Assembly: GCF_001295845.1 (NCBI RefSeq)
Contig: NZ_LJIC01000099.1
Coordinates: 1 to 64,000, forward strand
Direction of reading: 5' to 3'
Length of the DNA: 64,000 bases
Origin: Rhodopseudomonas sp. AAP120
GTDB taxonomy: Bacteria; Pseudomonadota; Alphaproteobacteria; Rhizobiales; Xanthobacteraceae
Position numbers and translations under genes: made by a program. Within the stretch, counting starts at the first letter, position 1, and the number at the start of each line of letters is the position of its first letter. Shown in pieces: positions 1-64,000 of this stretch. The notes under the pieces are model-generated. The model worked only from the letters and a program-made list of their open reading frames with translations. It was not told where the DNA came from and did no database searches.

Positions 1-51
1 CCTCCACGATGCCGAGCCTTTGCGACTCGCGGATACGCCCCCTCACCCCAG

Positions 52-77
52 CCCTCTCCCCGCAGGCGGGGAGAGGG
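52..77. repeat. Perfect 12-bp hairpin of a dispersed GC-rich repeat
   Basis: Two perfectly complementary 12-base arms (52-63 and 66-77) are separated by two bases. The flanking CCTCACCCCAGCCC sequence is typical of a repeat scattered between genes in many Alphaproteobacteria. When read through in frame it gives a recognisable false N-terminus (PHPSPLPAGGERE) on the following gene. The hairpin ends 14 bases before the GTG chosen for ureD, so it most likely lies in the untranslated leader. Confidence 0.75.
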
Positions 78-91
78 AGCGGACAGCGCTT

Positions 92-925
92 GTGACTGCA
101 ACGGACAGCCTTGCTTCCCAAACCTTCGCCGCCAATCGCGCGGTGGGTGAAGTCGCGGTCGCGGTCCGCGTGGTCGATGGCGTGACCAGGCGCGGCGCCG
201 TGCACGAGGCCGGCTCGCTCCGCGTCCGCTTTCCCTCGCCGGAGCAACAGGGGCTGTCGGCGGTGTTGGTCAATACCGCAGGTGGCGTCGCCGGCGGCGA
301 CCGCTTCAGCGTCGCCCTCGATGTCCGCGAAGGCGCGCGGCTGACGCTGACCACCGCTGCCGCCGAAAAGGTCTATCGCTCGCATGGGCCCGCGGCCGAG
401 CTCGACATCGCGCTGAAGGTCGCGGCCGGCGGGCACCTGGCGTGGCTGCCGCAGGAGACCATCCTGTTCGACCAGGCCCGCGCCGAACGCCGGATCGAGA
501 TCAACCTCGCTACCGGCGCTTCGCTGCTGCTGTGCGAATCCGTGGTCTTCGGCCGTTCGGCGATGGGCGAGACGATGCGGACCGGCCGCTTCGTCGACCG
601 CTGGCGGCTGCGGGTCGGCGGCAAGCTGGTGTTCGCCGAAACGGTCCGGCTCGACGGCGACATCGCCGCGCTGCTGGCGCGGCCGGCGGTTGCCAAAGGT
701 GGCGTCGCGGTTGCCACCGCGCTGATCGTGCCGGGTGATGCGGCCTTGGTGGAGCGGCTGCGCGAAGACGCCGAGGCATTCGGCGCCGAGGTCGGCATCA
801 CGGCCTGGAATGGAATTGCAATGGCGCGGTTCTGCGCTCAAGATGCGGCGAAGCTGCGCGCCGACATGGTGGCGGTGCTGCGCCGCGCCGCCGGCCGCGC
901 ACTGCCGCGACTGTGGTTCAGCTGA
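92..925 (+). CDS. ureD: Urease accessory protein UreD
   Basis: UreD (UreH) is the scaffold that binds apo-urease and, with UreF and UreG, delivers nickel and CO2 to the active site in the cytoplasm. The 277-residue product shows the family hallmarks NTAGGVAGGD near residue 65, the LTTAAAEKVYRS segment, and WLPQETILFD in the middle. The open frame extends upstream to a TTG at 20, but that extension encodes the repeat hairpin peptide, so I chose the in-frame GTG at 92; length then matches the family. It opens the cluster, 58 bp before ureA. Any upstream urea transporter genes would lie outside the window. Confidence 0.93.
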   Translation: MTATDSLASQTFAANRAVGEVAVAVRVVDGVTRRGAVHEAGSLRVRFPSPEQQGLSAVLVNTAGGVAGGDRFSVALDVREGARLTLTTAAAEKVYRSHGPAAELDIALKVAAGGHLAWLPQETILFDQARAERRIEINLATGASLLLCESVVFGRSAMGETMRTGRFVDRWRLRVGGKLVFAETVRLDGDIAALLARPAVAKGGVAVATALIVPGDAALVERLREDAEAFGAEVGITAWNGIAMARFCAQDAAKLRADMVAVLRRAAGRALPRLWFS

Positions 926-983
926 GTCCACCCGGTAGCGTTCACGTGCACCCACGAACTATCGCAATCGACCGAGTACCTGC

Positions 984-1286
984 ATGAATCTCTCCCCCCG
1001 CGAAAAGGACAAGCTGCTGGTCTCGATGGCCGCGATGGTGGCGCGCCGAAGGCTGGAGCGCGGCGTCAAGCTCAACCACCCCGAGGCGATCGCGCTAATC
1101 ACCGACTTCATCGTCGAAGGCGCCCGCGACGGCCGCAGCGTCGCCGAGCTGATGAAGGCCGGCGCCGAAGTCATCACCCGCGCCCAGTGCATGGACGGCA
1201 TCGCCGAGATGATCCACGACATCCAGGTCGAAGCCACATTCCCCGACGGCACCAAGCTCGTCACCGTGCACCAGCCGATTAGGTAA
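984..1286 (+). CDS. ureA: Urease gamma subunit
   Basis: Smallest structural subunit of urease, which hydrolyses urea to ammonia and carbamate. The 100-residue product is full length and begins with the standard [11 protein letters not shown] sequence. It carries [21 protein letters not shown] and ends with the usual [15 protein letters not shown]. Bacterial-type three-subunit urease is assumed because separate beta and alpha genes follow. A palindromic repeat lies between this gene and ureB. Confidence 0.98.
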
Positions 1287-1320
1287 CGGCGATGAAGACA
1301 TATCTCGAACGCCCTCTCTC

Positions 1321-1402
1321 CGTCATTGCGAGCGAACCGAAGCAATCCAGCGCAGTGCACGGAGCTGGATTGCTTCGTCGGCTACGCCTCGTCGCAATGA
1401 CG
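1321..1402. repeat. REP-like palindrome, family 1, copy 1
   Basis: An 82-bp intergenic palindrome between ureA and ureB. The outer arms CGTCATTGCGA and TCGCAATGACG are exact complements, and the inner arms GAAGCAATCCAG and CTGGATTGCTTC are also exact complements. Related copies lie at 39214-39290 and 50532-50612. This is a dispersed non-coding repeat family of Rhodopseudomonas/Bradyrhizobium genomes. Inside an operon it could affect mRNA stability (inference). Confidence 0.9.
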
Positions 1403-1421
1403 ACTGCTGCGGAGACCCATC

Positions 1422-1727
1422 ATGATCCCCGGTGAACTCTTCATCGAAGACGGCGAGATCGAGCTCAATGCCGGGCGCGGCACGGTGACGCTGACGGTGG
1501 CCAACAGTGGCGACCGGCCGATCCAGGTCGGCTCGCACTATCATTTTTTCGAAACCAATCCGGCGCTGAAATTCGAGCGCGACAAGGCCCGGGGCATGCG
1601 GCTCGACATCGCGGCCGGCACTGCCGTGCGCTTCGAGCCAGGTCAGAGCCGCGAGGTCCAACTCGTCGCGCTCGCCGGCAGTCGCACCATCTACGGCTTC
1701 CGCGGCGACGTCATGGGCAAGCTGTAG
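1422..1727 (+). CDS. ureB: Urease beta subunit
   Basis: Second structural subunit of urease. The 101-residue protein begins [16 protein letters not shown] and has the hallmark [14 protein letters not shown] followed by [17 protein letters not shown]. It ends in the usual [14 protein letters not shown] start with GGAGA nearby upstream. It lies between ureA and a small HD-domain gene rather than directly before ureC. Confidence 0.98.
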
Positions 1728-1754
1728 AATGGCCATCCCAAGCCGGGCTGCGCC

Positions 1755-2291
1755 ATGACCGATCTCGTGCTGGTGTCGCGAGCCGCCGATTTCGCTGCGC
1801 GCTGCCATGCCGGGCAGCGGCGCAAGGGCTCGTCGCGCGAGCCCTATCTCAATCACCTCGCCGAAGTCGCCGAGATGTTGGCGTTCGCCACCGACGGTGG
1901 CGACGCCGCGTTGGTCGCGGCGGGATGGCTGCACGACAGCATCGAGGACTCGGATACAAGCCGCGACGATCTGGTCGATCGCTTCAACGAAGACGTCGCG
2001 TCGCTCGTCGTCGAATGCACCGACGACATGTCGCTGCCGCGCGCGCAGCGCAAGCGCCATCAGGTCGAACACGCACCGCATTTGACGCCGCGCGCCCGCA
2101 TGATCAAGCTCGCCGACAAGATCAGCAATGTCCGTTCGCTGATCTTCTCGCCGCCGGACGAATGGGAGCGCGAGCGGCTGGTCGATTATCTCGATTGGGC
2201 CATTGACGTCGCCGCCGGCTGCCGCGGCGTCAGCGAGCGGCTCGATCGTCTCTTCAATGAAACCGCCGCACGCGCGAGGGCTGTGTTGTGA
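1755..2291 (+). CDS. HD-domain hydrolase, MESH1-like small (p)ppGpp hydrolase
   Basis: 178-residue single-domain protein of the RelA/SpoT hydrolase-like HD superfamily. The metal and catalytic residues sit at almost exactly the spacing of metazoan MESH1 (about 179 residues): His34 in [10 protein letters not shown], His60-Asp61 followed by Glu64-Asp65 in WLHDSIED, and Asp121 in KLADKISNV. There is no synthetase or TGS/ACT domain, so a stand-alone hydrolase of (p)ppGpp or a related nucleotide is expected. Substrate is not proven: MESH1 relatives can also act on NADPH. Its stop overlaps the GTG start of ureC by four bases, implying co-translation with urease. I do not know this gene as a standard urease-operon member. 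Confidence 0.82.
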
Positions 2292-4000
2292 GCACCAGGA
2301 TTGCACGTTCCGTCTATGCCGACATGTTCGGCCCGACCACCGGCGACCGCATTCGGCTTGCCGATACCGATCTGATCATCGAGGTCGAGAAGGATCTCAC
2401 CACCTATGGCGAGGAGGTGAAGTTCGGCGGCGGCAAGGTGATCCGAGACGGCATGGGACAGTCGCAAGTGACCAACGCTGACGGCGCCGCCGACACGGTG
2501 ATCACCAACGCGCTGATCGTCGATCACTGGGGCATCGTCAAAGCCGACGTCGCCATCACCGCCGGGGTCATCACCGCGATCGGCAAGGCTGGCAATCCGG
2601 ATATCCAGCCGAATGTCGATATCATCATCGGCCCCGGCACCGACGTGATCGCCGGCGAGGGCAAGATCCTCACCGCCGGCGGCTTCGACAGCCATATCCA
2701 TTTCATCTGCCCGCAACAGATCGAGCACGCGCTGATGAGCGGCGTCACCACGATGCTGGGCGGCGGAACCGGCCCGTCGCACGGCACGTTTGCGACGACC
2801 TGTACGCCGGGGCCGTGGCACATTGGCCGGATGATTCAGTCGTTCGATGCCTTCCCGGTCAATCTCGGCATCTCCGGCAAGGGCAACGCCGCGCTGCCGG
2901 GGCCGCTGAAGGAAATGATCGAAGGCGGGGCCTGCGCGCTGAAGCTGCACGAGGACTGGGGCACGACGCCAGCGGCGATCGACAACTGCCTCACCGTCGC
3001 GGACGAATACGACATCCAGGTGATGATCCACACCGACACGCTCAACGAGTCGGGTTTCGTCGAAGACACTGTGAAGGCCTTCAAGGGCCGTACCATTCAC
3101 GCTTTCCACACCGAAGGCGCCGGCGGCGGCCACGCGCCGGATATCATCAAGGTCGCGGGCCTCGAAAACGTGCTGCCGTCGTCGACCAATCCGACGCGGC
3201 CGTTCACCCGCAATACGATCGACGAGCATCTCGACATGCTGATGGTGTGCCACCATCTCGATCCGTCGATTGCCGAGGATCTGGCGTTCGCCGAGAGCCG
3301 CATCCGCAAGGAGACGATCGCGGCTGAAGACATCCTGCACGACCTCGGCGCGCTGTCGATGATGTCGTCGGATAGTCAGGCGATGGGCCGCCTCGGCGAG
3401 GTGATCATCCGCACCTGGCAGACCGCCGACAAGATGAAGAAGCAGCGCGGGGCACTGTCGCAGGACTCGTCGCGCAACGACAATTTCCGCGTCAAGCGCT
3501 ACATCGCCAAGTACACGATCAACCCGGCGATCGCCCATGGCGTCTCGAAGCTGATCGGCTCGGTCGAGAAGGGGAAGATGGCCGACCTGGTGCTGTGGTC
3601 GCCGGCGTTCTTCGGCGTCAAGCCCGATTGCATCATCAAGGGCGGCAGCATCGTCGCGGCGCCGATGGGCGATCCCAACGCCTCGATCCCGACACCGCAG
3701 CCGGTGCACTACCAGCCGATGTTCGGCGCCTTCGGCAAGGCGCTGACCGCGTCGTCGGTGGTGTTCACCTCGCAGGCCGCAGCCGCCGGCAATCTCGCCC
3801 GCGACCTCGGTATCGCCAAGAAGCTGGTTCCGATCAGCAACGTCCGCGGCGGCATCTCCAAAAAGAGCATGATCCACAACGACGCCACGCCGAAGCTCGA
3901 CGTCGATCCTGAAACCTACGAGGTCCGCGCCGACGGCGAACTGTTGACCTGCGCGCCGGCAGAGGTGCTGCCCTTGGCGCAAAGATACTTCATGTTTTGA
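2288..4000 (+). CDS. ureC: Urease alpha subunit (catalytic)
   Basis: Catalytic subunit carrying the di-nickel centre. All ligands can be seen: His136 and His138 in GFDSHIHF, carbamylated Lys219 in [11 protein letters not shown], His248 in [11 protein letters not shown], His274 in [12 protein letters not shown], Asp362 in [10 protein letters not shown]. The mobile-flap Cys321-His322 of MVCHHLDP is also present. Length 570 is normal. It uses a GTG start overlapping the stop of the preceding HD gene (GTGA). There is no sign of truncation; with subunits A and B it should form an active enzyme once nickel is inserted. Confidence 0.98.
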
Positions 4001-4011
4001 GGCGATCGCTG

Positions 4012-4137
4012 TGCCCCGGACGCGCCGCGGCACGTAGTGCCGCTGCGCAGATCCGGGGCCCCGCTTCAGGGGCTCCATTCAACCGGGGTCCCGCATCTGC
4101 GGCGCACCGCTGCGCGCTGCACCGCGCGCGGGACACG
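4012..4137. repeat. GC-rich dispersed repeat, family 2, copy 1
   Basis: About 126 bp starting TGCCCCGGA and ending CGGGACACG. Internal blocks GATCCGGGGCCCC and AACCGGGGTCCCG are shared with a second copy at 6370-6503. The two copies bracket the ABM/ureE/ureF part of the urease cluster. Non-coding; it occupies most of the ureC-ABM gap. Confidence 0.8.
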
Positions 4138-4227
4138 AGCGCAGCCCCCTTTGCATGACCGCTTCCATCCGCCTATGGTCGCGCACGGCGTTCGCGCCAC
4201 AACGATAACCCGCCGGGAGGAATTTTC

Positions 4228-4527
4228 GTGATCTATGTCGTCGCCACACTCACCGTGAAGCCCGAGATGCGGGCCGAGCTGATCGCTGCCGCCAAGGAAT
4301 GCATTGCCGGCACCCGACAAGAGCCCGGCAATGTCGCCTACGATCTGCACGAGAGCGTCACCGATCCGACCCAGATGGTGTTCGTCGAGCAGTGGGAGAA
4401 CGCCGAGGCGCTCGGCCCGCACAGCAAGACCGAGCACTTCAAGGCGTTCGGCCGCGCCGCGGCGAAGTGCCTGGCGGCGCCTCCGAAGATCGAAATCATC
4501 ACGCCTGCCAAGGTCGACGTGAAGTAA
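4228..4527 (+). CDS. ABM-domain protein (YgiN-like monooxygenase family), copy 1
   Basis: 99-residue protein of the antibiotic-biosynthesis-monooxygenase fold, a dimeric alpha/beta barrel. It begins MIYVVATLTVKPE and has the conserved His in YDLHESV, the EQW strand (FVEQWEN) and the HSKTEHFK segment. A GGAGGA Shine-Dalgarno precedes the GTG start. Family members oxidise quinols or other aromatics without cofactors, or degrade haem, but the actual substrate cannot be read from the sequence. A close paralog follows 38 bp downstream, and both lie between ureC and ureE. Confidence 0.85.
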   Translation: MIYVVATLTVKPEMRAELIAAAKECIAGTRQEPGNVAYDLHESVTDPTQMVFVEQWENAEALGPHSKTEHFKAFGRAAAKCLAAPPKIEIITPAKVDVK

Positions 4528-4565
4528 GCGGCTTCGCGGACGCTAACGAGAAGGGACAATCCCCC

Positions 4566-4865
4566 ATGATCTACGTCGTTGCCACCACGCAGGTGAAGCC
4601 GGAGGCGCGTGAGGCCTTCATCGCCGGCGCCAAGGCGTGCATCGCCGAGACCCGCAAGGAGAAGGGCTGCATCTCCTACGAGAACCACATCTCGATCAAC
4701 GATCCGAACACCTTCGTGGTGGTCGAGCGCTGGGAGAGCCGCGAGGATCTCAACGCGCATGCCCGCGCGCCTCACATGAAGGTGTGGCGCGAGCTGTCGA
4801 CGCCGTTGAAGGCGTCGCCGACCGTGATCGAGATCATCAGCGACGGCAAGGTCGAGACGTTCTGA
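4566..4865 (+). CDS. ABM-domain protein (YgiN-like monooxygenase family), copy 2
   Basis: Also 99 residues and aligning end to end without gaps with the preceding gene; by eye a little under half the residues are identical (shared MIYVVAT, VKPE, CIA-TR, VE-WE, IEII). The conserved His is in YENHISI and the aromatic strand is VVVERWES. The frame is open further upstream across copy 1, but the ATG at 4566 matches the start of copy 1 and follows an AGAAGGGA ribosome-binding site. It looks like a local tandem duplication that has diverged. No link with urease activation is known to me. Confidence 0.85.
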   Translation: MIYVVATTQVKPEAREAFIAGAKACIAETRKEKGCISYENHISINDPNTFVVVERWESREDLNAHARAPHMKVWRELSTPLKASPTVIEIISDGKVETF

Positions 4866-4986
4866 GCCTCTGCCGCTAGTCGGACATAAAGGCGAGGGCG
4901 GTCCGGCGCGATCCGGATTTCCCTCGCCCGGGAAATGCTCTAGAGCTTTGGGTTCGCCTGATTGATCCCAATGCGAAGAGCCCCGC

Positions 4987-5637
4987 ATGATCCGAGCCAG
5001 CAAAGTCTACGGACAGTATCATTTCAAGGAGCCGGCGGCCGACAGCGTCGTGCTGGCGTTCGACGATCGGCATCGGCGGCGGATGGCGATGACCGGGACG
5101 CGCGGCCTCGAGTTCCTGCTCGATCTAGAACACGCCGTTGCGCTGCGCGGCGGCGACGCGCTGGTGCTCGACGATGGCCGGCTGATCGAAGTGGTTGCCG
5201 CGCCGGAGCCGCTGCTGGAGATCCGCGGTCGCGATCCGTTGCATCTGGTGCGACTGGCCTGGCATCTCGGCAACCGGCATCTGCCGACCCAGATCATGGC
5301 CAAGGCGCTCCGCATCCGCCGCGATCACGTCATCGCCGATATGGTGAAGGGGCTTGGTGGCAAGGTCCTTGAGATCGATGCGCCATTCGATCCGGAAGGC
5401 GGTGCCTATGCGCCGGCGCACGACAGCGGCGCGCACAGCCATCACGATCACGGCCATCATGGCCACGATCACCATGACCACCACAATCACGCTCATCACG
5501 GGCATGATGATCACGGTCACGCGCATCAGCATCCTGGCCATGATCATTCCCATGGTCATGATCACCACGTGCACGATGAGCACTGCGGTCACGATCATGG
5601 CCACGCCCACGGCCATTCCCACAAGCATGAGCACTGA
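4987..5637 (+). CDS. ureE: Urease accessory nickel metallochaperone UreE with long His-rich tail
   Basis: UreE binds Ni2+ and hands it to the UreDFG complex. Residues 1-140 form the normal two-domain UreE body, with conserved [17 protein letters not shown] and [12 protein letters not shown] (the central metal-binding histidine is in LAWHLGNRH). Residues 145-216 are an unusually long tail in which 36 of 72 residues are His, mostly in HDH, HGH and HAH patterns with one Cys (EHCGHDHGH). Such tails store or buffer nickel. ATG start just after CCC; the 3' end overlaps ureF by 11 bp. Confidence 0.96.
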
Positions 5638-6352
5638 GCCGGCCGCCTCGCCGAGCGAACCGCTGTCGGCGCAGCAGGGCGCTGCGCTGTATCGGCTGAT
5701 GACCTGGCTGTCGCCTTCGTTTCCAGTCGGGGCGTTCTCGTATTCCAGCGGCCTGGAATGGGCGGTGGAAGCGGGCGACGTCACCGATGCCGCAAGCTTG
5801 CGAGACTGGCTCGCCGCGATGCTCGAATACGGCGCCGGCTTTTGCGACGGCGTGTTTCTCGCCCACGCTTATCGCGCCGTCGCTAACAACGACGAGCGGG
5901 GGCTGCGTGAGATCGCCGAACTCTCCGTCGCCTTCGTGGCGTCGGCTGAGCGCCATCTCGAGACCACCACGCAGGGGCGAGCCTTCATCGAGATCGTCCG
6001 CAACGCGTGGGCGAGCGAGGGCCTTGAGCGCGCGGTCACGGCTTGCGACGGTGCGCTGGCTTATCCGGTCGCGGTCGGCCTCATCAGCGCCGTCCACGGC
6101 GTGGCGCTTGCCGCCACGCTGCATGCATTCCTGCACGCGGTGGTGTCGAACTGGATCTCAGCGGGCGCCAGGCTGGTACCGCTCGGTCAGACCGACAGCC
6201 AGCGCGTGCTCGCAGCGCTCGAACCCGTGGTCATCAGCACCGGCGAACGCGCGCTCGTCGCCTCGCTCGACGATCTCGGCAGCGCCACCTTCCGCGCCGA
6301 CCTCGCCGGCCTGCGCCACGAAACGCAGTACACCCGGCTGTTCAGGTCGTAG
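5627..6352 (+). CDS. ureF: Urease accessory protein UreF
   Basis: UreF recruits UreG to the UreD-apourease complex and gates GTP-driven nickel insertion. The 241-residue product has the standard [20 protein letters not shown] near the N-terminus, the [12 protein letters not shown] helix, and the conserved C-terminus [12 protein letters not shown]. The frame is open far upstream through the His-rich ureE tail, but the ATG at 5627 gives the normal UreF length and overlaps ureE by 11 bp. ureG, which usually comes next, is not found: a repeat and a gene on the opposite strand follow. Confidence 0.95.
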
Positions 6353-6369
6353 TCGTCACACCCGCAGCG

Positions 6370-6503
6370 TGCCCCGGATGCAGTGCAGCGCGCCGCGCAG
6401 CGGCGTGGTGCACTGCTGATCCGGGGCCCCGGTTCACCCCGTGGTCAACCGGGGTCCCGGGTCTGCGAAGCGGCACTGCGTGCCGCATCGCGCCCGGGAC
6501 ACG
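6370..6503. repeat. GC-rich dispersed repeat, family 2, copy 2
   Basis: About 134 bp starting TGCCCCGGA and ending CGGGACACG. It matches 4012-4137 in its ends and in the GATCCGGGGCCCC and AACCGGGGTCCCG blocks. It fills the convergent gap between ureF and the acyl-CoA synthetase gene. Confidence 0.8.
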
Positions 6504-6505
6504 TG

Positions 6506-8068
6506 TCACCCCACCATGCGATCGCGGCCCTGCCAGAACTGGGCGCGCAGGACCTTCTTGTCGATCTTGCCGACCCCGGTCATCGGCATTTCGCTGACGA
6601 ACTTGATCTGCTTGGGCGCGTGCGCCGAGCCCTTGCGGGTTTTGACCAGCTCGATCAGTTCACGCTCGTCCGGCTCCGCGCCGGGTTTGCTGACGACCAC
6701 TGCGGTGACGGCTTCGCCCCATTTGTCGTCGGGCACGCCGACGACGGCGACCATCGCGACGCCGCTGTGGGTCGACAACACATCCTCCACTTCACGCGGG
6801 AAGATGTTGAAGCCGCCGGAGACGATCATGTCCTTCTTGCGGTCGAGGATGTACATGTAGCCGCGGTCGTCGCGCTTGGCGATGTCGCCGGTGTGCAGCC
6901 AGCCGCTCTTCAGCGTCTCGGCGGTCTGCTCCGGCCGCTTCCAATATTCCTTCATCACATGCGGCGCGCGCACGCAGATCTCGCCGGCTTCGCCGTCGGG
7001 CACTTCCTGATCGTTCTCATCGAGAATGCGCGCGTCGCAGGCCGCGATCGGGAAGCCGCAGGACAAGAACAGATCGGGCTGCTTCGGATCGTGATCGGCC
7101 TTGCGCAGCACCGACACCGGGTAGCACTCGGTCTGGCCGTAAAGCTGCGAAAACACCGGACCGATCCGCTCGATGCCTTCGACCAGCCGCGTCGGCGACA
7201 TCGGCGAAGCGCCGTAGAGCACGAGGTCGAGTGAGCTGAGGTCGGTCTTCGCCAACGCCGGATGATCGAGCAGCACGTAGATCATCGTCGGCACGAACAA
7301 CGTGAAATTGATCTTCTCCCGCTGGATGGTCTGCAGCACGGCTTCGGGATCGAAGCCCTTCATCATGTGGATGGTGCCGCCGCGCATCAGCGCCGGCAGC
7401 ACCTTGGTGCCGGCAACGTGACTGATCGGCGCCACGGTGAGATAGCGCGGGTCCATCGGGATTTCGAAATCGGCCAGGATGGCGCTGGCGAAGCCGGCGT
7501 TCTCGCGATGCCGGCGCAGCGCGCCCTTCGATTTTCCCGTCGTTCCGCCGGTGTAGTTCAGCACGGCGACATCGTCGAGCTGCGCGAAATCCTTTGGCGT
7601 GGCGCTGCCGGCCTTGTCGAGTGCGACCAGCAGGTCGAGGCCGTAATCGGCCTTGCCGACAGTAAACACGTGGCGCAGGCCGCGCGCCTGCATCGCGAGT
7701 TCGCCACCACGTTGCAGAAAGGCGGCAGCGTCGATCACCAGGATCTCGGCGCCGGAATCCTCGATCTGATCGATCTGATCATCGCGCGAGCCGAGCGGAT
7801 GCAGCCAGGTGATGGCGAAACGGCAGAGCTGCGCGGCGACGCCGGCGCACCAAGTCTCAGCGCGGTTTGCAGTGAGCATCGCGACCCGCGTGCCGGGCTG
7901 CGCGCCCAGGCCCATGAACACCTTCTGGATGCTGCCGATCATGTCGACGGCGCCGCGGTAGCTCAGCGTCCCGCCCGGCCAGCTGAACGCGGTGCGCGTC
8001 GGATAGCGGGACAGCGCGCGCAGGGTCTGCGTGCCGGCGGTGGGGAATGCGTTAAGGGCGTCGGTCAT
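6506..8068 (-). CDS. AMP-binding acyl-CoA synthetase/ligase
   Basis: 520-residue member of the ANL superfamily: it activates a carboxylic acid as acyl-AMP and transfers it to CoA. The A3 phosphate-binding loop reads LNYTGGTTGKSKGAL. LYGQTECYPV is the A5 adenine-site motif, SGWLHTGDIAKRDDRGYMYILDR holds the A7/A8 Asp and hinge, and GKIDKKVLRAQF near the end holds the A10 catalytic Lys. The chosen ATG at 8068 gives normal length; the frame continues upstream without homology. Substrate is unknown, a fatty or aromatic acid being most likely. Divergent from the nitronate monooxygenase gene. Confidence 0.9.
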   Translation of the reverse strand: MTDALNAFPTAGTQTLRALSRYPTRTAFSWPGGTLSYRGAVDMIGSIQKVFMGLGAQPGTRVAMLTANRAETWCAGVAAQLCRFAITWLHPLGSRDDQIDQIEDSGAEILVIDAAAFLQRGGELAMQARGLRHVFTVGKADYGLDLLVALDKAGSATPKDFAQLDDVAVLNYTGGTTGKSKGALRRHRENAGFASAILADFEIPMDPRYLTVAPISHVAGTKVLPALMRGGTIHMMKGFDPEAVLQTIQREKINFTLFVPTMIYVLLDHPALAKTDLSSLDLVLYGASPMSPTRLVEGIERIGPVFSQLYGQTECYPVSVLRKADHDPKQPDLFLSCGFPIAACDARILDENDQEVPDGEAGEICVRAPHVMKEYWKRPEQTAETLKSGWLHTGDIAKRDDRGYMYILDRKKDMIVSGGFNIFPREVEDVLSTHSGVAMVAVVGVPDDKWGEAVTAVVVSKPGAEPDERELIELVKTRKGSAHAPKQIKFVSEMPMTGVGKIDKKVLRAQFWQGRDRMVG

Positions 8069-8180
8069 GGGGCTTGCTCCCGAATGTTTGTCATCGGCTT
8101 TTGCGCGTGCCAATGTTCGGCACAAGAGTAGCACGCCGACGCGTCGGCGAAACACCAAAGATGATGAGGGAGAAACGACT

Positions 8181-9143
8181 TTGGCTGCAGCCGATCGTCT
8201 CAGCACATTCCGCGACCGGCTCGAATTGCCGTTGATCGCGGCGCCGATGTTTCTGGTGTCGGGCGTCGATCTCGTCACGGCGGCCTGCGCGAGCGGCGTG
8301 ATCGGATCGTTTCCGACGGTGAATTGCCGCAGCACGGAACAACTCGAGGACTGGATCACTACGATCGAACAGCGCGCCCGCGCGCATGCGGACGCGATGG
8401 GACGGCGCGCCGCGCCGTGGTGCCCAAACCTCATCGTCCACCGCTCCAATGCCCGGCTGACCGACGATCTGGCGGTGCTGCTGGCGCACAAGCCGGAGAT
8501 CGTGATCACCAGTGTCGGCTCGCCCGAGCCGGTGATCAAGCCGCTGCATGACGCGGGCGCGATGGTGCTGGCCGACGTCGCGAGTATCCGCCATGCCGAG
8601 CGCGCGGCGGCCGCGGGCGCGGATGGTCTCGTGCTGCTGACAGCCGGTGCGGGCGGTCAGACCGGCTGGCTGACCCCGTTCGCCTTCGTTCGCGCGGTGC
8701 GCAAATTCTATGATGGCGTGATCGTGCTGGCTGGCGGAATTAGCGACGGCGTGGCATTGCGCGCAGCGACGACGCTCGGCTGTGATCTCGCCTATATGGG
8801 CACCAAGTTCATCGCCACGCAGGAGAGCCTCGCCGATCCGCGCTACAAGGCGATGGTGGTCGAGTCGTCCGCCGACGACATCCTGCTCACCAAGGCGTTC
8901 ACCGGACTACAGACCAATATGCTGCGGCCGTCCATCGTCGCGGCCGGCCTCGATCCGGACGATCTTCCGGAGCGGGGCGCGATCGATATCGGCAAGGACA
9001 TCGACGTCGGTGCGCGCGAGCAGCGTCCGAAGCGCTGGCGCGACATCTGGAGCGCGGGCCATTCAGCATCGGGGGTCGGCCGCGTCGTCACGGTCGCTGA
9101 GCTGGTGCAGCAAACCGTGGACGAATTTCGCTCGGCAGCCTGA
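8181..9143 (+). CDS. Nitronate monooxygenase / 2-nitropropane dioxygenase family protein
   Basis: 320-residue FMN-dependent TIM-barrel protein of the NPD family, which oxidises alkyl nitronates or related carbanion substrates. Family signatures are PLIAAPMFLVSG at the N-terminus, the phosphate-binding LLTAGAGGQTGWLTPFAFV and LAGGISDG, and YMGTKFIATQES. I chose the TTG at 8181 because it follows an AGGGAGA ribosome-binding site and starts the homologous region; no in-frame ATG lies nearby. The divergent acyl-CoA synthetase starts 112 bp away, so a role in degrading an unusual acid is possible. Confidence 0.85.
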   Translation: MAAADRLSTFRDRLELPLIAAPMFLVSGVDLVTAACASGVIGSFPTVNCRSTEQLEDWITTIEQRARAHADAMGRRAAPWCPNLIVHRSNARLTDDLAVLLAHKPEIVITSVGSPEPVIKPLHDAGAMVLADVASIRHAERAAAAGADGLVLLTAGAGGQTGWLTPFAFVRAVRKFYDGVIVLAGGISDGVALRAATTLGCDLAYMGTKFIATQESLADPRYKAMVVESSADDILLTKAFTGLQTNMLRPSIVAAGLDPDDLPERGAIDIGKDIDVGAREQRPKRWRDIWSAGHSASGVGRVVTVAELVQQTVDEFRSAA

Positions 9144-9216
9144 GCGCACGCGCGGGTCGACGGCCTCGCAGCCGCATGCCATATTTTGCCGCAACGAACA
9201 TCGGGGAGAATGCGCC

Positions 9217-10269
9217 ATGAAGAGTTTTCGCGTCACCGGCTTCGGCCAGCCGCTCAGCGAAGAAAACCGGCCGACGCCGGAATTGACCGGCACGCAGGTT
9301 CTGGTCCGCGTCAAGGCTGCCGGCGTCTGCCACAGCGATTTGCATATCTGGGAAGGCGGCTACGAACTCGGCCACGGCCGCAAGAAGCTGTCGCTTGCTG
9401 ATCGCGGCGTCGCGCTGCCGCTGACGATGGGCCACGAAACGGTCGGCGAGATCGTCGCGGCCGGGCCTGACGCCAAGGACGCAAAGATCGGCGAGGTCGC
9501 GCTGGTCTATCCGTGGATTGGCTGCGGCCAGTGCGCGGTATGCAAGGCCGGAGACGAGAACATGTGCCTGAAGCCGCGCTTCCTCGGCGTGTATTGCGAC
9601 GGTGGCTACTCCGACGAGCTGATCATGCCGCATCCGCGCTATCTGCTCAGCCTCGACGGCCTCGATCCGGTGACGGCGGCGCCTTATGCCTGCTCCGGCA
9701 TCACCACCTTCAGCGCGCTGAAGAAGCTTGAATTTTGCCTGGACGAGCCGATCGTGATCTTTGGTGCCGGCGGTCTCGGGCTGATGGCGCTGTCGCTGCT
9801 CAAGGCCATGGGCGGCAAGGGCGCCATCATGGTGGATATCGATGCGAGCAAGCGCGAGGCGGCCGAGAAGGCTGGCGCGCTTGCCTCCGTCGACGGCGCG
9901 GCGCCGGATGCGCTGGAGCAGATCATGGCAAAGGCCGGCATGCCGATCCGCGGCGCGCTGGATCTGGTCGGCAATGCGCAGACCGCGCAGCTGGGATTCG
10001 ATTGTCTCACCAAGGGCGGCAAGCTGGTGATCGTCGGCCTGTTCGGCGGCGGCGCGCCGTGGGCGCTGCCGTTCATTCCGATGAAGGCGATCACCATCCA
10101 GGGCAGCTATGTCGGCAATCTCGCGGAAACGCAGGAACTGCTCGATCTCGTGCGCGCCAAGAAGATCGCGCCGATTCCGGTGACGCCGCTGCCGTTGCCG
10201 AAGGCCAACGACGCGTTGCGCGATCTGCAGCAGGGCAAGCTGATCGGCCGCGCGGTGTTGACGCCTTAG
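9217..10269 (+). CDS. Zinc-dependent medium-chain alcohol dehydrogenase
   Basis: 350-residue MDR-family dehydrogenase. Catalytic zinc ligands are expected at Cys in AAGVCHSDLH and at the GHE motif (MGHETVGEI). The four structural-zinc cysteines lie in GCGQCAVCKAGDENMC. The Rossmann motif GAGGLG is in IVIFGAGGLGLMAL. A short insertion (YELGHGRKKLSLADRG) separates the catalytic cysteine from GHE. Substrate unknown. Strong GGGGAGA before the ATG. Its stop overlaps the stop of the convergent mobA gene by four bases. Confidence 0.92.
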   Translation: MKSFRVTGFGQPLSEENRPTPELTGTQVLVRVKAAGVCHSDLHIWEGGYELGHGRKKLSLADRGVALPLTMGHETVGEIVAAGPDAKDAKIGEVALVYPWIGCGQCAVCKAGDENMCLKPRFLGVYCDGGYSDELIMPHPRYLLSLDGLDPVTAAPYACSGITTFSALKKLEFCLDEPIVIFGAGGLGLMALSLLKAMGGKGAIMVDIDASKREAAEKAGALASVDGAAPDALEQIMAKAGMPIRGALDLVGNAQTAQLGFDCLTKGGKLVIVGLFGGGAPWALPFIPMKAITIQGSYVGNLAETQELLDLVRAKKIAPIPVTPLPLPKANDALRDLQQGKLIGRAVLTP

Positions 10270-10895
10270 TAATCGCTTCCGGAACGGGCGATCCGTTCGG
10301 CCTCGGCGACGTCTTCCGGCGTGTTGACGTTGAGGAAAGGATCGAACGGATCGGTCGGCCAATCGACCACCGCCCGCGCGTAGCAGGCGGTGAAGCGATC
10401 GACCTTGCGGATGTCGTCGGCGAGCAGCGCGCGGCGCAAATCGCCGCGCATGTCGAGCGGCCACAGCGCGACAATCGGATGCGTGCGGCCGGCCGATGCG
10501 GCGACGGCAATTTGAGCCTGCTGATCGATTCGCGCCTGATGCAGCCGGGCGACCAAATCGAGCGGCAGAAATGGACAATCCGCCGGCGCGCTCAGCATCC
10601 ACTGCGTTTCTGGATGATGCGCGTCGAGCCAGTCGAGCCCGGCGAGTACGCCGGCGAGCGGTCCCGGAAAATCCGCGACCGGATCGCTCACGACCGGCAG
10701 ACGGTACGCTGCGAACCGCGCCGGATCGCCATTGGCGTTGACCACGAGCCGCTCGCATTGCGGCGCCAACCGGACGATGACGCGCGCCAGCAGGCTGCGT
10801 CCGGCGATCTCCCGCAGCGCCTTGTCGCCGCCGCCCATACGCCGCGCCAAACCACCGGCGAGAATGACTGCGGACGTGGCGAGCGGGTCGGGCAT
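10266..10895 (-). CDS. mobA: Molybdenum cofactor guanylyltransferase MobA
   Basis: MobA transfers GMP from GTP to molybdopterin, making the MGD cofactor of bacterial molybdoenzymes. The 209-residue product has the nucleotidyltransferase signature VILAGGLARRMGGGDKAL at the N-terminus, DPVADFPGPLAGVLAGL, and SAPADCPFLPLDL with the metal-binding Asp. The end NVNTPEDVAEAERI is typical. I chose ATG 10895 rather than the upstream extension because homology starts there. It is convergent with the dehydrogenase and divergent from the TusA-like gene. Confidence 0.93.
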   Translation of the reverse strand: MPDPLATSAVILAGGLARRMGGGDKALREIAGRSLLARVIVRLAPQCERLVVNANGDPARFAAYRLPVVSDPVADFPGPLAGVLAGLDWLDAHHPETQWMLSAPADCPFLPLDLVARLHQARIDQQAQIAVAASAGRTHPIVALWPLDMRGDLRRALLADDIRKVDRFTACYARAVVDWPTDPFDPFLNVNTPEDVAEAERIARSGSDY

Positions 10896-11014
10896 TGGTG
10901 GTCTTTCGGCAAGTTTCGGCACGGCCGCGTCATAGCCCGCGGCGACGCATCTCGGCAATAAGGTGGAACACGGAACGATTGACGCGGTCGCCGAGCTTCG
11001 CCATCGTCGCGGCG

Positions 11015-11278
11015 ATGACCTCCATCGTGCTCGACCTCACGGGGCTGAAATGCCCGCTGCCGGCGTTGAAGACGCGCAAGGCATTGACCGATCTGGCCGT
11101 CGGTGCGCGGCTCGAAGTGCGTTGCACCGATCCGATGTCCCTCGTGGATATTCCGGTGCTGATTCAGCAGACCGGCGACCGTCTGGAAAGTACCACCCGC
11201 AGTGCCGCGTCGATCGTGTTCGTTATCGAGAAGATGCGCGCGGCCGGTGGGCGCGAAAGCGGTGCCGACGCCGATTGA
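11015..11278 (+). CDS. TusA-family sulfur carrier protein
   Basis: 87-residue cytoplasmic sulfur-relay protein. The family motif CPxP is seen at Cys13 (GLKCPLPALKTRKAL), where a persulfide is carried. DPMSLVDIPVLIQQTGD is the usual second half. Members deliver sulfur for tRNA thiolation, molybdenum cofactor synthesis or sulfur oxidation. Its position head-to-head with mobA would suit a molybdoenzyme role, but the sequence does not decide this. Confidence 0.9.
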   Translation: MTSIVLDLTGLKCPLPALKTRKALTDLAVGARLEVRCTDPMSLVDIPVLIQQTGDRLESTTRSAASIVFVIEKMRAAGGRESGADAD

Positions 11279-11420
11279 CGTGGCATTGAAGCTGCAACAC
11301 GCTGATGCGAATTCTATGCTGCACAGGCGGATTTGCCGCCATCGATGATGCTGATCTTTCCTCATGGGAACTAATTATCATCCGGAACAATTAGGTCTCG
11401 GTATGACCAAGGAGATTCTG

Positions 11421-11816
11421 ATGGCCCGGAAATACTCGAAAGGCGCGTCGGCTGATGTGGAGCGCGCAGTGAAGAAGAAAAATGCCGGCACACTGAAGAG
11501 CGGTCGCTCCGGCAAAACGGTGAAGAGCCGCAAGCAGGCGATCGCGATCGGTCTGTCCGAAGCCCGCGCCGAGGGCAAGAAGGTGCCGAGCAAGAAGTCG
11601 GCGAAAAAGTCCGGTAAGAAGGCGACAAAGAAAGCCGCCAAGAGCTCGACCAAGAAGACCACCAAATCGGCGACCAAGAAGGCTGCCAAGAGCTCGGCGA
11701 AGCGCAGCTCGAAGTCGCCCGGAAAATCGTCGAAAAAGACAGCGTCCGCGCGCAAATCATCCGGCCGGAAATCGACGAAGACGTCCGGAAAGAAGGCGTC
11801 GAAAAAGAAGTCGTGA
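11421..11816 (+). CDS. Lysine-rich DUF6496 protein, histone-H1-like tail
   Basis: 131 residues, 39 of them Lys. The first 55 residues (MARKYSKGAS, TLKSGRSGKTVKSRKQAIAIGLSEAR) match the small DUF6496 family. The remainder is a low-complexity tail of KKAAKSS/KKSGKK-like units resembling histone H1 and the AlgP/HctB-like bacterial proteins, so nucleic-acid binding is likely. The ATG at 11421 follows AAGGAG; an upstream in-frame ATG at 11403 is less well placed. It lies close to the ku/ligD repair genes, which may or may not be meaningful. Confidence 0.85.
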   Translation: MARKYSKGASADVERAVKKKNAGTLKSGRSGKTVKSRKQAIAIGLSEARAEGKKVPSKKSAKKSGKKATKKAAKSSTKKTTKSATKKAAKSSAKRSSKSPGKSSKKTASARKSSGRKSTKTSGKKASKKKS

Positions 11817-11930
11817 GGTCACCCCCTACGCATAGCATTTCGCGGCGTCGCGTAGCGGCGGACGGACTTTCTGCGGAGGCCACTCGGCGGCTGGAGAGAT
11901 GAACGGCGGCGCACCTCTTCGGCGCGCCTT

Positions 11931-11984
11931 GTCATCCGCGCCAAGATTCCGGGTTTGCGAGCTATGCTCGCACCCCGGAATGAC
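11931..11984. repeat. Dispersed repeat, family 3, short copy
   Basis: About 54 bp starting with GTCATCCGCG and ending CCCCGGAATGAC, with complementary blocks ATTCCGGGTTTGCGAG and CTCGCACCCCGGAAT. A longer member is at 56068-56217. It is located in the convergent gap between the DUF6496 gene and ku. Confidence 0.65.
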
Positions 11985-12065
11985 TCGTGGAGATTGAAGG
12001 CCACACCGCCACGCTGGGCAGCCGCAGGTGGCGAGCCGTCAGACCTCAGCGCCGAGCTGCGGCAC

Positions 12066-12947
12066 TCAGCTTGCCTTGCGGGCTCGCGCCGCAGAGCGGT
12101 GTGCCTTCTTGCCGGCGCGCCCGCCGCCGCGTGATGAAGCGCGTCGTGCGGCTGGTTTGCCGCCCTTCTTACTGCCGAGGCTCTGGCGCAGGGCCTCCAT
12201 GAGGTCGACGACGTTGTCGGACTTCTCTTCCGGCTCCGGCAGCTTGATCGATTTGCCGGCAGCCTTGCGCTTCACCAGGGCCTTCAAAGCCGTTTCATAG
12301 TCGTCCTTGAATTTCGACGGATCGAAATGCGCCGCCTTGGTATCGAGGATGTGGCCGGCGAGTTCGACCATGTCCTTGGAGATCTTCGGGCTCTTGATAT
12401 CGTCGAAATATTCATCGGCATCGCGCAGCTCGTAAGGATAGCGCAGCGTGGTGGCGAGCAGGCCCTTGCCGAGCGGTTCGATCGCCAACACGTGCTCACG
12501 ATTGGTCAGCACGATCCGCGCCAGGGCGACGCGCCCTTTGTCCTTCATCGCGTCGCGGATCACCGCAAAAGCATCGATTGCAGCTTTGCCTTCCGGCACG
12601 ATGTAATAAGGGTGGTTGAGGTAGCGCTTGTCTATTTCGTCGGCCGGCACGAAGCTGTCGATGTCGATAGTGTGGGTGCTCTCGATCTGCACGGCTTCGA
12701 GCTCCTCCTTCTCGATTTCGACGTACTTGCCCTTACGCACTTCATAGCCGCGGCCCTTCTGGTCCTTCTCGACGACCTCGCCGGTCTCCTCATCGATCAT
12801 CTGTTGTTTGAGCCGGTTACCGGTCTCGGTGTTGATCATGTGGAAGCGGGTCTTCTCGACGCTGGTCGAGGCAGGGTAGAGCGCGACCGGGCAGGTGACG
12901 AGGGACAGCTTGAGCGAGCCCTTCCAGTAGGCGCGGCGCGGGGCCAT
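12066..12947 (-). CDS. ku: Non-homologous end-joining protein Ku
   Basis: 293-residue bacterial Ku, a homodimer that encircles DNA ends and recruits LigD. It begins MAPRRAYWKGSLKLSLVTCPVALYPA, the standard start, followed by the family stretches FHMINTETGNRLKQQMID and GKYVEIEKEELE, and AHFDPSKFKDDYETALKALV. The last ~40 residues are a basic Arg/Lys/Ala/Ser-rich tail, as in many proteobacterial Ku proteins, probably for extra DNA or LigD contact. It is divergent from ligD across a 120-bp region that holds back-to-back EcfG-type promoters. Confidence 0.97.
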   Translation of the reverse strand: MAPRRAYWKGSLKLSLVTCPVALYPASTSVEKTRFHMINTETGNRLKQQMIDEETGEVVEKDQKGRGYEVRKGKYVEIEKEELEAVQIESTHTIDIDSFVPADEIDKRYLNHPYYIVPEGKAAIDAFAVIRDAMKDKGRVALARIVLTNREHVLAIEPLGKGLLATTLRYPYELRDADEYFDDIKSPKISKDMVELAGHILDTKAAHFDPSKFKDDYETALKALVKRKAAGKSIKLPEPEEKSDNVVDLMEALRQSLGSKKGGKPAARRASSRGGGRAGKKAHRSAARARKAS

Positions 12948-13001
12948 GATGCTCTCCGAGGCGGGAATGCGGGACGGGCGATGACCAGCTAGAGACGGTC
13001 G

Positions 13002-13026
13002 GGAACTTCAACCGAACGCTAGGGTT
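13002..13026 (+). promoter_or_regulatory. Candidate EcfG-type promoter of ligD
   Basis: GGAAC (13002-13006), 16 bases, then GGTT (13023-13026). The alphaproteobacterial general-stress sigma factor EcfG recognises GGAAC-N16/17-CGTT, so this matches eight of nine bases. It lies 41 bp before the ligD ATG and overlaps the ku promoter candidate on the other strand. Confidence 0.55.
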
Positions 13027-13034
13027 TTGGTTCC
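13010..13034 (-). promoter_or_regulatory. Candidate EcfG-type promoter of ku
   Basis: On the minus strand GGAAC (13034-13030), 16 bases, then GGTT (13013-13010): eight of nine consensus bases. It lies about 60 bp upstream of the ku ATG. Together with the ligD candidate it makes a nearly symmetric divergent promoter. Confidence 0.55.
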
Positions 13035-13067
13035 GCATTCGCAAGTCGCGTCGATCCGGAGATCACC

Positions 13068-15791
13068 ATGGCAGCCAACAAGAACCTCGCGCTGTATCGC
13101 AAGAAACGCGACTTCGAGCAGACGGCGGAGCCGTCGGGCGACGTCGCGGTCGCGCCGTCGCAGCGGCGCCGTTTCGTGATTCAGAAGCACGATGCCACGC
13201 GGCTGCACTACGATCTCCGCCTCGAGTACGATGGGGTGTTCAAGTCTTGGGCCGTGACCAAAGGTCCGTCGCTCGATCCTCACGATAAGCGCCTCGCCAT
13301 CGAGGTCGAGGATCATCCGCTCGATTATGGCGATTTCGAAGGGACGATTCCGGAAGGGCAGTATGGCGGCGGCACGGTGCTGCTGTGGGACCGCGGCTTT
13401 TGGGATTGCGACGATCCGGAGCGCGGCTTCAAGAAAGGCGATCTGAAGTTCACGCTAGAGGGCGAGAAGCTCCATGGCAGCTGGGTGTTGGTGCGGATGC
13501 GCCACGACCGCAGCGGCGGCAAGCGCACCAACTGGCTGCTGATCAAGCATCGCGACGAGTACGCGCAGGACGGCAACGGCGAAAGCGTGCTGGACGAGGA
13601 CCGCTCGGTCGCCTCCGGCCGCGCGATGGAGCAGATCGCGGAGGGCAAGGGACGTGCGCCAAAGCCGTTCATGACCGGCAAGGCCGCGCGGGTGAAGGCC
13701 GACGCAGTGTGGGATTCGAACAAGGGGCTGGCGGCAGACGCGCGTCCCACGAACGGCACCGGCAGATCCAAAGCGAAGCCGGCGCCGGCGAAGAAGGCTG
13801 CAAGGAAGGCGGCAAAGCGCGCTGCCGCCAAGCGTACCTCGATGCCGGATTTCGTGCCGCCGCAACTCTGTGTCTCGGTCGATCGACCGCCGGGCGGGGA
13901 AGGCTGGGGGCACGAGATCAAATTCGACGGCTATCGGATGCAGCTGCGCGTTGCGGATGGCGAGGCGCGGCTCTTGACGCGCAAGGGGCTGGATTGGACT
14001 GCGAAGTTCAAGGCGATTGCCGAGGAAGCCGCCGAGCTGCCGGACGCGCTGATCGACACCGAGATCGTCGCGCTCGATCACCACGGCCATCCAGACTTTG
14101 CCGCGCTGCAGGCGGCGTTGTCCGATGGCGACACCAGCAATCTGATCTGCTTCGCCTTCGATGTACTTTATGCGGAGGGCGAGGATCTACGCGGCCTGCC
14201 GCTCAGCGAACGCAAGGCGAGACTGGCGGCGCTGCTCAAGGCGGCACGCGGCCGACGCAAGGAAGGTCTGATCCGCTACGTCGATCATTTCGAGACCGGC
14301 GGTGATGCGATCCTGCAATCGGCCTGCAAGTTGTCGCTCGAAGGCATCGTCTCCAAGAAGCTCGACGCGCCGTATCGCTCCGGGCGCAGCGAAAGCTGGA
14401 CCAAGGCGAAGTGCCGGGCTGGCCACGAGGTGGTGATCGGCGGTTGGAAGACCACCGCGGGGAAATTTCGCTCGCTGATGGTCGGCGTGCATCGGCAGGG
14501 CCAGCTCGCTTATGTCGGCATCGTGGGGACCGGCTATGGCCAGGACGTGGTCAAGCGCATCCTGCCGGAGCTGAAGGCGCGGGAGAGCAACAACAATCCG
14601 TTCACCGGCACTAACGCGCCGCGCAAGACCCGCGACGTGCATTGGGTGACGCCGGAGCTTGTGGCCGAAATCGAATTCGCCGGCTTCACCGGTGCTGGCA
14701 TGGTGCGGCAGGCCGCCTTCAAGGGCCTGCGCGCCGATAAGCCGGCCTCGGAGGTCGAGGCCGAAGTACCCGCCAACGTCGAAATCGCCGAGCCCAAGCC
14801 GAAAGGCACGTCGGCCAAGGCCGCGAAGGCGGCTGCGAAACGGAAACCGACGCCCGCCGCCGCCAAGCGGGCCCCAGCACCAAAAGGCCGCGCGGAGGTG
14901 ATGGGCGTCGTCATCTCCAAGCCCGAGAAGGAGCTATGGCCGGCCAGCAAAATCGGCGGAGCGATCACCAAGGCCGATCTCGCCGGTTATTACGAAGCCG
15001 TTGGCGACTGGATGATCGGCCACATCAAAGGTCGGCCGTGTTCGATCGTGCGGGCTCCGGACGGCATCAATGGCGAGCATTTCTTCCAGCGTCATGCGAT
15101 GCCCGGCATGTCGAATCTGATCGAACTCGCGAAAGTCTCGGGCGATCGCAAACCCTATGTCCAGATCGATCGCGTCGAAGGATTGATCGCCGCCGCGCAG
15201 ATCGGCGGCCTGGAGTTGCACCCGTGGAATTGCGCGCCGGATCGCTATGACGTGCCCGGCCGGCTGGTGTTCGATCTCGACCCGGCTCCGGAGGTCGGAT
15301 TCGACGAGGTGATTGGCGCGGCGCGAGAAATGAAGGAGAGGCTGGAAGTGCTCGGGCTGTCGACGTTCTGCAAGAGCACGGGCGGCAAGGGGCTCCACGT
15401 GGTGGTGCCACTGACGCCGAAGGACGATGTCGATTGGAAGCAGGCCAAGACGTTTGCCCAGACGGTGTGCGCGCAGATGGCCGACGACAGCCCGGATCGC
15501 TATCTGCTGAACATGTCCAAGAAGCAGCGCGAGGGACGAATCTTCCTCGATTACTTGCGCAACGACCGCATGTCGACGGCAGTGGCGCCGCTGTCGCCCC
15601 GGGCGCGAGAAGGCGCCACGGTGTCGATGCCGCTCACCTGGACGCAGGTGAAATCCGGGCTGGATCCGAAGCGCTACACGGTTGAGACCGTACCGGCTCT
15701 GCTGCGCAAGACCAAGGCGTGGGCGGACTATGACAAAGCCGAAACCCCGCTGAAGCCGGCGATCAAATCGCTGGCTTCGAGCGGGGGCTGA
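13068..15791 (+). CDS. ligD: ATP-dependent DNA ligase LigD (multifunctional NHEJ enzyme)
   Basis: 907 residues, domain order phosphoesterase-ligase-polymerase. Residues ~1-180 are the 3'-phosphoesterase ([33 protein letters not shown]). After a basic linker, ~260-560 is the ATP-dependent ligase, with nucleophile Lys285 in [10 protein letters not shown] and the downstream [19 protein letters not shown] second Lys/Ala/Pro-rich linker leads to the primase-polymerase domain (~620-900) with metal-binding Asp736 and Asp738 in [10 protein letters not shown] and the [13 protein letters not shown] motif. It repairs double-strand breaks together with Ku, encoded divergently 120 bp away. Confidence 0.97.
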
Positions 15792-15807
15792 CGTTGGAGA
15801 ACGGCGT

Positions 15808-15972
15808 TTAGATCTTGCCGAGCAGCAGCAGGATCACCAGGATGATGATCACCAGACCGAGGCCGCCGCCGCCGTAATAACCGGTGCCGTAGAACGGGCC
15901 GCCGCCGATGCCGCTGAAGCCGCCCAGCAGTGCGATGATCAGAATGATCAGGATGATTGTGCCGATAGACAT
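15808..15972 (-). CDS. DUF3309 small hydrophobic membrane peptide
   Basis: 54 residues beginning MSIGTIILIILIIALLGG and ending LVIIILVILLLLGKI: two hydrophobic segments separated by a Gly/Tyr-rich loop (GIGGGPFYGTGYYGGGG). This is the layout of DUF3309. An in-frame longer version exists upstream but AGGAGAG precedes this ATG. Inner-membrane location expected; function unknown. It is convergent with ligD and has an EcfG-type promoter candidate upstream. Confidence 0.85.
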   Translation of the reverse strand: MSIGTIILIILIIALLGGFSGIGGGPFYGTGYYGGGGLGLVIIILVILLLLGKI

Positions 15973-16025
15973 CTCGCTCTCCTTGTCGCGACGGACCGCC
16001 CGAATGCTCCGCCTGTCGCAGCAGA

Positions 16026-16050
16026 AACCCGCGGCGAGGGTGAAGGTTCC
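16026..16050 (-). promoter_or_regulatory. Candidate EcfG-type promoter of the DUF3309 gene
   Basis: Minus strand GGAAC (16050-16046), 16 bases, GGTT (16029-16026), the same eight-of-nine match as at ku/ligD. It lies 54 bp upstream of the DUF3309 ATG. Confidence 0.5.
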
Positions 16051-16147
16051 GATGACTGAACCCAAGCGTGTGCACTGCGCCCTGTTATTTCTTCGTAGCT
16101 CGCCTACATGACCAAGGTTAGTTAGTCCGGACGGAAGGAAGCCCGCG

Positions 16148-16459
16148 ATGTCAGCTCCGCTTGTCGTATCGATCCCACACAGGCTCGGCCGCGAGGAGGC
16201 GATCCGCCGCCTGCGCGCAGGGCTCAGCCGTGCGGCCGTGTCGGTGCCGATCATGAAAGTGGACCACGAGCACTGGGACGGCGACCGAATGATGTTCAGG
16301 GTGCGGGCGCTCGGGCAGGTCGCCGCGGGCCAGGTCGATGTCGCGGACGATCACGTCGTGGTCGAGGTTCGGCTGCCGTGGCTGCTGCAGAAGTTCGCCG
16401 ACGTCGCTCAGCGGGCCATCAAGGATCGCGGCCACCTGCTGCTCGAAAAGAAGAGGTAG
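16148..16459 (+). CDS. Polyhydroxyalkanoic acid system family protein
   Basis: 103-residue protein. The pattern VSIPHRLGREEAIRRLRAGL, then VDHEHWDGDRMMFRVRALGQVAAGQVDV and VRLPWLLQKFADVAQRAIKDRGHLLLEKK, is that of the small PHA-granule-associated system family. Role in granule formation is inferred from the family only. ATG start after GGAAGGAAG. It is convergent with treY and probably transcribed alone. Confidence 0.8.
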   Translation: MSAPLVVSIPHRLGREEAIRRLRAGLSRAAVSVPIMKVDHEHWDGDRMMFRVRALGQVAAGQVDVADDHVVVEVRLPWLLQKFADVAQRAIKDRGHLLLEKKR

Positions 16460-16503
16460 CGGACACGCTCTGCAGGCTGCACCTTTGCTGCGCAGCCGCG
16501 ACC

Positions 16504-19278
16504 TCAGGCCTTGCGGCGTACCGAACGGGTGTCAGCCACGCGCGCCAGCCGAACCGCGACCGGCAGCTCACCGAACAAGTCGCGGATCGGCAAGCTATCC
16601 CCGACGTCGTCACCGAGCACGAGACCGTCGATTTCGATCGTCGCGTCCCACGCTTCGCCGCGCGGCCATTGCCGTCCATTGTCCGACAGCGGTGCGAAGG
16701 TTTTGCCGACCGCGACGATCACCGCGTCCGTGCCGTGAGTACGGGCGAATGCGATCACGTGGTCGGCATGAGGGCCGCTGACCTTGAGCGGGCGATAGTC
16801 GCCATCGGTGAACACCTGCGGATACTCGCCGCGCAGCTTCAGCAGTTGCCGGGTCCATGCGAGCTTCAGCCGGCCGTCGTGCCAGTTCTCGGCCAGCGCC
16901 GACCAATCCGGGTCGATCAGCCCCTCCAACGCTTTGGCGCGCGCGGTGAAGTCGACAGGGCGCCGATTGTCGGGATCGACCAGCGAGAAGTCCCAGAACT
17001 CTGTTCCCTGGTAGAAGTCCGGCACGCCCGGCATCGTCGCCTTGAGGGTCACCTGGCTGACCGAGTTCAGCGCTCCGATCACCGAGAGCCGCCGCGAGAG
17101 GGTCTGCACGGAATCCAGGAACGGACCGGATTTGGCAGGATCGAGGATCCGATCAATGAAGGTTTTGACGCCGTCTTCATAGGCCGGATGAGGATTGATC
17201 CAGTTGGTATCTTCCTTGCCCTCCCGGGCGGCCTTCAAGGCGAACGCCTGCATCCGCGCCGTGAAGTCGGGATCGGGTTCGAGTGGCCAAGCACCAAGCA
17301 GGGCCTGATACAGCATGTATTCGAACGTCGCCGAAGGCGCGCGCAGGCCGCCGTCCATCACCAGATGCGGCGCGTTCATCACCTTCCATTTCGAGACGGT
17401 CGCGGCCCATTCGCCGGGCATCTCCGCCAGCCCCAGCAGTCGCGTCCGTGCGTCCTCGCCGCGCTTGGCGTCATGGGTCATGGTGGCGGTCATGCCGTGC
17501 GGCCAGTCCCTGGCGCGCTCGGTCATCAGCATGTGGAACGCCTCGGGCGGGATCGCGTGCGCGGCCGGCTCGCCCCCGACCTCGTTGAGCGCGAGCAGGC
17601 GGTGATAGCGATAAAACGCCGTGTCCTCTAGCGACTTCGCCATCGTCGGCCCGGTGAACTGCTGAACCTTGAGGGCGAAGCGGCGCACGCGCGGCTTGCT
17701 GTGCGCACCATGGCCGGGCTTCAGCAGGTCCATCGTCAGCGCATCGCGCAGGAAGTCGAAGATGCCGTCATCGGCCCCGTACCAGTCGGCGCGTGCTTTC
17801 TCGATCGTCTGCTCGATCAAGGCTCGGTCGGGTTCGGTTGGACCGTTGCCGGTGATGTAGGTGCGATACACCGGAAAGTGCAGGACGTAGAGCTCGAAAA
17901 CCTGTCGCAGATTGTCGGCCGAGAAGTCGCGGGTCGAATAGTGGCCGTTGGCGATCCGCGCCAGCAGCCGCGTCAGCACCGTGAACTCGCTGAGTAGCAG
18001 CGTTTCCAGCACGCGGCGCTTGGCGCGCATCAGCACCGGCTCGAAGTCCGGCGAGCGATTGCTGATCTGTCGCCAGATCTCGTCGAGGGGCTCCAAGCCT
18101 GCGCCGTCGACGAGGGCCTGGGTGATCACGTTCAGCCACTCGTAGCCGGTGGTGCCGTGTACGCCGGCGAAGCGCGGCAATTTTTCGCCTTCGCCGAGAA
18201 TCTTCTCGATCACCATGTAGAGTGGTGCGGCCGCAGGCCCCTGGGCGTCTCGTGTCAATTTGCGCAGGCGCTGAAAATATTGCGCCGGGTCGCGCAGTCC
18301 ATCGATATGATCGAGCCGGAGCCCCTGCAACTGCCCATCGGCGACCAGGCGCTTCACCAACTGATGGATCGCATCGAACGTGCCGGCATCCTCGACACGA
18401 AGACCGGCGAGCGTATTGACGTCGAAGAAGCGGCGATAGTTGATCTCGCTGGTGGCGAGTTGCCAGTGTCCGAGCCGATAGTGCTGGCGCTCGAGCAGAT
18501 TGTGCAGCGTCTGAATCTGCGCTGCGCGACCCTCACCGGCCCGATAGGCGTCGAGCCCCCTCTCGATCAGGGCCGCCCCGCCGTCGATCGCTTTTAGCGC
18601 TGCCTTGAAGGCCGGCGCTTCCCTGCGATCTGGATGGCTGACGCCGCGATATTGCGCAGCAAGCTCAAGCAGCGCTTTACCAGCTTCGCTCTCGGCTGCA
18701 TCGGCTTCGCGCACGATCGCGCGTAAAATCTCGCCGTAGCGCTGTGGCGCAATCGGCAGGCGATGTTCGAAGTACCAGGCCGAGAAGCTGCCTTCGTCGG
18801 CATCGTAGCGCAGCTCGATCTCGCCGGCCTCGAGCGCCTTGCCGTAGGACGAGCCGATGATCGGCAACAGCACGCCGCCGCGGCCGCGAAACGGCAGCAT
18901 CTCCCAGTCGATATCGAACGAAGCGGCATGCGGTGAGGCGGGGCCCCATTCCAGCACGTCGAGCCACCAGGGGTTATCGGCGAAATGCACGCCGACATGG
19001 TTGGGGACGAAATCGAGGATCAGACCGAGATCATTCTGCTTCAGCGCCGCCGACAGCCGCGCGAAGCCTTCTTCACCACCGAGTTCAGGATTCAGCTTGG
19101 TGTGGTCGACGATATCGTAGCCGTGGCTCGACCCCTTGCGCGCCTTGGTGAAAGGCGACGCATAGAGATGCGAAATGCCGAGTGCCTTGATATAGGGAAC
19201 GATCGCCGCCGCGTCGTCGAAGCCAAAATCGGCGGTGAATTGAATGCGATAGGTGGCAGTCGGGATTGCGGGGGACAT
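16504..19278 (-). CDS. treY: Maltooligosyl trehalose synthase TreY
   Basis: 924-residue GH13 enzyme that isomerises the reducing-end glucose of a maltodextrin to an alpha,alpha-1,1 linkage. It begins IPTATYRIQFTADFGFDDA, the TreY start. GLILDFVPNHVGVH holds GH13 region I, GLRLDHIDGLRDPAQYF the nucleophile Asp region, MVIEKILGEGEKLP the acid Glu, and MTHDAKRGEDARTR is a TreY-specific segment. The start is the ATG overlapping the treZ stop by one base (TGATG). It is the last gene of the glgE-treS-glgB-glgX-treZ-treY operon. Confidence 0.96.
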   Translation of the reverse strand: MSPAIPTATYRIQFTADFGFDDAAAIVPYIKALGISHLYASPFTKARKGSSHGYDIVDHTKLNPELGGEEGFARLSAALKQNDLGLILDFVPNHVGVHFADNPWWLDVLEWGPASPHAASFDIDWEMLPFRGRGGVLLPIIGSSYGKALEAGEIELRYDADEGSFSAWYFEHRLPIAPQRYGEILRAIVREADAAESEAGKALLELAAQYRGVSHPDRREAPAFKAALKAIDGGAALIERGLDAYRAGEGRAAQIQTLHNLLERQHYRLGHWQLATSEINYRRFFDVNTLAGLRVEDAGTFDAIHQLVKRLVADGQLQGLRLDHIDGLRDPAQYFQRLRKLTRDAQGPAAAPLYMVIEKILGEGEKLPRFAGVHGTTGYEWLNVITQALVDGAGLEPLDEIWRQISNRSPDFEPVLMRAKRRVLETLLLSEFTVLTRLLARIANGHYSTRDFSADNLRQVFELYVLHFPVYRTYITGNGPTEPDRALIEQTIEKARADWYGADDGIFDFLRDALTMDLLKPGHGAHSKPRVRRFALKVQQFTGPTMAKSLEDTAFYRYHRLLALNEVGGEPAAHAIPPEAFHMLMTERARDWPHGMTATMTHDAKRGEDARTRLLGLAEMPGEWAATVSKWKVMNAPHLVMDGGLRAPSATFEYMLYQALLGAWPLEPDPDFTARMQAFALKAAREGKEDTNWINPHPAYEDGVKTFIDRILDPAKSGPFLDSVQTLSRRLSVIGALNSVSQVTLKATMPGVPDFYQGTEFWDFSLVDPDNRRPVDFTARAKALEGLIDPDWSALAENWHDGRLKLAWTRQLLKLRGEYPQVFTDGDYRPLKVSGPHADHVIAFARTHGTDAVIVAVGKTFAPLSDNGRQWPRGEAWDATIEIDGLVLGDDVGDSLPIRDLFGELPVAVRLARVADTRSVRRKA

Positions 19279-21038
19279 CAGGACTCTTCGAGGCGCCAGG
19301 AAACCGCCCACGGCGGAATGATCCCGTCCCAATCTTCGCCCCACACTTTGGTTCCAAGGGGCGCTTCAGCATTCAGTTGCTGGCCCGACAGATTGGCCGC
19401 AAGCCGAAGCGTGCTGCCGTCTCCGAGACGCCAGTCGGCGGTCAGAAGGCCCTGTTCAGTGGCGCTTGCATCGCCGAACTTGGCGCCGCGCAGGCGCGGC
19501 ACGAGCGTCTCGCGGCGGACGGCAAGCAACCGCCTGACCAGCGCCAGACGCTTTGCACCGGCGCCGCTGTCGCGCTCGCCCCAGTTCAGCACAGCACTCG
19601 TGAAGGTCGAGTGATCGAGCGGGTCCGGGACATCGTCGCCATACTTTTCGTAGGCACCGGCGAATTCCTTGCGGCGACCCTGGCGGACAGCTTCGGCGAG
19701 GTCGCCGTGGAAGTCGCAGAAGAACGGGAACGGCGCCTGCGAGCCCCATTCCTCGCCCATGAACAGCATCGGCACGGTCGGCGCCAGCAGTGTGATCGCC
19801 AGCGCGGCCTCGACCGCCTCGGGGGTGGCCAGGCTTTCCAGCCGGTCGCCCAGCGCGCGATTGCCAATCTGGTCGTGGTTCTGAAGGAAATTGATGAAGG
19901 CGAGCGGCGGGAGTTCGCCACTGGGCTCACCGCGCGGCGTGCCGCCGCGATGTTCGGACGGTTCGCCCTGATAGACGAATCCAGATCCGAGCGAGCGGGC
20001 GATATGCTGCAGCGGTCCTTTGGCGTAGTCGGAGTAGTAGCCCTGGGTCTCGCTCGTCAGAGCGACGTGCCAGGCGTGGTGGTAGTCGTCGTTCCACTGG
20101 GCGCGATACTGGCCGCGATGTGGATCGATCGTCGGGTCGAGCTGGGCGGCGATATTGTCGTCATTTTCCAGCACGAGGTGCAGATGCCGTCCGGTCTCGG
20201 CCGCGAGCTTGCCGACCTCGCGGCTGAGCTCATACAGCATCGGGATTTCGCCCTGGTCGGGAATGGCGTGGACGGCATCGAGCCGCAGACCATCGAAGCG
20301 ATACTCACGCAGCCAATACACCGCATTGTCGATCGCGAAGGCGCGAACCTGCTCGACATAATAATTGATCGCGTTGCCCCACGGCGTGTGCGAGTCCGAG
20401 AAGAACGTCGAGGCGTATTGGCCGATATGATTGCCCTCTGGTCCGAAGTGATTGTAGACCACGTCGAGGAACACCATCAGGCCGCGCTCATGCGCCGCGT
20501 CGATCAGCGCCTTGAGATCTTCGGGTCGGCCATAGACACTGTCGGGCGCGTACCACAGCACGCCGTCATAGCCCCAATTGCGCTTGCCGGGGAAGTCTGC
20601 GAGCGGCATCAATTCCAGCGCGGTGATGCCGGTGGCGACCAGATCGTCGAGCTTGTCGATGATGGCCCTGTAGTTGCCCTGAGGCGTGAAGGTGCCGACA
20701 TGCGCCTCGAGCACGACGGTTTCTTCCCACGGGCGGCCGCGCCATTCGGCGGAACGCCAAGTGTAGGAGGCGTGGTCGACGACCTCGCTCGGTCCCGTTA
20801 TATCTTCCGGCTGGAATGCAGAGGCGGGATCGGGGACCTCGTTGTCGCCGTCGATTCGAAATCGATAGCGCGCACCGCCGCCGATCCCTTCGATTTCCGC
20901 CCTGAACCAGCCATCCTTGTCCTGCTGCATCGGATACGCGCGATCGAGCACGACGTCCACGCGTTCGGCATTCGGAGCCCACAGCCGGAATTCGACTCCC
21001 TTCGCAGTGAGGCGAGGGCCGTGGATTCGACTATTCAT
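19278..21038 (-). CDS. treZ: Malto-oligosyltrehalose trehalohydrolase TreZ
   Basis: 586-residue GH13 enzyme that cleaves trehalose from the maltooligosyl-trehalose made by TreY. The N-terminal beta-sandwich (VEFRLWAPNAERVDVVL) precedes the barrel with VFLDVVYNHFGPEGNH, GLRLDAVHAIPD (nucleophile Asp) and LVLENDDN (acid Glu), and the conserved INFLQNHDQIGNRALG. The start overlaps glgX by four bases and the stop overlaps treY by one, so the three are translationally coupled. Confidence 0.96.
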   Translation of the reverse strand: MNSRIHGPRLTAKGVEFRLWAPNAERVDVVLDRAYPMQQDKDGWFRAEIEGIGGGARYRFRIDGDNEVPDPASAFQPEDITGPSEVVDHASYTWRSAEWRGRPWEETVVLEAHVGTFTPQGNYRAIIDKLDDLVATGITALELMPLADFPGKRNWGYDGVLWYAPDSVYGRPEDLKALIDAAHERGLMVFLDVVYNHFGPEGNHIGQYASTFFSDSHTPWGNAINYYVEQVRAFAIDNAVYWLREYRFDGLRLDAVHAIPDQGEIPMLYELSREVGKLAAETGRHLHLVLENDDNIAAQLDPTIDPHRGQYRAQWNDDYHHAWHVALTSETQGYYSDYAKGPLQHIARSLGSGFVYQGEPSEHRGGTPRGEPSGELPPLAFINFLQNHDQIGNRALGDRLESLATPEAVEAALAITLLAPTVPMLFMGEEWGSQAPFPFFCDFHGDLAEAVRQGRRKEFAGAYEKYGDDVPDPLDHSTFTSAVLNWGERDSGAGAKRLALVRRLLAVRRETLVPRLRGAKFGDASATEQGLLTADWRLGDGSTLRLAANLSGQQLNAEAPLGTKVWGEDWDGIIPPWAVSWRLEES

Positions 21039-23113
21039 GCAGGGGCTCCAGAAAACGCCATGACGGATCGGGGTGGGGCGGATGAGGCGCTGCCCGACGC
21101 CAGGGGCGCCACCTGCACCGTATCCTTGGTGGTGTCGAACAGCTGATGCCAGCTCTCATATTCGGGCAGCTTCGGCAGAAGGAACGGGATGGTTTCGACG
21201 CCGGAGTTCAGGACGATGAAGATCGCGTCGGTGGCAGGCTGGGACGGGCTGAGCACGTAAGCGAGGAAGCGGCCGTCCGGAAACGCCCAATCCTGCTCGG
21301 TCATCTCCGCCGCCGACGGCGTCAGCCACAACACGCCGTAGCTGCCGTCGGCGCGGCGACCGTCGAGCCAACGCCGCGAACGCAATTGCGGAAAATTGCT
21401 TCGGAGTTCCGCCATCAAACCCACGAAGTCGACCATGTCGTCCCCGTCGCTGTTCAGGCCTTTCCAATCGACCCAGCCGATCTCGTTGTCCTGGCAGTAG
21501 GCATTGTTGTTGCCATTCTGCGAGTTGCCGACTTCGTCTCCGGCGAGGAGCAGCGGAACGCCTTGGGCCAAAAACAGACAGGCGAGCTGGTTTTTGCGGA
21601 GTTGCCGGCGCAGCGCGACGATGGCCGGATCGTCGGTCGGGCCTTCATGGCCGCAATTGTTGCTGTGGTTGTCGTTCGAGCCGTCGCGATTGTCCTCGCC
21701 GTTGGCGAGGTTGTGCTTCTCGTTGTAGCTGAACAGGTCCGCCAGAGTGAAGCCGTCATGGACAGTGACGTGATTGATGCTGGCCCGCGGCATCCGGCTG
21801 TCGTGATTGAAGATGTCGGACGATCCCGTCATCCGCCGCGAGACTTCTCCGATCAGGCTGCCTTCGCCGCTCCAGTAGCGTCGCATCGCGCTGCGATAAC
21901 GGTCGTTCCACTCCGACCATTGCGACGGAAACGCGCCGACCTGATATCCGCCCATGCCGAGATCCCACGGCTCGGCGACGAGCTTCACAGATGCGAGGAC
22001 CGGATCCTGTCGGATCGCGGTGAAGAAGCCTGAGTTTCGCTCGAAGCCGTTGGGCCCGCGGGCCAGCGTGGTGGCGAGGTCGAAGCGGAAGCCGTCGACA
22101 TGGCAAACTTCGACCCAGTAACGCAAGCTGTCCATCACCATCTGCAGCACGCGGGGGTGCTGCAGATTGACCGAGCTGCCGCAGCCGGTGAAGTCGTCGT
22201 AATAACGCGGATTGTCGCGCGACAGCCAGTAGTACGAAGCGTTGTCGATGCCGCGGAACGACAGCGTCGGGCCGAGGTGATTACCCTCTGCGGTGTGGTT
22301 GTAGACGACGTCGAGCAGAACCTCGATGCCGGCATCGTGCAGACGCGCCACGGTGGTGCGAAACGCGTCGAGCGGATTGTCCGCGGCGTAGCGGGGCTCC
22401 GGAGCAAAGAACGAGATAGTGTTGTAGCCCCAGTAATTCACCAGCTTCTTCTCGACCAGCATGCGGTCATCGATAAGCGCGTGGATGGGGAGAAGTTCAA
22501 TCGCCGTGACGCCCAGCCTTTTGAAATGATCGATCATCGCCGGCGCGGCCAGGCCGCCGAACGTGCCGCGCAAGCCGGGGGGCACGTCTTCGCGCTGTTG
22601 CGTCAGGCCCTTGACGTGGGCTTCATAGATGATGGTGTCTTCCCAAGGGGTGCCGGGGCGGCTCTCGTGGCGCGAGAAGCCACCGGTTTCGTCGATCACC
22701 ATAGCCTTCGGCATGCCGCGCGCGTTGTCACGCCTGTCGAACGACAGGTCCTCGCGCGGGCTTCCCGTGCGATACGCAAAATGCGCGTCGCTCCAGACCA
22801 GCCGGCCGAACAATCGCTTGGCGTAGGGATCCAGCAGGAGCTTGTGGGCATTGAAGCGGTGGCCGCGTTCGGGATCGTATGGACCGTGGACGCGGTACCC
22901 GTAAAGCTGCCCGGGCGAGACGTCGTTGAGATAGCCGTGCCAAACGTCCTCGGTGCGCTCCGGGAGCTCGATGCGCTCCAACTCACGACGGCCCTGACTG
23001 TCGAACAGACAGAGTTCGACCTTATGGGCGTTGGCGGAAAACAAAGCGAAATTGGTGCCGCGCCCGTCCCAGGTCGCCCCGAGACGAGAGCAGCTTCCAG
23101 CAGTGAGGCGCAT
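21035..23113 (-). CDS. glgX: Glycogen debranching enzyme GlgX
   Basis: 692-residue GH13 isoamylase-type enzyme. A CBM48 domain (GTNFALFSANAHKVELCLFD) is followed by VLLDVVYNHTAEGNHLGP, GFRFDLATTLARGPNG with the nucleophile Asp, KLVAEPWDLGMGGYQVG with the acid Glu, and INHVTVHDGFTLADL. It hydrolyses alpha-1,6 branch points, supplying linear chains to TreY and MalQ. Four-base overlap with treZ; the start is 2 bp from the glgB stop. Confidence 0.95.
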   Translation of the reverse strand: MRLTAGSCSRLGATWDGRGTNFALFSANAHKVELCLFDSQGRRELERIELPERTEDVWHGYLNDVSPGQLYGYRVHGPYDPERGHRFNAHKLLLDPYAKRLFGRLVWSDAHFAYRTGSPREDLSFDRRDNARGMPKAMVIDETGGFSRHESRPGTPWEDTIIYEAHVKGLTQQREDVPPGLRGTFGGLAAPAMIDHFKRLGVTAIELLPIHALIDDRMLVEKKLVNYWGYNTISFFAPEPRYAADNPLDAFRTTVARLHDAGIEVLLDVVYNHTAEGNHLGPTLSFRGIDNASYYWLSRDNPRYYDDFTGCGSSVNLQHPRVLQMVMDSLRYWVEVCHVDGFRFDLATTLARGPNGFERNSGFFTAIRQDPVLASVKLVAEPWDLGMGGYQVGAFPSQWSEWNDRYRSAMRRYWSGEGSLIGEVSRRMTGSSDIFNHDSRMPRASINHVTVHDGFTLADLFSYNEKHNLANGEDNRDGSNDNHSNNCGHEGPTDDPAIVALRRQLRKNQLACLFLAQGVPLLLAGDEVGNSQNGNNNAYCQDNEIGWVDWKGLNSDGDDMVDFVGLMAELRSNFPQLRSRRWLDGRRADGSYGVLWLTPSAAEMTEQDWAFPDGRFLAYVLSPSQPATDAIFIVLNSGVETIPFLLPKLPEYESWHQLFDTTKDTVQVAPLASGSASSAPPRSVMAFSGAPA

Positions 23114-23115
23114 TG

Positions 23116-25266
23116 TTAGTCTTCCGGCGTCAGAAAGATCGCGGCGAGGGGCGGAATGGTGAGACTAAGCTCGGGAACCAGCCCGTCAAGGGTATGCACT
23201 TCGCCGCCGTTCCCGACATTGCTCCCGCCGTAGATCCCCGCGTCCGAATTCAGCACTTCACGCCAACGGCCCGGGAAGGGCACCCGGACCCGATAATCCT
23301 GGTAGACATTCGGGGAGAAGTTCGAGATCACGAGGCACCGCGCGCGGGTGTCGTTGCCCTTGCGCATCCAGGCAAACACGTTGCGGCCGGCATCCTCGGT
23401 AATGATCCACTCGAAGCCGAAGGGATCGCAATCGAGTTGGTGCAGCGCCGGCAGATCCCGGTACAGCTTGTTGAGATCGCGGATCAGCGCCTGGACGCCG
23501 GCGTATTTCGGCGAGTCGAGCAGGTGCCAATCCAGCGAACGATCGTGGTTCCACTCGCGCTCCTGGCCGAACTCGCAGCCCATGAACATCAGCTTCTTGC
23601 CCGGATGGCCGAACATGAAGGCGTAATACGCACGCAGATTGGCGAAGCGCTGCCACTCGTCACCCGGCATTCGCCCGAGGATCGAGCGCTTGCCGTGGAC
23701 CACTTCATCGTGAGACAGCGGCAGAATGAAGTTTTCGGAGAACGCGTAGTGCAGGCCGAACAGGATCTGGCCGTGGTGATACTTGCGGTGGATCGGATCC
23801 TTGTTGATGTAATTCAGCGTGTCGTGCATCCACCCCATGTTCCACTTGTAACCAAAGCCCAGGCCGCCGAATTCGACCGGCCGTGACACCTGCGGCCAGG
23901 CGGTCGACTCTTCCGCAGCCGTGGTGGCGTTGGGGAATTTCGCGTAGACCTCGGCATTGAAGCGACGCAGAAAGTCGATCGCCTCGATGTTTTCGCGACC
24001 GCCGAATTTGTTCGGAATCCAGCCGCCGGCCGGGCGGCTGTAGTCGAGATAGAGCATCGAGGCCACCGCATCGACACGCAGGCCATCGATGCCGTAGCGC
24101 TCCAGCCAGAACAGCGCGTTCGACACCAGGAAGTTGACGACTTCGGTGCGGCCGTAATTGTAGATCAGCGTGCCCCAGTCGAGGTGACGGCCCTGCATCG
24201 GGTTGGCGTGTTCGTACAACGCGGTGCCGTCGAAATTGCCGAGGCCGTGCGGGTCATCGGGGAAGTGGCCGGGTACCCAATCCAACAGAACACCGAGGCC
24301 CTGCGCATGACAGGCGTCGATCAGTGCGCAGAAATCTTCCGGCGTTCCGAACCGCGACGTTGGAGCGAACAGCCCGGTCGGCTGATAGCCCCACGAGCCG
24401 TCGAACGGATGCTCACTCACAGGCAGGAACTCGACGTGGGTGAAGCCCATGTCGCGGACGTATGCCGGCAGTTGCTCGGCAAGGTCGCGATAAGTGAGCC
24501 ACTGGTCGCCATCCTTCCGGCGCCATGACCCGAGGTGTACCTCGTAGATCGACATCGGCGCGCTCAGCGCGTTGATGTTCGCCGGAGCCGGGCGAGGATG
24601 CGGCAGGGTGGTTGCGTCGATCACGATCGATGCGGTTTTCGGCCGAAGCTCGGCTGCGAACGCGAGGGGGTCGGACTTCTGCGGCAGTTGTTCGCCGTGC
24701 GGACCGACGATGTTGTACTTGTAATGGTCGCCAGCGGATGCGCCGGGGATGAACAGCTCCCAGTAGCCATTGCCGCGGACGCGCATCTGGTGGCGACGCG
24801 GATTCCAGAAGTTGAAGTCACCGACGACGCTGACGCCACGCGCGTTGGGGGCCAGCACGACGAACGCGACACCCGCCACACCTTCGAGCACGGTCGGATG
24901 GGCGCCGAGCTTGTCGTATAGTCGCTGGTCCGTGCCTTCCCCGAGCAGATAAAGATCGAAGTCGGTCAGGATCGGCGGGAACCGGTAGGGATCCTCGAGA
25001 TCCACCGCTGCGTCTCCGAAGCGGGCGCGTAGCCGATACCGATGGGAGCCGTTCGGAAGCGTGCCCACGAACAAGCCGCCATTGTGCAGGCGCTCCAGCG
25101 CAGCTGCCTCGCCATGTTCACCGATCGCCTCGACGGCGCTTGCGTCCGGCAACAGCGCCCGAACCACGACACGGTCGTTCTCCGGATGAGGTCCGAGATA
25201 GTGAAAGGGATCGCCGTGGCGGCCTTCGAGAACCGCGTAGGCCTCGTCCGTGAGTTGCGCAGTCAT
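23116..25266 (-). CDS. glgB: 1,4-alpha-glucan branching enzyme GlgB
   Basis: 716 residues, long-form GH13 branching enzyme with an extra N-terminal beta domain before CBM48 ([20 protein letters not shown]). The barrel has [35 protein letters not shown] (nucleophile Asp), [14 protein letters not shown] (acid Glu) and [12 protein letters not shown]. It introduces alpha-1,6 branches into glucan made by GlgE. Four-base ATGA overlap with the upstream treS gene. Confidence 0.97.
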
Positions 25267-28200
25267 GTCGTCTCCTCGGGCTGCCGAGTCAGGATGCGAA
25301 GGATGCCAGCCAGCGGCACGCGGAGCCAGTCGGGACGATGGGCGAGCTCGTATTCGATCTCGTACAATGCCTTCTCGATCAGAAAGAAGTCCAGTAGCCG
25401 ATCGGCGGCGGCCTGATCGGCCGGCCAGACCGGGCTGCCGGCCATCGTCTCGCGGTAAGCTGTTAGGAAGGCGTCGGTCGCGCGTTCCCGCCAGGCATCC
25501 AGCGCGGCGGCGATTTTGCCGGCTTCCTCGGGGTGGGTCTTCAGCGCCCGCTCGAGCGCAGCGGTGGTCGAGTAATCGATCGACCGCACCAAGCCGGCGA
25601 CGTCCCGTGCGGCCGGCGCTTTCGCCCGACGCTCCGCCTGCGATCGCCGCGGCTCGCCTTCGAAGTCGATGATGAAAACGTCCTCTTTCACGATCAACAT
25701 TTGACCGAGATGGAAGTCACCATGATGACGGATCTTCAGGCCGCCATTCTCGCCGAGAAGACCTGGGAGCCGTCGAGCGAGCCCATCCCGCAACGCCAGG
25801 AATTCGTCGACCAGCGCACGATCGCCGTCTTTGAGACTCTCGCGCTTGCGCCCGAGTTCGTCGAGCACACGGGTCGCGTTGGCCGACAAGGTCTCCGTCC
25901 AGCGCCGGACATCCTCGCCGCTGATCGGCTCCGGCGCGAAGTCCGCGACCTCCGGATGGTTCGCGAGCGCGATGTGCATCTCGGCGACGCGGCGGCCGGT
26001 CTGTTCCATATAGCGCAGGTACGGCGCCAACTCCTCGCTGACGACCTCTTCCTCGGCCTTCATCAGCACGCGCTGATCATCGACGTAGCGGTCGAGATAG
26101 CCGGAGGTCATGACCCAGCCGTCGCCCTGGTTGGCGACGAACTCATGCACCACCGCGATCGCGCTGGTTTTATCGCCCTCGATCAACTCGACGCTGCCGA
26201 GCAAGGAGGGCGTATTGCCGTAACCGGCGACTTCGGTCAGGAAGCGTCCCATCTCGATTTCGGGATTGGTGCCGCTCTCCAGACGTCGGTACAGCTTGAT
26301 GACGTAATCTTCGCCGACGAGTGCGGTCGAGTTCGACTGCTCAGTCGAGACGGCGCGGATCTGTTCGTAGGGACCGGCCGGCTTCTCCGCCAGGCGGGAG
26401 CCGGGACGGAATTCCAGACGGTCGCCTTCGTTCTCGATGACGACGCCTTCGCGCAGATTGTCGAGCAGCAGGGTGGTGAACTCGGTGTCGCCAGCCACGT
26501 CGAGCAAGGTGCCTTCGCGCGAGCCCTGCCGCACGGCCGCGAAGGCGCGCGGATTATACCGCTCGCGGTCGAACCGCACCCAATTGATCTGCATCGGCAG
26601 CACGTAACGGGCGTCGACGCCGCGCACGCTGGCTTCAAAGAACGCCAGCCACGGCCGGTTGTCGTGGGTGTTGGAGAACGGGATCGCCGACGTGACTCGC
26701 GGCTGGATCGCTCGCATCGAGCGCTCCGGAAACCACCGTGTACGCGACAGGAATGCCGGCAGCACATCGCGTTCGAACACGCCACGCGTTCGGGCGAGCG
26801 ACATCCATGTCGCCCCGACCGGGACTACGAGGGTTTCGAACTCCAGTGCTGTCGCCGCAGGCGCGACGTGTTCCGACATGCCGCGCTCCTCGAGCTTGAA
26901 CCAGTAGAAGCCGTAAGGCGCCAGCGTGATCATGTAGGGCAGTTCGCCGATCGCCGGAAACTTCGTACGTCCAAGCATCTCCTGCGGGATGCGTTCCTTC
27001 CACGGTGACAGATCGAGTTCGGTCGGCTGGGCCGACCGCGACAGGTTGGCGACGCACAGGATCACTTCGTCTTCATATTGCCGGACGTAAGCCAGCACCG
27101 AGCGGTTGCTCGGACGGATGAACGTCATCGAGCCCCGGCCGAACGCCGGAGTGGACTTGCGCACCGAGATCAGCCGCTTGGTCGCGCTCAGCAGCGAGGA
27201 CAGGCTGCGTGCCTGCGCTTCGACGTTGACCGACGCGTAGCCGTAAACCGGATCCATGATCGGCGGCGCATATAGCCGTGCCGGGTCTGCGCGGGAGAAA
27301 CCGCCATTGCGGTCTGGAGACCATTGCATCGGGGTCCGCACGCCGTTGCGGTCGCCCAGATAGATGTTGTCGCCCATGCCGATCTCGTCGCCGTAATAGA
27401 TGATCGGCGTGCCTGGAAACGACAGCAGCAGCGAGTTCATCAGCTCGATCTTGCGGCGATCGTTGTCCATCAGCGGCGCCAAGCGGCGGCGGATGCCGAG
27501 ATTGATGCGGGCGCGGGGATCGGCCGCGTAGGTCTTCCAGAGATAATCGCGCTCGACGTCCGTCACCATTTCGAGCGTCAGCTCGTCGTGGTTGCGCAGG
27601 AACATCGCCCACTGGCAGTTGGCCGGGATTTCCGGAGTCTGCCGCATGATGTCGGTGATCGGGAAACGATCTTCCTGCGCGATCGCCATGTAGATCCGCG
27701 GCATCAGCGGGAAGTGATAGGCCATGTGGCACTCGTCGCCCTGGCCGAAATATTCCTGCACGTCTTCGGGCCACTGATTGGCTTCCGCCAGCAGCACCTT
27801 GCCCTTGGCGTAAGCATCGAGCTCGGCCCGCAACTTCTTGATGACCGCATGGGTCTCTGGAAGATTCTCGTTGTTGGTCCCGTCGCGCTCGCACAAATAG
27901 GGGATGGCATCCAGCCGGAAGCCGTCGACGCCGGTGTCCAGCCAGCGCTTCATCACCTTGACGACAGCGCTGACGACGCGCGGGTTGTCGAAGTTGAGGT
28001 CCGGCTGATGCGAGAAGAAGCGATGCCAATAGTATTGGCCGGCTTCCGGATCCCAGGTCCAGTTCGACTTTTCGGTGTCGGTGAAGATGATCCGAGTGCC
28101 TTGATACTTCTGGTCGGTGTCGCTCCAGACGTACCAGTCCCGCGCGCTCGAATCCTTCGGGCTGCGCCGGGCGCGCTTGAACCAGGCGTGCTGATCGGAA

Positions 28201-28565
28201 GTATGGTTGATCACCAGCTCGGTGATCACGCGCAGGCCGCGCCGCTTCGCTTCGGCGATGAAGCGGCGAAAATCCTTCATCGTGCCGAAGTCGGGATTGA
28301 TGGAGCCGTAATCGGCGATGTCGTAGCCGTCGTCGCGCTGCGGCGAGGGATAGAACGGCAGCAGCCACAGCGTGGTGACGCCGAGGTCCTGAAGATAGTC
28401 CAGCTTCTCGGTCAGGCCGGCGAAATCGCCGATGCCGTCATTGTTGCTGTCGGCGAAAGCCTTGACGTGAAGCTGGTAGATGATTGCATCTTTGTACCAG
28501 ATCTCGTCGGCAGCCTCGTGATCGACCGCGTCTGCGGTCTCGTCGATTGGGGACATCAGATTCAT
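25263..28565 (-). CDS. treS: Trehalose synthase TreS fused to maltokinase
   Basis: 1100-residue fusion. Residues ~20-560 are TreS (GH13), interconverting trehalose and maltose: [49 protein letters not shown], and [13 protein letters not shown]. From about residue 563 a maltokinase (Pep2/Mak) follows: [10 protein letters not shown] at its start, [10 protein letters not shown] with the phosphotransfer Asp, and [17 protein letters not shown] as the metal site. The maltokinase makes maltose-1-phosphate, the GlgE substrate. ATG 28565 is preceded by AAGGG and lies 10 bp after the glgE stop. The fusion channels trehalose to glucan in one polypeptide. Confidence 0.96.
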
Positions 28566-28575
28566 GCGGCACCCT

Positions 28576-30561
28576 TCATGCGAGGCAGCGGAACAGCAGC
28601 GCAGGGTCGCGCTGCGGATCGATCCGCAGATGAAGTCCGCCCCATTCCACGCCGAAGCGCTCTCCGGTGATGATGTTTTCGACGGCAGCCACCGGGCGGC
28701 GCTCGCCGCCGACCTCCACCTGGGTGTCGCCGAGCGGAAACCAGAATTCGTGCGGCTCGGACGAAAGCGCGATGGCGATCGCAACCACATTGCTGAGGTC
28801 GTCGGACGTTTTGATGAAGCCGGTCACGTTGGGATCTTGAATGTCGGCGAAGCGAAGGTTGCTGGTCTGCTGCAGCGCCGGGTTGGCGCGGCGGGCACGA
28901 TTGATGTCGCGGATGTATGGTTTGATATTGCCGGGCTTGTCCCAGTCGCGGACCTTGATCTCGTATTTTTCGGAGTCGAGGTATTCTTCCTTGCCGGGGA
29001 TCGGCTCATGTTCGATCAGCTCGAACCCGTTGTAGATGCCATAGGTCGATGACAACATCGCGGCGAGCGCAAGGCGGGCCTTGAACATCCACACCTCTCC
29101 GCCCTGCAGATGGAAAGGCAGGATGTCCGGTGTATTGACGAAGAAGTTCGGCCGGTAGAAGTCGCGTTCGGGATAGCGGGTCAGCTCGCGCAGATACTCT
29201 TCGATTTCCCATTTCTGGGTGCGCCAGGTGAAGTAGGTGTAGGATTGGCTGAAGCCGAGCTTGGCGAGGCCTTTCATCAGCTTCGGGCGGGTAAAGGCCT
29301 CGGCCAGGAACAGCACGTCCGGATGGCGAAGTTGCACCTCGCGGATCATCCATTCCCAGAACCGCAACGGCTTGGTGTGGGGATTATCGACGCGGAAGAT
29401 TTTCACGCCCTGATCGACCCAGAACAGGATGACATCGCGCAGCGCATTCCACAGCGAGCCGGCATCGTCGCAGGAGAAGTCCGGATTGACGATGTCCTCG
29501 TAGCGTTTCGGCGGATTTTCGGCATACTTCATCGAGCCGTCAGGCCGGCGTTTGAACCAGTTCGGATGCTGCTTCAGCCACGGGTGGTCGGGCGAACATT
29601 GTACAGCGATATCCAGCGCGACCTCGAGACCGACGGTTTTGCAGGCGTCCAGCAGGGCGCGGAAATCCTCCAGCGTGCCGAGTTCGGGATGCACGGCATC
29701 GTGGCCGCCTTCCTCTGCGCCGATCGCGTACGGGCTGCCAGGATCGCCCGGCTCGGCCTTGAGCGAGTTGTTGCGGCCCTTGCGATTGACGCGGCCGATC
29801 GGGTGAATCGGCGTGAAGTACAGTACGTCGAAGCCCATCGCGGCGATATCCGGAAGCCGGTCGATGCAGTCCCGGAACGTGCCGTGCTGGCCCGGCACCT
29901 TGCTCTGGCTGCGGGAGACCATTTCGTACCACGCGCCGTTGCGCGCGCGGTCGCGGTCGATCATCAGGGGCAACAGGGGCGAACGGGTGAGGTCGGGGCG
30001 CGCCTGGCTTTCCGCCATGGCGTCGCGCAATTCGGGCGCGAGCAGGGGAGCGACATCGCCGGTCTGCAGATAGTCTTCGCACTGCCGATGCACGGTCGCC
30101 AGAGCCTCGGGGCCACCATGCAGCGCCCGGGTCAGCATCCCGGCGCCTTCCAGCGCATCCAGGGAGATATCCTGGCCGGCCTTGAGCTTCAATTCGACAC
30201 CGTGACGCCAGGTGGCGAACTCGTCTGTCCACGCTTCGATCGCATACACATATCGTCCAATAGCGTCCGGCACGAATGTGGCGGTCCATCGGTCGTTGGC
30301 AAAATGTCGCATCGGCGTACGCTGCCAGTCGTGATCCTGCTCGCGGCGCCAGATCAGCGCCGCGGCCATCACTTCGTGGCCGTCGCGATAGATGTCCGCC
30401 CAGACCTCGATAGGCTCGCCGACGATCCTTTTGACTGGAAAACGGCCACCATCGATGATGGGGTAGATGTCTTCGATGTGGAAAGCGCCGCCTGGCGCGA
30501 CGGTCTGAATGGCTTGGGTCGATTTGTTCACGGTGATGCCGTAATAGGACTGGCGTCCCAT
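28576..30561 (-). CDS. glgE: Maltose-1-phosphate maltosyltransferase GlgE
   Basis: 661-residue GH13_3 enzyme that extends alpha-1,4-glucan with maltosyl units from maltose-1-phosphate. The N-terminal region [18 protein letters not shown] with GDGHEV-like sequence matches the beta domain. [22 protein letters not shown] and [17 protein letters not shown] are GlgE hallmarks. The nucleophile Asp lies in [10 protein letters not shown] and the acid Glu in [12 protein letters not shown]. The start is uncertain: ATG 30561 is preferred because an EcfG-type promoter ends near 30599; a TTG at 30579 would add six residues. First gene of the operon. Confidence 0.95.
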
Positions 30562-30598
30562 CCCCCTGGAAACGAACAACGGGCCGTCGTCCTGTTAC

Positions 30599-30623
30599 AA
30601 AGCTTCTGGAACGGCAAGGTTCC
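30599..30623 (-). promoter_or_regulatory. Candidate EcfG-type promoter of the glgE operon
   Basis: Minus strand GGAAC (30623-30619), 16 bases, CTTT (30602-30599), eight of nine bases to GGAAC-N16-CGTT. It would drive the six-gene glgE to treY operon. Confidence 0.45.
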
Positions 30624-30624
30624 G

Positions 30625-30649
30625 GGAACCCACCCTACGCAATCGCGTT
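30625..30649 (+). promoter_or_regulatory. EcfG-type promoter of malQ
   Basis: GGAAC (30625-30629), 16 bases, CGTT (30646-30649): a perfect match to the general-stress promoter consensus. Its -10 element overlaps the TTG at 30648, which argues that malQ starts downstream at ATG 30720. Confidence 0.6.
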
Positions 30650-30719
30650 GCAGACGACTATCCTGTTCGGGATTGACGGATTCGCGGCGCTCCCCGCGCC
30701 GCCGCAGACAGCGTGCGTG

Positions 30720-32693
30720 ATGGATTTATTCACCAAAGCGGCAGAGCTCGGGATTCAGACCGAGTTTTTTGATGGCCAGGGGCATCGTCACGTCACCCCA
30801 CCGGCTGCTCTTCAGATCATTCTCGACGCAATGCCAGCGGGCGCGGTTCACCCCATGCTCGAACACGTCGCGGTGATCCGTGATGGCGATGGCCTGCGGC
30901 CACAGCTCAGGGCGGATGCCGCCGAACCGGTCGCGTGGACGGTCACCTCGGGTGGCGCGACGCTCGCGTCAGGCACGGCCAACCAGCGCCGCCTTGAGCT
31001 TCCATCGGATCTTCCTTCGGGCTGTTATCGGCTGCAATTGGCAGATGCCGCCGGTCGCACCGAAAACACGCCGCTCCTGGTTTCGCCCGCGGCAGCCTAT
31101 CACGGCAACTTCGAGCGTTCATGGATCGTCGCCGTGCAACTGTACGGTCTGCGTTCGTTGCGCAATTGGGGGATCGGAGATTTTACCGATCTGGCGCGAC
31201 TGATCGACATCGCGGCCGGCCTCGGCGCCGGTGGCATCGGGCTCAATCCGCTGCATGCGCTGTTCGACGACCGGCCTGGCGATTGCAGTCCGTATTCGCC
31301 GAACAGCCGGCTGTTTCTCAATCCGCTCTATATCGACGTCGAGCAGCTTCCGGAGTTCAAGCTGGCCGACCTGCCGGGTGTCGAAAAGGCCGCGGCGCTG
31401 CTGCGCGATGCCGAGCTTATCGATTACCATGCCGTCGCGGATCTCAAATGGCGCGCCCTGAGGATCGCTTTCGAGCGCTTCCGGGCGGCGCCCGACGCGA
31501 CCCGGCGCGCGGCCTTCGAAGCCTTTCGCCGCGATCGCGCGCCGCTGTTGACGCGGTTCGCCTGTTTCGAAACGCTGCGGCATAAGTTCGCAAAGCCATG
31601 GTGGGAATGGCCGGCTGAATGGCAGCATCCTGACGATGACCGCTGTGCGCAGTTGCGTGACGGGCCGGATGGCGCCGAGATCGAATTCGTCGAATTCGTG
31701 CAGTGGTGCGCGGACGATCAGCTGCGCGCCTGCCACGACCTTGCGGCGCTCCGCGGCATGGAGGTCGGTCTGTATCTCGACGTCGCCGTCGGCGTGCAGA
31801 GCGACGGCTTCGATGCCTGGAACGAGCAACTGGCGATATCGCGACATCTCTCGGTCGGAGCGCCGCCCGATCAGCTCAATTCTGCCGGGCAGAATTGGGG
31901 GCTCGCCGGCTTCAACGCCGCGGGGCTCGAGCTCACCGGTTTCGCCCCGTTCCGCGACATGCTGCGCGCCGCGATGCGCTATGCGGGCGCGATCCGGCTC
32001 GATCATGTGCTCGGGCTCAACCGGCTGTATCTGGTCCCGCACGGCTATGCGGCCAACAGCGGCGTCTACGTGACGATGCCGTTTGATGCGCTGCTGGCGG
32101 TCACCGCCCAGGAGAGCGTCGCCAATCGCTGCGTCGTGATCGGCGAGGACCTCGGCACGGTGCCGGAGGGATTTCGCGAGCATTTGGCGAGCTGGGGCAT
32201 CTGGTCGTATCGCGTGATGATGTTCGAGCGTGATTATCATCAGGGCTGGTTCTACGGCATCGACCACTATCTGCCCGAGGCGCTGGTGACCTTCAACACG
32301 CACGATCTCGCCACCTATTCCGGATGGCGCAGCTTCGCCGATCTGCAATTCAAGCGATCGGTCGGCGTCGACCCGGGCGAGAGCGATGACGCACGTCGTC
32401 ACGCGCTGAACATGCTCGGTGACGCGCTGCGACACCAGGGCATCCAGCACGAAGACATCTATGCGGTGCTGACCTTTCTGGCTCGGACGCCGTCGCGGCT
32501 GCTGGCGATCTCGCTGGAAGACCTGCTTGGCGTGATCGATCAGCCCAACGTGCCGGGCACTGTGTTCGAGCATCCGAACTGGCGTCGTCGCCTGCCGAAC
32601 GGGCTGGAAGAGATCGCGTCCGTCATCAATCGCCAGGCGCTGATGGCCGCCACCGAAGAGCGCCGTCACGCGGTGAACGCCGTTGCCGGGTGA
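30720..32693 (+). CDS. malQ: 4-alpha-glucanotransferase MalQ
   Basis: 657-residue GH77 amylomaltase that transfers glucan segments between maltodextrins and releases glucose. Key motifs are NWGIGDFTDL and SPYSPNSRLFLNPLYID, IRLDHVLGLNRLYLVP (nucleophile Asp), CVVIGEDLGTVPEGFRE (acid Glu) and TFNTHDLATYSGW. The frame is open to a TTG at 30648, but that lies inside a promoter element and homology starts with MDLFTKAAELGI at ATG 30720. It diverges from glgE and overlaps the next gene by 11 bp. Confidence 0.94.
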   Translation: MDLFTKAAELGIQTEFFDGQGHRHVTPPAALQIILDAMPAGAVHPMLEHVAVIRDGDGLRPQLRADAAEPVAWTVTSGGATLASGTANQRRLELPSDLPSGCYRLQLADAAGRTENTPLLVSPAAAYHGNFERSWIVAVQLYGLRSLRNWGIGDFTDLARLIDIAAGLGAGGIGLNPLHALFDDRPGDCSPYSPNSRLFLNPLYIDVEQLPEFKLADLPGVEKAAALLRDAELIDYHAVADLKWRALRIAFERFRAAPDATRRAAFEAFRRDRAPLLTRFACFETLRHKFAKPWWEWPAEWQHPDDDRCAQLRDGPDGAEIEFVEFVQWCADDQLRACHDLAALRGMEVGLYLDVAVGVQSDGFDAWNEQLAISRHLSVGAPPDQLNSAGQNWGLAGFNAAGLELTGFAPFRDMLRAAMRYAGAIRLDHVLGLNRLYLVPHGYAANSGVYVTMPFDALLAVTAQESVANRCVVIGEDLGTVPEGFREHLASWGIWSYRVMMFERDYHQGWFYGIDHYLPEALVTFNTHDLATYSGWRSFADLQFKRSVGVDPGESDDARRHALNMLGDALRHQGIQHEDIYAVLTFLARTPSRLLAISLEDLLGVIDQPNVPGTVFEHPNWRRRLPNGLEEIASVINRQALMAATEERRHAVNAVAG

Positions 32694-34491
32694 CATAGAA
32701 GACTACGCGCTGATCGGGGACTGCGAAACTGCGGCCCTGGTCGGATATGACGGCTCGATGGACTGGCTGTGCTGGCCGTATTTCGATTCCGACGCGTGCT
32801 TCGCCGCGCTGCTCGGTGACGACAGCCACGGCCACTGGCAGATCAGCCCGTCCTTACCCCCCACGACAACGACGCGGCGCTATCGCGGCGACAGCCTCAT
32901 CCTGGAGACGCGGTTCGAAACCGAGAGCGGGACGGTCACGCTGATCGACTTCATGCCGCCGCGCGGCAAAGCGTCGGATGTCGTGCGGATGGTCAGAGGC
33001 GATGCCGGAACGGTGGAGATGCGGATGCATCTCGTGCTGCGCTTCGGCTTCGGGGTCAACATTCCCTGGGTGAAGCGCGGCGAACAGGAAGGCGAGTTGC
33101 TCGCGATCTGCGGGCCTGACATGGCGGTCTTACGCTCACCGATCCTCACCCACGGCGAAGCCATGACGACGGTTGCCGAGTTCTCGGTCAGCGAGGGGGA
33201 GACGATCCCGTTCGTCATGAGCTATGGGCCTTCACACCTCCCTGTGCCGAAGGTCGTCAACCCGTTCGATGCTCTCCGCGACACAGAGGCTTTTTGGGCC
33301 GACTGGGCCGGTCGGTGCACCTATGACGGCGACCACCGCGATCTGGTGATGCGCTCGCTGATCACGCTCAAAGCACTGATCTTCCAGCCGAGCGGCGGCA
33401 TCGTCGCGGCGCCGACGACCTCGCTGCCGGAGCAACTCGGCGGCTCGCGCAACTGGGACTATCGCTTCTGTTGGCTGCGCGACGCGACTTTCACGCTGTT
33501 CGCGCTGATGAACAACGGCTACTCCAGCGAAGCCTCCGCCTGGCACGACTGGCTGATGCGCGCCGCCGCCGGCGCGCCCGCCGAGATGCAGATCATGTAC
33601 TCGATCTACGGTCATCGTCGGCTGCTGGAATGGCAGGCAGACTGGTTGCCGGGCTATCAGGGAGCGCAGCCAGTGCGGATCGGCAACGCCGCCCACGGCC
33701 AGCTGCAGCTCGACGTCTATGGCGAATTGATCGATGCATTTCATCAGTGGCGGATGGGCGGCCTCGAGCTCGACGGCGACACCTGGTCGATGGAGCGCGC
33801 CGTACTCGAACATCTCGCTGAAGTCTGGAATCAGCCCGACAGCGGCATTTGGGAGAGACGCGGAGCCAGCAAGCACTACGTGTTTTCCAAGGTGATGTGC
33901 TGGGTCGCGTTCGACCGGGGCATCAAAAGCGCGGAAAAATTCGGACTGGAGGCGCCGCTCGACAAATGGCGGGCGCTGCGTGACGAAATCCATCGCGATG
34001 TCTGCGCCAAGGGCTTTGACGCGAAGCAGAATTCGTTCGTCGAGCACTACGGCGCCGATGTGCTCGACGCCAGCCTGCTGCTGCTTCCCGCAGTCGGCTT
34101 TCTGGCGCCGGACGATCCGCGGATCAGCGGGACGATTGCGGCGATCGAGACGCATCTGATGCACCGTGGCTTTGTGATGCGCCACGATCCGCGCGAGACG
34201 CCCGAACAACCATTGCCGATCGAAGGCGCGTTTCTCGCCTGCAGCCTTTGGCTGGCCGATGCCTATGTGCTGGCGGGCCGAATCGACGATGCGAAGGAGC
34301 TGTTCGATCGGGTCGTCGGCGTCGCCAACGACGTCGGTCTATTGGCCGAAGAGTACGATCCGGATGCGGGGCGGCAGACCGGCAACTTCCCGCAGGCGTT
34401 GACCCATATCGCAGTCGTCGTGACCGCCGACAATCTCAGTACCGCGATGGCCGAGTGCGGCAAGAAGCCCGCCGTTCAGCGTTCACAGTAG
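32683..34491 (+). CDS. GH15 glycoside hydrolase (glucoamylase/trehalase-like)
   Basis: 602 residues. The N-terminal domain (IEDYALIGDCETAALVGYDGSMDWLCW, cut here by family convention) is the trehalase-like domain of bacterial GH15 proteins. The toroid begins SRNWDYRFCWLRDATF. Expected general acid is Glu391 in DSGIWERRG and general base Glu514 in LPIEGAFLAC. Members cleave terminal glucose from glucans or hydrolyse trehalose. Here trehalase activity would balance the neighbouring trehalose synthesis genes. It starts at TTG 32683 inside the end of malQ, so it is co-translated with it. Confidence 0.9.
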   Translation: MPGDIEDYALIGDCETAALVGYDGSMDWLCWPYFDSDACFAALLGDDSHGHWQISPSLPPTTTTRRYRGDSLILETRFETESGTVTLIDFMPPRGKASDVVRMVRGDAGTVEMRMHLVLRFGFGVNIPWVKRGEQEGELLAICGPDMAVLRSPILTHGEAMTTVAEFSVSEGETIPFVMSYGPSHLPVPKVVNPFDALRDTEAFWADWAGRCTYDGDHRDLVMRSLITLKALIFQPSGGIVAAPTTSLPEQLGGSRNWDYRFCWLRDATFTLFALMNNGYSSEASAWHDWLMRAAAGAPAEMQIMYSIYGHRRLLEWQADWLPGYQGAQPVRIGNAAHGQLQLDVYGELIDAFHQWRMGGLELDGDTWSMERAVLEHLAEVWNQPDSGIWERRGASKHYVFSKVMCWVAFDRGIKSAEKFGLEAPLDKWRALRDEIHRDVCAKGFDAKQNSFVEHYGADVLDASLLLLPAVGFLAPDDPRISGTIAAIETHLMHRGFVMRHDPRETPEQPLPIEGAFLACSLWLADAYVLAGRIDDAKELFDRVVGVANDVGLLAEEYDPDAGRQTGNFPQALTHIAVVVTADNLSTAMAECGKKPAVQRSQ

Positions 34492-34500
34492 GCGCACAGG

Positions 34501-35313
34501 TCAGCCTCCGGCGTTGCGGGCGAGGATGAAGTCGATCGCCGCCGCGAAACCGTCCTGTTCGTTGGTCCGGGTGACGTGCTTGGCCAGCTTCTTGACGTCT
34601 GCCGTGGCATTGCCCATCGCGATCGGCAGGCCGCTGACCTTGAACATCGGAAGATCGTTCTGCATGTCGCCGAGCGTGGCGATCGCGTCTGCGGGGATTT
34701 CAAGGCGCTTCGACATCGCCTGCACGAAAGTGCCCTTGCTCTGGCCGGGCGGCGTGACGTCGAGATAGTAGTCCTGCGAGCGCACCGCGAGCGCGCTGTC
34801 GCCCAGCGCGGCCTGAAGCTCGGTCTCGCATCGCTCCAGCAGTGCAAAGTCGGGACTGGCCCCCACGATCTTGCAGGCCTTTCCGATCAAAGGCGCGAAG
34901 TCGTCGATTTGAGTCGGGTCGAACTGGATGGTGCGCTGCTCGTGCGGCACATACTTGCCGTCGTCGCGGCGGATGTACCAATTGTCGTTGGTGAAGATCC
35001 AGATGTCGATGCCGTAGCGGTCGAGCAGCGCGATGCTCTTGGCCACCGCGTCCGCGGGGATCAGATGCTGTTCGATCACCGCGAGCGAGGGATCGACGAT
35101 GGAGCTGCCGTTGAACGGCCCCATCGGCAGGATGATGCCCAGTGCATCGCTGAAGAGCCGCATGCCGACCGGGGGACGGCTGCTGGTCAGGGTGAAGCCG
35201 ATGCCGGCGTCCTGCAATTTGGTGACAGCGGCGCGGGCGGCGTCCGTCAGACGCTTGTCCGACGTCACAAGAGTGCCGTCGACATCGGAAATGACCAGGC
35301 GGATGCGGGACAT
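34501..35313 (-). CDS. HAD-superfamily hydrolase (Cof/IIB type)
   Basis: 270-residue phosphatase. Nucleophile and acid/base are Asp10 and Asp12 in LVISDVDGTLVTSDK; the motif II region is TLTSSRPP; motifs III and IV are PGQSKGTF (Lys) and TLGDMQNDLPMF (Asp pair). The long cap between residues ~85 and 185 places it in the Cof group that dephosphorylates sugar phosphates. Substrate unknown. It starts 5 bp after gntK and ends the gnd-zwf-pgl-gntK run, so a sugar or sugar-acid phosphate is a reasonable guess. Confidence 0.88.
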   Translation of the reverse strand: MSRIRLVISDVDGTLVTSDKRLTDAARAAVTKLQDAGIGFTLTSSRPPVGMRLFSDALGIILPMGPFNGSSIVDPSLAVIEQHLIPADAVAKSIALLDRYGIDIWIFTNDNWYIRRDDGKYVPHEQRTIQFDPTQIDDFAPLIGKACKIVGASPDFALLERCETELQAALGDSALAVRSQDYYLDVTPPGQSKGTFVQAMSKRLEIPADAIATLGDMQNDLPMFKVSGLPIAMGNATADVKKLAKHVTRTNEQDGFAAAIDFILARNAGG

Positions 35314-35318
35314 GTCGA

Positions 35319-35861
35319 TTACTCCACGACGGATCGGGGCGCTGCAGCTGTCGGGAGCTGGGCGACGATGCCGTCGACGATCTGTTCAATGGGATGATCG
35401 ATGCCGACCACGATGGGGTTTTCGTCGGGGGCGGGCGGCTCGAGCGTGGCGAATTGGCTGTCGAGCAGGCCTGGCGGCATGAAGTGATGCCGGCGCGCGG
35501 CGATACGTCCGGCGATCGTGTCGCGGCTTCCGTCGAGATAAATGATCCGCGTATCGGAGCGACCGTGGACCAGCACGTCGCGGTAACTGCGCTTCAGGGC
35601 CGAGCAGCCGAACACGACGCGGCCGCCGCCATCGGCCACCCGATCGATTTCGCCGGCGATGGCGCGCAGCCACGGCCGGCGATCGTCGTCGGTCAGCGGG
35701 TGACCGGCGCTCATCTTCGCGACGTTGGCGGGCGGATGGAAATCGTCGGCGTCCTCGTAGGTCCAGCCGAGCCGGTTGGCGAGCGCCTTGCCGACCGAGG
35801 TCTTGCCGGAGCCCGACACGCCCATCACGATCAGCGCCCGCCGCGCCACGTCAGCGGTCAC
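35319..35861 (-). CDS. gntK: Gluconokinase
   Basis: 180-residue GntK-type kinase that phosphorylates gluconate to 6-phosphogluconate, the substrate of the neighbouring Gnd. Walker A is GVSGSGKTSVG, followed by EDADDFHPPANVAKMSAGHPLTDDDR and CSALKRSYRDVL, all family signatures. The GTG at 35861 is chosen because GGAGAG sits six bases upstream; it overlaps pgl by 11 bp. An ATG at 35882 would lengthen the overlap and lacks a good site. Confidence 0.94.
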   Translation of the reverse strand: MTADVARRALIVMGVSGSGKTSVGKALANRLGWTYEDADDFHPPANVAKMSAGHPLTDDDRRPWLRAIAGEIDRVADGGGRVVFGCSALKRSYRDVLVHGRSDTRIIYLDGSRDTIAGRIAARRHHFMPPGLLDSQFATLEPPAPDENPIVVGIDHPIEQIVDGIVAQLPTAAAPRSVVE

Positions 35862-36594
35862 GAACGCTCTCCGGCAGCGCATCCTCGGTGATCAGCCAGA
35901 CTGTCTCGCCGTTCGACCGGGCTTTTCCGGCCGGCAGGTCCTCACCGGCAAGCACGCGCTCGACGATGCCGCGTTTGCTCGCGCCGTGAACCAGAAACAG
36001 CATCTCGCTGCACGAGGCGAGCGCCGGGAAGGTCAGGGTGACGCGCGGCACGAAGGGCTCGACATGGGCCTTGTCGACGCCGGCCGTCCAGCGGTCGCGA
36101 ATTGCCAGCTGCGGCCAGCCGGGAAACAGCGAGGCGGTGTGGCCGTCGGGCCCGACGCCGCCGAGCACGAGATCGAACAGTGGCCGCGCCGTGTCGAGCT
36201 TGGTCGAGCCGTAGAACGATTGCAGTTCGCGCTCGTAGTCACGCGCGACCTGGCCGGGATCGGCGCCTTGGCTGGTTGGAATCGGATGGATGTTCGCGGC
36301 GGGCGCACGTCCGTCGAGCAGCACGCGCTTCGCGGTACCCATGTTGCTGAGCGGATCGTCGAACGATACCACGCGCTCGTCGCTGATGAACCAGTGCACG
36401 CGAGCCCAGCGAATCCGATCTTCGAATTCGGTGGCCAGCAGTTCGAACATCCGCTGCGGACCGGAGCCGCCGGTCAGACAAATCGCCGGACGATCGTGGT
36501 GCAGGGCGATGCGTGCGATCAGCCGCTGCGCGGCCAAGCGGGCCTGTGCGTCTGCATCGGCAGCGACGACGATCTGGCGATTTCCGACCTGCAC
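35851..36594 (-). CDS. pgl: 6-phosphogluconolactonase
   Basis: 247-residue Pgl of the glucosamine-6-phosphate isomerase fold, hydrolysing 6-phosphogluconolactone from Zwf. Signatures are ICLTGGSGPQRMFELL, VHWFISDERVV, DLVLGGVGPDGHTASLFPG and RVTLTFPAL. The GTG at 36594 overlaps the zwf stop by one base (TAGTG). The frame continues upstream only as a shadow of zwf. Middle of the gnd-zwf-pgl-gntK-HAD operon. Confidence 0.94.
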   Translation of the reverse strand: MQVGNRQIVVAADADAQARLAAQRLIARIALHHDRPAICLTGGSGPQRMFELLATEFEDRIRWARVHWFISDERVVSFDDPLSNMGTAKRVLLDGRAPAANIHPIPTSQGADPGQVARDYERELQSFYGSTKLDTARPLFDLVLGGVGPDGHTASLFPGWPQLAIRDRWTAGVDKAHVEPFVPRVTLTFPALASCSEMLFLVHGASKRGIVERVLAGEDLPAGKARSNGETVWLITEDALPESVRDR

Positions 36595-38105
36595 TAGCTC
36601 GGCTCCCGCCAATTGCGGCCGTCGCGCTTGAGCAGAGCCTCGGCCTCCTCGGGGCCGTTGCTCCCGGCTGCGTAGCTCTCGAGACCTTCGGCGCCCGCGT
36701 TCTGCCACGCATCGAGGAATGGCTGGACTGCCTGCCAACCCGCCTCGACGCCGTCGGCGCGCTGGAACAGGATGTTGTCGCCGATCATGCAGTCGTGCAG
36801 CAGCGTCTCGTAGCCGTTGCTCGGCGCGACCTTGAAGTAGTCCTTGTAGCGGAACGTCATCTCGACGCCGTCGATCGCGATCGTCGGCCCGGGGATCTTG
36901 GTGTTGAACTGCAGCGCGATTCCTTCGACGGGCTCGATGCCGATGACCAGATAGTTCTGCGAGAGCTCCTCGACCGGCGTGCAGCGGAACATCGCGAACG
37001 GCGCTTGTTTGAACTTTATCGCGACCTCGGTGCGCTTGGCACCGAGTGCCTTGCCGGTGCGCAGATAGAACGGCACGCCGGCCCAGCGCCAATTGTCGAT
37101 CGTCAGCTTCAGCGCTGCGTAAGTTTCGGTCGTGCTGGCGGGGTCGACGTCCTGCACCTTGCGATAGTCGCCGATCTCGGTGTCGCCGACTTTGCCGGCG
37201 GTGTACTGCCCGCGCACTGAGTTGCGCAGCGCTTCCTCTTCGCTCTGCTGCTGGATCGCCGCCAGCACTTCGGCTTTGGCCGAGCGCACGGAATGCGCGT
37301 TGAAATGCGACGGCGGCTCCATGGCGACGAGAGACAGCAGCTGGAACAGATGGTTCGGTACCATGTCGCGCAGCGCGCCAGTCTTGTCGTAGAAGCTGCC
37401 GCGGTGGGCGACGCCGAGCTTCTCGTCGACGGTGATCTGGATGTGGTCGATGTGCTCGCGATTCCAGATCGGCTCGAACATGCCGTTGGAGAAGCGCAGC
37501 ACCAGGATGTTCTGCACCGTCTCTTTGCCGAGATAATGATCGATCCGGTACAGCGAGTGCTCACTGACGATGCCGAGTAGATGATCGTTGAGCGCCTTGG
37601 CGGAAGCGAGGTCGGTGCCGAACGGCTTTTCAACCACCAGCCGTCGCCACGCGCCGCCTTCTTCTTTGAGCAGGCCGGCCCGGCCGAGCTCGGTCGAGAT
37701 CGGTGCGAACGCGTCGGGCGGGGTCGCCAGGTAGAACAACCGGTTGCCGCCGGTGTTGCGGTTGGCTTCGAGCTTCTCCAGCCGTTCGCGCAACTTGTCG
37801 AACGAGGAGGGATCGGACGGATCGGCGCTGACCGCCGTGACGCAGTACAGCAGCTTGTCGGCGATATCGTCCTTGACCGGGCGCGTCGCGAACTTCTTCA
37901 GGCCTTCCAGCAGGCTGGCGCGTAGATCCTCGCTGGACATCTCCTTGCGGGTGATGCCGACGACGCAGAACTTTTCCGGCAGCAGATTGGCTTCCGCCAG
38001 ATTGTACAAAGCCGGGATCACCAACCGGTGGGTTAGATCGCCGGTGACGCCGAAGATCACGAAGGCGCAGCCATCCGGGATCTGCGCATTGGGCTGGCTG
38101 GTCAC
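36594..38105 (-). CDS. zwf: Glucose-6-phosphate 1-dehydrogenase
   Basis: 503-residue NADP-dependent first enzyme of the oxidative pentose phosphate and Entner-Doudoroff routes. The nucleotide fold is [13 protein letters not shown], the active-site block is [20 protein letters not shown] with the catalytic His, and FYLRTGKAL lies in the C-terminal half. GTG start; its first codon overlaps the end of gnd (GTGA). Confidence 0.97.
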
Positions 38106-39142
38106 ACGTTCTCCGATTTCGGTTTCATCTTCTGTTGCGGGGCAGCCTGATGAGCGGCGTCGGGATGCTGTTGTGGCTCCTTGTGGCCGCCGAAGCCGGC
38201 GCGCATCGCCGAGAGAATTCGCTCGGCGAAAGTGTGTTCCTTGCGCGAGCGGAAGCGCGCGAACAGCGCCGAGGTCAGTACTTCGGCCGGCACGGCCTCA
38301 TCGATCGCGGCGTTGATGGTCCAGCGGCCCTCGCCGGAATCCTCGACAAAGCCGGAATAGCTGTCGAGCGCGGCATTGCGCGCCAGCGCCGAAGCCGTGA
38401 GGTCGAGCAGCCAGGACGGGATCACGCTGCCGCGCCGCCAGACTTCGGCAATGTCGGCGATGTCCAGATCGAAGCGATGCTCGCTCGGCAAAGCGTCGAT
38501 ATTGGCGTTCTTGAGAATATCGAAGCCTTCGGCGTAGGCCTGCATCAGGCCGTATTCGATGCCGTTGTGGACCATCTTGACGAAATGGCCAGCGCCGACC
38601 GGGCCGGCGTGGATATACCCCTGTTCGACGCGGGGATCGCGATCCTCACGGCCGGGCGTGCGCGGAATGTCGCCGATACCCGGCGCCAGCGTCGCAAAGA
38701 TCGGATCGAGGCGATCGACGACTTGCTTGTCGCCGCCGATCATCATGCAGTAGCCGCGCTCGAAGCCCCAGATGCCGCCGGAGGTGCCGACATCCACATA
38801 GGCGATCGATTTTTCCCGCAGCGTCTTGGCGCGGCGGATGTCGTCCTGCCAGAACGTGTTGCCGCCGTCGATGATGACGTCGTCGGGGCCGAGTAACTTG
38901 CCCAGCTGGTCAATCGTGGTCTCGGTGATGTGGCCGGCGGGCAGCATCACCCACACCGCGCGCGGCGCGTCGAGCTTGCTGACGAGATCCTCCAGGCTGG
39001 CGGCTCCCGTAGCGCCGTCTTTGACCAGCGCTTCGACCGCCGCCGGATCCCGGTCATACACCACGTCCTGGTGGCCATCTTTCAGGAGGCGGCGAACGAT
39101 GTTGCCGCCCATTCGTCCGAGGCCGACCATGCCGAGCTGCAT
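38102..39142 (-). CDS. gnd: 6-phosphogluconate dehydrogenase, decarboxylating (short form)
   Basis: 346 residues, matching the short GndA/YqeC class rather than the ~470-residue classic form. The Rossmann motif is [46 protein letters not shown] and [22 protein letters not shown] are the substrate and catalytic segments. It oxidatively decarboxylates 6-phosphogluconate to ribulose-5-phosphate. ATG 39142 follows GGAGA. First gene of the minus-strand pentose-phosphate operon, downstream of a REP-like repeat. Confidence 0.95.
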
Positions 39143-39213
39143 GCCGAGGTCTCCAGCTATGTGTCCGGGCTGCGCTTGATTGTGCAGCCTCGTTGGTAAT
39201 CTTCGAAAGCCTT

Positions 39214-39290
39214 CGTCACTGCGAGGAGCGAAGCGACGAAGCAATCCAGTGCCTGCGTTCTGGATTGCCTCGCTGCGCCCCGCAATGACG
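39214..39290. repeat. REP-like palindrome, family 1, copy 2
   Basis: 77 bp from CGTCACTGCGAG to CGCAATGACG, with inner arms GAAGCAATCCAG and CTGGATTGCCTC (one mismatch). It lies between tal-pgi and gnd, the only real gap in this run of minus-strand genes. Confidence 0.88.
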
Positions 39291-39302
39291 GAGCCTCTGC
39301 AG

Positions 39303-42155
39303 TTAGTTCAGCGCCGCGCGGACGGCGGCGTCGAGAGCTTTCAATCCACTCGCAAGGTCGCCCTTGAGGTGAACCCGCAAGGCGCGGCGGCCGCGCTCGG
39401 TGAGCACGTCGAAATCGCCGCGCGCCTGTGCTGCCTTGATGATGCCGAAGCTCGCCTTCTGTCCGGGCACCGGCAGATCCTGCGCATCCTCCGCGGTGAT
39501 CTGCAGGAACACGCCGCTGTCCGGCCCGCCTTTGTAGGCCTGGCCGGTCGAGTGCAGGAAGCGCGGACCGAACTCGGCGCAGGTCGCGACATGGCGGCGG
39601 TCGCGAACGGCGAGCCGCATGCTCTGCAAACTCTCGATATGCGCGGTGTTGCGCTCGATATAGGCGAGCAGGGCGACGTAGTCGCCGGCTTGCGCGCGCG
39701 ACAGATGCGCCTTGATCCACGAATCCAGCGAGCCGTTGGCTCCCGAGTCGCGCAGCGCCGCCGCGTTCGACTCGCTGGTATAGAGATCGACATCGGCCGT
39801 CGACATCGCCGGCTTCTCGTCCGGTAGCGCGCCGGACTTCTCGAACGCCGCGGTGAGTTCGCGGGTCTTGATCTTGGCGGACTCGACGTCGGGTTGATTG
39901 AACGGATTGATCCCCAGGATCGCGCCCGCCACCGCAGTGGCGAGTTCGAAGCGGAAGAATTCCTGGCCGATATGGCCGGGCGACTTCAGCACGATCCGCA
40001 CCACCGGATGACCGGCCGCTTCGAGCGCTTCAAGCTTGCCATCATGCGCGGCGTCGCTTTCGCCGCTGACCCGCAGATCGATGAACAGCCGGTCGTTGCC
40101 GTAGGCCGCCGGATCGGCCAGCGGCTCGCCGTCGATCGGGATCAGACCCTTGCCGTCCTTGCCGGTGGACTCGGCGATCAGCTGTTCGGCCCATGCGCCG
40201 AAATCGGTGATCGATTTGGAAGAACTGATCGTGACCTTGTCGCGACCGGCGAGGCCGGCGCAGCCCATCGCCAGACCGAGCTGAACCCCGGGGTTTTCGC
40301 TCGGCGGCACATCCGGTCCGCAAGATCGCACCATGCTCAGCGTCAGCTCGAGCAGCTTGCCGAGGTCGAGGCCCGCAGCGGCGGCCGGCACCATGCCGAA
40401 CGGCGAGAGCACTGAATATCGGCCTCCGATCGTCGGATCGCCGTGGAAGATGCGGGCGAACTTCTGTTCGGTCGCGACCTTCTCCATCGACGAGCCAGGA
40501 TCGGTCACGGCGACGAAGTGCTGGCCGGCCTTGTCGGCGCCGACGGTCTCACCGACGCGCGACAGGAAGTAGTCCTTCATCACGTTGGGCTCGGTAGTGC
40601 CGCCCGACTTCGACGAAACGATGAAGAGTGTGGTGCCGAGCGTCACGCTGGCTTCGAGCGCGCGCACCTGAGCCGGATCAGTCGAGTCCAGCACATGCAG
40701 TTTGGGGAAGCCGCTTTGCTGCGGAAACGTCTCGGCAAGAACTTCGGGGCCAAGGCTGGATCCCCCCATGCCGAGTACGACCGCGTCGGTGAAGCCGCGC
40801 GCCTTCACCCATTTGGCGAAATCAGCGTAGTCGGCGAGTTTGGCGGCTTCGGCTTTGGCGCTGTTCAGCCAGCCGAGCCATTTGTCTTCATCGGTCCCGG
40901 TCCACACAGCCTTGTCCTGGTCCCAGAGCCGGCGAATCTTGCCAGCCTTGCGCCACTCGTCGGCTTGCGTCTGATAGGATTTTTCGAGATCGGCAGCGAG
41001 CGCGAGCGTCTGGGTACCCACTTCGCCAGCCAGCACGGTGTTGCGCTTGAACGCAACCGCGCCGAGCAGCTTGTCGAAAGAATCGGCGAAAAGCTGCAGG
41101 CCCTCGGTGACCAGCGTTTCGGCGATCTGCTGCAGCGAGATGCCGGCGTTCTCCAGATCCTTCAAGACCTTGACCGCATCATCGACATGCTCTTCCAGGC
41201 TGTCGCGCGGCTTGCCGTGATCGCGAAACGCATCGAGCGTTGCGGGCGGCACGGTGTTGACCGTGTGCGGGCCGATCAGCTCCTCGACATAGAGCACGTC
41301 GCTATAGGCCTTGTTCTTGGTCCCTGTGGAGGCCCAGAGCAGGCGCTGCGGCTTGGCCCCGCAGACTTCCAGCTTGGCCCAGCGATCGCCGGAGAACAGA
41401 CGCTTGTAGTCCTGATAAGCAAGTTTGGCATTGGCGATCGCCACTTTGCCCTTCAGCTTTTCTAGCCGTGCCTTCTCTTCCGGATCATTGGCCTGCGCGA
41501 TCTTGTCGTCGAGCTGCTTGTCGACGGCGCTGTCGATACGGCTGACGAAGAAGCTCGCGACGCTACCAACACGGGCAGGGTCGCCGCCGTTCGCAATCAA
41601 CGTCTCGAGACCGGACAGATAGGCCTCAGCAACTTGCCGGTAGACGTCCTGCGAGAATAGCAGCGTGATGTTGACGCTGATGCCCTTGGAAATGAGGTGC
41701 TTGATCGCCGCGAGGCCCTGGCGGGTCGCCGGGACCTTGATCATCAGGTTCTCGCGCTTGACGGTCTCCCACAGCCGCTCGGCTTCGATGATCGTCGCTT
41801 TGGTGTCGAGCGCCAGATAGGGCGACACTTCCAGGCTGACGAAGCCGTCGCGGCCCTCGAGCCGGTCATAAGTGGGGCGAAGCACGTCCGCGGCGTGCTG
41901 GATGTCCTCGACTGCGAGGGCTTCGTACAACTCACCAACCGAGCGGTCGCCGTGCTTCAGCGCCGTGCCAATCGCGCCGTCATATTCGTCGGACGAGCCG
42001 ATCGCCTTCTCGAAGATCGAGGGGTTCGAGGTTACTCCCTTCACCCCGTCTTCGTCGATCAGCTTCTTAAGATCGCCTTTGGCGATGAAGCCGCGGGCGA
42101 GGAAGTCGAGCCAGACGGCCTGGTCGTGTTGTTCGAGCGCTTTGACGGGGTTCAT
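39303..42155 (-). CDS. Bifunctional transaldolase / glucose-6-phosphate isomerase
   Basis: 950-residue fusion. Residues 1-~365 are a TalB-like transaldolase with Schiff-base Lys140 in [12 protein letters not shown] and the [12 protein letters not shown] start. The remainder is phosphoglucose isomerase ([50 protein letters not shown]). It links the non-oxidative pentose phosphate pathway to glucose-6-phosphate, feeding the zwf/pgl/gnd genes downstream. This tal-pgi fusion is known from several alphaproteobacteria and actinobacteria. The ATG is clear. Confidence 0.95.
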
Positions 42156-42273
42156 GTGCTTTGTCTGTCATTCGGTGCGAGGGAGCCTCGCGTGCATTTC
42201 CGTCCGGGAGCGGAAGCTTGTCAACACGTCCTTGCCTGCCATGGCGGCCGGCCGTACAGCGGCGAGCTGAACT

Positions 42274-42298
42274 GACGCGCTAGAGGCGAAAGGGTTCC
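42274..42298 (-). promoter_or_regulatory. Weak EcfG-type promoter candidate upstream of tal-pgi
   Basis: Minus strand GGAAC (42298-42294), 16 bases, CGTC (42277-42274), eight of nine bases. It is 119 bp upstream of the tal-pgi ATG. The rest of the 42156-42404 gap shows nothing recognisable. Confidence 0.3.
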
Positions 42299-42404
42299 GA
42301 GCAAGCCGTATCGCAAAGCTGTGATGGCTGGATGAAGCACGCCGGTTGTCGCGATCTGCCTGATCTACGGGCAACGGCAGAGAGCGCCGCTCGACGCAAG
42401 CAGG

Positions 42405-43070
42405 TCAGGCGCCTGAGAGGTCGCTCCGCGCAAGATCCCAGAGCAGCGTGTACAGGCAGGTCGAGATCAGCTCCGCTCCGATGAGGCCTTCAAACCGCTC
42501 GATCATCGCCCTGACGGCCGTTCGATTGCTGCCCTCGATTACCACGAACCAGTCGGATGCTCCGGCGCTGGTCACGCCCGGCGGGTCGGTCAGCGGTCGC
42601 GACAGAGCGGGGTCGTTCTCCAGCAGGTGCATCGAGATGAGGCCGTCCTGCGCCAATAGTTCGCGCTGAGCGACGATCATGGCGCGAAGGTGCTCATGGT
42701 TGCCGCCGCGCGGGCGGAGCCGCACCAGCCCGAGCTGCGCGCCGCGACCCTCGCCGTGGCTTGCGGTGATCCGTGCCGCGCCGCGGATCATGTTCTTGAA
42801 TTTGGCGATGTTACGGTTCGACCACTCGGTCTGGTGTGCGAGCGCCTTGCGGTAAGCCGGGCTGCTCAGCACCTCGAAGGTCCGGGTGGCATACAGAGCG
42901 AGATACTTCGGCGAGGCGTCCTCCGCGACATAGCGGCGCGCTTCGAGAAAGCCGTCGATCGCGACACGCTCAGCCAGATGTTCGCGATCGTACCAGCGAT
43001 TGAAGTCGGGCTCGTCCTCGGCGTCGATGTCCATCGCGGTCAGCAACATTCCCCGAGCGGCGAGCGGCAT
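42405..43070 (-). CDS. Conserved hypothetical protein (DUF4286-like)
   Basis: 221 residues. The N-terminal half has the EDEPDFNRWYDREHLAERV pattern seen in EthD/DUF4286-like dimeric alpha/beta-barrel proteins; the second half (LGLVRLRPRGGNHEHLRAM, ASDWFVVIEGSNRTAV) looks like a second copy of the fold. No catalytic motif is recognised and I do not assign a function. It lies 18 bp downstream of the HxlR regulator on the same strand, so they may be one transcript. Confidence 0.7.
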   Translation of the reverse strand: MPLAARGMLLTAMDIDAEDEPDFNRWYDREHLAERVAIDGFLEARRYVAEDASPKYLALYATRTFEVLSSPAYRKALAHQTEWSNRNIAKFKNMIRGAARITASHGEGRGAQLGLVRLRPRGGNHEHLRAMIVAQRELLAQDGLISMHLLENDPALSRPLTDPPGVTSAGASDWFVVIEGSNRTAVRAMIERFEGLIGAELISTCLYTLLWDLARSDLSGA

Positions 43071-43088
43071 GAAAAGCTATCCTTGGGT

Positions 43089-43583
43089 TCAATTGGAGGT
43101 CGCGCTGCTGCGCGTGCCTGCCTTCTTCGATTTGGCAGTCGATCTCGGCTGCAAAGTGGTATCGGCGGGGCTAAGCAGCCGTCCGTCTTCGGCATGCAGT
43201 TCGAGAGTCCTCACCGGTCGGCCGTTGTTGCGATCCACCAGCACGGTGGCGATCTCTTCAGGGCGAGGGTCGAATTGTTCGCTCCACTGGCGCAGCGCCA
43301 CCAGGATCGGGAAAATCCCCTGGCCCTTCGGCGTCAGCAAATATTCGTGGTAGGCGCTGCCGTCCGCTGCCGGCACCGGGCGGAGAATGCCATGCTCCAC
43401 CAGCGTGCGCAGGCGACTGGCGAGGATGTTCTTCGCCAATCCCAGCTTGCCCTGAAACTCGTTGAAGCGCCGGACACCGAAGAAGGCTTCGCGGACGATC
43501 AACAGCGACCACCAGTCGCCGATCACCTCGAGCGCACGCGCCACGGGGCAGGGATCGTTCTCGAAACTCGTTCGCTTCACCAT
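43089..43583 (-). CDS. HxlR-family transcriptional regulator
   Basis: 164-residue winged-helix regulator. The conserved cysteine is in NDPCPVARALEVIGDWW, followed by LLIVREAFFGVRRFNEFQ, ILASRLRTLVEHGIL and YHEYLLTPKG, which is the complete HxlR signature. The C-terminal ~55 residues are a basic extension. HxlR proteins often sense reactive electrophiles via that cysteine. It diverges from an SDR gene, and a 19-bp inverted repeat lies between them, likely its operator. Confidence 0.93.
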   Translation of the reverse strand: MVKRTSFENDPCPVARALEVIGDWWSLLIVREAFFGVRRFNEFQGKLGLAKNILASRLRTLVEHGILRPVPAADGSAYHEYLLTPKGQGIFPILVALRQWSEQFDPRPEEIATVLVDRNNGRPVRTLELHAEDGRLLSPADTTLQPRSTAKSKKAGTRSSATSN

Positions 43584-43611
43584 CTCGCCGTCCGCCGATC
43601 ACGCGCTTGTG

Positions 43612-43666
43612 TGGTTGCAATATAAAACTGGTGGCGTACATCGCAATCAGTTTCATCATGCAACCA
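43612..43666. promoter_or_regulatory. 19-bp inverted-repeat operator between hxlR and SDR genes
   Basis: Half-site 43612-43630 (TGGTTGCAATATAAAACTG) and the reverse complement of 43648-43666 (TGGTTGCATGATGAAACTG) agree at 16 of 19 bases, with a 17-base spacer. It lies in the 96-bp divergent region and ends 13 bases before the SDR ATG. This is most likely the HxlR-family regulator's binding site (inference). Confidence 0.75.
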
Positions 43667-43679
43667 GAAAGAGGCGACC

Positions 43680-44453
43680 ATGAGGCTGGCGGGAAAGACG
43701 GCATTGATCACGGGTGGCAACAGCGGCATCGGTTTGGCGACGGCAAAGCTGTTCATTGCTGAAGGCGCCAAGGTGACGATCACCGGGCGCGACGCGGGAC
43801 GGCTGAAGGCGGCCGCCGACGCGTTGGGCAGCGCCGCGCTGGCAGTGGAGGCCGACGTCAACGACGTCGCTGCGCTCGAGCGTGCCGCCTCGCAAGCGGC
43901 CGAGGCGTTCGGCAAGCTGGACGTCCTGTTCGCAAATGCGGGCATTCCGGGATCGACGCCGCTCGGCACGACGTCGCTGGCTGCGTTCGAGCAGGTGATC
44001 CGTACCAACCTCACCGCGCCGTTCTTCACCGTGCAGGCCGCATTGCCGCATCTCAACGACGGCGCGTCGATCATTCTCAACAGTTCGGTGATCGCGGTGC
44101 TGGGCAATCCCGGTTACGCGGCCTATGCGGCCAGCAAGGCCGGGCTGCGCGGCATGGCGCGGGTGATGGCGTCCGAACTGTCGCCGCGCAACATTCGCGT
44201 CAATGTGGTCGCGCCCGGTGGTGCGCGCACACCAATCTGGAAGGGCGCTGCGCCGACCGACGAGGCGATGGCCGTGCTCGAAAGCCGTATCGCAGCCGCG
44301 ACGCCGCTCGGCCGGATCGCCGAGCCGGAGCACATCGCCAAGACCGTGCTGTTCCTGGCGTCGGACGATGCCGCTCATATCCAGGGTGTCGAAATCTTCG
44401 TCGATGGCGGCGCCACCGGCTCTCCAGCAGGTGCGCCGATCTATCGCGGCTGA
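43680..44453 (+). CDS. Short-chain dehydrogenase/reductase (SDR)
   Basis: 257-residue classical SDR. Cofactor motif TGGNSGIG at residues 11-18, NAG in LFANAGIPG, catalytic Ser in ILNSSVIAV and YAAYAASKAG with the Tyr-x3-Lys pair. The Arg after the first strand (ITGRDAGR) suggests NADP preference. Similar HxlR-controlled SDR genes are common and respond to quinones or aldehydes; substrate unknown here. AGAGG precedes the ATG. Confidence 0.93.
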   Translation: MRLAGKTALITGGNSGIGLATAKLFIAEGAKVTITGRDAGRLKAAADALGSAALAVEADVNDVAALERAASQAAEAFGKLDVLFANAGIPGSTPLGTTSLAAFEQVIRTNLTAPFFTVQAALPHLNDGASIILNSSVIAVLGNPGYAAYAASKAGLRGMARVMASELSPRNIRVNVVAPGGARTPIWKGAAPTDEAMAVLESRIAAATPLGRIAEPEHIAKTVLFLASDDAAHIQGVEIFVDGGATGSPAGAPIYRG

Positions 44454-44456
44454 CGA

Positions 44457-45449
44457 TCAGCGCGGATGTTGGGGGCGATCCGCGATGTCGTTGATCGCAG
44501 CGATCACGGCGTCGCGGACGCCCGGGTCATAGAGCAGATGTCCGGCCGCATCGACGGTACGCAGCTCCGCGTTCGGCCAGCTCGCGATCAGCCGGTGGGC
44601 GGTCGCGGGCGGACACAGCAGATCATAACGGCCCTGCACGACGATGCCGGGAATGCCGGCGAGCTTGTTCGCCTCGGCAATCAGCTGATCCGGCCGCATG
44701 AAGCAGTCGTGGACGAAGTAGTGCGCTTCCATGAACGGCGTAGCCGGTAGCGGCCGCGTCTCGCCGGCAGCGCGCGGGCCCAGCCGGGTCTGCTTCGGCG
44801 CGATCTGCGACAGGATCGACTCGGTCTCTCCCCAGGCTCGCGCGGCGGGGCCGTGCACGGCAGAATCCGGATCGAGAATGCGCCGCCAATAGGCGTCCAG
44901 CGGTGCGGCGCGTTCGCCCTCGCGAAGCAGCGACAGAAAGTCCGCGTTCAACCCAGGATAGAACCTCGGCAGCGTCTCAAGGAAGGCTGTTTCGAGTTCG
45001 GCGCGGGTGCCGAGGAACGTCGCGCGGAGCACGATGCCGCTGACGCGGTCCGGATGCGCCTGTGCATAGGCCAGCGCCAGCGTCGCACCCCATGAACCTC
45101 CGACCACCAGCCAGCGTTCGATCCCCAGCGTGGTGCGGATCGTCTCCATGTCGGCGATGAGGTGAGGCAGCGTGTTGGCTTGGCGGCCCCCTTTCGGCCG
45201 ACTGCGGCCGGCGCCGCGTTGGTCGAACAGCACGGCGCGAAATCGTTGCGTGTCGAACAGCCGGCGGTGATCCGGCTGGCAGCCGCTGCCGGGACCGCCA
45301 TGCAGATAGATCGCCGGCGAACCATCTGCGTTGCCGCTGGTTTCAACGTACAGCGCATGGCCGTCGCCCACGTCGAGCATCTGCGACGTCAGCGGCTGCG
45401 CGGCGCTGGTGGGACCGGGACGGATCTCGCGTTCTGCTTCGGGAGTCAT
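44457..45449 (-). CDS. pip: Prolyl iminopeptidase
   Basis: 330-residue alpha/beta hydrolase of peptidase family S33 that removes N-terminal proline. The oxyanion motif HGGPGSGCQPDHRRLFDTQ, DQRGAGRSRPKG, nucleophile Ser in VGGSWGATLALAYAQAHPD, GRYDLLCPP with the triad Asp, and AGHLLYDPG with the triad His are all present. Convergent with the SDR gene three bases away. Probably monocistronic. Confidence 0.95.
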   Translation of the reverse strand: MTPEAEREIRPGPTSAAQPLTSQMLDVGDGHALYVETSGNADGSPAIYLHGGPGSGCQPDHRRLFDTQRFRAVLFDQRGAGRSRPKGGRQANTLPHLIADMETIRTTLGIERWLVVGGSWGATLALAYAQAHPDRVSGIVLRATFLGTRAELETAFLETLPRFYPGLNADFLSLLREGERAAPLDAYWRRILDPDSAVHGPAARAWGETESILSQIAPKQTRLGPRAAGETRPLPATPFMEAHYFVHDCFMRPDQLIAEANKLAGIPGIVVQGRYDLLCPPATAHRLIASWPNAELRTVDAAGHLLYDPGVRDAVIAAINDIADRPQHPR

Positions 45450-45585
45450 CTGATGTGGTTACAGCCAAATGCGGCGGAACGCGAGCACGGCAAGGCAGGC
45501 GCGTGGGACGGCGCCATGCGGCGGACAGGGTTGCGCATCGGCGGCGTGCCCCTCACTTTCAGCCCAGACGAAACGGAAACTTTGG

Positions 45586-45843
45586 ATGCCGCGATACTAT
45601 TTCAACACACGGATTGGAGCGGAGCTGATCCCGGATCCCGAGGGCGAGGATCTGCGCGATGCGGATCATGCGTGGGAGGTGGCCCGCGCCACCATCAGGG
45701 AGATCGTCAAGACAGAGGCCGCGCAGGTCGATCTGATCCGCGCCAGCCTCGAAGTCACCGACGAGGATGGCCACGTGGTGCTCGACTTCCCCTTCAGCGA
45801 AGCCTTGCTCGACATGCCGGCGCTGCCGCGGAACAGGCATTGA
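45586..45843 (+). CDS. DUF6894 small protein, copy 1
   Basis: 85 residues beginning MPRYYFNTRIGAELIPDPEG, then DLRDADHAWEVARATIREIV and VTDEDGHVVLDFPFSEAL. This is the DUF6894 pattern common in rhizobial genomes. Function unknown. ATG 45586 follows a weak GGAAA. The amidase gene follows 68 bp later. A second member occurs at 51379. Confidence 0.8.
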   Translation: MPRYYFNTRIGAELIPDPEGEDLRDADHAWEVARATIREIVKTEAAQVDLIRASLEVTDEDGHVVLDFPFSEALLDMPALPRNRH

Positions 45844-45911
45844 CCACCCCGATTTGACGGTGGCGCGGCGTTTGCCTGCGCGCTATCAAGTTCTTATCGA
45901 TCGGGGGACAC

Positions 45912-47309
45912 ATGCAAGACATCTGGCGACTGTCGGCGACCGAACTGTCCGGCCTGATCAAGGCGCGCCAACTGTCCGCGCGCGAGGCGACACAGGCGGC
46001 GCTCGACCGGCTCGATGCGGTCAATCCTGCGATCAACGCGGTGATCGACCATCGCCCCGAAGATGCCCTGGCGCAGGCCGACGCGGTCGACGCGGCGTTG
46101 AGCCGCGGCGATGACGTCGGACCGCTGGCCGGTGTGCCGGTCACCGTCAAGGTCAACGTCGATCAGCAGGGCTTCGCCACCACCAACGGCGTGACGTTAC
46201 AGCGCGACCTGATCGCGACGGCGAACAATCCGGTGGTCGATAATCTGCTGAACGCCGGCGCGGTGATCGTCGGCCGCACCAACACGCCGGCGTTTTCGTA
46301 TCGCTGGTTCACGTCGAACAAGCTGCACGGCGAGACCCTCAACCCGCGCGATCCGTCGATCACGCCGGGCGGCTCGTCGGGCGGTGCGGGGGCCGCGGTG
46401 GCGGCGGGCATCGGCCACATCGCGCACGGCACCGACATCGCCGGCTCGGTGCGCTATCCGGCTTATGCGTGCGGCGTGCACGGCCTGCGCCCGACGCTGG
46501 GCCGCATCGCCGCCTACAACGCGTCGTCGCCCGAGCGCGCGATCTGCCCACAGATCAGTGCGGTTTCGGGCCCGCTGGCACGGAGCATCGCTGATCTTCG
46601 GCTCGCGCTCGCGGCGCTGTCGCAGGCCGATGCGCGCGATCCCTGGTGGGTGCCGGCGCCGTTGCAAGGGCCGCCGCGCGACAAGCGGGCGGCGCTGTGC
46701 GTCGCGCCGGACGATCTCGAGGTCGTCGCGGACGTACGAGATGCGGTGCTCGATGCCGCACGCCGGCTGGAGGACGCTGGCTGGACGGTCGAACAGATCG
46801 ATCAGACCCCGCCGCTGCGCGAAGCGGCCGAATTGCAGGCGCAGTTTTGGCTGGGCGATGGTTACCGCGCGATGCTCGACGCCGCGCAGCGCGAAGGCGA
46901 CGAAGGCGCGCTGGCCTGCCTCAACGGCAATCGCGCGCGCGAGATCACCGACGCTGCGACGCTGTCGCGGCTGCTGGTGCGCCGGGCGACGCTGACGCGA
47001 GACTGGGAATTGTTCTTCCAGCGTTACGCGGTGTTGCTGATGCCGGTGTCAGGTGAGCTGCCGTTCCCGCAGCGGCTCGATCTCAAGGACGAAGCCTCAT
47101 TCAAGCGTGTCTGGGCCGCCCAGATGCCGCAGGTCGGCACCCCGTTCATGGGGCTGCCCGGCCTGACTGTGTCGACCGGCCTCGTCGGGCGCGTCCCGGT
47201 GGGCGTGCAACTCGTCGCCGGGCGCTATCGCGAGGATCTGTGCCTGCTCGCCGGTGAAGCGATCGAGGCGGGCGGCACGCCGCCGTCCCCGATCGATCCG
47301 CTGCAGTAA
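45912..47309 (+). CDS. Amidase (amidase-signature family)
   Basis: 465 residues. The Ser-cisSer-Lys triad is expected at Lys80 (GVPVTVKVNVD), Ser155 (TPGGSSGGAGAAV) and Ser179 (GTDIAGSVRYPA). The end (FMGLPGLTVSTGLVGRVPVGVQLV) is typical. It lacks GatA-specific features and no gatB/gatC is nearby, so a free amide hydrolase is likely; substrate unknown. GGGGGA lies just upstream of the ATG. Confidence 0.92.
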   Translation: MQDIWRLSATELSGLIKARQLSAREATQAALDRLDAVNPAINAVIDHRPEDALAQADAVDAALSRGDDVGPLAGVPVTVKVNVDQQGFATTNGVTLQRDLIATANNPVVDNLLNAGAVIVGRTNTPAFSYRWFTSNKLHGETLNPRDPSITPGGSSGGAGAAVAAGIGHIAHGTDIAGSVRYPAYACGVHGLRPTLGRIAAYNASSPERAICPQISAVSGPLARSIADLRLALAALSQADARDPWWVPAPLQGPPRDKRAALCVAPDDLEVVADVRDAVLDAARRLEDAGWTVEQIDQTPPLREAAELQAQFWLGDGYRAMLDAAQREGDEGALACLNGNRAREITDAATLSRLLVRRATLTRDWELFFQRYAVLLMPVSGELPFPQRLDLKDEASFKRVWAAQMPQVGTPFMGLPGLTVSTGLVGRVPVGVQLVAGRYREDLCLLAGEAIEAGGTPPSPIDPLQ

Positions 47310-47331
47310 CGACGCGCAAGAGGACCGGCCG

Positions 47332-47808
47332 ATGACCTCGATCTATGATTTTTCCGCCAAGACGTTGGCCGGCGAGGAGATCTCGCTGAAGCAGTTCGAA
47401 GGGCAGGTGCTGCTGATCGTCAATACCGCCAGCGCCTGCGGCTTCACCCCGCAATACAAGGGCCTCGAAGCGCTGCAGCAGCGCTACCGGCCGCGCGGCT
47501 TCTCGGTGCTCGGCTTTCCGTGCAATCAGTTCGGATCGCAGGAGCCGGGCGACGAGGCGCAGATCGCGCAGTTCTGCTCGCGCAACTACGGCGTCAGCTT
47601 CCCGATGTTCGCCAAGATCGACGTCAACGGCGCGCAGGCCCATCCGCTCTACAAGTTCCTGAAGGGTGAGAAGGGCGGGTTGCTCGGCTCCGGGATCAAG
47701 TGGAATTTCACCAAATTTCTGGTCGACCGCAGCGGCCGCGTGGTATCGCGTCACGCGCCGACGACCACGCCGGAATCGCTCGGCAAAGAGATCGAGACGT
47801 TGCTATGA
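47332..47808 (+). CDS. Glutathione peroxidase family protein
   Basis: 158-residue thiol peroxidase. The catalytic Cys36 replaces selenocysteine in NTASACGFTPQY; FPCNQFGSQEPG and KWNFTKFLVDRSG hold the Gln and Trp-Asn of the active site. Such Cys forms usually use thioredoxin and reduce hydroperoxides. The ATG lies 22 bp after the amidase stop; its stop overlaps the DUF3297 start (ATGA). Confidence 0.95.
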   Translation: MTSIYDFSAKTLAGEEISLKQFEGQVLLIVNTASACGFTPQYKGLEALQQRYRPRGFSVLGFPCNQFGSQEPGDEAQIAQFCSRNYGVSFPMFAKIDVNGAQAHPLYKFLKGEKGGLLGSGIKWNFTKFLVDRSGRVVSRHAPTTTPESLGKEIETLL

Positions 47809-48062
47809 CCGACCAGACTCAGAATATCGAACTGCCCGATCGCCTTTCGGTCGAAGAATCCAGCCCGTACTACAATGAAGCCGTGCTGGCGCTCGACGTC
47901 GGCATCCGCTTTAAGGGCCAGGAAAAGACCAACGTCATCGAGTACTGCGTCAGCGAGGGCTGGATCCGCGTCGCCGCCGGCAACGCCAAGGACCGTTTCG
48001 GCAACCAGCTCGCCATCAAGGTCCACGGTCCGGTCGAGCCCTTTATCCGCCCGCGCAGCTGA
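47805..48062 (+). CDS. DUF3297 protein
   Basis: 85-residue protein. The text DRLSVEESSPYYNEAVLALDVGIRFKG, NVIEYCVSEGWIRVAAGNAKDRFG and HGPVEPFI is characteristic of DUF3297. Function unknown. Four-base overlap with the glutathione peroxidase gene indicates co-translation. Confidence 0.88.
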   Translation: MTDQTQNIELPDRLSVEESSPYYNEAVLALDVGIRFKGQEKTNVIEYCVSEGWIRVAAGNAKDRFGNQLAIKVHGPVEPFIRPRS

Positions 48063-48198
48063 GCATCCGCTCGCTGCCGTGGCCGCGCGCGCGGCGATGC
48101 CGCCCTACGAAGGCTGCGACTGCGGCAGCTTCCTTGTCCATTCTTTGCCTGGTCGCCGCGCAAAGCCGCCTGCGCCAATGCGGCGACTTGTGGCGCGG

Positions 48199-48385
48199 CG
48201 TTAACGAATGGCGGCGCTTTGCGACGGTATCTCTCCGAAAGCGTAGCTAGATCTAGTCCAGACCTTCCGCGAGGTCGCCTAAATCCTGCTTTCGATGTGT
48301 CAATCACCGCTGATTCGGCCGATTCGTCGGCGCTTTGTTCTGATCGCGTTCCATCCGTTAAGATCAGCGGACATGGCTGTCGCAG
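48199..48385. repeat. Non-coding ~186-bp duplicated unit, copy A
   Basis: Starts CGTTAACGAAT and ends GCTGTCGCAG. The 3' core (from 48308) aligns with copy B at 48466-48651 through GTGATTCGGCC-like, GCGCTTTGTTC and CCGTTAAGAT blocks, with a 9-base insertion. No plausible reading frame covers it. The whole 48063-48684 gap, between the 3' ends of two convergent genes, is otherwise without recognisable genes. Confidence 0.6.
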
Positions 48386-48465
48386 GCTGGGACAGCTGGC
48401 CGCGCTTCCGTCCGCTATGGCGCGGCAGCGCTCCGGTGTCTCGTGCGGGGATGATTAAGGGCCGA

Positions 48466-48651
48466 CGTTAACGAATTCGTCCATGAAGCGGGTCGAGCAA
48501 ACTTCACCAACGCGGCACAAATTGCGTCCTGCCGGGATCTTGCCGCGAGATGTAGGGCGAGAAGATTCGCTATTTGTGATTCGCGGTGATTCGGCCGCGC
48601 TTTGTTCCGGAAGCGTTCGAACCGTTAAGATGCGGCAGATGTGCTGTCGCA
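48466..48651. repeat. Non-coding ~186-bp duplicated unit, copy B
   Basis: Starts CGTTAACGAAT and ends GTGCTGTCGCAG, paralogous to copy A 267 bp upstream. It ends 34 bp before the stop of the GIY-YIG gene. Whether the units are transcribed cannot be seen. Confidence 0.6.
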
Positions 48652-48684
48652 GATCGGAACATCGGGCATGTCGTCGGCGCTGTT

Positions 48685-48969
48685 TTAGATGTTGGAAGTT
48701 CTGGCTTTTGCGACCAGGCTGCGCCTGAACGCACGGTCGCGCTTCAGGTGCCATTCGCGGCTCATCGCGTCCTGCCGGCTAGTGAAGCGTTCGCTGTGGA
48801 TCAGGACCCAGTTGCGACCGCGCGTCGAGCGCGCGCCGGTCCCGGCATTGTGCTGCGCCAGCCGTCGGTCGAGATCGAGCGTCCATCCGACATAGGTCAG
48901 GTAGCGGCTGGGGCTCGCGCAGCCGAGCACATAGACGAAACACTCTTCTTCGGCGGGAGCTTCTTGCAT
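48685..48969 (-). CDS. GIY-YIG domain protein (UPF0213-like)
   Basis: 94-residue stand-alone GIY-YIG nuclease domain. The signature tyrosines are in CFVYVLGC and YLTYVGWTLDLDRRLAQHN; the Arg is in DRRL, and the metal Glu lies in REWHLKRDRAFR. Small UvrC-N-like proteins of this type have no firmly known role. ATG 48969 chosen because the domain begins right after; the upstream frame has no homology. Not associated with an intron or phage here. Confidence 0.88.
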   Translation of the reverse strand: MQEAPAEEECFVYVLGCASPSRYLTYVGWTLDLDRRLAQHNAGTGARSTRGRNWVLIHSERFTSRQDAMSREWHLKRDRAFRRSLVAKARTSNI

Positions 48970-49084
48970 GGCGCAAGCCTCGCATGGACGGCCGAGTCCG
49001 GCAATCAGCCGCGGCCCTGCACGTTGACAGCGCGGGACCAAGGCCGCTTGGCTGCTGTTCACGCAACCGCGGATGGAGCGCAGA

Positions 49085-49453
49085 ATGATCGGCAGGACGA
49101 TGGGATGGGCGATGGTGGCCACTCTGCTCGGCGGCGGGGCGACACTGGCCCAGGACGTACCGGGCATTGAGATCTGTACGGCCGAGAAGACGATGGAACG
49201 GCGCACCAGTTGCCTGCAGAGCAATGTCGAATTTCTGCAGAAGTCGTTCGACAAGGCGCGGCTCGATCAGCAACAGAAGCTCGACGCCGCCAACCGTCAG
49301 ATCGAGGCGCTGAAAGCGTCCGTGGCAACGCTGCAGAAATCGCTCGAACAATCGCAGGCGGCTCAGAAGAAGCCCGAGCCGGCCGCTCCGGCGAAGGATG
49401 CGTCGCCAGCAAAGCCCGACGCAAAACCCGATACGAAGAGCGACGCGAAGTAA
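49085..49453 (+). CDS. Small exported coiled-coil protein, unknown function
   Basis: 122 residues. An N-terminal signal peptide (GWAMVATLLGGGATLAQD, cleavage probably after Ala-Gln or before) is followed by EICTAEKTMERRTSCLQSN, a helical coiled-coil segment (residues ~45-85, FLQKSFDKARLDQQQKLDAA) and a Pro/Ala/Lys-Asp-rich tail. Two cysteines could form a disulfide. I do not recognise a family. ATG 49085 has GGAG six bases upstream; an ATG at 49073 is also possible. Confidence 0.7.
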   Translation: MIGRTMGWAMVATLLGGGATLAQDVPGIEICTAEKTMERRTSCLQSNVEFLQKSFDKARLDQQQKLDAANRQIEALKASVATLQKSLEQSQAAQKKPEPAAPAKDASPAKPDAKPDTKSDAK

Positions 49454-49594
49454 CAGCGGCTGCTCGCCTGCCGCTGAACGGAATTCGAACGAGGTGCGCG
49501 GCTTGGCAGCGCGCACCGAGACGCCTAACATCGTGCGTCACGGCGCACGGGCTTGAAGTCCGCCCTGCAACAAGAACAAACATCGGGAGGATTC

Positions 49595-50524
49595 ATGTCC
49601 AACGTTCGCGTACTCGCCACCGATCTCGCCTTTCCCGAAGGGCCGGTGGTCATGCCCGACGGCTCGGTGGTCCTCGTCGAGATTCGGGCGCAGCAACTCA
49701 CGCGGGTCTGGCCGGACGGCCGCAAAGAGGTCGTCGCCAAGATCCCCGGCGGCCCGAACGGCGCGGCGCTCGGCCCCGACGGCAAGATGTACATCTGCAA
49801 CAACGGTGGCTTCGGCTGGTTTCCGTCGCGCGGCACGATGATGCCCGGCGCGCCGGCCGCGCACGAATATATCGGCGGTTCGATCCAGCGTGTCGATTTG
49901 CAAAGTGGCGCCGTCGAAACGCTGTTCGACAAGTGCGGCGAGCACCCGCTGAAGGGGCCGAACGACCTGGTGTTCGACAAGCACGGCGGGTTGTGGTTCA
50001 CCGACCTCGGCAAGCGGCGCGCGCGCGACATGGATGTCGGCGCCGCTTACTACATCAAACCGGGGATGAGCGAGATCACCGAACAGGTGTTCGGCACGCT
50101 ACCGCTCAACGGCATCGGGCTGTCGCCGGACGAGACCACGATGTACGCGGCGGAGACCCCGACCGCTCGTCTGTGGGCATACGAGATCTCCGCGCCCGGA
50201 GAGGTGAAGCCGCGCGACGTGATCTATCGCGGCGAGAAGGGCAAGCCGATCGCCGGACTGGGCGGCTACCAGATGTTCGACTCGCTCGCCGTGGAGGCCG
50301 GCGGCAATGTCTGCGTCGCGACCCTGGTCTCCGGTTGCATCTCGGTGATCGCTCCCGATGGCACACTGGTCGAGCAGGTTGAGACTGGCGATCGCGTTAC
50401 CACAAACATTGCGTTCGGCGGGCCAGAGCTGAAGACCGCCTACATCACGCTGTCCGGCAAAGGCGAATTGATCGCCATGGACTGGCCGCGCGGCGGCCTG
50501 CCGCTGAATTTCTTGAACAAGTAA
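49595..50524 (+). CDS. SMP-30/gluconolactonase-like beta-propeller protein
   Basis: 309-residue six-bladed propeller. Expected metal ligands are Glu in AFPEGPVVMPDG, Asn in GPNDLVFDKHGGLWFTD, Asn in LPLNGIGLSPDE and Asp in QMFDSLAVE. Such enzymes hydrolyse lactones of sugars or other compounds. Strong GGGAGG before the ATG. Substrate not evident; no clear functional partners nearby. Confidence 0.9.
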   Translation: MSNVRVLATDLAFPEGPVVMPDGSVVLVEIRAQQLTRVWPDGRKEVVAKIPGGPNGAALGPDGKMYICNNGGFGWFPSRGTMMPGAPAAHEYIGGSIQRVDLQSGAVETLFDKCGEHPLKGPNDLVFDKHGGLWFTDLGKRRARDMDVGAAYYIKPGMSEITEQVFGTLPLNGIGLSPDETTMYAAETPTARLWAYEISAPGEVKPRDVIYRGEKGKPIAGLGGYQMFDSLAVEAGGNVCVATLVSGCISVIAPDGTLVEQVETGDRVTTNIAFGGPELKTAYITLSGKGELIAMDWPRGGLPLNFLNK

Positions 50525-50531
50525 CGTTCCT

Positions 50532-50612
50532 CGTCATTGCGAGCCGAAGGCGAAGCAATCCAACCCGTGCACGGAGCCGGATTGCTTCGTCGCTTTGCTC
50601 CTCGCAATGACG
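50532..50612. repeat. REP-like palindrome, family 1, copy 3
   Basis: 81 bp with outer arms CGTCATTGCGAG and CTCGCAATGACG (perfect) and inner GAAGCAATCC and GGATTGCTTC (perfect). It sits directly after the SMP-30 gene. Confidence 0.9.
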
Positions 50613-50650
50613 TATGAGAGGTCGTACTGCGAAAGCGAAGAGGATCTGCA

Positions 50651-51265
50651 ATGCCCTGGCTCGAACCCGTCACTCTCAGCGGACCGCACGCGACGTTGGA
50701 GCCGCTGCAGCCGGCGCATCGCGACGGGCTGATCGAGGCCGTGCAGGACGGCGAGTTGTGGAAGCTCTGGTACACAGCTGTCCCGGCGCCTGATCGGATG
50801 GAAGCCGAGATTGCGCGTCGGCTGGCTCTGCAGGTGCAGGGGGCGATGCTGCCGTGGACGGTGAAGGACGCAGACGGCCGCATCGTCGGCGTGACGACCT
50901 ACATGAACGTCGACGCTGCCAATCGCAGGGTCGAGATCGGTTCGACCTGGTACGCGCCCAGCGTGCAGCGCACCGGCCTCAACACGCAATGCAAGCTGCT
51001 GCTGTTGCAGCACGCCTTCGAGAAACTGGACTGTATCGCGGTCGAGTTCCGTACCCATTTCTTCAATCACCAGTCCCGCCGTGGCATCGAACGCCTGGGT
51101 GCCAAGCAGGATGGTATCTTGCGCAGTCACCAGATCGCATCGAACGGGACGCTCCGCGATACGGTTGTGTACTCGATCATCGCGTCCGAATGGCCGACCG
51201 TGAAGGTGCATCTGAACTATCAGCTGTTCGATAAGCCGAGGCCCGGCCTGCGGGTTTTCACGTGA
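50651..51265 (+). CDS. GNAT family N-acetyltransferase (RimJ/RimL-like)
   Basis: 204 residues. Substrate strand SGPHATLEPLQPAHRDGL, PWTVKDADGRIVGVTTYMNVD and VEIGSTWYAPSVQRTGLNTQCKLLLLQHAFE (split here) carry the acetyl-CoA-binding Q/RxxGxx region, followed by NHQSRRGIERLGAKQDG. This matches the RimJ/RimL-type family that acetylates protein N-termini or small amines. Substrate unknown. Confidence 0.88.
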   Translation: MPWLEPVTLSGPHATLEPLQPAHRDGLIEAVQDGELWKLWYTAVPAPDRMEAEIARRLALQVQGAMLPWTVKDADGRIVGVTTYMNVDAANRRVEIGSTWYAPSVQRTGLNTQCKLLLLQHAFEKLDCIAVEFRTHFFNHQSRRGIERLGAKQDGILRSHQIASNGTLRDTVVYSIIASEWPTVKVHLNYQLFDKPRPGLRVFT

Positions 51266-51378
51266 TGCGGACCCGGCGGATCTGCTAACAGCTTGCTGAT
51301 CGAAAGAATGATCGATTAGATTGGGGCGGATTGATCTACATCATTCCGGGGGCGGGCCGACCCCGCCATGCTGCCGAG

Positions 51379-51663
51379 ATGCCGTTCTATCGTTTTCACG
51401 TCTGCGATCCGATCAACCGCGTCGATGGCCCGGGCCACGACGGGGCGGCGCTGGCTGACGATATCGACGCCACGCTGTTCGCGGCGGGCGTCATCCAGCG
51501 GCTCATCCAGCTGCAGCCGAGTGTTCCGCTGACCTGGTCGATCGAAATCATGCAGGACCAGCGCCGGGTGTGCGCGCTGCCGTTCGAGAAGGGCTGCCAG
51601 GTTATGCTGCGGCCGGAATGGGTTTGCGACCAGCCGGCCGACGTCCATGAAAGCTGGCGCTGA
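51379..51663 (+). CDS. DUF6894-like small protein, copy 2
   Basis: 94 residues starting MPFYRFHVCDPINRVDGPGHDG, with DDIDATLFAAGVIQRLIQ and VPLTWSIEIMQDQRRVCALPF. The pattern parallels the DUF6894 protein at 45586 but is more divergent. An upstream in-frame ATG at 51331 is less likely because conservation starts here. Function unknown. The 51664-51853 stretch after it shows nothing recognisable apart from a short direct repeat (GGCAATTGCGAGCCA). Confidence 0.65.
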   Translation: MPFYRFHVCDPINRVDGPGHDGAALADDIDATLFAAGVIQRLIQLQPSVPLTWSIEIMQDQRRVCALPFEKGCQVMLRPEWVCDQPADVHESWR

Positions 51664-51853
51664 GGCTGCTCGTCCGCGCCCAGACTCACGTTCACCCCGA
51701 TCGGCTAAGGCTTTCCGGCAATTGCGAGCCAGGCAATTGCGAGCCAAACGAGCGGCGTAAGGCGCCGCGCGATGGCTGGCTCGTCGAAGCGGTTCGGCTT
51801 GGTGAGCGGGACAGGATCACTTCGCAGGCCAGTCTCCTCCGATAACGCGCGGT

Positions 51854-52843
51854 TTACGCGGCCGCGCTCGGCAACTGATCCGCGCGGTACAATGTGTCTA
51901 TCGTCACGGTTCCATTCGCCCGTGAGACGCATGGGCAGATCTTTTCGTTTTCGTGCTTCTGCTCGGCGCTGAAGAACACGTCGCGGTGGTCGATCTCGCC
52001 GTCCACACGGGCGACGTCGATCGCGCAAACGCCGCACTCGCCGCGTTGGCAATCCGAGATGACCTCGAACCCTGCGGCGTTGAGCACGTCGAGCATGGAG
52101 CGATACCGTGGCACCAGGATTTCCTGTCCGGTGGTCTCGATCCGCACCCGGAATTCGCGGGTCGGCAACCGCCCGCTCGATCCGAAGGTCTCGAAGCAAA
52201 GGTCGCTGCCCGGTCGGCCGGCTTCCGCCCAGGCGTGCTTCGCCGCTTCAAGCATGCGGAGCGGCCCACACACAACGGCGATCGCATTCTCGGGAAGGGC
52301 CGCGAACGCTGCGGCAAGGTCGAGCCGCACGCCGGCGTCGCTCGGATGCAGCCAGAGCCGCTCGCCGAGCAGCGCGCTCAGTTCGTCATGTAGCGCGGCG
52401 TCATCGTCGGACTTCACCGCATAGTGCATCGACAGATCGACATTCTTGCGCGCGAGAGCCGCGGCGATGCCCAGCATCGGCGTCACGCCGATGCCGCCGG
52501 CGACCAGGCAATAGTGCTTGCGGCTCCAGTCAATCTCGAACAGCGAGGTCGGATTGGAAATCTCCAAACCGCTGCCAGCTTGAAGCGCCCACATCGCGCG
52601 CGAGCCGCCGCGGCTGTCGTCGGCGAGGCGCACGGCAATGCGCAGCAGCCCGTCGCTGCAAGGGATCAGCGAGTAGCTGCGCCGCTCCGGCTGGCCATCG
52701 ATCAGCACGGCGACGCTGATGTGGCTGCCCGGCGCCCAGCTCCCGGCCGGCAGGTCCGGCTTGAAGATGATTTCGCGGATGGTCGGCGCGAGATCGCGGG
52801 TAGCCACGACGGTGGCGTGGCTCCAGTGCTCGGCAAAACGCAT
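51854..52843 (-). CDS. Vanillate O-demethylase-type oxidoreductase (reductase subunit)
   Basis: 329-residue VanB-like phthalate dioxygenase reductase. Order: FMN domain (GSHISVAVL, RRSYSLIPCSDG), NAD domain (YCLVAGGIGVTPMLGIAAAL, VVCGPLRMLEAAK), then a C-terminal plant-type [2Fe-2S] ferredoxin with Cys in DCQRGECGVCAIDVARVDGE and the fourth Cys in KICPCVSRANG. It supplies electrons to the Rieske oxygenase encoded upstream. Third gene of the operon, 13 bp after the GntR gene. Confidence 0.92.
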   Translation of the reverse strand: MRFAEHWSHATVVATRDLAPTIREIIFKPDLPAGSWAPGSHISVAVLIDGQPERRSYSLIPCSDGLLRIAVRLADDSRGGSRAMWALQAGSGLEISNPTSLFEIDWSRKHYCLVAGGIGVTPMLGIAAALARKNVDLSMHYAVKSDDDAALHDELSALLGERLWLHPSDAGVRLDLAAAFAALPENAIAVVCGPLRMLEAAKHAWAEAGRPGSDLCFETFGSSGRLPTREFRVRIETTGQEILVPRYRSMLDVLNAAGFEVISDCQRGECGVCAIDVARVDGEIDHRDVFFSAEQKHENEKICPCVSRANGTVTIDTLYRADQLPSAAA

Positions 52844-52856
52844 ATCGGCCTCCGTG

Positions 52857-53612
52857 CTATCTGTCCGCTGCGGACGTCACCAGCGCCAGCGCCGGCAGCA
52901 ATTCGAGATGGGTGCGGTTGCGCAGCGCGAGCCGCAGGTTGCGCACGGCGAGGCGCGCGTGCTCGCGCATCACTGCCTCGGCGCGGCCGCCCTCGCGGTT
53001 CTCGATCGCGTCGACCACAATACGGTGGTGATCCTGAGCGATCATCAGAATCTGATGCGCCTCTGGCAGCGCCGATTGCGCCATCACGAAAGCGCTCGGC
53101 GACGCGAAGGGCAGGGCGGCGACGCGGTCGATCTGCCGCATCACCGGGCCGCTGCCGGACAGCTCGTTGAGCAGCGCGTGAAACCGGGCGTTCAGCGACA
53201 CGTAGGACGAGAACGCCTCGACCGAGATCGGATCCTGCTTTACCAGGAGATCGATATCGGCGAGGCACTCTTTCAGTGGCTCGATCTGCCGTGCGCTGGC
53301 GCCGCGTTCGGCGGCGAAGCGGGCGGCGAGGCCTTCCATCGTGCCGCGCAGTTCGATCGAGTCGAGGATGTCGCGCTCGGAAAACGCCTTGACCATGAAA
53401 CCGCCGGACGGAATTGCCTGCAGCAGCCCTTCGTCCTCGAGCCGCACCAGCGCCATCCGCACCGGCGTGCGCGATACGCCAGTGATGTCGACCGCCTGTA
53501 ACTCCGAGATGCGCTCGCCCGCACGGAGCTGGCCGGACAGCACCATGTCGCGCAACGCCAGCTGCGCGCGCACGGTCTGCGACATCGAGCGGTCTGCGAC
53601 CTTGTCGTTCAT
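52857..53612 (-). CDS. GntR-family transcriptional regulator (FadR/FCD type)
   Basis: 251 residues. N-terminal winged helix: QLALRDMVLSGQLRAGERI, DITGVSRTPVRMALVRLEDEGL and IPSGGFMVKAF. The C-terminal all-helical FCD effector domain begins RDILDSIELRGTMEGLAARFA. Proteins of this kind (for example VanR) release DNA on binding an aromatic acid. It lies three bases after the oxygenase gene and before the reductase, inside the operon it probably controls; TGTATACA palindromes upstream of the operon are likely targets. Confidence 0.92.
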   Translation of the reverse strand: MNDKVADRSMSQTVRAQLALRDMVLSGQLRAGERISELQAVDITGVSRTPVRMALVRLEDEGLLQAIPSGGFMVKAFSERDILDSIELRGTMEGLAARFAAERGASARQIEPLKECLADIDLLVKQDPISVEAFSSYVSLNARFHALLNELSGSGPVMRQIDRVAALPFASPSAFVMAQSALPEAHQILMIAQDHHRIVVDAIENREGGRAEAVMREHARLAVRNLRLALRNRTHLELLPALALVTSAADR

Positions 53613-53615
53613 CGC

Positions 53616-54659
53616 TTACTCCGCAGCCTGCAGCCGCGGCGCAGCTTCCTTCGCCGTCATCCGGTCGATCAGCTTGCGCGACCACATCGCGCCGGCATCG
53701 ATGTTGAGATTGTAGAACACGCGGTCCGGGTTCTCACTGATGGCGCGCTGCTGGGCCTCGAGGATGATTTCGTCCTCGCCGAAAATGCCGGCGACGCCTT
53801 CGCGGATCTCCGTCGTCAGGCGCTGCTCGGTCAGCCGATAGTTGCGCACGAACGCCCAGAAGTAGTGACAGGTCGTTTCGGTTTCCGGCGTCATGGTGTT
53901 GAGCACGAAGCCGTTGACGCCCTGAGAGCGGTCGCCTTCCGGCGCGCCGCTGCCCGCTGGAGCAACGCCGACGTCGATCGTCACCGTGCCGGGTGCCTCG
54001 AAGCGGATGATCTGCCAGCGGTCGACCAGACCGGGCTTGCGCAGTTGCGCGGCCCAGAACGGCGGCGCCTCGATGCCGCGCATCCAGCGCGTCACCGTGA
54101 CGGTGCGATCGCCGTGCGTGACGTCGAAAGGCGCTTCGGCAACCGCTTCATTGCCGATCGACGAGCCGTGCACGTAAGTCTCGTGGGTGAGGTCCATCAG
54201 ATTGTCGACCACCAGTCGCCAATCGCATTGGACGTGGATGGTCTTGCCGTCGCCGGCCCAGGCGGGATCGTCGTTCCAATGCATGTCCGGCACCAGCGCC
54301 GGATCGGCCAGCGTCGGATCGCCCATCCACAGCCAGATGAAGCGATGCCGCTCGACCACCGGATAACTACGCACGCAGGCTGACGGATTGATCGTCTCCT
54401 GCGACGGCATGTAGGTGCAGCGGCCCTGGGCATTGAACTTGAGCCCGTGATAGCCGCACACGACGGTGTCACCTTCGAGCCGGCCCTTGGACAACGGCAC
54501 CAGCCGGTGCCAGCAGGCATCTTCGAGCGCCGCGACCGAGCCGTCGCTCTTCCGAAACATCACCACATGTTTGCCACAGATCGTGCGCGGCAACAGCGCG
54601 TGCTTGATGTCGGCGTCCCAAGCCGCCGCATACCAGGCGTTGAGCGGAAAAGCGGGCAT
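53616..54659 (-). CDS. Rieske aromatic-ring oxygenase, vanillate O-demethylase oxygenase-like
   Basis: 347-residue single-subunit oxygenase of the VanA group. The Rieske [2Fe-2S] ligands are Cys49, His51, Cys68, His71 (ACWHRLVPLSKG and VVCGYHGLKF). The mononuclear iron site is around LMDLTHETYVHGSSIG with its two His. Works with the VanB-like reductase. Such enzymes demethylate vanillate or related methoxy-aromatics; the exact substrate is inferred. ATG 54659 is chosen for the GGGAGG six bases upstream over upstream alternatives. Confidence 0.92.
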   Translation of the reverse strand: MPAFPLNAWYAAAWDADIKHALLPRTICGKHVVMFRKSDGSVAALEDACWHRLVPLSKGRLEGDTVVCGYHGLKFNAQGRCTYMPSQETINPSACVRSYPVVERHRFIWLWMGDPTLADPALVPDMHWNDDPAWAGDGKTIHVQCDWRLVVDNLMDLTHETYVHGSSIGNEAVAEAPFDVTHGDRTVTVTRWMRGIEAPPFWAAQLRKPGLVDRWQIIRFEAPGTVTIDVGVAPAGSGAPEGDRSQGVNGFVLNTMTPETETTCHYFWAFVRNYRLTEQRLTTEIREGVAGIFGEDEIILEAQQRAISENPDRVFYNLNIDAGAMWSRKLIDRMTAKEAAPRLQAAE

Positions 54660-54695
54660 CAAGGCCTCCCTGAAAGTCATTCTTATTCTGAGTTC

Positions 54696-54711
54696 TGACT
54701 GTATACATAAA
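54696..54711. promoter_or_regulatory. GntR-type operator candidate 1
   Basis: TGTATACA palindrome at 54700-54707 in CTGTATACAT. FCD-type GntR regulators commonly recognise TGTATACA-like palindromes. It is 41 bp upstream of the oxygenase ATG and may overlap the promoter -10 region (TATACA). Confidence 0.45.
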
Positions 54712-54757
54712 ATGCCATTTGACAAGAATTCTCCTCAGAACGGCCGATGAACTCGCA

Positions 54758-54773
54758 ATTCTGTATACCGATG
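54758..54773. promoter_or_regulatory. GntR-type operator candidate 2
   Basis: GTATAC core at 54763-54768 in TTCTGTATACCG, sharing TCTG-GTATAC context with the site 62 bp away. It lies between the oxygenase gene and the divergent DUF1963 gene. Confidence 0.4.
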
Positions 54774-54858
54774 CGTCGCCAAGCGTCGAAAGGAACATCC
54801 TGACTTGGCCTGTTCGTGATTTGTTCGTTGGATGTGCCTCTGCGCTGGGGAGACGGTC

Positions 54859-55989
54859 ATGGCCGATCTGGAAACGATGGACGACGCCGCGCTCATTGCG
54901 GTGTGGCTCGACAATCTACGTAGCGACGAGCAGATCGATCATGTCGGCGCGTATAATCGCCGCTTCCGCGAACGAGCCGTAGAGCGGAGCAGGATCGTGC
55001 AGGTTCTGCTCCGCCGGGGCGGTGGTTCGGCGGCGGCGCTGCGACAGTTGCTGGAGCATGCCGACCCGGCTGTCGCCAGGGCGGCCGCGCAAGCGCTGAA
55101 GCAGCCTGACGGTGCGCCGCCGGCGCAAACGCTAACGCTTCCGCCCGAGCATCCGGCGTTCTGGATGATACGCAATCCGCCACCGCCGGCCTTGTCAGCG
55201 GCAGAGATCGCGCATCGGCTCAGCAAGGTGCTGCCGGATCAGGCCGACGCGCTGCTGCGCTGGTTACGACCTGCGATTGGTCTTTGGCCCCACGGAGAGC
55301 GGCCCGATGCGCCGGCGGACGGCTCCCGGCTGGGAGGAATGCCCTATGCACCGCCGGACTGGACTTGGCCGGTCGCGGCCGGCGAACCGATGCTGTTCAT
55401 CGGCCAGATCAATTGCGCGGACGTGCACGGGATGCTGGGCGCCGAATCTTTGCCGGATCGCGGGCTGCTGTCGTTTTTCGCCGATCACGACACGGCGATG
55501 GGCTGTTTGCTGACCGGACAGGGTGGCGCTGCTTACTACTGGCCCGACACCGCCGATCTGGTCGCGGCCAAGCCACCGCTCGAGATCCTGACGCGGTTTG
55601 CGCGGGCCGAATTGCTGTTCAGGCCGATGTTCGATCTTCCCGATCCAAAGAGCAGCATCGTCGCCGCGATTCTACCCGACCGAGCGCAACTCGATATCTA
55701 CGAACGGTTTCGCCGCGAAATGATCGCCTACGGATCGCCGGAGGATTGGGACGGTCCGGGCGGCAGTAAGCTGTTCGGCTGGCCGGATCTGCTGCAGGAC
55801 GAGGACTTCACCCTAACCCTCAACGAGCCTTTTAGCGCCTATCAGCTGCTGCTGCAGCTCGACAGCTATACCAACGGCCAGGATTTCGTTGATTGGGGGC
55901 CCGGCGGTTATCTCTATTACTTCGTTACCAAGGATGATTTCGCGGATCAGCGGTGGGATGCGGCTGAACTCGCGATGCAGTGTACGTAG
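54859..55989 (+). CDS. DUF1963 protein with N-terminal DUF2019-like helical region
   Basis: 376 residues. Residues ~1-90 are helical (LETMDDAALIAVWLDNL, HEAT-like LLRRGGGSAAALRQLLEHADP) and resemble DUF2019. From ~145 a DUF1963/YwqG-like domain follows: SRLGGMPYAPPDWTWP, PMLFIGQINCADV, LLSFFADHD, then FGWPDLLQDED and LLLQLDSYTNGQDFVDWGPGGYLYYFV. YwqG-like proteins are often near polymorphic-toxin immunity genes, but no toxin is seen here. ATG 54859 follows GGGGAGA. Confidence 0.8.
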   Translation: MADLETMDDAALIAVWLDNLRSDEQIDHVGAYNRRFRERAVERSRIVQVLLRRGGGSAAALRQLLEHADPAVARAAAQALKQPDGAPPAQTLTLPPEHPAFWMIRNPPPPALSAAEIAHRLSKVLPDQADALLRWLRPAIGLWPHGERPDAPADGSRLGGMPYAPPDWTWPVAAGEPMLFIGQINCADVHGMLGAESLPDRGLLSFFADHDTAMGCLLTGQGGAAYYWPDTADLVAAKPPLEILTRFARAELLFRPMFDLPDPKSSIVAAILPDRAQLDIYERFRREMIAYGSPEDWDGPGGSKLFGWPDLLQDEDFTLTLNEPFSAYQLLLQLDSYTNGQDFVDWGPGGYLYYFVTKDDFADQRWDAAELAMQCT

Positions 55990-56067
55990 CGGCTGCGCAG
56001 ATCGCCTTGCGACGGCGAGGGCGCTCACCGCGCAGGTGCTGACTACCTACGTCGTGAGCCTCGCGTT

Positions 56068-56217
56068 CGTCATTCCGGGATGCGCCGCGCAGCGGCGCAG
56101 GCCCGAAATCCATAGTCCCTGGACTAACTGTGAGGCACGAAGGCCGAGTTGCTGTGCAGCAAAGCGAGCGCGGTGGTTATGGATTCCGGGTTCGCGCTAC
56201 GCGCGACCCGGAATGAC
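56068..56217. repeat. Dispersed repeat, family 3, long copy
   Basis: About 150 bp starting CGTCATTCCGGGATGCG and ending ACCCGGAATGAC, with inner complementary blocks GAAATCCATA and TATGGATTCC. This CATTCCGGG-type element is a familiar intergenic repeat in Bradyrhizobium relatives. Convergent gap between the DUF1963 gene and the MoxR gene. Confidence 0.8.
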
Positions 56218-56228
56218 AAAAAGAGAGG

Positions 56229-57071
56229 TTACACTTCCCGTCGGCTCAGGAACGCCAGGCGCTCGAACAGGTGGACGTCCTGCTCGTTCTTGAGCAGCGC
56301 GCCGTGCAGCGGGGGGATCAGCTTGCGCGGATCACGCTCCTTCAGTTGCTCCGGGGTCATCTCCTCATTGAGCAGGAGCTTCAGCCAGTCGAGCAGTTCG
56401 GAGGTCGACGGCTTCTTCTTCAGGCCGGGTACGTCCCGGACTTCGAAGAAGATCTTGAGCGCTTCCGCCACCAGGCGCTGCTTGATGCCGGGGAAGTGGA
56501 CGTCGACGATCGCCTGCATCGTGTCGGCGTCGGGGAATTTGATGTAGTGGAAGAAGCAGCGGCGCAGGAAGGCGTCGGGCAGTTCCTTCTCGTTGTTGGA
56601 GGTGATCACCACGATCGGGCGCTTCTCGGCGCGGATGGTTTCGCCGGTCTCGTAGACGTGGAACTCCATCCGGTCGAGTTCGAGCAGCAGGTCGTTGGGA
56701 AATTCGATGTCGGCCTTGTCGATTTCGTCGATCAGCAGCACCGGGCGCTGCTCGTGGGTGAAGGCTTCCCACAGTTTGCCGCGCTTGATGTAGTTCTTGA
56801 TGTCCGACACCCGCGGATCGCCGAGCTGGCTGTCGCGCAGTCGCGACACGGCGTCGTATTCATACAGGCCCTGCTGCGCCTTGGTGGTGGACTTGATGTG
56901 CCAGGTCAGCAGCGGCGCACCGAGCGCCCGTGCAACTTCCTCGGCCAGCACCGTCTTGCCGGTCCCGGGCTCGCCTTTCACCAAGAGCGGCCGTTCCAGA
57001 ACAATCGCCGCATTGACGGCGACCTTGAGGTCGTCGGTCGCCACATAATCCTTGGTGCCGGTGAACTTCAT
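56229..57071 (-). CDS. MoxR-family AAA+ ATPase (CoxD-like)
   Basis: 280-residue ATPase. Walker A GEPGTGKT at 33-40, Walker B with Asp115-Glu116 in VLLIDEIDKADIEFPNDLLLE, sensor Asn in VITSNNEKELPDAFLRRC (sensor-2 type Arg). MoxR proteins act as chaperones that mature metalloenzymes or complexes with a VWA partner. The CoxE-like VWA gene is at 59649, on the other strand and 2.6 kb away, instead of adjacent. Confidence 0.92.
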   Translation of the reverse strand: MKFTGTKDYVATDDLKVAVNAAIVLERPLLVKGEPGTGKTVLAEEVARALGAPLLTWHIKSTTKAQQGLYEYDAVSRLRDSQLGDPRVSDIKNYIKRGKLWEAFTHEQRPVLLIDEIDKADIEFPNDLLLELDRMEFHVYETGETIRAEKRPIVVITSNNEKELPDAFLRRCFFHYIKFPDADTMQAIVDVHFPGIKQRLVAEALKIFFEVRDVPGLKKKPSTSELLDWLKLLLNEEMTPEQLKERDPRKLIPPLHGALLKNEQDVHLFERLAFLSRREV

Positions 57072-57193
57072 GCGTTTCTGCCTCGTCTGTGATCAGGCGG
57101 CGCGCGCCATTCTTGTTGTTTGTTGTTGCGTCTCTGGATGTGGAGGTCACATCCGGCTGCGATCGAGGGACCGCAGCGCCGACAGCCTGCGTA

Positions 57194-57448
57194 TCAGGCT
57201 CTGCGGATCATGGCCAGCAACACCAGCACGATCACCGCGCCGATCGCGGCGTTGATGATCGCCCGGAAAATGCCGGCGCCCAACGACACGCCGAGGAACG
57301 GCAGCAGCCAGCCGGCCACGACTGCCCCGACGATGCCGACGACGATGTTGCCGATCAGGCCAAAGCCGCCGCCGCGCACCAGCAGCCCTGCGAGCCAGCC
57401 CGCGACCGCGCCGACCAGAAGCCAGACCAAGATCGAATCGATACCCAT
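57194..57448 (-). CDS. GlsB/YeaQ/YmgE-family stress membrane protein
   Basis: 84 residues, three hydrophobic segments rich in Gly and Ala (LVWLLVGAVAGWLAGLLVRGGG, GLIGNIVVGIVGAVVAGWLL, IINAAIGAVIVLVLLAMI, each split at family boundaries). This is the transglycosylase-associated (Tag) family of inner-membrane stress proteins. GGGGA precedes ATG 57448. Function beyond stress association is unclear. Confidence 0.9.
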   Translation of the reverse strand: MGIDSILVWLLVGAVAGWLAGLLVRGGGFGLIGNIVVGIVGAVVAGWLLPFLGVSLGAGIFRAIINAAIGAVIVLVLLAMIRRA

Positions 57449-57524
57449 GCCAGATCCCCGCTTGTTCTCGCCGCGACTGATCGGCCGCGGCCGGGCGACT
57501 TTAGTGGAAAGCAGCCGGCAGGGT

Positions 57525-59480
57525 CTAGGCGTTTGGAACCCGGCGGCGCACCGAGGTGTTCGGCTTGCCATTCGCCTCCGGAACCAGAGGGGGCATATCG
57601 CTGACCTGCGCGAGCGACGCGACGCAGCGGTTACGGCCGCTGCGCTTGGCCTGGTAGAGCGCCAAATCTGCGTCGCGGACCAGCGTTGCCGGTTCGTGCA
57701 TGGTGGACGTCCGGCTGGCGACCCCGATGCTCACCGTCAGGTGACCGGCCGGCGAATCCGGGTTGGCGAGGCCGAGCCGGCGAACCTCGTGGCGGATGAT
57801 TTCGGCAAGCTGCATGGCGGCATCGGCGTCGGCTCCGGGCAACACGATGGCGAATTCTTCCCCGCCATAGCGGGCCGCATGTCCACCGCAGTCGGCGACG
57901 GCGGCCGCCAGCAATGAGCCGATCAGTTTCAGGCCTTCGTCACCGGCCTGGTGGCCGAGGCCGTCGTTGAAGCCCTTGAAGTAGTCGACGTCGATCATCA
58001 ATACGGAGAGCTGTGCGTGTGTCGCGAAGGCGTCGTCGATGAAGTCCTCGTGCGCGCGGCGATTGGGCAGCCCGGTGAGGCCGTCCGTCCGCGCCAATTC
58101 CGCCAAACGGGAATTCAGGGCTTCGACTTCGTCTTCCACCTGCTTGCGGCGGGTGACGTCGCGCAAGGTGCAGACAATGTGATTGCCGGGCTTGCCGTTC
58201 TGGCGGGTGAAACGGAAGTTCGCTTCCAGCCAGACGATGGTGCCGTCCGCGCGCTCCATGCGAAATTCGGCGCGCAAGGCCTCACGGCACTGGGCCAGTT
58301 GCCGCCCCATCGCACGCAGGGCTGGAATATCGTCGGGATACAGCATGTCCAGATAGGTGCGGCCGACCATCTCTTCGGCCGTGAAACCGAGCACCCCCTC
58401 GACGGATTCCGACACGAAGGTCACCACGCCGCGCTCGTCGAGCAGCACGACGACGTCGCCGATGTTGGCGTCGATCAGGCGATGTCGGGCATCGCGTTCG
58501 CGCAGGATGGCTTCGAACCGCTGGCGATTGCGCAACTGTCCGGCGAGCACGGCGGCCAGCAGCGCGATGCAGGCCAGCATCGCAGTTGCCACCAAAGCGT
58601 CCGACCGAATTCCCTCGCGCCACCGGGCCAGCACTGAAGCCTGGGTCCGGGCGACGGTGACGATGAGCGGATAGCGCTGCACCCGCTCATAGGCATAGTA
58701 TTTGGTCAGGTTGTCGAACGGAGAAGTCTCCATATTGTAGCCCTTGGGGCTGCGGGGAAGCAGTTCCCGAAACAACACGGAGTTGGTCAGATCCCTCCCA
58801 TCGGCCGCCGCGGGCCAGCGGATCAAAATGCGGCCGTCGCCGGCCGCCAGCGTGATCGCCCCGTCGGAGCCGAGATCGAGCGTTTTGTAGAAGTCGGTGA
58901 AGTAACCGCTGTCGATGGTCGCGATCACGACGCCGCCGAAGCTGCCGTCGGGATTTTCGATCCGCCGTGTCAGCGCGATGATCGGACGCCCCGAATAGCG
59001 TGACAGAATAGGACCGGTGATCAGAAGCGTCTTGTCGGCGTGCTCCCGGTGATGGATGAAATAGCTGCGGTCGGCGTTGTTGAGGGAAGGGGCTCTCGGC
59101 AACGAGGCGTAGTCGATGTCGCCCGCTGCGTTCAGAATCACCAGGTCGCTGATTTGCGTGAGATTGTCGGCGACTTCCCGCAGCCGCGCGTCGAAGATCG
59201 CCCGGTTCGGGATGCGCTGCAGCCGCATGAACGCGACGATGTCGTCCATCACCACGTCGATCGCCTGGATCGTGTGCGATGCATGCTCCGCCAGGGAATG
59301 CGCCAGGTTCCGCATCTCCGTCTCGCTCTGGGCGAGCGCATTCTGCCGCGCGTCGTACTCCTTCCAGACCATCAGCCCGACGACGCACGCGGTCAGCGTC
59401 GCCACAAAGACTGTGACGATCAGGACCGGCGTGGACATCCGGCCGGTCAGGTTGGTCCATAGCAGCTTGCGGGAGGTCAT
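57525..59480 (-). CDS. Membrane diguanylate cyclase with dCACHE and PAS domains
   Basis: 651 residues. N-terminal TM (VLIVTVFVATLTACVVGLMV), periplasmic dCACHE-type sensor (~45-285, DRSYFIHHREHADKTLLITGP cut here), second TM near 300 (TAMLACIALLAAVLAG), PAS domain (~335-450, VTFVSESVEGVLGFTAEEMVG) and a GGDEF domain with active-site GGEEF at 539-543 (RYGGEEFAIV). It should make cyclic di-GMP in response to an extracytoplasmic small molecule. No RxxD inhibitory site was confirmed. ATG 59480 follows GGGAGG-like sequence. Confidence 0.94.
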   Translation of the reverse strand: MTSRKLLWTNLTGRMSTPVLIVTVFVATLTACVVGLMVWKEYDARQNALAQSETEMRNLAHSLAEHASHTIQAIDVVMDDIVAFMRLQRIPNRAIFDARLREVADNLTQISDLVILNAAGDIDYASLPRAPSLNNADRSYFIHHREHADKTLLITGPILSRYSGRPIIALTRRIENPDGSFGGVVIATIDSGYFTDFYKTLDLGSDGAITLAAGDGRILIRWPAAADGRDLTNSVLFRELLPRSPKGYNMETSPFDNLTKYYAYERVQRYPLIVTVARTQASVLARWREGIRSDALVATAMLACIALLAAVLAGQLRNRQRFEAILRERDARHRLIDANIGDVVVLLDERGVVTFVSESVEGVLGFTAEEMVGRTYLDMLYPDDIPALRAMGRQLAQCREALRAEFRMERADGTIVWLEANFRFTRQNGKPGNHIVCTLRDVTRRKQVEDEVEALNSRLAELARTDGLTGLPNRRAHEDFIDDAFATHAQLSVLMIDVDYFKGFNDGLGHQAGDEGLKLIGSLLAAAVADCGGHAARYGGEEFAIVLPGADADAAMQLAEIIRHEVRRLGLANPDSPAGHLTVSIGVASRTSTMHEPATLVRDADLALYQAKRSGRNRCVASLAQVSDMPPLVPEANGKPNTSVRRRVPNA

Positions 59481-59648
59481 CGGCGATGTCGGGTTGTTAC
59501 CCGCACACACCTGCAACGGCTTTGCTTACCCAACCGATAATCCGATCGTTCCGTTTGGCGGCATTCGAGGTTTCAGGGCGGTTTTCAACAGCGGCAAATC
59601 AGCATCTGTGCCCTTGACGGGCCGTACCGCTCGGGCAATCTGTCGTTC

Positions 59649-60824
59649 ATGTTCCTTCAGTTCTTCACGTCGCTGCGCGACGCCCAGGTTCCGGTCACGC
59701 TCCGCGAATATCTGACGCTGATGGAGGCGCTCGACGCCGACCTCGCGGATCAGAGCGTCGAGAATTTCTACTATCTGTCGCGCGCCGCGCTGGTGAAGGA
59801 CGAGCGGAACCTCGACAAGTTCGATCGGGTGTTCGGCGCCACCTTCAAGGGCCTCGAGAATCTCCTCGACGCGATGGAGAAGGCCGACATTCCGGCCGAG
59901 TGGCTGAAGAAGCTCGCCGAGAAATACCTGACCGAGGAAGAGAAGAAGCAGATCGAGGCCATGGGCTGGGACAAGCTCATGGAGACCTTGAAGAAACGCC
60001 TCGAGGAACAGAAGAAGCGCCACCAGGGCGGCAACAAGTGGATCGGGACGGCCGGCACCTCGCCGTTCGGCGCCGAGGGCTACAATCCGGAGGGCGTCCG
60101 GATCGGCCAGGAAAAGAGCCGCCACCAGCGCGCCGTGAAGGTCTGGGACAAGCGCGAGTTCAAGGACCTCGACGGCAACGTCGAACTCGGCATCCGCAAC
60201 ATCAAGGTGGCGCTGCGGCGGCTGCGCAAATTCGCTCGCACCGGCGCGCCGGACGAGCTCGATCTCGACGCGACGATCCGGGAGACCGCCAATCACGGCT
60301 ATCTCGACGTCCACATGCGCCCGGAGCGGCGAAACGCCGTCAAGGTGCTGGTGTTCTTCGATATCGGCGGCTCGATGGACAGCCACATCGCTCAGGTCGA
60401 GGAGTTGTTCTCGGCGGCGAAGAGCGAATTCAAGCACATGGAATATTTCTACTTCCACAACTGCCTTTACGAGGGGGTCTGGAAGCAGAACAAGCGGCGC
60501 TTCACCGACCGCACGCCGACCTGGGACGTGCTGCACAAGTTTCCGCACGACTACAAAGTCGTGTTCGTCGGCGACGCGTCGATGAGCCCGTACGAGATCA
60601 TGGTGCCGGGCGGTTCGGTCGAACACGTCAACGAGGAGGCCGGATCCGTCTGGCTCGACCGGGTGCTGCGCACCTATCCGCATGCAGTCTGGCTCAATCC
60701 CGTCGCGCAGCGGCACTGGGACTATTCGGAATCCACCACGATCATCCGCCGACTGTTCTCCGAACGGATGTACCCGATCACAATCGAAGGGCTGGAAGCC
60801 GCGATGCGCGAGCTCGTGCGCTGA
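59649..60824 (+). CDS. VWA-domain protein, CoxE-like
   Basis: 391 residues. N-terminal region LREYLTLMEALDADLADQSVENFYYLSRA (split by family) is the DUF/CoxE helical part; a charged stretch EEQKKRHQGGNK follows. The C-terminal von Willebrand A domain has a MIDAS-like VFFDIGGSMDSHI, with Gly where the usual first Ser lies, and FVGDASMSPYEIM. CoxE partners with a MoxR/CoxD ATPase in metallocentre assembly; the likely partner here is the MoxR at 56229. Confidence 0.9.
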   Translation: MFLQFFTSLRDAQVPVTLREYLTLMEALDADLADQSVENFYYLSRAALVKDERNLDKFDRVFGATFKGLENLLDAMEKADIPAEWLKKLAEKYLTEEEKKQIEAMGWDKLMETLKKRLEEQKKRHQGGNKWIGTAGTSPFGAEGYNPEGVRIGQEKSRHQRAVKVWDKREFKDLDGNVELGIRNIKVALRRLRKFARTGAPDELDLDATIRETANHGYLDVHMRPERRNAVKVLVFFDIGGSMDSHIAQVEELFSAAKSEFKHMEYFYFHNCLYEGVWKQNKRRFTDRTPTWDVLHKFPHDYKVVFVGDASMSPYEIMVPGGSVEHVNEEAGSVWLDRVLRTYPHAVWLNPVAQRHWDYSESTTIIRRLFSERMYPITIEGLEAAMRELVR

Positions 60825-60915
60825 GCCTTGCGGTCGTCATCCGGAGGAGGCCGGCGCGGCCGGGTGACGGCACAGGCTGCACGAACCGGTCATCAAGACA
60901 ATTCGAGGAACGACC

Positions 60916-61338
60916 ATGCCCCAGACCATCACCCGCGGCATCAAGACGATGATCGACGAGGCCAACACCACGATCGAGACTTTGAGCACGTCTGACGCGA
61001 TCGCGTTGCATAAGTCGGGTGCCGAAGACGTCGTGATCGTCGACATTCGCGATCCCCGCGAAATCGAGCGCGACGGCAAGATCCCCGGCTCGTTCTCGTG
61101 TACCCGCGGCATGCTCGAGTTTTGGATCGATCCGCAAAGCCCTTACGCCAAGCCGGTCTTTCAGCAGGACAAGAAGTTCGTGTTCTACTGCGCCGGAGGG
61201 CTGCGCTCCGCCCTTGCTGCCAAAACTGCGCAGGATATGGGGCTGAAGCCGGTCGCCCATATCGAGGGCGGCTTTGGTGCGTGGCGGGAAGCCGGCGGCC
61301 CGGTCGAAGCGTGGGTCCCGAAAGCGCCGAAAGGCTGA
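60916..61338 (+). CDS. Rhodanese-domain sulfurtransferase
   Basis: 140-residue single rhodanese domain with the catalytic Cys92 in VFYCAGGLRSALAAK and the CDC25-like loop. IVDIRDPREIERDGKIPGS marks the N-terminal strand. Moves sulfur from a donor to a thiophilic acceptor; true partner unknown. GAGGAACG precedes the ATG. A second, two-domain sulfurtransferase follows. Confidence 0.92.
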   Translation: MPQTITRGIKTMIDEANTTIETLSTSDAIALHKSGAEDVVIVDIRDPREIERDGKIPGSFSCTRGMLEFWIDPQSPYAKPVFQQDKKFVFYCAGGLRSALAAKTAQDMGLKPVAHIEGGFGAWREAGGPVEAWVPKAPKG

Positions 61339-61449
61339 GGCCCGGTTCGCACGGCCGGCTTGACGCCACCAAGTCTTCGCCGCTTTCAATGCAGACGACG
61401 CGCCGGTGGCGGCGCGAGGTCGTTCAACATCCGCGTCGAGGTTCTGCCG

Positions 61450-62307
61450 ATGACTGCTCCCGATGATCCGTTGGTGTCCACCGAATGGCTCGCTGCGAAG
61501 CTCGGCGATCCGACGGTCAAGGTGCTCGATGCGTCGTTCAAGATGCCGGGCGTGATGCCACGGCCGGTCGACGACTATCTGGCGGCGCACATTCCCGGGG
61601 CAGTGTATTTCGACGTCGAGGAGGTGTGTGACCACGCCAGTGCATTGCCGCACATGTTCCCGGACGCGGCGCAGTTCGCCCGCGATGTCGCTGCGCTGGG
61701 CATTTCCTCGGGCGACACGGTGGTGATCTATGACGCCGGCGGCTGGGTCGCGGCACCGCGCGCGTGGTGGATGTTTCTTGCGTTCGGCCATACCCAAGTC
61801 CGCATCCTCGATGGCGGACTGAAGAAGTGGCGGACGGAAGGCCGGCCGACCGAATCCGGCAAGCCGGCGCTGATCCCAGGCAATTTTACCGCGACGTTCC
61901 ACCCGGCCTATGTCCGCAACAAGCAGCAGATGGCGGCCAACCTCGAAAAGGCGGCCGAGCAGGTGATCGACGCGCGCGCGGCCGATCGCTTCGAGGGCCG
62001 CGTGCCCGAGCCGCGGCCCGGCCTGCGCGCCGGCCATATCCCGGGCAGCCGCAATCTGCCGTACAATGAACTGTTCGACGCCAACACCGGCCTGATGAAA
62101 TCTCATGACGAACTGCGCGCGGCGTTTGTTCGGGCTGGCGTGGATCTGGACCGCCCGATCGTCACCAGTTGCGGCTCCGGCGTCTCCGCCGCCGTGCTGA
62201 CGCTGGCGCTCTACCGGCTCGGCGTCCGCGGCTCGGCGCTCTACGACGGCTCATGGTCGGAATGGGGGATGCAGGACGGTCCGCCGGTCGCCACCGGACC
62301 GGCGTAG
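61450..62307 (+). CDS. 3-mercaptopyruvate/thiosulfate sulfurtransferase (SseA-like)
   Basis: 285-residue tandem rhodanese. The N-terminal inactive domain has HIPGAVYFDVEEVCDHAS and VVIYDAGGWVAAPRAWWMF. The C-terminal active domain has RAGHIPGSRNLPYNELFD and catalytic Cys241 in TSCGSGVSAAV. The CGSGVSA loop fits a 3-mercaptopyruvate sulfurtransferase (CGSGVTA-like) better than a thiosulfate enzyme. ATG 61450 follows AGGTTCTGCCG. Confidence 0.92.
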   Translation: MTAPDDPLVSTEWLAAKLGDPTVKVLDASFKMPGVMPRPVDDYLAAHIPGAVYFDVEEVCDHASALPHMFPDAAQFARDVAALGISSGDTVVIYDAGGWVAAPRAWWMFLAFGHTQVRILDGGLKKWRTEGRPTESGKPALIPGNFTATFHPAYVRNKQQMAANLEKAAEQVIDARAADRFEGRVPEPRPGLRAGHIPGSRNLPYNELFDANTGLMKSHDELRAAFVRAGVDLDRPIVTSCGSGVSAAVLTLALYRLGVRGSALYDGSWSEWGMQDGPPVATGPA

Positions 62308-62318
62308 AACAAGCTGTC

Positions 62319-63458
62319 TCAGCTCGGAGGGAAGCCGAAAGGCGGCATCGGAGCCGCCGCCGGCCGCGCTACCAGGGGAGTTACGCTCGGAGCCTCGCTC
62401 TGGCGCCGTCGTTTCACCTTACGCTTCACCTGCGCGCGGGTGGTCGCCTTCGGTTTCGTCTCGGCCGTGGGCTGGGCTTTGGTGGACGCGGAGGCGCCAG
62501 AGGTTGCCGCCATCGGGGCGCTCGGCTTGTCAGCTTGCTCCTGAGCACCCGCTCCACTCGGTGAAGCCGGGTGATCGGACGTCTGGACGACCGGTTTCGT
62601 CGGCGCACGCGGATCTCGTCGCGGCGTCGGAATCGGCCCCGTCAGCGCGGCAACCTTCTCCAGTGGCGCAGCATCAGCAGGCTTGGGAGGAGCCGCCTCG
62701 GAACCAACGACGGCGGGGGGCTCGAATTTGGCCGAAACCGGTGTCTCGGCAGCAGCCGGAGCCGCCGCGTCGGCCTTCTCGTCCGCCGGCTTGGCTTGGC
62801 CAACAGGCTTGGCTTCATCAGCCACCTTTGATTGGTCAGGCACGGCCGGGGCTTCGGCCACGGTTGAGTTGCGGGTCGGGGGAGCAGTGTCCGACGTCTG
62901 CGACGCAGTCGGCGGTTTGACCCCCTGTTGGGGCTGCTCAGGCTGGCTTGCCGGGTTTGTCGGAGCGGTCGCGATCTCTTGGGGCGGAGCGGGAGCCGGC
63001 TGCTGCGCGGGTACTTCTGCGAGCGGGGCGGCAGGAGCAGGTGCAACTGCGGCAGCTTCGGCTGGCTGAGCGACCGGGGAGGCGGCAGGCTTTGCATCGC
63101 TCTGCACCGTCTCGGGCTTGGCAGAGCTCGTAAGCCCTTCGGGCGCCGGTGCGGCAGGCGAGACTCCCGCATGCGGCTCTGCGGACTGCGGAGCAACAGC
63201 AGCGTCAGACGGCTGAGCCGGTGCTGACGCGTTTTGCGTGGAATTTTCGCCAGCGGGCTCGACCCGCAGCATGCTCAAGGTCGGCGTCGCGGATTGGCTT
63301 GGCCAGGCGGCGACCGCAATCGGGGCGGGACGGACCGACATCTCGTTGGCGAACTGCTCATGCGCCGCACGCAACAGCGCCGCGGCGCCGAGGCCAAACA
63401 CCAGCATCGATACCGCAAGCGCAACCGCCGCGAACAGGAACCGGACTCCGGGAAGCAT
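62319..63458 (-). CDS. Membrane-anchored Pro/Ala-rich low-complexity protein
   Basis: 379 residues. One N-terminal membrane segment (VRFLFAAVALAVSMLVFGLGAAAL, split here) followed by a long Pro/Ala/Lys/Glu-rich region (APAAPLAEVPAQQ, KPADEKADAAAPAA) and a basic end (KRKVKRRRQSEAPS). This looks like a periplasm-spanning or wall-associated linker; no folded domain is visible. The reading frame continues 5' of ATG 63458 but without hydrophobic or conserved sequence. Confidence 0.6.
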   Translation of the reverse strand: MLPGVRFLFAAVALAVSMLVFGLGAAALLRAAHEQFANEMSVRPAPIAVAAWPSQSATPTLSMLRVEPAGENSTQNASAPAQPSDAAVAPQSAEPHAGVSPAAPAPEGLTSSAKPETVQSDAKPAASPVAQPAEAAAVAPAPAAPLAEVPAQQPAPAPPQEIATAPTNPASQPEQPQQGVKPPTASQTSDTAPPTRNSTVAEAPAVPDQSKVADEAKPVGQAKPADEKADAAAPAAAETPVSAKFEPPAVVGSEAAPPKPADAAPLEKVAALTGPIPTPRRDPRAPTKPVVQTSDHPASPSGAGAQEQADKPSAPMAATSGASASTKAQPTAETKPKATTRAQVKRKVKRRRQSEAPSVTPLVARPAAAPMPPFGFPPS

Positions 63459-63932
63459 CTCGGGTTCATTCCGTCTTCGGCGCAAGCGCGCGAAGATACA
63501 TTGAGCAACAACCAACGCGGCGACGACATTGCTTCGATCGGACGGCCGTACGCACGCCTGCCGCGAATCAAGCAGCTTGAGAATAGCGTAATGGGCTCGC
63601 GGCACGGCGCGAAAAGTTCGGCCGAGTCGCTTGGTCGCATGATCAGTTGCGCGGCGGTGACATGCGTATCACCACCGCCGAGTGCATCGGCCCGCGTTCC
63701 GCCGCGTCGCGGCTTTGGCTGCCGATTGATCCAGCCGGGGTTGTATGACCGGAGGCGGGCGCCGGCTGTTGCGGGGATGTCGCGTTGGCCAATGAAACGC
63801 GGCAAATGCGGCGCAGGGGCCGAAATAAGCGCGATTTTGGCGTGATTGTGCCGGTCTCGTCTTGAATGTGCCGTGATCCTACGGCATCAGCCCGTTAACG
63901 ATCCGGTCTCGGCTTCGGTCTATAAGCGGGCG
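63459..63932. other. 474-bp intergenic region, no gene recognised
   Basis: Between the Pro/Ala-rich protein (leftward) and an exported protein (rightward). Only short overlapping frames with shadow-like composition are seen. The promoters of both divergent genes should lie here, but I cannot place clear -35/-10 boxes. Confidence 0.5.
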
Positions 63933-64000
63933 ATGATGAACAATCGAATCTTGACGTTGTTGGCGACGGCTGCGGCGATTGCGGCCGGCACTTCCCTGGC
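63933..64000 (+). CDS. Start of an exported protein (truncated by window end)
   Basis: The last 68 bases begin with two adjacent ATG codons (63933, 63936) and read MMNNRILTLLATAAAIAAGTSLA, written here in two parts MMNNRILTLL and ATAAAIAAGTSLA, a typical Sec signal peptide with a basic N-region and Ala-rich core. AGCGGGCG precedes it. The mature protein lies outside the window, so identity is unknown. Confidence 0.55.
   Translation, partial: MMNNRILTLLATAAAIAAGTSL

Follow-up and report, generated by a model that had tools for sequence, protein, structure and literature searches.

A gene that by sequence and structural model encodes a Mesh1-type small alarmone hydrolase, complete in length and with an intact active site, lies inside the urease operon of Rhodopseudomonas sp. 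AAP120, near the start of the 64,000-nucleotide stretch of DNA that we analyzed (the window). We lean towards the view that, in the ancestry of several genera of Hyphomicrobiales, an intact Mesh1 gene moved to the urease operon from a thrS-yidD-MESH1-nifU-folE site, that it has mostly been co-inherited since, and that the consequence of the move was regulatory.

The open reading frame carries HD_4, above the cut-off, as its sole Pfam domain, and the only NCBIfam models that it matched were of RelA/SpoT, all of them far below their cut-offs. When the protein was compared with the sequences of the PDB, the best phmmer match was human MESH1 (6.3e-39) and Drosophila Mesh1 scored 2.1e-31, while the best other HD-only chain reached 1.4e-15 and the best Rel protein 2.9e-13. 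An AlphaFold2 model built from a 32-row alignment consisted of a single domain (pLDDT 97.1); Foldseek ranks 1 to 5 were all occupied by MESH1 chains (TM 0.90-0.93), and the TM score to human MESH1 was 0.93. The likeness to metazoan MESH1 (PDB 3nr1, 5vxa, and 9chy) extends over the whole length at 38-39% identity (TM 0.92-0.93) and includes the same HD/ED residues; the window protein differs in being bacterial and encoded within a urease operon. His34, His60-Asp61, Glu64-Asp65, and Asp121 align with human MESH1 without gaps. Across the 32-row alignment His34, His60, Asp61, Glu64, and Asp121 are invariant and Asp65 is nearly so. Alignment and model both indicate an ordinary MESH1 fold with no added segments, and the Pfam result and the one-domain model point to a stand-alone HD hydrolase domain without synthetase, TGS, or ACT domains. 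Values of dN/dS for MESH1 were between 0.09 and 0.31 in the 11 pairs computed. Together with the Pfam and structural results, these values indicate that the frame is a real, selected gene and rule out a chance open frame or an antisense artefact.

An earlier note on this DNA, made from the sequence alone, had described a 178-residue HD protein with catalytic residues at MESH1 spacing, and both Pfam and the alignment to human MESH1 confirm this description. Its identification of a MESH1-type hydrolase was likewise right to judge from sequence comparison, as the closest solved relatives are MESH1 and not Rel, where Mesh1-type means MESH1 as opposed to Rel/SpoT and other HD-only chains and the 86-row tree described below holds no named Mesh1-L references. 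Two other identities were considered. An antidote to a toxic small alarmone synthetase was ruled out, as the neighbors are ureB and ureC and no synthetase adjoins the gene. A urease accessory protein of the UreD/E/F/G type was also rejected, since the protein has no such Pfam domain and its gene is missing from three of the 13 genomes of the genus that have the same ureC type.

The cluster reads ureD, ureA, ureB, MESH1, ureC, two ABM-domain genes, ureE, and ureF, all on the forward strand (Table 1). As the earlier note had said, MESH1 sits between ureB and ureC with its stop codon overlapping the ureC start: the TGA at 2289-2291 overlaps the GTG at 2288, so that the junction reads GTGA. The same GTGA overlap was present in all 11 junctions read from Rhodopseudomonas and genus g18. 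On the upstream side, ureB ends at 1727 and is separated from MESH1 by a 27-nt spacer in the window, whereas in five other junctions read the two genes are joined by TAGATG or TAATG. In the Bradyrhizobium-like genus g25, which on grounds of size and kinship we guess to be Bradyrhizobium, the three MESH1-ureC junctions read have spacers with no stop-start overlap; the spacing in this genus is 26-47 nt, with one case of 559 nt (measured from where the protein match ends and including the stop codon). From the stop-start overlap we infer that translation of ureC may be coupled to that of MESH1.

Table 1. Features of the urease cluster in the window (positions in the window; strand as read)
Feature	Position	Strand	Evidence
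ureD, start approximate (open frame from 20)	110..925	+	Pfam UreD 8.3e-55
ureA, urease gamma subunit	984..1286	+	Pfam Urease_gamma 2.1e-46
ureB, urease beta subunit	1422..1727	+	Pfam Urease_beta 1e-46
MESH1-type small alarmone hydrolase (putative), 178 aa, ATG start	1755..2291	+	HD_4 8e-20, human MESH1 6.3e-39
GAGG, possible ribosome-binding site for ureC, within the MESH1 frame	2276..2279	+	by eye, inference
ureC, urease alpha subunit, GTG start	2288..4000	+	Pfam Urease_alpha 1e-53, Amidohydro_1 2.7e-75
ABM-domain monooxygenase-like protein 1	4228..4527	+	Pfam ABM 1.5e-23
ABM-domain monooxygenase-like protein 2	4566..4865	+	Pfam ABM 1.5e-22
ureE, His-rich tail	4987..5637	+	Pfam UreE_N 8.6e-18, UreE_C 1.2e-18
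ureF, start approximate	5660..6352	+	Pfam UreF 1.4e-41

The first base of the window is also the first base of its contig (C228), and the promoter of the operon is outside the window. In a relative (R. palustris XCP, locus L036) NCBIfam models identified urtC, urtD, and urtE directly upstream of ureD; the UrtC match was below the cut-off, its front part apparently being cut by the end of the locus. The tandem ABM-domain genes between ureC and ureE (4228-4865) have counterparts in many relatives, where one or both are present. Two further urease clusters are found on contig C13 of the same genome (L058 and L059), with UreC proteins 57% and 48% identical to that of the present cluster.

The genome of strain AAP120 encodes other alarmone enzymes. 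Besides MESH1 itself, the only match to the window protein was a long Rsh (3.7e-15) with an intact HD..ED motif. In nine of the ten genomes searched there was a single RelA_SpoT match, within a frame 745-795 aa long. The exception is the genome of the window, which has an extra RelA_SpoT-domain protein of 385 aa on contig C25 (L275, 1399-2556), the only such protein among the ten. MESH1 is thus an extra hydrolase, present on top of the long Rsh and this other RelA_SpoT-domain protein.

MESH1 was found in 12 of 16 Rhodopseudomonas genomes, between ureB and ureC in ten of them and beside a ureE homologue in the other two (G001 and G003). The ureC type of the window (at least 93% identity) occurs in 13 genomes of the genus, three of which have no MESH1: ureB abuts ureC in G005 and G015, and in G013 the gap is filled by a MazE-type and PIN-type pair. 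MazE-type and PIN-type frames are also present between ureB and MESH1 in G007, G010, and G011. G014 has only a partial ureC (61%). The arrangement that the earlier note reported is therefore conserved in ten of the 16 genomes and in other genera, although not in the three that have the same ureC type and no MESH1. The possibility it had raised, of a random insertion absent from close relatives, fails in its strong form, as conservation within the genus and across genera rules out a recent random insertion.

The two genomes with MESH1 beside ureE bear on what the enzyme needs. Genome searches of G001 and G003 gave no match to UreC, UreB, or UreD. Both genomes keep UreE and a MESH1 with all catalytic residues, and the dN/dS between the two MESH1 genes is 0.09. 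Purifying selection on MESH1 where UreB, UreC, and UreD are missing indicates a role for MESH1 that is independent of urease. These two genomes have a His-rich ureE next to MESH1 (the pair of genes at loci L039, 5001-6382, and L193).

Beyond the genus we counted MESH1 matches in family, order, and phylum samples; these samples overlap and are uneven, and related genomes were counted one by one. MESH1 was present in 38 of 198 family genomes, and by their flanks 19 of these have it in the urease operon, two beside ureE only, nine at a yidD/nifU/folE site, and eight elsewhere or unassigned. In the order sample 43 of 397 genomes matched, one of which (G510) proved to be a long Rsh and 17 of which were urease-linked; in the phylum sample there were matches in 26 of 397. 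None of the 14 MESH1-bearing genomes from outside the order had a ure gene in the flanks read. We called a copy non-urease when the flanks read contained no ure gene; these flanks covered up to about 8 kb on each side and less at contig ends (for example G128, G063, and G199). The urease-linked rows come from two families. In 27 of them MESH1 is between ureB and ureC (Rhodopseudomonas, g18, the putatively Bradyrhizobium-like g25, and g120 and g157 of another family), and in three it is between ureA and ureB (g11, g30, and g38).

To place these copies we used an 86-row MESH1 tree, rooted at the midpoint only, with rows longer than 250 aa cut to 200 and with five of the 91 extracted rows left out (L172, which is the long Rsh of G510, the short L142, L127, and L187, and L151). 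The 30 urease-linked and the two ureE-adjacent rows all fell within one 36-row branch (support 98/97). The remaining four rows of that branch belong to family f26 and have no urease link; among them, G420 and G387 occupy the thrS-yidD site. The unconstrained tree has three changes of the urease label, not one, and forcing the 32 urease-derived rows together was not rejected (p-AU 0.298). Distances between MESH1 proteins correlated with distances between UreC proteins (r 0.70 over 27 genomes), as they did within the family (r 0.76, 23 genomes), and in each case none of 2000 permutations gave a value as high. This is as expected if MESH1 and urease traveled together, although shared descent alone would give the same correlation.

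Where the gene came from is suggested by the non-urease copies. In tblastn searches, 23 of the 54 non-urease MESH1 rows had at least two of ThrS, YidD, NifU, and FolE nearby. A conserved row thrS-yidD-MESH1-nifU-folE recurs across families of the order (L148, L153, L156, L161-L164, and others), with the YidD, NifU, and FolE markers confirmed by tblastn and Pfam, thrS recognized by eye only, and the neighboring open frames called by a home-made heuristic. A NifU-like scaffold gene was present in all 20 of a set of hand-chosen genomes, and a MESH1 was within 1.5 kb of it only in G420; in G305, G573, and G025 yidD directly adjoins the NifU-like gene. In the genome of the window the order FolE, NifU, YidD is kept; the last two genes are about 1.65 kb apart, and MESH1 is missing. 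Because the site is common in the order and the genome of the window has a version of it that is free of MESH1, the gene has probably moved. Because several families share that site, we infer that the direction was from the thrS-yidD site into the urease operon.

Copy numbers agree with a move. Among the 38 family genomes with MESH1, there was no case of one MESH1 in the urease operon and a second at the thrS-yidD site, which suggests that the gene moved rather than stayed and multiplied. A single match was found in 36 of the 38, which, with the Rsh as the only other match in the genome of the window, speaks against the urease copy being a duplicate of a second MESH1. The two exceptions are G081, with two MESH1 pieces at contig ends that both adjoin ure genes, and G140, whose two copies lie at the yidD/nifU/folE site and elsewhere. 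Outside the order, G826 has two copies.

In most urease-derived copies the active site is intact. The HHDEDD catalytic set is complete in 30 of the 32 urease-derived rows, which rules out a loss of function after the move for these rows. The exceptions are the urease-linked copies of G463 and G581 (L169 and L175; genus g157), in which Lys replaces Asp65. Lys is also found at this position in the non-urease-linked G368 (L160) and G348 (L159), the latter having in addition Gly in place of the Asp of the HD pair. As far as the PDB entry describes it, this is the same change as in a crystallized human D66K protein (9chy). Judging from this residue, the Lys65 copies may have little or no activity and could serve as natural controls.

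The most serious alternative is that MESH1 is a passenger: the junctions of the operon tolerate inserts, MESH1 borrows the transcription of the operon, and the link to urea and nitrogen has no selective meaning. We doubt this but regard it as a real possibility, as in this family the ureB-ureC junction is a hot spot for insertions. To describe it we took 146 ureC rows of the main type (at least 70% identity, among the matches listed), leaving aside paralogues of lower identity as well as G179 and G019, which are truncated; seven of the 146, among the matches listed, lacked a ureB in the same orientation on their contig. In 74 of the 139 family operons that could be paired, among the matches listed, the ureB-ureC gap is longer than 200 nt, and 16 of these gaps hold MESH1. 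We read 57 gaps, namely 56 of the 58 longer than 200 nt without MESH1 among the matches listed (G077 and G132 were left out) and that of G078, which holds both MESH1 and a patatin. By tblastn, with guest types named from Pfam-identified representatives, 22 gaps contained a GFA-type gene, 16 a MazE/AbrB-type gene, 11 a PIN-type gene (all within those 16), seven DUF559, three patatin, and two DUF6980; 11 contained none of these types. Recognized gene types, seven in all, thus occupied 46 of the 57 gaps. A MazE/AbrB-type and PIN-type pair was seen in the ureB-ureC or ureB-MESH1 gap of L046, L050, L066, L071, L194, and L195. The ureA-ureB gap is also used, by HupE/UreJ and DMP19 genes in relatives. 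In Sinorhizobium, too, other reading frames reportedly interrupt the urease operon between ure structural genes, as Miksch is said to have described in 1994.

With so many unrelated guests at the junction, MESH1 is one among several recurrent guests. Given in addition the three of 13 genomes without it and the genomes that retain it without urease (G001 and G003), its position by itself says little in favor of a nitrogen-alarmone circuit. The variety of guests is the chief reason not to infer function from position, and we give it much weight. On the other hand, the urease-linked copies cluster in one branch and are not scattered over the tree, MESH1 occupies either slot (ureA-ureB or ureB-ureC), and the junctions are tight within the genus; these observations speak for a functional reading. 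Against a moved Mesh1 with a regulatory consequence are the other guests at the junction, the MESH1-free operons of the genus, the urease-less keepers, the Lys65 copies, the four non-urease rows within the branch, the three label changes of the unconstrained tree, and the spacers in place of an overlap at the Bradyrhizobium-like junctions read. Weighing these, we regard a regulatory coupling of MESH1 to urease as plausible. More generally, the hot spot is a caution against inferring function from neighbors in the urease operon of this family.

A second alternative concerns the substrate: the enzyme could be a phosphatase of cofactors or other nucleotides that takes NADPH, CoA, or PAPS and adjusts the pools of reductant or of sulfur and CoA while urea is assimilated. 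Its nearest solved structures include human MESH1 crystallized with NADPH and with PAPS, according to the PDB entries, and human MESH1 has been reported, in the portion of the article available, to be a CoA 3'-phosphatase (PMC13221220). The bacterial enzymes compared here point in different directions. XccSAH of Xanthomonas campestris is, like the window protein, a small alarmone hydrolase, and an orphan without a toxic synthetase. It differs in that its authors place it in a Mesh1-L subgroup with no well-defined nicotinamide-riboside motif, and it is reported to hydrolyze NADPH as well as alarmones, both (p)ppApp and (p)ppGpp, with NADPH used less efficiently (PMC9765508, from the accessible sections). 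SAHMex of Methylobacterium extorquens, which we compare with the window protein by its published description only, is likewise a small alarmone hydrolase, and its alphaproteobacterial host has a long Rsh as well. In the available part of that article its substrate is (p)ppApp, with (p)ppGpp hardly used, and NADPH is seemingly not hydrolyzed by Mesh1, MESH1, or SAHMex under the conditions of that assay (PMC7644958). The lower efficiency of XccSAH on NADPH and the sparing of NADPH in this assay both count against a cofactor phosphatase, which we regard as improbable; this reading overlaps with the others, and our estimates do not sum to one. Because the tested relatives differ, which nucleotide the window enzyme takes cannot be read from its sequence.

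The earlier note had also proposed that the protein modifies urease maturation, and such a factor, binding urease or its chaperones, would fit a gene between structural genes that is retained beside ureE in G001 and G003; it is very hard to credit, as three genomes of the genus have the same urease type without MESH1, only 16 of the 139 family operons, among the matches listed, have it between ureB and ureC, it outlives UreB, UreC, and UreD in G001 and G003, and its fold is that of an ordinary MESH1 without added segments.

We found no report of MESH1 within a urease operon in the open-access papers searched. A Mesh1 in an alphaproteobacterium is itself no surprise, as Rel plus Mesh1 is among the typical combinations of this class in a survey of the RSH superfamily that includes the Mesh1 subgroup (Atkinson 2011, PMC3153485, as far as its text was available). 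The accessible main text of that survey has no occurrence of Rhodopseudomonas or Bradyrhizobium and a single one of "operon", and we did not encounter a urease neighborhood of Mesh1 in it (PMC3153485).

If an intact Mesh1 did move into the urease operon, the consequence could be as follows. By analogy with its relatives the enzyme would cleave the 3'-pyrophosphate from (p)ppGpp or (p)ppApp in a Mn2+-dependent reaction, perhaps also the 2'-phosphate from NADPH, and would not act on urease itself. It can do without urease, and its expression is perhaps tied to urea use; made together with urease, it would lower the alarmone as urea nitrogen becomes available. During nitrogen starvation in Caulobacter, EIIA-Ntr~P is reported to inhibit the SpoT hydrolase, which accounts in part for the rise in (p)ppGpp (PMC4848567, in the portion available). 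As a hydrolase without TGS and ACT domains, the window enzyme should, by analogy, escape this nitrogen-PTS block on SpoT hydrolysis. It could even be speculated that MESH1 is a nitrogen-source-specific alarmone brake immune to the nitrogen-PTS, whose induction by urea use ends the starvation alarmone, and that the Lys65 copies of g157 are alarmone-binding sensors; we consider this extended version unlikely.

To judge from the sources available, the purpose of bacterial Mesh1 enzymes is poorly settled, as the few that have been tested differ in their substrates. A Mesh1 locked in a nutrient-specific operon is a natural experiment in this respect, with relatives that have the gene at the other site, within the urease operon, beside ureE only, with Lys65, or not at all.
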